From the IMG/VR virus record IMGVR_UViG_3300028559_001813, positions 1 to 23,202 of that record: 23,202 bases of DNA. One strand, 5' to 3'. Below are positions 1-23,202 of this stretch, in pieces (positions within the stretch are counted from its first letter, which is position 1; every line of letters begins with the position of its first letter). This DNA comes from a virus. The translations under genes were made by a program, and so were the position numbers. Below the pieces are notes generated by a model. The model saw only the letters and a list, made by a program, of their open reading frames with translations. It did not search any database and was not told the origin of the DNA.

Positions 1-2065
1 TTCCAGCAGTTAAGAGATTAGTTGCGGAGTTAAAAGTCAAATCAACATCGCCTCGTAGGTATTGATCGGCATCTCTGTTCTCAACAAAAGTTATGGAATA
101 GTTTGTGTCTATTCCGTTGGTGTTTGTGATATTAATTGTGGCTGCATTACCGGTAAATGCTGTGGTCTGCGTAGTGGCATCTGGGAATGTCAATCCTGCA
201 CCATGGAACGTGAGTGCACCGGAAATGTTCACGGCATCGTTGATCTGTATGGCTGATGAATCTGAAGAAGATATCTCATTTACAGCTATCGTGCTTGGCA
301 CTGATGTAAGATATGATGAAAGGTTGGGTCCAGTGATCGTTAAAGTGTCTCCACTCACTGCCGTGGTTATGTTCTGTGTGCCAGCGATCCGGATGGTCTC
401 GCCTGCGTTCAATGTCGTTCCAGTGCTGTCATCGCCCACCACGGTGATTGTTGCTGCTGTGCTCTGTGTCGTGGAATCTGGGAATGTTAACACACCATCT
501 GTGCCAAAACGCCAAACCTGTGAAGTGGCATTAGGCACATCATAGTTGGTAGTAATCTCTACATAGTCGTCACCTGATCTCAACCGTATTTGGCCACCAG
601 CAGTTATTAGCACATCATCATAGGCTGTCATTCGAAGATCGTTGCCAGCGTCAATATCTATGTGTGTCCCAGCCCGACTTATGATATCGAATACACCATC
701 ATCTGGCTCAATGTGTATTTTGCTGATTCGCTGGTAGCTGAATCTTATTGCGGTCACATCAATGGGACCGTCTGCTGGGGCACCTGTCAAGATAATTTCA
801 TTGCCGTTGGAATAACTGTATGGGTATTCTGCTCCAGCACCGTTTATTCGAACTGTGACATTGTTGACGAGGCTCAATTCCGTGCTGATAAAATCCAGCA
901 CATAATCCTCAGGAGTGGTTAAAGTAATGGTGCTGCTACCAAAGCCGATGTCAGTCCAAGTTGCTGAACCAAAATCATTATTAGCGACTGAATAACTGTT
1001 ATCATCTGGCTCAATAGTCTGTGAAAGAACTCGGTAAGGATTTAAAGTTATTGATGCTTGATAGCCCCCATTGGCTGATTGTATACCTTTGCCAGAAGGC
1101 ACTGTTAGATTGCCGTCTGACCCAAATGACCAAGTGTTACTGTTATTGTTAATTGTCAATCCAGCATTGGCGGTCAATAGTCCGGACACGTTGATGGCAT
1201 CGTTGATCTGTATGGCTGTAGAATCAGCTGAAGTAATTTCGTTGACTTCTAATGTTCCAGATACACTGGTAGAATTTCCTAGACTGAGTTTTCCTTCACT
1301 CTCTGTGATAGACACACCATTAATGTTGATGGAACCTGGACCCACGTAAAGCGTGTGCCATCTCTTGTCGGCGCTGCCCAAATATTGTGTGTTGTCTGTG
1401 GCCGGTAAAAAATTTCCTGATTTTAAAACCAAATTTCCTGTGCCTGCGGGATCCAACTCCATGTCCGCATTGGAACTGGTAGTGCTCAATGTGTTGCCGG
1501 AAAATACAAAATCACCTGTGCTTGATGATGTGCCGGTTATTGTAAGTGTATCTCCTGACACTGCCGTGGTCACTGATCCAGCACCCACTATCTTGAATGT
1601 CTCTCCGATGCTTACGGCTATGCCTGTGCTGTCATCTCCTACAAAAGTGATGGCTCCCGGATCCACTGCTGTGAATGATAGATTGCCCGCTCCGTCGGTC
1701 TTCAATACCTGACCCGCGGTGCCGTCCGCTATGGGGAAGCTGAGTCCGTTTATGACCACGGTGCCGGTGCCGTTGCCGTCCAATAATAAATTTGCGTTGG
1801 AGGTAGTTGTTATGATTTGGTTGTCGTTGACCTGTATGCCTTCTATGTCCACTGCTCCAGTACCATTGCCTTCCAGCACCAAGGTGCCATTGGTTATGCC
1901 TGAGCTAATGGTGTTGTTAGTGAAGATAAGTGTATCTAGGCTGTCGCCGCCCAGCTCTGCATATAACTCTTGAAAATTGGTGTTGACCTTAGTGAACGCT
2001 CCGCGCAGGCTGTCGCCTGTGGCTGGATTTCCTTCGGTTCCTGTGTCAATTGTGAGTCTGCTCAT
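1..2065 (-). CDS. Fibre-like virion structural protein (3' end beyond window)
   Basis: The minus-strand frame opens at ATG 2065 and I found no stop down to base 1, giving about 688 residues with the C-terminus missing. The N-terminus reads MSRLTIDTGTEGNPATGD followed by SLRGAFTKVNTNFQELYAEL, a start I associate with virion or fibre proteins of marine T4-like phages (from memory, not searched). The rest is low-complexity beta-rich sequence full of Thr, Ser, Asn, Gly and Asp. A module with GDDSTG, GET, TTAVSGDTLTITG occurs twice (about 1532-1640 and 329-438), and a SAIQINDA(I/V)N(V/I)SG element also occurs twice. Short phrases such as WSFGSDGNL and WRFGTDGVL are typical of such repeats. No transmembrane segment or enzyme motif was seen. 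Probable role: tail fibre or other surface fibre that contacts the host. An AT-rich late-promoter-like box lies just upstream. Confidence 0.8.
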   Translation of the reverse strand, partial: MSRLTIDTGTEGNPATGDSLRGAFTKVNTNFQELYAELGGDSLDTLIFTNNTISSGITNGTLVLEGNGTGAVDIEGIQVNDNQIITTTSNANLLLDGNGTGTVVINGLSFPIADGTAGQVLKTDGAGNLSFTAVDPGAITFVGDDSTGIAVSIGETFKIVGAGSVTTAVSGDTLTITGTSSSTGDFVFSGNTLSTTSSNADMELDPAGTGNLVLKSGNFLPATDNTQYLGSADKRWHTLYVGPGSININGVSITESEGKLSLGNSTSVSGTLEVNEITSADSTAIQINDAINVSGLLTANAGLTINNNSNTWSFGSDGNLTVPSGKGIQSANGGYQASITLNPYRVLSQTIEPDDNSYSVANNDFGSATWTDIGFGSSTITLTTPEDYVLDFISTELSLVNNVTVRINGAGAEYPYSYSNGNEIILTGAPADGPIDVTAIRFSYQRISKIHIEPDDGVFDIISRAGTHIDIDAGNDLRMTAYDDVLITAGGQIRLRSGDDYVEITTNYDVPNATSQVWRFGTDGVLTFPDSTTQSTAATITVVGDDSTGTTLNAGETIRIAGTQNITTAVSGDTLTITGPNLSSYLTSVPSTIAVNEISSSDSSAIQINDAVNISGALTFHGAGLTFPDATTQTTAFTGNAATINITNTNGIDTNYSITFVENRDADQYLRGDVDLTFNSATNLLTAG
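233..255. repeat. 23-bp exact direct repeat, copy 1 (within fibre-like gene)
   Basis: Bases 233-255 are identical to 1196-1218, 963 bp away. Both encode the same AIQINDA peptide in the minus-strand fibre-like gene, so this is a coding repeat of a structural module. It could support recombination between modules. Confidence 0.85.
1196..1218. repeat. 23-bp exact direct repeat, copy 2 (within fibre-like gene)
   Basis: Second copy of the 23-bp repeat at 233-255, in the same orientation and reading frame. The sequence around the two copies has diverged, including the residues on either side of the shared peptide. Confidence 0.85.
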
Positions 2066-2080
2066 ATAATGATTTCCATA

Positions 2081-2088
2081 TATTTATT
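2081..2088 (-). promoter_or_regulatory. T4-late-like promoter box upstream of fibre-like gene
   Basis: On the minus strand the box reads AATAAATA, one base from the T4 late consensus TATAAATA. It ends 15 bases before the ATG at 2065, leaving a short leader with a weak GGAAAT that could act as ribosome binding site. A structural gene is the expected target of a late promoter. The match is short and the region is AT-rich, so chance is possible. Confidence 0.45.
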
Positions 2089-2107
2089 AAATATTCTTGA
2101 GGATATC

Positions 2108-2395
2108 ATGTTCATAGAAACACTGAAAACACTCCGACTGTACGAACGCCAGAGTAAACTGGGTGTATATCATACCTTCAAAAGAAAAAACACTCTATAC
2201 GTATTCAAATGCGACTGCTGCGGCATAACATTCCTGCGGCCCAAGAGCAGGGTGGCGATGGACAGGGCCACCAATGATTATAAACATGTGTGCAGTTTCT
2301 GTGACTCAAAGAGATATGCCCAAAAGGTCGGGGTTAAAATGCGAGGTATCTACCGCACTGACGCCAGCAGCGACAAGCCCATAGGCAGCACTTAG
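2108..2395 (+). CDS. Small Cys-rich, zinc-ribbon-like protein
   Basis: A 95-residue basic protein. Two cysteine clusters, CDCC (residues 35-38) and CSFC (62-65), are about 25 residues apart, as in a treble-clef or zinc-ribbon fold; the stretch FKCDCCGITFLRPKSR resembles the first half of phage HNH or zinc-finger proteins, but no HNH catalytic motif follows. I chose ATG 2108 rather than an upstream in-frame start at 1970, because the upstream part lies inside the divergent fibre gene. The gene converges on the iscA-like gene and the two stop codons overlap in TTAG at 2392-2395. Function unknown; nucleic-acid binding is a guess from the Zn-ribbon-like pattern. Confidence 0.65.
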   Translation: MFIETLKTLRLYERQSKLGVYHTFKRKNTLYVFKCDCCGITFLRPKSRVAMDRATNDYKHVCSFCDSKRYAQKVGVKMRGIYRTDASSDKPIGST

Positions 2396-2727
2396 ACTGA
2401 GAAACTTTCTCCGCATCCGCAGCCGCCCGTGGCCTTGGGATTGGTTATCTCGAACTGTGCTCCGAACACTTCTTCCTTCCAATCTACTCTGGTGCCGGCC
2501 ACATACATCACGCTCATGGAGTCCACGACAAATCTGCCACCCGCCCATTCCACTACCACGTCATCTTTTTGTATCTGTTCCGCGGAGTCCGCAAATCCCC
2601 AATCGTATTTGAAGCCTGCACATCCTCCGCCCAGCACTGCTAGGCTCACTGCATATTTTCCAGGATTGCGGGTCAATAGATTACCAATCTGTTTTCGAGC
2701 TGATTCTGTTAGTTCAAACAATTCCAT
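2392..2727 (-). CDS. A-type iron-sulfur carrier (IscA/SufA/HesB family)
   Basis: A 111-residue protein of normal length for A-type Fe-S carriers, which accept clusters from a scaffold and pass them to target enzymes. The three cluster ligands are present: Cys36 in GGGCAGFKY and Cys103/Cys105 in the C-terminal GGCGCGESF motif. Start ATG 2727 gives the usual ELTESA beginning. hesB/iscA-like genes are known auxiliary genes in marine T4-like phages. In this window it fits with SufE, SufB, a radical SAM enzyme and several iron oxygenases. The gene is transcribed away from the oxygenase operon; a TGG-CATAAT extended -10 element ends seven bases before the ATG. Which carrier subtype (iscA, sufA or erpA) it is cannot be settled by eye. 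Confidence 0.92.
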   Translation of the reverse strand: MELFELTESARKQIGNLLTRNPGKYAVSLAVLGGGCAGFKYDWGFADSAEQIQKDDVVVEWAGGRFVVDSMSVMYVAGTRVDWKEEVFGAQFEITNPKATGGCGCGESFSV

Positions 2728-2734
2728 ACTATTA

Positions 2735-2740
2735 ATTATG
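2735..2740 (-). promoter_or_regulatory. Possible extended -10 promoter of iscA-like gene
   Basis: On the minus strand TGG precedes CATAAT, an extended -10 pattern, and the hexamer ends seven bases before the ATG at 2727. No convincing -35 box was found. The spacing matches the leaderless promoters elsewhere in the window, which is the main reason to list it. Confidence 0.35.
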
Positions 2741-2775
2741 CCACTGGTTTAATTCATCCGATAATCTGTGTGCAG

Positions 2776-2805
2776 TTGACACCCACAACAGCGTTGTGTT
2801 ATAAT
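2776..2805 (+). promoter_or_regulatory. Consensus sigma70 promoter, leaderless, for the oxygenase operon
   Basis: A perfect TTGACA (2776-2781) and a perfect TATAAT (2800-2805) are separated by 18 bp. The ATG of the first operon gene is at 2812, six bases after the -10 box, so transcription should begin at the start codon itself. No ribosome binding site can exist on such a transcript. Confidence 0.8.
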
Positions 2806-2811
2806 GGTTAT

Positions 2812-3372
2812 ATGCTGATAGACTACACTCGATATCGTGATTATCCACGACTGGCTGATATATTCCGCAGAGTGAAACAGACCTACAATACAGAACAAGA
2901 CCTACAAGATTTCCGAACGGAAGACTGGACAGAACAATGGAATCAAGGCACGCACTCAGACTCGGCTCCCACTTATTCCTATGACATATACAATCGCTTT
3001 GTGAAAAGAACACCACCCGCGAGATGGAGTGAGTTGGTCGGGGACATCAGCACACTGTCGGGCATCAGTTACTCTGCAATCATAGTGGTGCCACCACATT
3101 CGGTCATGCCCGAGCACACTGATTGGAGCCACATCGAAGGCATGGATGACCGTGAACCGGATCGCACTTACACCATCATGTACTACCTGCGCCAACCCAA
3201 GGCCACAGAACAGGAGTGTGGCATGCAGTGGGGAGATAGGAAATTATACCTGCCGGAAGATTCCATACTGTGTCTCGATGGGGGTCGCAATCCGCATTCG
3301 GTGTACAACCACACCGCTGAGACCAGGGTATCATTTTGTCTAAGTGTGCTGGAAACGAGTTTTGAACTATGA
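2812..3372 (+). CDS. 2OG-Fe(II) oxygenase-like protein, aspartyl/asparaginyl hydroxylase type
   Basis: A 186-residue cupin-type protein. The iron ligands are visible as HTD (His102, Asp104) and a distal His162 in NPHSVYNHT, with Arg172 placed to hold 2-oxoglutarate (TRVSFCLSV). The layout, PPHSVMPEHTDW followed by RTYTIMYYLR and a late HSVYN motif, resembles the aspartyl/asparaginyl beta-hydroxylase family. Such enzymes hydroxylate amino acids or side chains using O2 and 2-oxoglutarate. A longer frame starting with GTG at 2770 is rejected because it would overlap the promoter. First gene of a five-gene operon; its stop overlaps the next ATG in ATGA. The substrate is unknown. Confidence 0.82.
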   Translation: MLIDYTRYRDYPRLADIFRRVKQTYNTEQDLQDFRTEDWTEQWNQGTHSDSAPTYSYDIYNRFVKRTPPARWSELVGDISTLSGISYSAIIVVPPHSVMPEHTDWSHIEGMDDREPDRTYTIMYYLRQPKATEQECGMQWGDRKLYLPEDSILCLDGGRNPHSVYNHTAETRVSFCLSVLETSFEL

Positions 3373-3956
3373 AGATGATAGATAATTTTTTGGCTGTGGA
3401 TTTCGCCAATGAGCTGGAGAGCTATATTATCGGTGAGTTGGACAAGCCCATATGGATGAACGGACATTCTTATTTTGATGCTGAATTTGGCAAGTATTTG
3501 CCAGATAAACAATTTCCCTTCATTGCTCACATGGATACCAAGATGGCAAATAAATTAATACAAACTCTGCTGTCCCAAGGCATACTGACACGAGAGCCAG
3601 CTGACAGCGAAGCATTAATTTACAAAGCCTATCCACTTAGTTCTGTGGAGTGGCATACTGACAAGCATGACGAATATGATAAGAGTCGTGAATGGAAAAC
3701 ACAGAAAGATAAAGATCCGGCCGGGATATCAATATATCTAAACAGAGAATGGCACCCTGATTGGGGAGGTTGTTTCTTGTTGAAGGATAACCATTCAGAC
3801 ACACATGGAAAATTTTATGAGCCCATATTCAACAGAGCAATAATAAACAATGGCAGGGAATTACATTCAGTCAGCACCATCAATGCTGGAAGTAAAAACA
3901 GATACAGCGTGCAATTGTTTCTGAGCAGATCCGCTCTGAGAGAAGATCTACAATGA
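3369..3956 (+). CDS. 2OG-Fe(II) oxygenase (prolyl-4-hydroxylase-like fold)
   Basis: A 195-residue protein beginning MIDNFLAVDFANELE, a typical start for phage and marine 2OG-Fe(II) oxygenases. Iron ligands are His96 and Asp98 in EWHTDKHDEYD and His166 in RELHSVSTI; Arg178 in KNRYSVQLFLS is the likely 2-oxoglutarate anchor. The central segment ISIYLNREWHPDWGGCFLL is the classic P4Hc core strand with WGG. This type occurs repeatedly in T4-like marine phages, mostly with unknown substrates. It is translationally coupled to the genes on both sides (ATGA at 3369-3372 and overlap at 3953-3956). It is not closely similar to its two oxygenase neighbours, so the operon holds different oxygenases and not a recent tandem duplication. 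Confidence 0.9.
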   Translation: MKMIDNFLAVDFANELESYIIGELDKPIWMNGHSYFDAEFGKYLPDKQFPFIAHMDTKMANKLIQTLLSQGILTREPADSEALIYKAYPLSSVEWHTDKHDEYDKSREWKTQKDKDPAGISIYLNREWHPDWGGCFLLKDNHSDTHGKFYEPIFNRAIINNGRELHSVSTINAGSKNRYSVQLFLSRSALREDLQ

Positions 3957-4504
3957 TTTCTCCAATCCAATACCGACACCATGACTTGTTACAACCGCTC
4001 TATCAGCACTGTCGAGCGGACTGGGAGGAATGGGAGAAAGATCATGACATCGAAAAGGAATCAGTCAATGCAGGCGATGTGTATGAAGCCAAGCGGTTGG
4101 ATGATCGTTGTGGTTGGTGGGGAGTGCCTTTGGTTCATTTCTACAAACGTACCAAATGGAGTGATCAATGGCCGCGTACCTACAATGCCAGCAAAGATAT
4201 GCCAGGGGTAATACATGTGGCAGTGAACTTCACCAAACCGGGCTGTGTCATTCCCGTGCATCAGGACAAAGTGGACCGTATCAATGATCGCGTGATAGAC
4301 CTTATACCCACGCTGATAGGAATTCGTATTCCCAGCAACAACATAGACACTGTGGGATTCGAAATAGATAAAAAACGAGTTTATATAGGCGAGGGCGACA
4401 TCGTCAGCTTCCTGCCGGAGCAGCCACATGGCAGTTGGAACTTTTCTAAAGAGTGGAGAGTGACCCTATACATCACAACAGAGAGGCAATGTTGGACATT
4501 ATGA
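3953..4504 (+). CDS. Second aspartyl/asparaginyl hydroxylase-like 2OG-Fe(II) protein
   Basis: A 183-residue protein with the same general layout as the first operon gene. GCVIPVHQDKVDR supplies His103 and Asp105, QPHGSWNFS supplies distal His159, and Arg169 in KEWRVTLYI is the likely 2-oxoglutarate contact. Spacing between the HxD motif and the distal His is similar in the two proteins, suggesting related folds, but overall identity is low. The stop TGA overlaps the ATG of the aminotransferase in ATGA. A role in hydroxylating an intermediate that the following aminotransferase and amidinotransferase use is inferred only from gene order. The family call is less certain than for the P4H-like neighbour. 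Confidence 0.72.
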   Translation: MISPIQYRHHDLLQPLYQHCRADWEEWEKDHDIEKESVNAGDVYEAKRLDDRCGWWGVPLVHFYKRTKWSDQWPRTYNASKDMPGVIHVAVNFTKPGCVIPVHQDKVDRINDRVIDLIPTLIGIRIPSNNIDTVGFEIDKKRVYIGEGDIVSFLPEQPHGSWNFSKEWRVTLYITTERQCWTL

Positions 4505-5595
4505 AAACTTTTCCAGGATTGATATGTGGTGAGCAGAACCCTGTGGGACCAGCACAGCCTTATTGGCAGTATGGCAACATCGTGAATGGAACCAAACAGA
4601 TAGATCCAGTGTTGCACTTTGGTTGTTTCGTGTTGGGATTCCAACGCACAGACATCATAGATTATGTGTGTGAACACATGAAGACCAAACCCGAAGTGGC
4701 CGAGAGCTTTTATTGTGATGACACATTGAAACTCAACGACATAACATGGTCCTTGGCGGAACGCCTACATGGCATGACCGGGTTCAACAGCATATTTGCT
4801 CTCAGTGGCAGCGACGCCAACGAAGGCGCCGTGAAACTGGCCAGCGCATACCAGAAGCAGATGGGGCAGACAAACAGACACCGCATCGTGTCATTTGAGG
4901 ACAGTTATCATGGTTCGACTTTCCTAAACTACAGCATGGGGGACAGCATGTTGAAAGATCCCTTCTACACCCTGCGTCCTTATGATTCGGTAAAAAGACT
5001 GCCCAGAGACTTTGCAGTTTCGGAACATGATTGGTCGGATGTGATATGCGTGATCGTGGAGACTTGTCCATACGGTGATGGGCTCAAGCCCAGCTCCGAG
5101 GAGTTCTGGGGCAAGATCAAAGAGATACAGCAGCAGGGAGTGTTGGTGATTGTGGACGACATATTCATAGGTGGAGGCAAGACCGGCACCGTGTTTGGTT
5201 GGCAGACGCTGCCAATCACGCCAGACATCACCACACAGGGCAAGGCCATCACCGCGGGGTATTTTCCTCTTAGCATCACGATGTACAACAAGAGGATCGC
5301 AGAGGCGTTGCCAGATAAATTTAATTGGGATCATGGCTTCACATACAGTTTCTCACTGCCTGGCATATTGAGTTGCAACAAATATTTAGACATCCTAGAG
5401 CAAGAAAACATATTACAACAACATCAGTTAGTGATCGCCAAGGCCCACGCCATATTTGCGGCACAGGATTACAAAGTGCTGGGGGAGTATGGAACAATAT
5501 TACAGATCAAGAGAAAGAAAGACAAGCATTTCCTTGTGTTGCCGATCAATGCCACAGATGAATACTTCTCTGTGTTGGAGGAACATCTGCGATGA
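4501..5595 (+). CDS. PLP-dependent class III aminotransferase
   Basis: Class III fold-type I aminotransferase or aminomutase. The PLP phosphate-binding SGSDANEGA (102-110), the aspartate that holds the pyridine nitrogen in VIVDDIFIGGGKTG (Asp219/220), and the PLP lysine Lys248 in TTQGKAITAGYFPLS are all present, so it should be active. At 364 residues it is shorter than the usual 420-450. I chose ATG 4501, which overlaps the preceding stop as ATGA; in-frame starts at 4489 and 4453 are possible but overlap the preceding gene more. Members of this class move an amino group between omega-amines or amino acids and 2-oxo acids. Just upstream of an amidinotransferase, it could create the amine that is then amidinated (inference). 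Confidence 0.9.
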   Translation: MKTFPGLICGEQNPVGPAQPYWQYGNIVNGTKQIDPVLHFGCFVLGFQRTDIIDYVCEHMKTKPEVAESFYCDDTLKLNDITWSLAERLHGMTGFNSIFALSGSDANEGAVKLASAYQKQMGQTNRHRIVSFEDSYHGSTFLNYSMGDSMLKDPFYTLRPYDSVKRLPRDFAVSEHDWSDVICVIVETCPYGDGLKPSSEEFWGKIKEIQQQGVLVIVDDIFIGGGKTGTVFGWQTLPITPDITTQGKAITAGYFPLSITMYNKRIAEALPDKFNWDHGFTYSFSLPGILSCNKYLDILEQENILQQHQLVIAKAHAIFAAQDYKVLGEYGTILQIKRKKDKHFLVLPINATDEYFSVLEEHLR

Positions 5596-6653
5596 CCTAC
5601 ACTGAATATGATCCCTTGGAGAGCGTGATAGTGGGAGACACATATTCTCCCGGCGATGTGGATCATCTGTTAAAAAATAATGCCACACAGTTCAACAAGA
5701 TACTGGGAGAGACCAAGCAGGATCTAGACAGCCTGGCGGAATTCCTAAAGAAAGGCAACATACATGTTGAGCGTCCGGTGTTGCACCGCTATGACAGCGT
5801 GAAGATGCCTACATTTGATATAAGGTTACCCATGGCACCTGTCGTGCCAAGAGACGCATTACTGGTGATAGGCAACACCATAATACAAACTTACACCAGT
5901 TACACTGACAGATATTTTGATTCTATCAGTTACTATCACATATTTGAAAAGATGTTCAGAGAGGGTTATCGCTGGATCAGCCAACCACCACCCATGTTGA
6001 CCAATCTCAACACGGAGCATGATTGGTTCGTCAGTGACAGGACCTACAAAGACAAGTTGCCGGACAGGGTGTTATGGCACACCGCCACTATGTATCGTGC
6101 GGGTGATGCTGTCATAGTAAATCATGAGGGTCCGGGATCGGAGACAGGATTGGAGTGGTGCCGCCGAGAATTGCCAGAGTTCAAGTTCTATCACAACACG
6201 GGCACACGCTTCAAGGGATTCGGACACATCGACCATGGCTTCATAATGATAGATGATGACACAGTGATCCACGCGGGATTGGATTGGGTTCCTGAATGCC
6301 TGCGTGAGAAGAAACTGGTCGACGTTGGTGATTGCCTGCCAAAATTGAAGCTGGACAGGTTCGCACGGGATTATGCACAGGCGCAGGACAAAATGGATGT
6401 GGCATGGTTGGACAAGTATTTAGAAAACTGGAGAGGTTATTGCCAAGAAGTGTGCTTCGATCTCAATGTGCTAGTGATCGACAGGCATAACATTGTGTTT
6501 GGTAGGCACCTGCCGGAACTATTTGCCAAGCTGAGAACACTGCGGATAGACTGCCACGTCATCCCCCAAAGACACTATCTATTTTGGGAAGGTGGCATAC
6601 ACTGCTCGACCCTCGACATCAAGAGAAAAGGCGAGAAGAGAAAAATTATCTAA
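5592..6653 (+). CDS. Arginine:glycine amidinotransferase-like protein
   Basis: A 353-residue member of the amidinotransferase family, which moves the amidino group of arginine to an amine and leaves ornithine. Recognisable family blocks are PRDALLVIGNTIIQT (86-100), RYFDSISYYHIFEKMF, GHIDHGF (211-217) and the C-terminal GGIHCSTLDIKRKG, giving catalytic Cys338 and His212. The block that carries the third catalytic residue (FDAAD in vertebrate AGAT) reads LWHTATMYRAG here (161-171), so the Asp appears to be replaced. The enzyme may therefore have altered activity or use another acid. It is the last gene of the operon and overlaps the aminotransferase stop by ATGA; a GGAGG lies about ten bases upstream. 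It converges with the radical SAM gene, nine bases away. Confidence 0.87.
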   Translation: MTYTEYDPLESVIVGDTYSPGDVDHLLKNNATQFNKILGETKQDLDSLAEFLKKGNIHVERPVLHRYDSVKMPTFDIRLPMAPVVPRDALLVIGNTIIQTYTSYTDRYFDSISYYHIFEKMFREGYRWISQPPPMLTNLNTEHDWFVSDRTYKDKLPDRVLWHTATMYRAGDAVIVNHEGPGSETGLEWCRRELPEFKFYHNTGTRFKGFGHIDHGFIMIDDDTVIHAGLDWVPECLREKKLVDVGDCLPKLKLDRFARDYAQAQDKMDVAWLDKYLENWRGYCQEVCFDLNVLVIDRHNIVFGRHLPELFAKLRTLRIDCHVIPQRHYLFWEGGIHCSTLDIKRKGEKRKII

Positions 6654-6662
6654 TAAGAAACC

Positions 6663-7745
6663 TTAAATTATATCCCCGTCGTTCTTCTCGCTGTAGGTAT
6701 ATGCCTCGGGCACCCTGTCCAGCACAGGCAATCCCTTGTTGACATAAGCATCGCGTGTGATGACCTGATGAACGAAATTGGTCATGTAGTCCTGTCTATT
6801 GAACTTGGCCCATGGAGAATGTTTCAATTGCTGCATGTCTATGTTGGTGGCGTCAGGCCATTGTATGATTCTTAGAAAATGTCCATTCATGTAGGCCATC
6901 ATGTGGTACATGTTGTCATCTCCCAGATCATGAGCACTGATCAGTTCATGCCCCATGGACTTTGCTATCTGCTCGATCATCTTGTAGTTCTTGCTGATGT
7001 ATGCAGTGGGCTCCGTGGGCACCCTGCCTATGTTGCTGCCCAGCCTGATCCTGAACTGGAATTTCTTGCCGCTGTTGTAGTAGGGAAATGTGTTGATCTC
7101 TTCCAAGACGTCCCGGAGATGTTCATAGCTCTCCACGGTGTATCCTATGTAATGGAAAAGCAAATTCATGTCTATGCAGTTTTTGATGCCCTGCAGTTGT
7201 TTCTCGTGTGTGTCTCGGCCCTGATAGCTCCAGTGATTTAATCCAATCAGCACTGCGTGGGTCTTGTGCTCCTGCAATTTTTCAACAAACTTTTTCTCGT
7301 GCAGCCTGACCCCGTTGGTCAGTATCACTGCCTTGCGTCCCGAAGCTCTTATGTTGTCAACGATGTCAAACATGTCCCTCCTCACAGTGGCCTCCGCCCC
7401 GGCAAGTATGACATGATCTATCGCTGGTGGGGCAGTGCTGATGTGATTGTAAATGTATTGGAGATCAATGTCCCTTTCTTTGTTGTCAGGTATGTGATAG
7501 CAATGCGGACAGGCCAGCTGACAGCGATTGGTCACCTCTATCATCAAGATCCTGTTGTAGAACCTATTGATTCGCTGTTCCAACTTCTCACAGAATTCAG
7601 CGTCGGGATCCTGGACTATCTTGAAATCACCATGTTCGGGGCAGGACTTGTTGATGTAGCGGACGTTGTCCTCCACAGTGACCTGCGAAGGAATGTGCCT
7701 GTAACAGATATGGCAAAGAGAGTGGGATTCGTATAAAGTTCTCAT
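6663..7745 (-). CDS. Radical SAM enzyme with N-terminal zinc-binding-like domain
   Basis: A 360-residue radical SAM protein. The [4Fe-4S] motif is CxxxCxxC in NRCQLACPHCYH (Cys75, 79, 82). It is preceded by a small domain with CHIC (11-14) and CPEHGDF (35-41), the rubredoxin-like N-terminal block found in the group that contains archaeal tetraether-lipid synthase (Tes) and the pterin dimethyltransferase-like proteins. AGAEATVRRD and AVILTNGV are the expected barrel strands. The C-terminus lacks an obvious SPASM cysteine cluster. The ATG overlaps the SufE stop in ATGA, so it is co-translated with a sulfur/Fe-S helper. The substrate is unknown; lipid or pterin chemistry would be a guess from the family. 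Confidence 0.87.
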   Translation of the reverse strand: MRTLYESHSLCHICYRHIPSQVTVEDNVRYINKSCPEHGDFKIVQDPDAEFCEKLEQRINRFYNRILMIEVTNRCQLACPHCYHIPDNKERDIDLQYIYNHISTAPPAIDHVILAGAEATVRRDMFDIVDNIRASGRKAVILTNGVRLHEKKFVEKLQEHKTHAVLIGLNHWSYQGRDTHEKQLQGIKNCIDMNLLFHYIGYTVESYEHLRDVLEEINTFPYYNSGKKFQFRIRLGSNIGRVPTEPTAYISKNYKMIEQIAKSMGHELISAHDLGDDNMYHMMAYMNGHFLRIIQWPDATNIDMQQLKHSPWAKFNRQDYMTNFVHQVITRDAYVNKGLPVLDRVPEAYTYSEKNDGDII

Positions 7746-8146
7746 CGGCTGTCCGCGTATTTCTTTATAGTAGTAATTAGCAGTCCCAGGCCATTCTGAC
7801 GTTGCACACTGAGCAGTTCCGCCATGCCCAGGGGCGCGAAGTCCTCACGTTTTATTTTTTTTATGCTGCCGTAGCGCTGGCAGTTCAATATGTCCAGCAC
7901 CATGTAGGCAGTGCCCTTGGTTATGAATGCGTCCGCATCAGCCGACAACAACATTTGTTCCTTTTCAAACTTGGGGACCAGCCAGAGATTGCTGGCGCAG
8001 CCGTGTATCTTGAAACTGTCTATCTTGAACTTGGCATCCAATGGAGGTAGTTTCCTGCCCAGTTCTATGATGTATTCCAATCTGTCCGTTCCGGACAATG
8101 GCTTGAGGTTGTCCGACCATTGCTGTATCTTATCTTTTATTTTCAT
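7742..8146 (-). CDS. sufE: SufE-like sulfur acceptor
   Basis: A 134-residue protein of normal SufE length. SufE takes persulfide sulfur from the cysteine desulfurase SufS and hands it to the SufBC2D scaffold. The acceptor cysteine is Cys50 in IHGCASNLWLVP, matching the GCxSxVW motif of the family, and RLEYIIELGRKLPPLD is the typical N-terminal block. It starts inside the end of the Trp-rich gene and has a near-perfect Shine-Dalgarno AAGGAGGA just before the ATG. No sufS is in the window, so it would have to use the host desulfurase. It lies directly upstream of the radical SAM gene, which suggests a local supply of Fe-S clusters for that enzyme; sufB is some 4 kb away. Confidence 0.9.
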   Translation of the reverse strand: MKIKDKIQQWSDNLKPLSGTDRLEYIIELGRKLPPLDAKFKIDSFKIHGCASNLWLVPKFEKEQMLLSADADAFITKGTAYMVLDILNCQRYGSIKKIKREDFAPLGMAELLSVQRQNGLGLLITTIKKYADSR

Positions 8147-8426
8147 GGTCCTCCTTGCGCTGCCACCAGAACCAGAACCTCAGTGCGTCCCGTTTGAATT
8201 GGAAGCTCATGTAGGCCCTGTTCTTGCCGTAGGCACGCTCGTCATAGGTGTCATAGGCCAGATTGTGCCAGTCCGGGTGCGTCCAGAACCACCAGCCCCA
8301 TGAGCCAACACTGTGCCTCTTGCACCATGCTATGAGGTCACCATCCACTCCGTATGAGTTGAGATCTATGTTGTGTCGGAAACGCTGCAGATAACCAGAT
8401 CTCCGACGTCGTTTTTTTTCCGCCAT
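8130..8426 (-). CDS. Trp-rich basic protein of unknown function
   Basis: I do not recognise this 98-residue protein. It begins with a basic stretch (KKRRRRSGYLQRFRH) and contains unusually many tryptophans: GSWGWWFWTHPDW around residues 41-53 and LRFWFWWQRKEDHE near the C-terminus. Despite the aromatic content no segment is hydrophobic and uncharged enough to be a clear membrane helix. It is the first gene of an operon with sufE and the radical SAM gene, overlapping sufE by 17 bases, and it has its own leaderless-type promoter. A structural partner or substrate carrier for the radical SAM enzyme is conceivable but unsupported. Confidence 0.7.
   Translation of the reverse strand: MAEKKRRRRSGYLQRFRHNIDLNSYGVDGDLIAWCKRHSVGSWGWWFWTHPDWHNLAYDTYDERAYGKNRAYMSFQFKRDALRFWFWWQRKEDHENKR
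8149..8156 (-). promoter_or_regulatory. Strong Shine-Dalgarno of sufE
   Basis: AAGGAGGA lies two bases before the sufE ATG, inside the coding end of the upstream gene. It shows that internal genes use anti-SD pairing, in contrast to the first genes of several operons here, which have no leader. Confidence 0.8.
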
Positions 8427-8433
8427 CTACTTA

Positions 8434-8462
8434 ATTATAAATTATTAATGTTTGGTATTCAA
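8434..8462 (-). promoter_or_regulatory. Leaderless sigma70-type promoter of the Trp-rich/sufE/radical SAM operon
   Basis: On the minus strand TTGAAT (8457-8462), a 17-bp spacer and TATAAT (8434-8439) are followed by seven bases and the ATG at 8426. The predicted transcript begins at or one base before the start codon. The promoter fills the 38-bp gap after the UVDE gene. Confidence 0.7.
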
Positions 8463-8464
8463 CC

Positions 8465-9508
8465 TTATAACTGTGACAATGACTGCTCGTAGAGCTGTTG
8501 AGCGGCTAGATTTTTGCCTTTGGCCTCCGTGCAGATGTCGAAATGATCATGGAAGCTCAACGCCCATGCATTGGTTTTTTGATTGGGGAACAAGTCGCTG
8601 TGCGCTCTAAGTTTTTGTTTCTTGCAGCCCAATGCCAATAGGTCCTTGATGCTGTGCAGATGATCATGCATGTGGTCGGGATCGTCTTTGAATGCTGGCA
8701 ATAGTGCCTCATCTCGAAAGTAGGAATAGTGTAATGTGGGCCTCACGCCACGCCACGATTCTATAACCCGCTTGACTCTATCATCATTGGCTTGTATGTA
8801 TTCTTCGTCGCGAATGAGATGATGATGTATGTCCATGACCAAGGCCACATGTTTTTCCAACTTCAGAGAATCATCCAGTCCCCAACCCATTTCCGAATTT
8901 TCTATTGTGATGAGATTGCGTGCCTCGGGGCTGAGCCTGGGCAATACTTTAATAATTCCATCTGGTCCCAGCTTGCCAGATATGTGTACGTTGATCTTGC
9001 AGCCATCATGCCATGTCTTGCCATAGCCCATCCAGCGTGCCATGTCCACGTGATATTCATATTCCAGTATGCTGCGCTCCACTATGTCCGGGGTCTCCGA
9101 TGCCAGCACGCAGAACTGTCCCGGATGAAAACTTATCTTGACGTCATGCTTCCTGGCAGCATCTCCCACGGGCGCAAATATCTTGGCCAGATGATCCTGT
9201 ATCTCTTTCCTTTGCCACCAGTCGATCCAGTTCTTCTCTGTGTAGCCCTGCAGCATTTCCGATCCCAATCTAACCATCCTGCGCTCGGCGGGCAATTGGC
9301 CCACACGCTCGATCATCCTGGTCGCGGCCGCGGCGTTGTGGTTCATGATGTCCCACTGCCTCTGCTCGGCCTCTTCCGGGTGCTCCCGCAGCCAGCGCAT
9401 GGTGGTGCTGCGGCCGTTCAATTCCCTGTCCTTGGCATTGACCTTCATGCCTCCAAATTCTGATCTGTCGTTGAGCCACTTGCAGCAAAAACCTATGCGT
9501 TTTGTCAT
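8465..9508 (-). CDS. UV damage endonuclease (UVDE/UvsE family)
   Basis: A 347-residue TIM-barrel endonuclease that nicks DNA 5' to UV photoproducts and starts an excision repair route independent of UvrABC. Family signatures are the start RIGFCCKWLND, the metal-binding block VKISFHPGQFCVLASE, ITIENSEMGW, the helix-strand LVMDIHHHLIRDEE and LHYSYFRDE near the end, which together carry the His, Glu and Asp metal ligands. Length fits full UVDE. A repair gene of this kind suits a virus exposed to sunlight in surface water. The first codon lies five bases after a TACAAT box whose -35 is TTGACA, so its messenger is probably leaderless. It stands alone as a single-gene unit. Confidence 0.93.
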   Translation of the reverse strand: MTKRIGFCCKWLNDRSEFGGMKVNAKDRELNGRSTTMRWLREHPEEAEQRQWDIMNHNAAAATRMIERVGQLPAERRMVRLGSEMLQGYTEKNWIDWWQRKEIQDHLAKIFAPVGDAARKHDVKISFHPGQFCVLASETPDIVERSILEYEYHVDMARWMGYGKTWHDGCKINVHISGKLGPDGIIKVLPRLSPEARNLITIENSEMGWGLDDSLKLEKHVALVMDIHHHLIRDEEYIQANDDRVKRVIESWRGVRPTLHYSYFRDEALLPAFKDDPDHMHDHLHSIKDLLALGCKKQKLRAHSDLFPNQKTNAWALSFHDHFDICTEAKGKNLAAQQLYEQSLSQL

Positions 9509-9513
9509 GTCTT

Positions 9514-9541
9514 ATTGTAGCACACTATCGCCAGTTGTCAA
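9514..9541 (-). promoter_or_regulatory. Leaderless sigma70-type promoter of the UVDE gene
   Basis: TTGACA (9536-9541), a 16-bp spacer and TACAAT (9514-9519) on the minus strand, with five bases before the ATG at 9508. It overlaps the last codons and stop of the upstream glycosyltransferase gene. Confidence 0.78.
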
Positions 9542-10223
9542 TGCAGAACTGATCGCCACAGTTGGCGGGTTTTGGATCTCCGTGGAAGACGGCCACCATG
9601 TTTTGTGGATTGATCTTAGGTAATTGCGGGAAAACTTTTTTATTTCCCTTGGTGACGCATCTGCTGCTCATTGGGTGCATCTCCCATTTGTAGGATCTTA
9701 TCCATTCGTCCGGCCAGTGCCTAATGTCAGCGGTGGCACGCTTGGTTATCCAGTCCTGGTCTCCGTGGTTGTTGCCCATGACCCGGCCGGGATCTGCTGC
9801 GAACTCTGTCCAAAGATAATCAAGACGACCCGTGTCCCAGCGCATCACGCTGCTGTTGCTGAGCTTCCAGTCCGACACCCTGCACCTGTTGAAGTCTCTG
9901 ATTATCTGGAAGTTGCCTGGGTCGTGCGTGAACAATGGATCCATGTTGTTAAAAATTATCACGTCCAGGTCAAGATACAATATGTTGCCCTTGATCGGCA
10001 GGTCGGGAGAGAACATGTAGAGTTTGCTCCACCAGGTCCTTATGCCCGGATGGGTGGGCAATGGGATCACGTCTATCGCGGCATCCAGTCCAGATGCGTT
10101 CTCAGTGAGGCAGTGGAACTGATATGGCACCGTGGCGTGGCGCTGGCACATGCTGCTGAGCACGTTCACGTATTCGCTGGTGTATTTGTTGCCCCATTTG
10201 ACGCACAGCACGTGATTAGGCAT
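9525..10223 (-). CDS. GT-A-type glycosyltransferase-like protein
   Basis: A 232-residue protein with features of small GT-A glycosyltransferases: an early strand HVLCVKWGNKYTSEYVN, the block RTWWSKLYMFSP before the nucleotide-sugar site, and the metal-binding DxD as Asp85-Leu-Asp87 in ILYLDLDVIIF. Late motifs DQDWI and VAVFHGDPKP resemble the C-terminal metal-His region of family 8-like enzymes. I prefer ATG 10223 over 10241: it overlaps the preceding stop by eight bases and has GGAG at a suitable distance. It is the last gene of an operon after an unknown 385-aa protein and a QueD-like protein. A role in modifying DNA, virion or host surface sugars is possible. The family number is not certain. 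Confidence 0.8.
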   Translation of the reverse strand: MPNHVLCVKWGNKYTSEYVNVLSSMCQRHATVPYQFHCLTENASGLDAAIDVIPLPTHPGIRTWWSKLYMFSPDLPIKGNILYLDLDVIIFNNMDPLFTHDPGNFQIIRDFNRCRVSDWKLSNSSVMRWDTGRLDYLWTEFAADPGRVMGNNHGDQDWITKRATADIRHWPDEWIRSYKWEMHPMSSRCVTKGNKKVFPQLPKINPQNMVAVFHGDPKPANCGDQFCIDNWR

Positions 10224-11373
10224 TGTGCTTGCTCCAGTCATATCCAGGTCTCAGGAAGTCTATCTGCATCTTTTTATAGTTATCATCATTCCAAACGTAG
10301 TCATACGTGCCAGTGACTCCGTCCGCCGTGATGCTATACACGTCAAGATGGCAGGATAATTTCTTTAATATCTCGAAGAAGTCCGTGGTGCCAAAACTCT
10401 TTTGCAAATTTATCTGCCCCAGCTTGACGTAGCCGAAGCTCAGTCTTGGATCATCATAGTTTATGTTGTTCCTTTGCAGCCATTCTCTGAATTTTGATTG
10501 CTCGGCGCTGTGCCACGGGTGCGATCCATCGTCAATCACGTCCCTGCCCCATTCCACGTCAAACTCTCCGCTGTAATATTGCAGGCAGGTTATGGCGGAA
10601 CACACCGCCTCGCTGATGTCCTTGCCCTGCTCGTCTCTGAATACCTCCAGATGCGTTTTGCCTATCTGCGCCCAGTGCAGGTACACTCCTCCCAGCACCC
10701 GGTCATAGCGATTTTTCAAGAATAGATCGTAGTCGCCCGACTCCAATTGATGCCTTGGCGCATTGAGGAAAGTTGTGATCTGCGAAGGTCTCTGCCATTC
10801 TGGCGCAGTGTGCTTCTTCCTGTTGGACAGCACCCAGCTCTCCAGCTCGTGGCACAGGTCATTGAGCTGCCTTATGGCCCACTTGGTCTCGTAATCTGCG
10901 AGACGATAATAGGGACTGAGCTTGCCCACCTCGCCCTGCAGGTCCTCAAAGTATCTGTGCAGTCGGTTCATTGGTTCATGATTCAAGCGCATGTCCGTGG
11001 CGATCACTGACTCTCTGCTGAAGTGATCTTTGATCTCATAGGATTTAAGGCCGGCCACTGTCCATTCATTCTGGTGGTTGAAGCAATTGATCTGGAATAT
11101 GGCATCATTTATCTTGCGGCAGAGGTAATCAGCATCGCGAGGTGAGTCCGCAAAACCCATCCAGCAGTAGTTCTTCTCCAGGTGTAAGTTATTTTTTATG
11201 TTTTGTTTTAATGCATCGATCCAGCGACGTGTGAAATCATTGTCTTCCACTTCGATGAAATAGGACAATGTGTCTTTTCTGTCCTCAGGGTTCCTTAATA
11301 CTACTTCAATCTCTGGTATAGATTGCACTGTTCGCTCCATGTTCGCGGCATTCAACGGAATCCAACCAAACAC
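10216..11373 (-). CDS. Conserved-looking protein of unknown function (385 aa)
   Basis: I do not recognise this protein. It is 385 residues if it starts at GTG 11373, or 374 if it starts at ATG 11340 (MERTVQSIPEIEV); the second start gives a shorter overlap with the upstream gene and may be the real one. It is soluble, mixed alpha/beta, rich in aromatic and charged residues, with no signal peptide or membrane segment. Visible blocks include NYCWMGFADSPRDADYLCRK, DYETKWAIRQLNDLCHELE and SFGYVKLGQINLQKSFGTTD. It lies between a QueD-like gene and a glycosyltransferase gene, and overlaps both, so the three are probably made together. Confidence 0.78.
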   Translation of the reverse strand: MFGWIPLNAANMERTVQSIPEIEVVLRNPEDRKDTLSYFIEVEDNDFTRRWIDALKQNIKNNLHLEKNYCWMGFADSPRDADYLCRKINDAIFQINCFNHQNEWTVAGLKSYEIKDHFSRESVIATDMRLNHEPMNRLHRYFEDLQGEVGKLSPYYRLADYETKWAIRQLNDLCHELESWVLSNRKKHTAPEWQRPSQITTFLNAPRHQLESGDYDLFLKNRYDRVLGGVYLHWAQIGKTHLEVFRDEQGKDISEAVCSAITCLQYYSGEFDVEWGRDVIDDGSHPWHSAEQSKFREWLQRNNINYDDPRLSFGYVKLGQINLQKSFGTTDFFEILKKLSCHLDVYSITADGVTGTYDYVWNDDNYKKMQIDFLRPGYDWSKHNA

Positions 11374-11752
11374 GGCCCCCGCTCTGCTGTTGTATTATCT
11401 TACTTACATGGTTGTACACGTGCTCGGCAAATTTCTCACAGCCCACCGCAGGCATCACTCTCACATCCGCCAGCTTGCCATCCAGCAGCATCAGCGTCTG
11501 GAACTCTGGATCGTCCTCGGCCACGCAGAACGTGTGATCGAATTGCTGCTTCAGCCAGGCCTTGATCTCCTTGAGTCCACCAAAGTCCTGCACCCAGTTC
11601 TTGTCGTCTAATGTTTTGCAGCCGAACACCAATTTGAATGCCAGCGAATATCCATGGATCAGTTTACAGTGTGAATGCACGGCCCGCCATTGCCTGAAAG
11701 CACAGCTCAGCCCCTCGTTGTGATCGTATGTCTTGGTCGAATAGTATGCCAT
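11306..11752 (-). CDS. QueD/6-pyruvoyl-tetrahydropterin synthase-like protein, zinc site degenerate
   Basis: A 148-residue protein that aligns by eye along the whole length of QueD. HSHCKLIHGYSLAFKLVFG matches the C-x3-HGH block, WVQDFGGLKEIKAWL matches the DF-x2-LK block, FDHTF matches LDH, and VECREHGA matches the terminal Glu region. The nucleophile Cys29, His73 and Glu134 are kept. Of the three zinc histidines only His33 is kept: the second of HGH is Tyr35 and the early HR position is in SCAFRQW. It may bind a pterin without normal turnover, or form a new site. A Shine-Dalgarno AGGAG precedes the ATG by seven bases. It heads an operon with the 385-aa protein and the glycosyltransferase. 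Confidence 0.75.
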   Translation of the reverse strand: MAYYSTKTYDHNEGLSCAFRQWRAVHSHCKLIHGYSLAFKLVFGCKTLDDKNWVQDFGGLKEIKAWLKQQFDHTFCVAEDDPEFQTLMLLDGKLADVRVMPAVGCEKFAEHVYNHVSKIIQQQSGGRVWLDSVECREHGANSAIYTRD

Positions 11753-11780
11753 CTTTTTTCTCCTGTGATGACATGCAGAA

Positions 11781-11788
11781 TATTTAGA
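11781..11788 (-). promoter_or_regulatory. T4-late-like promoter box upstream of QueD-like operon
   Basis: TCTAAATA on the minus strand differs from TATAAATA at one base. It ends 28 bases before the ATG at 11752, leaving a leader of about 23 bases with an AGGAG (11760-11764). That arrangement fits a T4-type late transcript. Confidence 0.4.
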
Positions 11789-11830
11789 GTGGGGTGAATG
11801 TCTTGAAGTCCACTGTCTTATGTAATTTAG

Positions 11831-12079
11831 CTAGTGTAGCGTAGTGTCCACTATCTTGTCAATGTCTAAAGTGTCCGCCAGCTCGGCTATGCGGTCAGAC
11901 AGGCCGTTTGGAATCTCCATTTTACCATCTATTATGGCCTTGAGGAAATGTACCAGTACCACGAACTCTGGGGTCTTGCTCAGAGCTTCTGGATCCACGC
12001 CGTGTTTCTCCATGGCATTCAGTAATGCTTCTGTGGAGTCCATTAAACATTTGATACTTGTTTGATGTTTTTTTAACAT
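11831..12079 (-). CDS. Small acidic protein of unknown function
   Basis: An 82-residue mostly helical protein that I do not recognise. It starts MLKKHQTSIKCLMDS, has a hydrophobic helix VVLVHFLKAIIDG in the middle and ends with ELADTLDIDKIVDTTLH; there are no cysteine pairs, signal peptide or enzyme motifs. It is a single-gene unit with its own strong leaderless-type promoter, which is what one expects for a phage early or host-takeover gene (inference). The 78 bases that follow its stop, up to the QueD-like start, hold the late-like box and Shine-Dalgarno of the next unit. Confidence 0.7.
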   Translation of the reverse strand: MLKKHQTSIKCLMDSTEALLNAMEKHGVDPEALSKTPEFVVLVHFLKAIIDGKMEIPNGLSDRIAELADTLDIDKIVDTTLH

Positions 12080-12085
12080 GCTTTA

Positions 12086-12113
12086 ATTGTAGCTGTTATT
12101 TGGATTCTGTCAA
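12086..12113 (-). promoter_or_regulatory. Leaderless sigma70-type promoter of the small acidic protein gene
   Basis: TTGACA (12108-12113), a 16-bp spacer and TACAAT (12086-12091) on the minus strand, followed by six bases and the ATG at 12079. It lies in the 52-bp gap downstream of sufB. Confidence 0.78.
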
Positions 12114-12131
12114 CGTCTATGTTGCTGTCAA

Positions 12132-13574
12132 TTAACCAACGCTGCCTTCCAGGCTGATGCCGACCAGTTTTTGTGCCTCCACTGCGAACTCCATGGGCAA
12201 CTGTTGCAGCACTTCCTTGCAGAAACCGTTCACTATCAGGGCCACTGCCTGTTCCTGATCCAGCCCCCTTTGTTTGCAATAGAACAATTGCTCCTCACTG
12301 ATCTTGGAGGTCGTGGCCTCATGTTCCGTGGTGGAGGTTGAATTTTTGTTATCGATGTATGGCACGGTGTGTGCGCCACACTTGCTGCCGATCAAGAGAG
12401 AATCACACTGTGTGTAATTTTTTGAATTGGCCGCTTTCTTTGATATGCTTACCAATCCCCTATAGGTGTTGTCAGCGTGTCCTGCGGATATGCCTTTTGA
12501 GATGATCCTGCTTTTTGTGTTTCGGCCGATGTGTATCATCTTTGTGCCAGTGTCTGCCTTTTGATAGTTATTGGTGATCGCGATGCTATAGAATTCACCA
12601 GATGAATGATCCCCTTGCAGTATGCAGCTGGGATATTTCCAAGTGATAGCTGAACCAGTCTCGACCTGCGTCCAGGATATCTTGCTGTTGGTGCCTTTGC
12701 ACAGTCCCCGCTTGGTCACGAAGTTGTAGATGCCGCCCCGGCCTTCTTTGTCTCCGGGATACCAATTTTGCACTGTGCTGTACTTGATCTCGGCATCATC
12801 CAGTGCAATCAATTCCACGTTGGCCGCATGCAGTTGATTCTCATCTCTCATGGGGGCTGTGCAACCTTCCAAGTAACTGACATAGCTGCCCCGATCTGCT
12901 ATGATCAGAGTTCTCTCAAACTGTCCTGTGTTGGATGCGTTGATCCTGAAATAAGTTGAAAGTTCCATGGGGCATCTCACTCCCGGTGGAATGTAGACAA
13001 AAGACCCATCAGTGAACACGGCGGAATTCAACGTGGCGAAGTAGTGGTCGGTCAATGGTATCACTGAACCTAAATATTTTTTAACAAGTTCTGGGTGGGT
13101 CTGCACTGCCTCGGATATGGAGCAAAATATGATGCCCATCTCCTCCAGCTTGCCCTTGTAGGTGGTTGCCACGGACACCGAGTCGAACACGGCATCAACC
13201 GCCACGCCCGCCAACCTCATCTGTTCCGTCAGCGGTATGCCCAATTTTTCGTAGGTCTTCCTGATTTCGGGATCGATGTCCTCCAGTGATTTTGGTCCCT
13301 CCTTGAAGCTCTTGGGTGCTGAATAGTAGTACAGGTCCTGATAGTCTATCTTGGGGTAGTGTGGTTTTTGCCAGTTGGGTTCCGTCATCACTTGCAGGCG
13401 ATCGTATGCCCGGAGGCGCCACTCCAACAACCACTGGGGTTCCTTCTTCTGTTTGGATATGAATCTGATCACGTCATTGTTGAGGCCTTTGGGCGCAGTG
13501 ACGGACTCTATGTCAGTGGTGAATCCATATGCATATTCCTGGTCTATCTGTTGTTGTATCAGCTCTGTTGACAT
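12132..13574 (-). CDS. sufB: Fe-S cluster assembly scaffold SufB
   Basis: Full-length SufB (480 residues), the core subunit of the SufBC2D scaffold on which Fe-S clusters are built. Key elements are intact: [17 protein letters not shown] with the acceptor Cys399, followed by EHEATTSKI (Glu417-His418-Glu419), the metal/cluster ligand region. The N-terminal block [11 protein letters not shown] and [15 protein letters not shown] are typical of bacterial SufB, which usually sits next to sufC, sufD and sufS. Here none of these is adjacent: the gene is the last of a long phage-like operon, 11 bases after the IGNGxSR gene. It would have to work with host SufC and SufD, together with the SufE- and IscA-like proteins of this window. 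No clear Shine-Dalgarno is seen. Confidence 0.96.
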
Positions 13575-13585
13575 ATATTATAGTG

Positions 13586-14215
13586 CTATTTAACCGCGGT
13601 CTTCTCGTTGATGTATTTGGCCATGCCCTCATAGGTCTCCGGGAAAACATTCTTGTGCTGGCTCCATTCCGTGGGCAGGCTCCAACCCTCTCGGTTGACC
13701 ACGATCCAACGACAGTTATCTAGTGCCATCAGTTTCTCGAACTGGTGTACCCAGTAAGAGGGATCCACGGGACGTTTGATATACTCATAACCTTTGGTAT
13801 CTTTGTAGATGTTGTTCACTGTGTCTTTTTTCGTAGGATGTAGATCAAATCCCAGCATGAATATGGCCTTGGGTTTGAACGTGAGAGCTACCACACCCGC
13901 ATAGGGGCCTGTGCCCCAATGGAACGGCTCGTCCTGCCTCTCTTCTCCCTCGTAGGGTAGGTCCGGCAGTGGCTTGACGTTGGGCCACATGGCAAATTCT
14001 GCATGCCATCGCTGTCGAGTGTATATGGTCACTTGCTTGCCCACTGTGTTGGCAGCCTCTTGGCACATGTGGCGATCCGCACACACGAAGTAATCAAAGT
14101 TATAGTCTCTGAATTGTGCGTTGCAACCAACCACTGTGCTGAATTTCTTCAATGGGACGAGATCAAATCCAAAACGACTCTCGCCATTGCCTATGATTGA
14201 TACGAACTTGGTCAT
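13586..14215 (-). CDS. IGNGxSR-motif protein, possibly DUF115/sialyltransferase-like fold
   Basis: A 209-residue protein starting FVSIIGNGESRFGFDL, followed by VVGCNAQFRDYNFDYFVCAD. This glycine loop followed by a GCN and a YxxCAD strand is a pattern I associate with a common, mostly uncharacterised family in marine phages; the fold resembles MptE-like (DUF115) and some sialyltransferase-type Rossmann proteins. HWGTGPYAGVVAL and AIFMLGFDLHPTK (the latter a typical D-rich strand) support a nucleotide- or sugar-binding core. The ATG overlaps the stop of the MBD4-like gene in ATGA, with AAGGAAG upstream, so the two are coupled. The substrate is unknown; the fold assignment is tentative. Confidence 0.68.
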   Translation of the reverse strand: MTKFVSIIGNGESRFGFDLVPLKKFSTVVGCNAQFRDYNFDYFVCADRHMCQEAANTVGKQVTIYTRQRWHAEFAMWPNVKPLPDLPYEGEERQDEPFHWGTGPYAGVVALTFKPKAIFMLGFDLHPTKKDTVNNIYKDTKGYEYIKRPVDPSYWVHQFEKLMALDNCRWIVVNREGWSLPTEWSQHKNVFPETYEGMAKYINEKTAVK

Positions 14216-14625
14216 GCCGCTTCCTTTTTTTGTTTGAGATACTTCTTTAGTTCTTTGTCCGTGACCCTGATGTTGTATTGCTTTTTAAAAAATATCTTAT
14301 AGCTGTCCGAGCCATATCTGCCTATGCCATGCAGCTCTGCGGCATCTTCACCGTTCCAATTTAAGAATTCTCGGCTCATTTGTTTTATCCTCCTGCTCCT
14401 CACACGCCACATGCCCAAGGGCTTGATCAATCGCTGCAGTCTATTTAACGGTGCCCGGGCCATCTTTTCCGGAGTGGGCCATATGTGGAACAACTGCGGC
14501 AGTATCTCCTTGACCTGCTTCCTATATGTTTGGTTGAGGCAGATCACGGCCACCATGTGCTGCCATGCTCCCTTGATCTGCTGCTGGACCATGAGGTCCT
14601 CTCTAAGTGGTGGTATCTTCCGCAC
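14212..14625 (-). CDS. MBD4-like HhH-GPD mismatch DNA glycosylase, compact form
   Basis: A 137-residue protein that matches by eye the glycosylase domain of animal MBD4, which removes T or U opposite G. Matching blocks are WQHMVAVICLNQTYRK, LIKPLGMWRVRSRRI, the helix-hairpin-helix LHGIGRYGSDSYKIF (98-112) and VTDKELKKYLK with the catalytic Asp123 in place. There is no iron-sulfur loop and no methyl-CpG-binding domain. The start is GTG 14625 with TGAGGA about five bases upstream; the gene overlaps the end of the preceding one by 23 bases. It should excise deaminated or mismatched pyrimidines in phage DNA; the exact substrate is inferred. Confidence 0.83.
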   Translation of the reverse strand: MRKIPPLREDLMVQQQIKGAWQHMVAVICLNQTYRKQVKEILPQLFHIWPTPEKMARAPLNRLQRLIKPLGMWRVRSRRIKQMSREFLNWNGEDAAELHGIGRYGSDSYKIFFKKQYNIRVTDKELKKYLKQKKEAA

Positions 14626-15223
14626 GTGTCCTCACTCGGCCATATAGGTCCTTCACTTCCACCATCTTCTTGGCTGCCATCTTGTCTTTGGGAAATTTGT
14701 CTCCGGCCACTATGACTCCCCGGTCATTTGCCGCCAGCATGCCGCCCTCGAACATCTGCTGTATCTGACGTGTCATGCGTGTGTGCGCTATCTCTGGATT
14801 CCTGTCACGCACCTCCTGCACGAACTTGTACCTCTTGAATCCATTGTTCACCAGCTCGCCGCAGTCGGTGATTACCTTGTCCGCCAGCCATTCGTCGCTG
14901 CGCATCTCCTGTTTGATTTCTTTTTCTTTTTCTTTGATTTCTTTGTGCTGTTCTCTGTCTGTGATGACTGAACCGATCTTGAATTTCTTTTCCACTGCCT
15001 GTGCTGTCTTTGCGGAGCAGTAGTAGGCAACGCTGTTGAAAACGAAAGTGTTGAGCTTGGAGCATTGGTGCCCATAGTCCACTTGGTTCTTGTCGCAAAA
15101 CTCCCTCAGAGCTGCATCCTTGCCTGGATTGATCAGTGCGTCCGCAAAGCCCCAGGGCTCTGCCACGTTGCCACCCAGCACATCTGGATTGTCTGGCAAT
15201 ACAAAATATTTTACAACACTCAT
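14603..15223 (-). CDS. Protein of unknown function (206 aa) with charged coiled segment
   Basis: I do not recognise this protein. The N-terminal third (MSVVKYFVLPDNPDVLGGNV, then EPWGFADALINPGKD) is non-repetitive and contains three cysteines. The middle has a strongly charged helix (residues about 88-108, KEIKEKEKEIKQEMRSDEW). The C-terminal third (NGFKRYKFVQEVRDRNPEIA, then FEGGMLAANDRGVIVAGDKF) looks like a small winged-helix-type or peptide-binding fold, but no motif settles it. Its ATG overlaps the stop of the small 49-aa gene in ATGA, and its end overlaps the MBD4-like gene. A DNA-related role is only suggested by that neighbour. Confidence 0.72.
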   Translation of the reverse strand: MSVVKYFVLPDNPDVLGGNVAEPWGFADALINPGKDAALREFCDKNQVDYGHQCSKLNTFVFNSVAYYCSAKTAQAVEKKFKIGSVITDREQHKEIKEKEKEIKQEMRSDEWLADKVITDCGELVNNGFKRYKFVQEVRDRNPEIAHTRMTRQIQQMFEGGMLAANDRGVIVAGDKFPKDKMAAKKMVEVKDLYGRVRTRAEDTTT

Positions 15224-15369
15224 TTTCGACGTTTTCTTTTCTTGTTATCTGTTTTTATCACTGTGTCCTTATCTTCCTGTATCATCCAAGATAGGTCTTC
15301 CGCATCCTCTTCATCTTCCAATTCCAACACAATCAGTTCTTCCTGTGATTGTTTTTTCTTAATAGTCAT
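15220..15369 (-). CDS. 49-aa acidic/basic small protein
   Basis: A short reading frame of 49 codons lying between two larger genes and overlapping both: its ATG is 11 bases inside the end of the upstream gene and its TGA overlaps the next ATG as ATGA. The product has an acidic middle (EELIVLELEDEEDAEDLS) and a highly basic tail (DNKKRKRRK). No Shine-Dalgarno was seen, so expression probably depends on coupling to the upstream gene. The tight double overlap is the main reason to believe it is real. Function unknown; the basic tail could bind nucleic acid. Confidence 0.65.
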   Translation of the reverse strand: MTIKKKQSQEELIVLELEDEEDAEDLSWMIQEDKDTVIKTDNKKRKRRK

Positions 15370-15646
15370 ATTCTTCATGCACTATCACATTCCATAGTAA
15401 TTTATACTGATCCCATGCTTTTTGCAGTGCTGGATATTTCCGTCTCATGCGTATGGCTTCTGTGCCCATCATGTCCATCTCGGCCTGGGCTTGATCCATT
15501 AATTTGGCTTGCTCGCTCTTGTGAACACATCGACCCCATCCCCCACCACGCTTCTGCTCGTACACGGTCTCGCCACCGTCCGGGCTTACGAAGATGGGTC
15601 CTCCCCTGCACGTGCCTTTAGTTCTTTTATTCTTTTTTTTAACCAT
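15359..15646 (-). CDS. Small basic protein of unknown function (95 aa)
   Basis: I do not recognise this protein. It starts with a lysine-rich segment (MVKKKNKRTKGTCRGG), then GGETVYEQKRGGGWGRCVHK, then a helical C-terminal half ending YKLLWNVIVHEEYDY. Two cysteines are too far apart for a zinc knuckle. An upstream in-frame TTG at 15661 exists, but ATG 15646 is preferred; it still lies inside the end of the 55-aa gene. It is one of three successive tiny genes in this operon. Confidence 0.62.
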   Translation of the reverse strand: MVKKKNKRTKGTCRGGPIFVSPDGGETVYEQKRGGGWGRCVHKSEQAKLMDQAQAEMDMMGTEAIRMRRKYPALQKAWDQYKLLWNVIVHEEYDY

Positions 15647-15753
15647 GTTTTTGTGGGCCAATTTTTTTGTTCATTTGTTACAGTATATACTTCTTCCTCC
15701 AGAGCTCGCAACAGATTCCATTCTGAATTGGTTAATGGTTGTCGTTTGGCCAT
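15586..15753 (-). CDS. Small helical protein of unknown function (55 aa)
   Basis: The ATG at 15753 follows the stop of the HIT gene by one base, so it is probably translated by re-initiation. The 55-residue product (MAKRQPLTNSEWNLLRALEE to KELKARAGEDPSS) is amphipathic and basic. It overlaps the next gene by about 60 bases. Upstream in-frame starts to 15825 would lie inside the HIT gene and are rejected. Confidence 0.6.
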   Translation of the reverse strand: MAKRQPLTNSEWNLLRALEEEVYTVTNEQKNWPTKTWLKKRIKELKARAGEDPSS

Positions 15754-15754
15754 T

Positions 15755-16159
15755 CTAATAATATTCTTTGTGATCTCCGTTGGGATGACTACGCCTGATG
15801 CCGTTGAGTCCGGGAGGGCAATCACCCTGGTGTCGGGGTATGAGATGTATGTGCGGCCACATCACGCTTTGCCCTGCCGCCATGCCCATGTTCTGTCCTA
15901 TGTTAAATCCTGCCCACTTGCCTGACTCGATCTGATCCTGTCCATATTCGTATGCTGCTCCATAGGTCACCCTCACATGTCCCACTATGTTCTTTTTGGG
16001 TATCCACAGCAGATGTCCGGGCGTGACGGGAAATAGATCATCCCACACAGAATATGTGTCATTCTCCCATTTGGGCAGGCCGTTGGCGTGCCACGTGCTC
16101 TCTTCGTAGCAGCTAATTGGCTCTCTTAGATTCTTTGCTATAAACGTTTTCGATGTCAT
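15755..16159 (-). CDS. HIT-family nucleotide hydrolase-like protein, variant active site
   Basis: A 134-residue HIT protein; the family hydrolyses nucleoside phosphoramidates or dinucleoside polyphosphates. Family blocks are YSVWDDLFPVTPGHLLWIPK and FNIGQNMGMAAGQS, followed by the active-site segment MWPHIHLIPRHQGD. In the usual HxHxH motif the first histidine is replaced by Trp101, while the central nucleophile His103 and the third His105 remain. It therefore probably keeps catalysis, with altered binding of the phosphate. ATG 16159 is chosen over an in-frame TTG at 16168; it still overlaps the upstream gene by 47 bases. It is the second gene of the long operon that ends with sufB. Confidence 0.87.
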   Translation of the reverse strand: MTSKTFIAKNLREPISCYEESTWHANGLPKWENDTYSVWDDLFPVTPGHLLWIPKKNIVGHVRVTYGAAYEYGQDQIESGKWAGFNIGQNMGMAAGQSVMWPHIHLIPRHQGDCPPGLNGIRRSHPNGDHKEYY

Positions 16160-16472
16160 CTGTTTCAATTATGCCAATTTCAATATTAACGGGACTGGGA
16201 TGATATTCCTGCCTGATGTGTTCCCAATAGCTGGTTGGTTCCACTGATTTGTTATGCTCATATAGGTGCAGCAGTTGTACCAGGGCCTTCCTCACTTTTT
16301 CAGCTCCGCCATGTTTCTTGCAGGTGTCAGATCGACCCACGTGCACCACTTTATTATCAATGCGTAGTTTATACACACAGGGCAGCTTGACGAACTCGCT
16401 TTTCTTCTTGTGGGTGATCTGTAGATTGTCGAAATTATAGAATTTTTCTATATCATGCCATTTCGTCTTCAT
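16113..16472 (-). CDS. GIY-YIG-like small protein, degenerate
   Basis: A 119-residue basic protein. The segment LPCVYKLRIDNKVVHVGRSDTC (31-51, broken here as CVYKL and HVGRS) has the spacing and strand pattern of the first half of a GIY-YIG nuclease domain, with CVY and HVG in place of GIY and YIG, and the conserved VGRS turn. The later Arg-His and Glu residues of active nucleases are not obvious. It could be a divergent nuclease or a binding-only derivative. It is the first gene of the nine-gene operon ending in sufB and is preceded by a leaderless-type promoter. Confidence 0.5.
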   Translation of the reverse strand: MKTKWHDIEKFYNFDNLQITHKKKSEFVKLPCVYKLRIDNKVVHVGRSDTCKKHGGAEKVRKALVQLLHLYEHNKSVEPTSYWEHIRQEYHPSPVNIEIGIIETDDIENVYSKESKRAN

Positions 16473-16478
16473 GCCACT

Positions 16479-16507
16479 ATATTAGCATGAGCCCACTGCA
16501 TAATCAA
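16479..16507 (-). promoter_or_regulatory. Leaderless sigma70-type promoter of the nine-gene sufB operon
   Basis: TTGATT (16502-16507), a 17-bp spacer and TAATAT (16479-16484) on the minus strand, with six bases before the ATG at 16472. The hexamers are weaker than in the other cases, but the spacing to the start codon is the same. Confidence 0.55.
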
Positions 16508-16515
16508 TATCTAAA

Positions 16516-17046
16516 TTAAAAAGATTTTAAATTTAGTGTGCGGTAATATCGTTGGACTTTTTTTGCCTGGTAATCACAATCAGCGAGCGCATTGTGTGCG
16601 TCCGGCTTGCTGGTCTCATTTTCTTTGTATAAACTAAAAAGTGTCCTGCTGTCTCTGATCTGCCAGTAGTTCCATGGACAGGGCTTGTTGAGTTGTGCAT
16701 AAAGATTCTGCAGTATGGCATAGTCGAACAGTGGTCCCTGGCACCAGAACACGTCTATGCCCACGCACCACTTGTTTAATTTCTGTGTGAACTCCGCCAG
16801 CGATATCCTATCACCTTCGCCCAGTGCGTCCTCCGCAATCTCTTTGGGCTGCGTGGCCCACCAATTTAACGTGTCATCCATCACATGACGTCCCAGGGCT
16901 GTTTGGGCATCCACATCCACCCTGAAATACAAGGGATCATGGGGTTCTTTGTCTGTGTGGGCGTCAAACTTGATGCCGCCCAGGGTCAACACCACGGCGT
17001 CGGGCCGAGTGCTGAGCGTTTCCAGATCTATCATGCCGTGGATCAT
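16516..17046 (-). CDS. DEDD 3'-5' exonuclease (T4 DexA / Rv2179c-like)
   Basis: A 176-residue exonuclease of the RNase H-like DEDD superfamily. Exo I is MIDLETLSTRPDAVVLTLGG with Asp7 and Glu9. Then come LNWWATQPKEIAEDAL, Exo II WCQGPLFDYAILQNLY, RDSRTLF, and Exo III DAHNALADCDYQAKKVQRYY. The DETL-S-T-P and WWA-Q-P blocks are shared with T4 exonuclease A and similar phage proteins, which degrade single-stranded DNA or process RNA 3' ends. It is a single-gene unit. Its ATG lies five bases after a perfect TATAAT box with TTGACA upstream, so the messenger is probably leaderless; a second in-frame ATG four codons in gives MIDLETL and would have only a short leader. Confidence 0.9.
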   Translation of the reverse strand: MIHGMIDLETLSTRPDAVVLTLGGIKFDAHTDKEPHDPLYFRVDVDAQTALGRHVMDDTLNWWATQPKEIAEDALGEGDRISLAEFTQKLNKWCVGIDVFWCQGPLFDYAILQNLYAQLNKPCPWNYWQIRDSRTLFSLYKENETSKPDAHNALADCDYQAKKVQRYYRTLNLKSF

Positions 17047-17051
17047 GCTGT

Positions 17052-17079
17052 ATTATAACACGTGTGCCTGTTCTGTCAA
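17052..17079 (-). promoter_or_regulatory. Leaderless sigma70 promoter of the exonuclease gene
   Basis: Perfect TTGACA (17074-17079) and perfect TATAAT (17052-17057) on the minus strand with a 16-bp spacer, then five bases to the ATG at 17046. Confidence 0.8.
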
Positions 17080-17334
17080 CTAGATGTCTTGGGAATCTTG
17101 GTCCATGTATTGCTGGTGTTCTTCCAGCAGCATCTGCTCTGTGATTTCCTTCAGCTCCTCGTCATTGAGGCAATATGTGCTGCCCGAGCTGTCTGGTAAT
17201 TGCTTCTGTATCCTGCTGGTCACCGTACGTGAATATTCCACGCAGGCTTCCCTGGTCTTGAACGTGGGCTCGGTGGTGACGAAGCTGTTGCAGTCACCCC
17301 AGATGCATATCACGACCACGAGGAAATAATTCAT
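17080..17334 (-). CDS. Small exported or membrane-anchored protein of unknown function
   Basis: An 84-residue protein with a short hydrophobic N-terminus (MNYFLVVVICIWGDC), which could be a signal peptide or lipoprotein-like leader, though a proper lipobox is not evident. The mature part TFKTREACVEYSRTVTSRI with a second cysteine in YCLNDEEL, ending in an acidic helix, is a pattern seen in small periplasmic proteins of marine phages. The start has no Shine-Dalgarno. It is divergent from the phosphoesterase gene, and its stop abuts the -35 box of the exonuclease promoter. Confidence 0.65.
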   Translation of the reverse strand: MNYFLVVVICIWGDCNSFVTTEPTFKTREACVEYSRTVTSRIQKQLPDSSGSTYCLNDEELKEITEQMLLEEHQQYMDQDSQDI

Positions 17335-17388
17335 ACAGATACTTAATGTCTATCATCCGGCACTAATCTGCTGTGTTTATTCTATCTG

Positions 17389-17417
17389 CTGGCATGGTCA
17401 CGCGACAATGATTAAAT
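17389..17417 (+). promoter_or_regulatory. Weak possible promoter of the phosphoesterase gene
   Basis: CTGGCA (17389-17394), a 17-bp spacer and TTAAAT (17412-17417), each matching consensus at four of six positions, with ten bases before the ATG at 17428. No Shine-Dalgarno is present. The 93-base gap 17335-17427 between the divergent genes holds nothing else that I can support. Confidence 0.3.
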
Positions 17418-17427
17418 AGCAGTGCCA

Positions 17428-18204
17428 ATGAACCAGAAATACAGATCCATATTCATCAGCGACGTGCATCTGGGCACACGAGAGTGCAAGGCGGATTACC
17501 TGTGCCAATTCCTAAAACAGAATGACTGCGAGCGGCTGTATCTGGTGGGCGACATCGTGGACGCATGGCAGATTGCCAAGAAGGTTTACTGGCCGCAGAG
17601 CCACAGCAACGTGATACGCAGGATACTGACCAAGGCCAAGCGCGGCACGCGGGTTTACTACATCCTGGGCAACCATGACGAGATACTGCGCAACTGGTTG
17701 GGTTTCGGGCTCAAGTTCGGCCGCATCAGGATCATGAACGAGCATGTGCATGAGACCGTGGATGGTCGACTGCTGCTGGTCACGCACGGAGACCTGTTCG
17801 ACGGCATCACAGTGATGGCACCCTGGCTGGCATGGCTGGGCGACTCTGCCTACCAATTGGCTCTGTGGATCAACAACATCTTCAATCACACCAGGAAGTT
17901 GCTGGGCATGGACTATTGGAGCATGAGCAAGTTCCTCAAACACAACGTCAAACGGGCGGTGAGCTTCATATTTGAATTTGAAAAAAATCTTGCCCAACTA
18001 TGCCACCGGCAGGGCTATGCGGGAGTGATCTGTGGACACATACACACTCCGGAGATCAAGGCGATCAATGAGGTGCTGTACATGAACTGCGGTGATTGGG
18101 TGGAGAGCTGCACTGCCCTGGTGGAACACATGGATGGCAGATTTGAATTGATACACTGGAAAGAGATTGATCATGAATCCCATGTGGAGGTGCCGCATGA
18201 GTGA
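17428..18204 (+). CDS. LpxH-like calcineurin-type phosphoesterase (UDP-2,3-diacylglucosamine hydrolase family)
   Basis: A 258-residue metallophosphoesterase of the COG2908/LpxH-like group. The two-metal site is complete: SDVHLG (Asp12, His14), GDIVDAW (Asp42), GNHDE (Asn82, His83), THGDLFD (His120) and CGHIHTPEI (His204, His206). The conserved MNCGDWVESCTAL block follows. LpxH cleaves UDP-diacylglucosamine in lipid A synthesis; this subgroup is common in alphaproteobacteria and not all members have that activity. ATG 17428 is preferred to an upstream GTG at 17422. It is the only plus-strand gene in the right half and is flanked by small membrane-associated proteins, which would fit a role at the cell envelope. 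A bacterial origin is likely. Confidence 0.88.
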   Translation: MNQKYRSIFISDVHLGTRECKADYLCQFLKQNDCERLYLVGDIVDAWQIAKKVYWPQSHSNVIRRILTKAKRGTRVYYILGNHDEILRNWLGFGLKFGRIRIMNEHVHETVDGRLLLVTHGDLFDGITVMAPWLAWLGDSAYQLALWINNIFNHTRKLLGMDYWSMSKFLKHNVKRAVSFIFEFEKNLAQLCHRQGYAGVICGHIHTPEIKAINEVLYMNCGDWVESCTALVEHMDGRFELIHWKEIDHESHVEVPHE

Positions 18205-18231
18205 TCCCACGTCGATATCTAAAAAAAACGT

Positions 18232-18492
18232 TTATTGATTTTTATTTTTCTTCTGTTGCTCTTCCTGGTGCTCCAGGATCACGTTGAGCTTGGTGTTGAG
18301 CCTGATGAGGTCATTGTCCAGCATCCTGATCCTGTCCACCAGTGCTATAAGCGTCTTGCTGGTCTCGCTGGTCACGGGCTTGATCTCCATGGTCACCCAC
18401 TTCCAAACATAGAATATGAAGTAGCCAAGTCCTCCCGCGGCTATAATGGGGAAGCCATAGGTGTTGATCATCTGTATGAGATCTTTGGTCAT
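18232..18492 (-). CDS. Small membrane protein, paralogue 2 (one TM helix plus coiled coil)
   Basis: An 86-residue protein with one transmembrane helix (about residues 13-31, GFPIIAAGGLGYFIFYVW) and a charged coiled-coil tail ending in EEQQKKNKNQ. It aligns with its upstream neighbour through GFPI-AA near the start and a D-R-(I/V)-(R/K)-x-(L/M)-(D/N)-x-D-(L/V)-I-R pattern in the tail, so the pair arose by duplication. One TM followed by a charged coil resembles BhlA/UviB-type holin-like proteins, but other membrane roles are equally possible. Its ATG follows the neighbour's stop by one base. Confidence 0.75.
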   Translation of the reverse strand: MTKDLIQMINTYGFPIIAAGGLGYFIFYVWKWVTMEIKPVTSETSKTLIALVDRIRMLDNDLIRLNTKLNVILEHQEEQQKKNKNQ

Positions 18493-18493
18493 G

Positions 18494-18772
18494 CTAATCT
18501 TTTCTGGCGTCGGTCTTGCCGTCCGCCCTGCCGATCCTGTCCAGGTCCGGCCTGATGTTGAGCGTGGCGCTGACCAAGGTGTCGATCCTGATCACGTCAG
18601 CATTCATGGTCTTGACCCTGTTGTCCAGGGACTCGATTATGCCACTTAATTTTTTCACGTCGGACGTCACGGAAGCCAGGATGAATTTTAAAGTGAGGAA
18701 CACGAAGAATCCACAGGCTATCGCCGCAGCTATGGGAAATCCCACGTCCAATGTCAGTTTCAAGAAGTCCAT
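18494..18772 (-). CDS. Small membrane protein, paralogue 1 (one TM helix plus coiled coil)
   Basis: A 92-residue protein with one hydrophobic segment (about residues 11-34, GFPIAAAIACGFFVFLTLKF) and a tail with heptad-like spacing (KKLSGIIESLDNRVKTMNAD). It is the first of two tandem paralogues and is probably co-transcribed with the second. A CATAAATA box lies ten bases before the ATG, so expression may be late, which would fit a lysis or virion-associated role (inference). Confidence 0.75.
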   Translation of the reverse strand: MDFLKLTLDVGFPIAAAIACGFFVFLTLKFILASVTSDVKKLSGIIESLDNRVKTMNADVIRIDTLVSATLNIRPDLDRIGRADGKTDARKD

Positions 18773-18782
18773 AATAGGACTG

Positions 18783-18790
18783 TATTTATG
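18783..18790 (-). promoter_or_regulatory. T4-late-like promoter box upstream of the small membrane protein pair
   Basis: CATAAATA on the minus strand is one base from TATAAATA and ends ten bases before the ATG at 18772. It lies in the 21-base gap after speD. If transcription starts at the usual distance, the leader would be only about four bases. Confidence 0.45.
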
Positions 18791-18793
18791 TGT

Positions 18794-19228
18794 CTAGGCC
18801 AGCACCTGTAAGGCCTTGCGGATGCGTCGCTTGCGCATGGGCACAACTGCTCCCGTCAGGGGTATTTCCTTGAGGTCGGTCTCGCGATCCAGGAACTTGT
18901 AGTCCATCTTGATCACGCCAAAACGCCGCATGAAGTCGAAAACCACGTCGGTGTCCAGTGCTCCACAGGTGTAAACGTCCAGCTGTATCATGGCCGGATT
19001 GCCCTCGTCCCAGGTGTGCATCACTATGTGCGATGTCTCGATGATGGCGAAGCAGGTCAGTCCCCGGTTGCCAGGCACGTCCACATATCTGGCCTCTGGG
19101 CCAAACAGCGTCTTCATGTTGATTGCCTCTATCAGTTGTGTTAGTGATTGTTTTGCTAGTGTCTCATCTTTGGGTGGGTCGCTTACTTCAGCTCGCACTA
19201 TCAAGTGCTTGTGAACAAGTGTGGTCAT
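18794..19228 (-). CDS. speD: S-adenosylmethionine decarboxylase (SpeD family)
   Basis: A 144-residue bacterial/phage-type AdoMet decarboxylase, a self-cleaving pyruvoyl enzyme that makes decarboxylated SAM for spermidine synthesis. The key block is FAIIETSHIVMHTWDEG followed by LDVYTCGA: the serine that becomes pyruvate is Ser66, with His71 and Cys88 in place. The residue before the cleavage site is Thr65, where the usual motif has Glu (ESH); Glu64 is one position earlier. speD genes are known in marine cyanophages. No spermidine synthase is in the window. The start has AGGAG (19240-19244) and a TTGACA-containing promoter, so this gene has an ordinary leader, unlike the leaderless units. Confidence 0.92.
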   Translation of the reverse strand: MTTLVHKHLIVRAEVSDPPKDETLAKQSLTQLIEAINMKTLFGPEARYVDVPGNRGLTCFAIIETSHIVMHTWDEGNPAMIQLDVYTCGALDTDVVFDFMRRFGVIKMDYKFLDRETDLKEIPLTGAVVPMRKRRIRKALQVLA

Positions 19229-19267
19229 CTTTTATTTGTCTCCTGTGACATTGTTAACGTATAGGCT

Positions 19268-19296
19268 ATTTAACAATATCTTTTAAAATCTGTCAA
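19268..19296 (-). promoter_or_regulatory. Sigma70-type promoter of speD, with leader
   Basis: TTGACA (19291-19296), a 17-bp spacer and TTAAAT (19268-19273) on the minus strand. The predicted leader is about 30 bases and contains a CACAGGAGA Shine-Dalgarno that is also found, nearly identical, before the QueD-like gene. Confidence 0.6.
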
Positions 19297-19338
19297 TTAG
19301 AATCTTCTTTTTATAAAAAATTTTTTGTGAATAAAAAA
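19297..19338. other. AT-rich tract between cyclase stop and speD promoter
   Basis: A 42-base stretch of A and T runs, including a palindromic A6T6. It sits exactly after the adenylate cyclase stop and before the speD promoter, so it may help end transcription, but there is no GC-rich hairpin and the assignment is weak. Confidence 0.3.
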
Positions 19339-21351
19339 CTATTTTGAAGTGGCGCGATAGATACCTGACCAGTCCGCTGGCACTGCCTCTGACAATCGAT
19401 CTGTCATCATGTAGTAGTATTTTTTCAGCTGAGGATTTTTTTCTTTCAAATTCTCCAGCAAAATAAGGGCATTTTTCCACTCTCCGGCATAGTAGAATTT
19501 CAAAAACTGTTTGTGTTCTCCTGTCTCACAACCTACAGTGTATATTTTTACGCCCTCCTGCTTGCCCTTGACGGCGATGCAGTCCAGTTCGGTCACTGCA
19601 TGTATGTCCTTGACCATGTACGCAGTGCGTGGTCCCAGCACCAGATCCACTCCGTAGGGCTTGCTCTGTCCCTCCAGTCGTGAAGCCAGGTTGACAGCAT
19701 CACCGAGACAGGTGTAATCAAAGCGTTGATCTGACCCCATGTTGCCCACAACCACTGATCCAGTGTTGATGCCCAGCCCCATGCCGAACGCTGGCACGCC
19801 TTCCTTGGCTATCTCCTCGTTGAATTGCTTGAGATTGACCAACATCTCCATCGCGGTCCTCACTGCGTTGTGTGCGTGCATGGCATCATTCAAGGGAGCG
19901 TTCCAAAAAGCCATCTGTGCGTCCCCGATATACTTGTCCAGTGTGCCACCGTTGTTCAATATGCTCTTGGTCATGGCGGTCATGTAGCGATTCATTATGG
20001 CAGTGAGCCCCTGCACATCGGCTCCATAGTGTTCACTTATGGCAGTGAAGCCCCTCACGTCCGTGAACATGATTGTGAGCTCTCGGGTCTCGCCGCCCAG
20101 TCGCAGCAGTTCTGGGTTGCTCTGCAATCGTTCCACCATGGCAGGAGATAGATAGGTGCCAAATTGTTTCTTGATCTGTTGCTTGAGGGTGAACTCTCTC
20201 ACGAAGCGATTGAATATGGCATGCATGCCCACTATGGTCAGAGTGATGATGAACCAACTCACGTCCCATAATTGTAATCTGCTGTGGAAAAAATAATTGG
20301 CAAAGTACAATGCTGCCACATATAATGCAATCATGCCCATTCCCACGATCCAATAGGCAGCAAATCTTGCGAGAATCACCACGGCTATTGCTGTCACTGT
20401 GCTGATCAACAGCTCTACGAAATTAGCAAAGTCATATCTCACAATGTTGTCACCCATCAGCACAGTCTGTAGAGAACTGGCCACGGCCATGTAACTGTAT
20501 TGGGTGCCTGTGGGTGTGGCCATGGTGCTGCCTATGCCCTCGGCCGATGTGCCAATGATCACGGTCTTGCCTTTCACTGCTGAAAAATCCGCATCAGCGG
20601 CGCTGATGCTTTTGAAATCGTAGGCCCATCTGATCCATATCCTGCCATGAGCATCTGTCTGTATGGTCTTGTATTGGGGCACCCTCAGTGCCGTGATGCC
20701 ACCTGCCTGTGTTTTCACTTGATAGCTGGGATCTCCTGTGGCCACTCTGATGGTTTCCAATGCCAAGGCAGGATAGATCTCTTCTCCGATCTTCATTAAT
20801 AACGGAATTCTTCTTGTGACACCATCGATTTCTGGCGCTGTGTTCAACACACCCACTCCCCCGGCCGCTGTGGATAAACTTTCGATAGGACCCAACATGC
20901 CAGGCCATTCAAACAACCACGGCAGGGGATCTCCTATCTTGGCCACTCCTCTTGGCACTGCATTGTTCTTTTGCGACTGTGCCGTGCCCACCTGTGCCAA
21001 CACCACTCCATTGTCCTGTATGGCTGCTGCGAACGCTTCGTCGCCACCCAGGCGGTCCTGTTCACTGAACAATATAGGAAACACGATCACGCCACCCTCG
21101 TTGGCTCGCACACGCTCAACAATGTCTGCCATCACTGAGCGTTTCCATGGCCATTGTCCATACTGCTCCATGCTTTTCTCATCAATGTTGATGATCACGA
21201 TTTCATTGGACGTGGTGCGATCTTGATTGATTTGAAGTATGTCAAATGATTTCAATCTCAAAGTTTCTTTGATGTAAGGATCTTGCAGTCCCATCAAAGT
21301 CAGCACAAACACCGTGACGAACACAGTGGTCCAATGAGTGATCCATTTCAT
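19339..21351 (-). CDS. CHASE2-domain adenylate cyclase (class III), membrane-bound
   Basis: A 670-residue signalling enzyme. An N-terminal TM (about 5-20) leads into an extracytoplasmic CHASE2 sensor domain (about 25-300, with RLKSFDILQ, EIVIINIDEKS, GQWPWKRSVMADIV and TVIIGTSAEG), then three TM helices (about 308-380) and a class III cyclase domain (about 420-600). Catalytic residues are intact: metal Asp431 (FTDVRGFT) and Asp477 (DKYIGDAQMAFW), Lys473 for adenine, and Asn554/Arg558 in GDAVNLASRLEG. It should make cAMP in response to an outside signal. ATG 21351 is preferred; the frame extends to 21402 but would overlap the upstream gene. An AATAAATA box ends ten bases before it. It is an unusual gene for a phage and may come from an alphaproteobacterial host. 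Confidence 0.94.
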   Translation of the reverse strand: MKWITHWTTVFVTVFVLTLMGLQDPYIKETLRLKSFDILQINQDRTTSNEIVIINIDEKSMEQYGQWPWKRSVMADIVERVRANEGGVIVFPILFSEQDRLGGDEAFAAAIQDNGVVLAQVGTAQSQKNNAVPRGVAKIGDPLPWLFEWPGMLGPIESLSTAAGGVGVLNTAPEIDGVTRRIPLLMKIGEEIYPALALETIRVATGDPSYQVKTQAGGITALRVPQYKTIQTDAHGRIWIRWAYDFKSISAADADFSAVKGKTVIIGTSAEGIGSTMATPTGTQYSYMAVASSLQTVLMGDNIVRYDFANFVELLISTVTAIAVVILARFAAYWIVGMGMIALYVAALYFANYFFHSRLQLWDVSWFIITLTIVGMHAIFNRFVREFTLKQQIKKQFGTYLSPAMVERLQSNPELLRLGGETRELTIMFTDVRGFTAISEHYGADVQGLTAIMNRYMTAMTKSILNNGGTLDKYIGDAQMAFWNAPLNDAMHAHNAVRTAMEMLVNLKQFNEEIAKEGVPAFGMGLGINTGSVVVGNMGSDQRFDYTCLGDAVNLASRLEGQSKPYGVDLVLGPRTAYMVKDIHAVTELDCIAVKGKQEGVKIYTVGCETGEHKQFLKFYYAGEWKNALILLENLKEKNPQLKKYYYMMTDRLSEAVPADWSGIYRATSK

Positions 21352-21361
21352 AATATGTGTA

Positions 21362-21369
21362 TATTTATT
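21362..21369 (-). promoter_or_regulatory. T4-late-like promoter box upstream of the cyclase gene
   Basis: AATAAATA on the minus strand, one base from TATAAATA, ends ten bases before the ATG at 21351, the same distance as for the small membrane protein pair. It overlaps the stop codon of the curlin-repeat gene. Confidence 0.42.
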
Positions 21370-22651
21370 GCTGTGTGACCGAAGTGGAGCAACCGTTGGC
21401 ATTGGTGCAGGTCTGTGTCAGTGTGTAGTTCTGGCTGGTGCTGCCCTGCTGTGTGAGGCTCACTGTGCTGCTGCCGCCGCCATTGTTGAGCTCGATGCGA
21501 GCTGCATGATTGCCAGTGCCCTGTTGGGTCACTCCCACCGAGTGTCCGTTGCCGCCCAGGATCACGTCCAGGTAGTGCTGTCCCGAATCCTTCTGCATCA
21601 CGCTCACGGTGTTGCTGTTGCCAGTGATGGTGGTGAACAGGTCCTTGGCCACGTTGTTCTGCTGCTGCAGGGTGAGGTCATTGCTGTTGCCCACCACGAC
21701 CACGTCCTGGTAGTGACCACCGCTGCCGGTGTTGTCCTGCATCATGATCACAGAGTTGAGGTTGCCAGTGAGGTCCAGGAGGGATCTATGCCCGCCGCTG
21801 CCAAATCCCAGGCTGTCCTGTCTCATGGTGATCGAGTTGGTGTCGCCCGTGATGCTGATGCCCATGCCGTTGTTGTGGCTGGGATGATTGGCAGTGCCCT
21901 GCTGCAGGTTCACTGTGTTGTCGTCACCGTCGATGATGCCGCTGCCCGCCCAGTTCTTGCCCACAATGAAGTTGCCGGTGCCGTGCTGCTCCACGTTGAG
22001 GGTGAGGTTGTCACCGCTCTGTTCTATGTACACGCCGCTGCCCGTGGTGCCCTGTGCTGTGCCCTTCCTGCTGGTCTGATTGGGAGTTATGGTGACCGAG
22101 ACCACAGGTGGTGTGTTGGTGTAATAGTTTGCGGACACTGTCTGGATGGAACCATTGAGATTCCAGAACAATATGGCTGCCGCGCCACCACCATTCTCAT
22201 AGTACCACACATCTATGGCATAGGTTCCTGCGCTGGCGAATGTCTTGGTGCCACTGCCGTTGTAGTAGGCGGTGCCCTGTTCCTGCCAATCAGCAATAAC
22301 CACATCGTTGTCTATGCTCAAACGGAATCCATCATCCGACAAATTGTAAAATGTGTAGGTGCCCGCAGCGGGTATGGTGATGTAGCCATAGTAATTCACT
22401 ATGACCCTTTCAGATAAGCCAGAATCCAATACTTGTCCACCGCCCCAGTTGTGATTGATGGATGCGACAGTGCCTGATGAGCGAGGCGTGGGATAGGTCA
22501 ATGCGTTGCCGTTGCCTGGATAATTGGGGGTAGCTCCCGTGCCCTGATAGGTTCTGTAGTTGAGGTCGGCCTTCACTTGGCTGCCCATGGACCACAACAG
22601 CATCCAAGACAATGTGAACAAGATTATTTTTGGTAAAAATTTTTTAATCAT
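21365..22651 (-). CDS. Secreted PA14-domain protein with curlin-like repeats
   Basis: A 428-residue protein. A classic signal peptide (MIKKFLPKIILFTLSWMLLW, cleavage likely after VKA at 28) is followed by a PA14-like carbohydrate-binding domain (about 30-165: SDDGFRLSIDNDVVIADW, AGTYAIDVWYYENGGGAAAILFW). The C-terminal half (about 205-428) is a series of N-x-V/L/I-x-V/L-x-Q repeats with Gly-Asn turns, such as NTVSVMQKDSGQH, HSVGVTQQGTGNH and STVSLTQQGS, matching the curlin repeat of CsgA/CsgB amyloid subunits. I infer an exported fibre or surface glue. No csgG secretion gene is in the window, though one could lie beyond the right edge. It starts a few bases after the stop of the upstream gene. 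Confidence 0.87.
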   Translation of the reverse strand: MIKKFLPKIILFTLSWMLLWSMGSQVKADLNYRTYQGTGATPNYPGNGNALTYPTPRSSGTVASINHNWGGGQVLDSGLSERVIVNYYGYITIPAAGTYTFYNLSDDGFRLSIDNDVVIADWQEQGTAYYNGSGTKTFASAGTYAIDVWYYENGGGAAAILFWNLNGSIQTVSANYYTNTPPVVSVTITPNQTSRKGTAQGTTGSGVYIEQSGDNLTLNVEQHGTGNFIVGKNWAGSGIIDGDDNTVNLQQGTANHPSHNNGMGISITGDTNSITMRQDSLGFGSGGHRSLLDLTGNLNSVIMMQDNTGSGGHYQDVVVVGNSNDLTLQQQNNVAKDLFTTITGNSNTVSVMQKDSGQHYLDVILGGNGHSVGVTQQGTGNHAARIELNNGGGSSTVSLTQQGSTSQNYTLTQTCTNANGCSTSVTQQ

Positions 22652-22654
22652 AGA

Positions 22655-23202
22655 TTATTGCACCTGCTTGATGGTGATATCATTCTTGCCATCTCCCAGC
22701 TTGTAGTCCCGGAATTCAAAGTCATCCTGTTGCACGTTGATGTTGTACCCATGGCCCTTGTTGAGGCGCAGTTGCACTGTGTTGCTGCTGTCCTGCCTGC
22801 GGAACAACCATTGTGGCTGCTGATCATACAACTCGATGCCGGTCTCTGGATCTTTGCCCAGAGTGGTCTTGGTCTGTGTGCTGTCCAATTGATCCTTCAT
22901 CTGTCTGGCCAGGGCGGCATTGACCTGATCCAGCACGTCCACTAAGAAATCTTGATCTAAAAAATCTATGTCCAGGTCAGTCATCCATAGGTCCTTCTCA
23001 CTCTCTGCGATGTAGTCTCTGCTGAGCTCCTTGAACTCCAACAGGTCCACTCCCAGGAAGTCTCCCAGCTTCTTCAATCTCTCACGCTCGCGCTCTTCGT
23101 CGATCTCCACGGGCCTGCGCATCACCAACAGGTTGCTGATCATGCCCTCCTCCAGTTTCAGCAGCACGGGCTTCAGTGGTTGGCTGCGGGCTGTCTCCAC
23201 CA
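22655..23202 (-). CDS. Partial protein, possibly curli-associated (5' end beyond window)
   Basis: The reading frame is open to the right edge, so the true start is probably outside; a GTG at 23200 is the first internal candidate. About 182 residues are visible. They are acidic and helical (EERERERLKKLGDFLGVDLL, then MTDLDIDFLDQDFLVDVLDQ), followed by a short beta-rich end with NTVQLRLNKGHGYNINVQQ and DGKNDITIKQVQ, which resembles curlin-type N-x-V-x-L strands. No enzyme motif or signal peptide is visible in the part present. It is immediately upstream of, and probably co-transcribed with, the secreted PA14/curlin-repeat gene, which suggests a shared role in making or anchoring a surface fibre (inference). 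Confidence 0.7.
   Translation of the reverse strand, partial: VETARSQPLKPVLLKLEEGMISNLLVMRRPVEIDEERERERLKKLGDFLGVDLLEFKELSRDYIAESEKDLWMTDLDIDFLDQDFLVDVLDQVNAALARQMKDQLDSTQTKTTLGKDPETGIELYDQQPQWLFRRQDSSNTVQLRLNKGHGYNINVQQDDFEFRDYKLGDGKNDITIKQVQ

Follow-up and report, generated by a model that had tools for sequence, protein, structure and literature searches.

The stretch of DNA analysed here (the window) comprises a whole IMG/VR virus record of 23,202 bases. Its tail-fibre genes suggest that the source virus is a tailed, T4-like phage; a search with the T4 capsid family PF07068, made to define the phage type, gave no match anywhere, controls included, and was therefore uninformative. Positions 2812-6653 hold an operon of five ORFs, all intact and in frame, which encode three 2OG-Fe(II) oxygenases, an aminotransferase and a pentein. 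The operon and the features upstream of its first gene are as follows:

2776..2805, + strand: sigma70-type promoter TTGACA-N18-TATAAT (12/12 match, extended -10 TG)
2784..2798, no strand: dyad CACAAC-AGC-GTTGTG within the promoter spacer, a possible operator
2812..3372, + strand: oxy1, Asp/Arg-hydroxylase-type 2OG-Fe(II) oxygenase, a paralogue of oxy3
3369..3956, + strand: oxy2 (oxyB), P4H-like 2OG-Fe(II) oxygenase
3953..4504, + strand: oxy3, Asp/Arg-hydroxylase-type 2OG-Fe(II) oxygenase
4501..5595, + strand: class III PLP aminotransferase (alternative start: in-frame ATG at 4492)
5592..6653, + strand: GATM-fold pentein, amidinotransferase-like by PDB sequence and fold matches

All four gene junctions are ATGA overlaps, and the 4-base overlaps reported in the preliminary description of this DNA are thus borne out at every junction. 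All five are short genes in a co-linear arrangement. The consensus promoter reported in the same description is also present and is the sole perfect promoter match between 2 and 7 kb of the window. Because its -10 box ends 6 nt from the first ATG, that of oxy1, the operon message is probably leaderless. This layout of promoter and start is also kept in three relatives (L003, L004 and L022). The dyad was considered as a conserved operator and rejected, as it is missing from L003 and L004.

Oxygenases and aminotransferase

In Pfam searches oxy2 and oxy3 score over the cut-offs of 2OG-FeII_Oxy_3 (5.5e-8) and Asp_Arg_Hydrox (4.5e-7), respectively, and oxy1 reaches 20.5 bits with Asp_Arg_Hydrox, just under the cut-off of 22.6 bits. 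Comparison of oxy1 and oxy3 with solved enzymes gave no credible sequence match. The iron triad HxD...H and the distal Arg are intact in all three oxygenases: H102xD104, H162 and R172 of oxy1 and the H-x-D, H, R motif of oxy3 are invariant in the alignment of the oxy1/oxy3 family, and HxD..H..R is present in 50/50 members of the oxy2/oxyB family. The aminotransferase matches Aminotran_3 (1.2e-38, 133 bits), and both its PLP lysine K248 and D219, the Asp for the pyridine nitrogen, are invariant in 13 alignment rows. The original identification of three oxygenases and an aminotransferase therefore holds, with the catalytic motifs intact.

These assignments bear on the possible involvement of the operon in DNA or nucleotide hypermodification, in which its enzymes would decorate a base of the phage DNA. 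Aminated DNA bases are made by some phages, the window carries a QueD homologue, and the pentein clade is phage-restricted (see below), all of which would suit such a role. However, the oxygenases match the Asp/Arg-hydroxylase and P4H types rather than TET/JBP, and Pfam found neither a TET/JBP-type oxygenase nor a modified-base synthesis gene among the five operon proteins, the window being a genome fragment.

The pentein and its altered active site

The pentein has no match in Pfam or NCBIfam. A profile search against the PDB returned HsvA (5wpi) as the best match (1.6e-38) and StrB1 as the second, with SxtG and human AGAT also found, and the predicted model (pLDDT 71.5) has 5wpi, 6u1r, 1jdw and 1bwd as its top Foldseek matches, with E-values down to 3.1e-18. 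In the profile-search alignment D88, H212, D214 and C338 of the window pentein correspond to D170, H303, D305 and C407 of human AGAT. Among the phage relatives the equivalents of Asp170, Asp305 and His303 are kept in 90/90, and that of Cys407 in all 89 proteins having a residue there. Membership in the amidinotransferase family is supported by these sequence matches and by the predicted fold.

AGAT D254 is one of the three residues of the catalytic triad. Counted along the AGAT alignment from the PDB profile search, its equivalent in the window pentein is H163, and a His occupies the position in 90/90 phage relatives checked. In a divergent phage clade (404-432 aa) an Asn aligns at this position, in a region of uncertain alignment. 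Given the change from Asp to His in every one of the 90, arginine amidino transfer cannot be assumed for the window pentein; a different donor or a different reaction may be involved. The preliminary description had proposed an amidinotransferase that takes its amidino group from arginine: the GATM fold, the family and four active-site residues agree with this proposal, and the transfer from arginine does not follow from them.

It is conceivable, if doubtful, that the pentein performs no amidino transfer at all and instead catalyses another Cys-dependent reaction (hydrolysis, use of another donor or another C-N transfer) leading to a non-guanidine product. The uniform His, the Asn aligned in the divergent clade and the fixed state of the other active-site residues speak for such an enzyme, but its active site is otherwise preserved, as is its general similarity to HsvA, StrB1 and AGAT, the His might stand in functionally for Asp, and the divergent clade is hard to align at precisely this position.

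Genes of this kind carry the label K00613, 'glycine amidinotransferase', in a virus gene survey (PMC8226683), and annotations of viral GAMT genes have led to the proposal of a creatine metabolism in marine viruses (PMC11360552). The active-site residue pattern of the phage penteins makes the K00613 label unsafe for this lineage. A creatine/guanidinoacetate pathway is most improbable here: the resemblance of the pentein to AGAT in sequence and fold speaks for it, but the residue at the D254 position is against it, and the aminotransferase and the 2OG oxygenases would be superfluous to creatine synthesis.

Distribution, gene order and selection

Relatives of the pentein were found in 36 virus contigs in a first scan and in at least 180 in a second, compared with none in 84,980 bacterial and archaeal species genomes, which were scanned twice with short peptide patterns that could miss divergent members. 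Within the limits of such patterns, this enzyme is confined to phages in the collections searched; with the same reservation, a host origin of the pentein was rejected.

The readable pentein proteins formed 33 clusters at 90% identity, 31 of which had enough upstream sequence. An aminotransferase lies within 3 kb of the pentein in 25 of these 31 independent clusters, a 2OG oxygenase likewise in 25, and both in 24, so the search for the gene order in phage and metagenome contigs proposed at the outset recovered all three kinds of gene together in most of them. Four layouts were observed: (1) the window type, oxy1-oxy2-oxy3-aminotransferase-pentein; (2) 'NIYHRY' (another 2OG family), a 175-aa protein, aminotransferase, oxyB and pentein; (3) several 2OG genes, aminotransferase, pentein, a SpeD-family gene, radical SAMs and a tryptophan-halogenase-like flavoprotein; and (4) the pentein with SpeD and/or a 145-aa 'CPFA' protein, without an aminotransferase. 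Searches of Pfam, NCBIfam and PDB folds gave no match for the CPFA protein. Four-nucleotide overlaps join oxyB to the pentein in 37 loci and the aminotransferase to oxyB in 25.

When the search was started from the aminotransferase, a pentein was present in 48 of 72 newly fetched loci and missing from about one third, mostly L115-L142. By eye, two of the pentein-free loci (L131 and L139) have a 2OG-like gene upstream of the aminotransferase and genes resembling T4 gp46/47 downstream.

All five genes appear to be under purifying selection in comparison with L003 and L022 (dN/dS 0.04-0.25 where dS is unsaturated), with oxy2 evolving fastest (0.19-0.25). Since the same order occurs in many contigs and dN/dS is low, the operon is not a chance arrangement. 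Between L003 and the window the aminotransferase and the pentein are 96-98% identical and the oxygenases 60-84%, and the cassette therefore looks mosaic. Scattered genes or inactive enzymes in relatives had been named in advance as evidence against a functional unit; the genes are for the most part linked and their motifs intact, although some loci have the aminotransferase but no pentein.

The motif [TC]ATAAATA occurs 60 nt or less from the start of the operon in 11/30 clusters vs 38/491 other starts. It is similar to the T4 late promoter, whereas the window operon has a sigma70-type promoter instead. The presence of late-promoter-like motifs in some relatives also counts against DNA modification, this timing being late for nucleotide metabolism.

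Decarboxylases and other neighbours

Two further genes of the window have relatives that lie close to a pentein gene elsewhere among phages:

6663..7745, - strand: radical SAM protein with HMPTM-type zinc ribbon (Pfam Radical_SAM, 1e-15), convergent to the operon
18794..19228, - strand: SpeD-family pyruvoyl decarboxylase (Pfam AdoMet_dc), putatively of the pelagiphage arginine-decarboxylase type

The window SpeD stands 12 kb from the operon in the same record. It is 51% identical to SpeD of pelagiphage HTVC201P, a demonstrated arginine decarboxylase (PMC9992855), and shares with it the motif ETSHI..H.W...QLDVYTC. Its S66, H71 and C88, the self-processing/catalytic Ser, His and Cys, are invariant and align with T. 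maritima SpeD. The motif and the level of identity point to an arginine-decarboxylase type for the window protein, and a link to the operon may be drawn by analogy with other phages.

SpeD homologues occur in 26 of the 31 records of a first set and adjoin the pentein in several layouts, in two types. They are its neighbours in layouts 3 and 4, and in L033 SpeD is fused to CPFA. The proteins of L023, L029 and L030 fit the Gln/Thr/Phe/Tyr residue pattern of the ornithine decarboxylases of the SpeD family (PMC10407285), L023 and L029 fully so within the alignment shown. Homospermidine synthase (E 7e-102), SpeD, CPFA and pentein stand in a row in L023; as a regular partner homospermidine synthase was rejected, being found in this locus only. 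SpeD itself was rejected as a universal partner, as its frequency in the first set contrasts with its presence in only 1/38 records of a second set, contigs of 77-92 kb included, and with the finding of a pentein within 6 kb of window-type SpeD genes in 0/80 loci. It is therefore a clade-specific partner. Inside the window operon there is no decarboxylase or polyamine synthase, although such genes adjoin the pentein in several other clades. Because SpeD is absent from 37/38 records of the second set and distant from the operon in the window, the polyamine link is suggestive and not general.

HsvA, the closest solved relative of the pentein, is a polyamine amidinotransferase according to the title of its paper, which is cited in PMC12833800. 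Together with the SpeD-type neighbours, this relationship suggests that the substrate is a free amine derived from arginine or a polyamine rather than DNA. A base or sugar on DNA, which the preliminary description had left among the candidate substrates, is disfavoured by the Asp/Arg-hydroxylase and P4H types of the oxygenases and by the partners in several clades, which are of amino-acid decarboxylase types; we regard DNA hypermodification as quite unlikely.

The operon could alternatively make a guanidino-sugar or surface glycan for the virion, capsule or LPS, following the streptidine-like, StrB1-like logic of oxidation, amination and amidination. The rank of StrB1 as second-best PDB sequence match, a PHROG glycosyltransferase carried in the window, and the surroundings of homologues in cultured phages are in line with this: Synechococcus phage S-SCSM2R has consecutive genes for KdsA, KdsB, an amidinotransferase-like protein and 2OG enzymes, and the CP220 homologue sits with sugar-nucleotide transferase-like genes. 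These cultured homologues, however, show only ~25% identity and deviate at positions of the active site, and a sugar-nucleotide enzyme is neither coupled to the operon nor recurrent among the main neighbour families. Nucleotide-sugar aminotransferases belong to the DegT/SMAT family, whereas the operon enzyme is of class III. On balance we find a sugar product unlikely.

Proposed pathway

Our preferred reading, to which we assign a probability of roughly 0.4, is that the phage cassette oxidises, aminates and then modifies a free small amine of the arginine or polyamine type. It would make a small nitrogen-rich metabolite during infection. The three 2OG oxygenases would first oxidise a small substrate, most likely a free amine derived from arginine or a polyamine; the class III aminotransferase would then aminate the carbonyl so formed; and the Cys-His pentein would modify the new amine via a covalent Cys intermediate, so that the product most likely carries a guanidine or similar C=N group. 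A SpeD-family decarboxylase might supply or recycle the substrate, converting arginine to agmatine here and ornithine to putrescine elsewhere. From this scheme we infer that the benefit could lie in a supply of polyamines or cations, or in an amine with biological activity. The originally proposed succession of hydroxylation, amination and amidination is retained in so far as the order of oxidation, amination and then pentein recurs across phages, but its arginine-dependent amidino step is putative, Asp254 being replaced by His.

It is also possible, at somewhat less than even odds, that this phage-restricted pentein lineage (Asp to His, with Asn in the divergent branch) has a changed C-N transfer and works with the coupled 2OG oxygenases and the class III aminotransferase in an undescribed virus-specific pathway, found widely among aquatic phages. 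Should the cassette yield a real product, it would represent a virus-restricted multi-enzyme biosynthetic pathway common to many aquatic phages, and would put the 2OG oxygenases of T4-like phages, which are abundant but unexplained, into a concrete, testable context.

Comparison with known systems

A literature search found no paper joining 2OG oxygenases, a class III aminotransferase and this pentein. The statement of the preliminary description that no phage pathway with such a set has been described is thus fair, but phage amidinotransferase-like genes are already on record (PMC2853527, S-SCSM2R, PMC8226683). Campylobacter phages CP220 and CPt10 possess interchangeable five-radical-SAM modules with an amidinotransferase-like gene (PMC2853527). 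Like the window operon, these are phage gene modules that combine such a gene with redox enzymes; radical SAM genes adjoin it in CP220 and CPt10, whereas the window has 2OG oxygenases there. The CP220 pentein has 26% identity and keeps the Asp, but the alignment shows no His at the H303 position. The distant homologues in CP220 and S-SCSM2R adjoin sugar genes.

Phage SpeD-derived arginine and ornithine decarboxylases have been described (PMC9992855, PMC10407285), and the window SpeD resembles them in the HTVC201P motif and identity noted above; neither paper links an amidinotransferase cluster to these decarboxylases, the word being absent in both.

HsvA of Erwinia amylovora (PDB 5wpi) is the best match of the pentein in both sequence and fold and shares with it the active-site Cys, His and two Asp. 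The two proteins are ~22% identical in the fold alignment, the D254 equivalent in the window pentein is His, and the operon partners in the window are 2OG oxygenases and a class III aminotransferase. GATM/AGAT and StrB1 share with the phage penteins the GATM-type pentein fold and the equivalents of C407, H303, D170 and D305, but AGAT D254 and StrB1 D179 have His as their counterpart in 90/90 phage members. Finally, 2OG-Fe(II) oxygenases are abundant and multi-copy in T4-like cyanophages, whereas those of the window are coupled translationally to an aminotransferase and a pentein.

Other genes and signals of the window

The spacer of the promoter ahead of the operon contains a perfect 6-bp dyad with a 3-nt centre (window 2784-2798), which is not present in the related virus contigs L003 and L004. 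The following genes of the window are of Fe-S assembly or QueD-like type:

2392-2727, minus strand, SufA-like
7742-8146, minus strand, SufE-like
11306-11752, minus strand, QueD/6-pyruvoyl-tetrahydropterin-synthase-like (score under the NCBIfam cut-off)
12132-13574, minus strand, SufB, full-length (901 bits)

Three Fe-S assembly genes (SufA-like, SufE-like and SufB) occur together in a single phage record, in which no SufC, SufD or SufS was recognised by eye. At the right end of the window (17422-22651), host-like genes were discerned by eye, namely LpxH-like, a CHASE2-type adenylate cyclase and a curlin-like repeat protein.

Gene neighborhoods in other virus contigs

Relatives of the operon aminotransferase are present in L115-L142, where the pentein (the amidinotransferase-like protein) is absent; in L131 and L139 they are located 3' of 2OG-like oxygenase genes and 5' of gp47/gp46-like genes. 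Other genes noted in these contigs are:

L023 7707-9143, phage-encoded homospermidine synthase, immediately 5' of SpeD (decarboxylase), CPFA and pentein
L014 6274-7833 and relatives, flavoprotein of the tryptophan-halogenase type (7.5e-93 in Pfam), sharing clusters with aminotransferase, pentein and SpeD
L005 3977-4837, HemC, hydroxymethylbilane synthase (above the NCBIfam cut-off)
L030 9562-10005, L004 6732-7169, L033 10517-11314 and others, CPFA protein (~145 aa, motif CP[FY]A)

The CPFA genes either adjoin the pentein gene or are SpeD-fused. The predicted model of the protein is confident (pLDDT 82); searches of PDB folds and Pfam gave no match. A divergent pentein clade (404-432 aa) adjoins CPFA in L260, L294, L303, L304 and L328, with tandem copies in L303 and L328, and in this clade Asn aligns, with some uncertainty, at the position of D254 in human AGAT.
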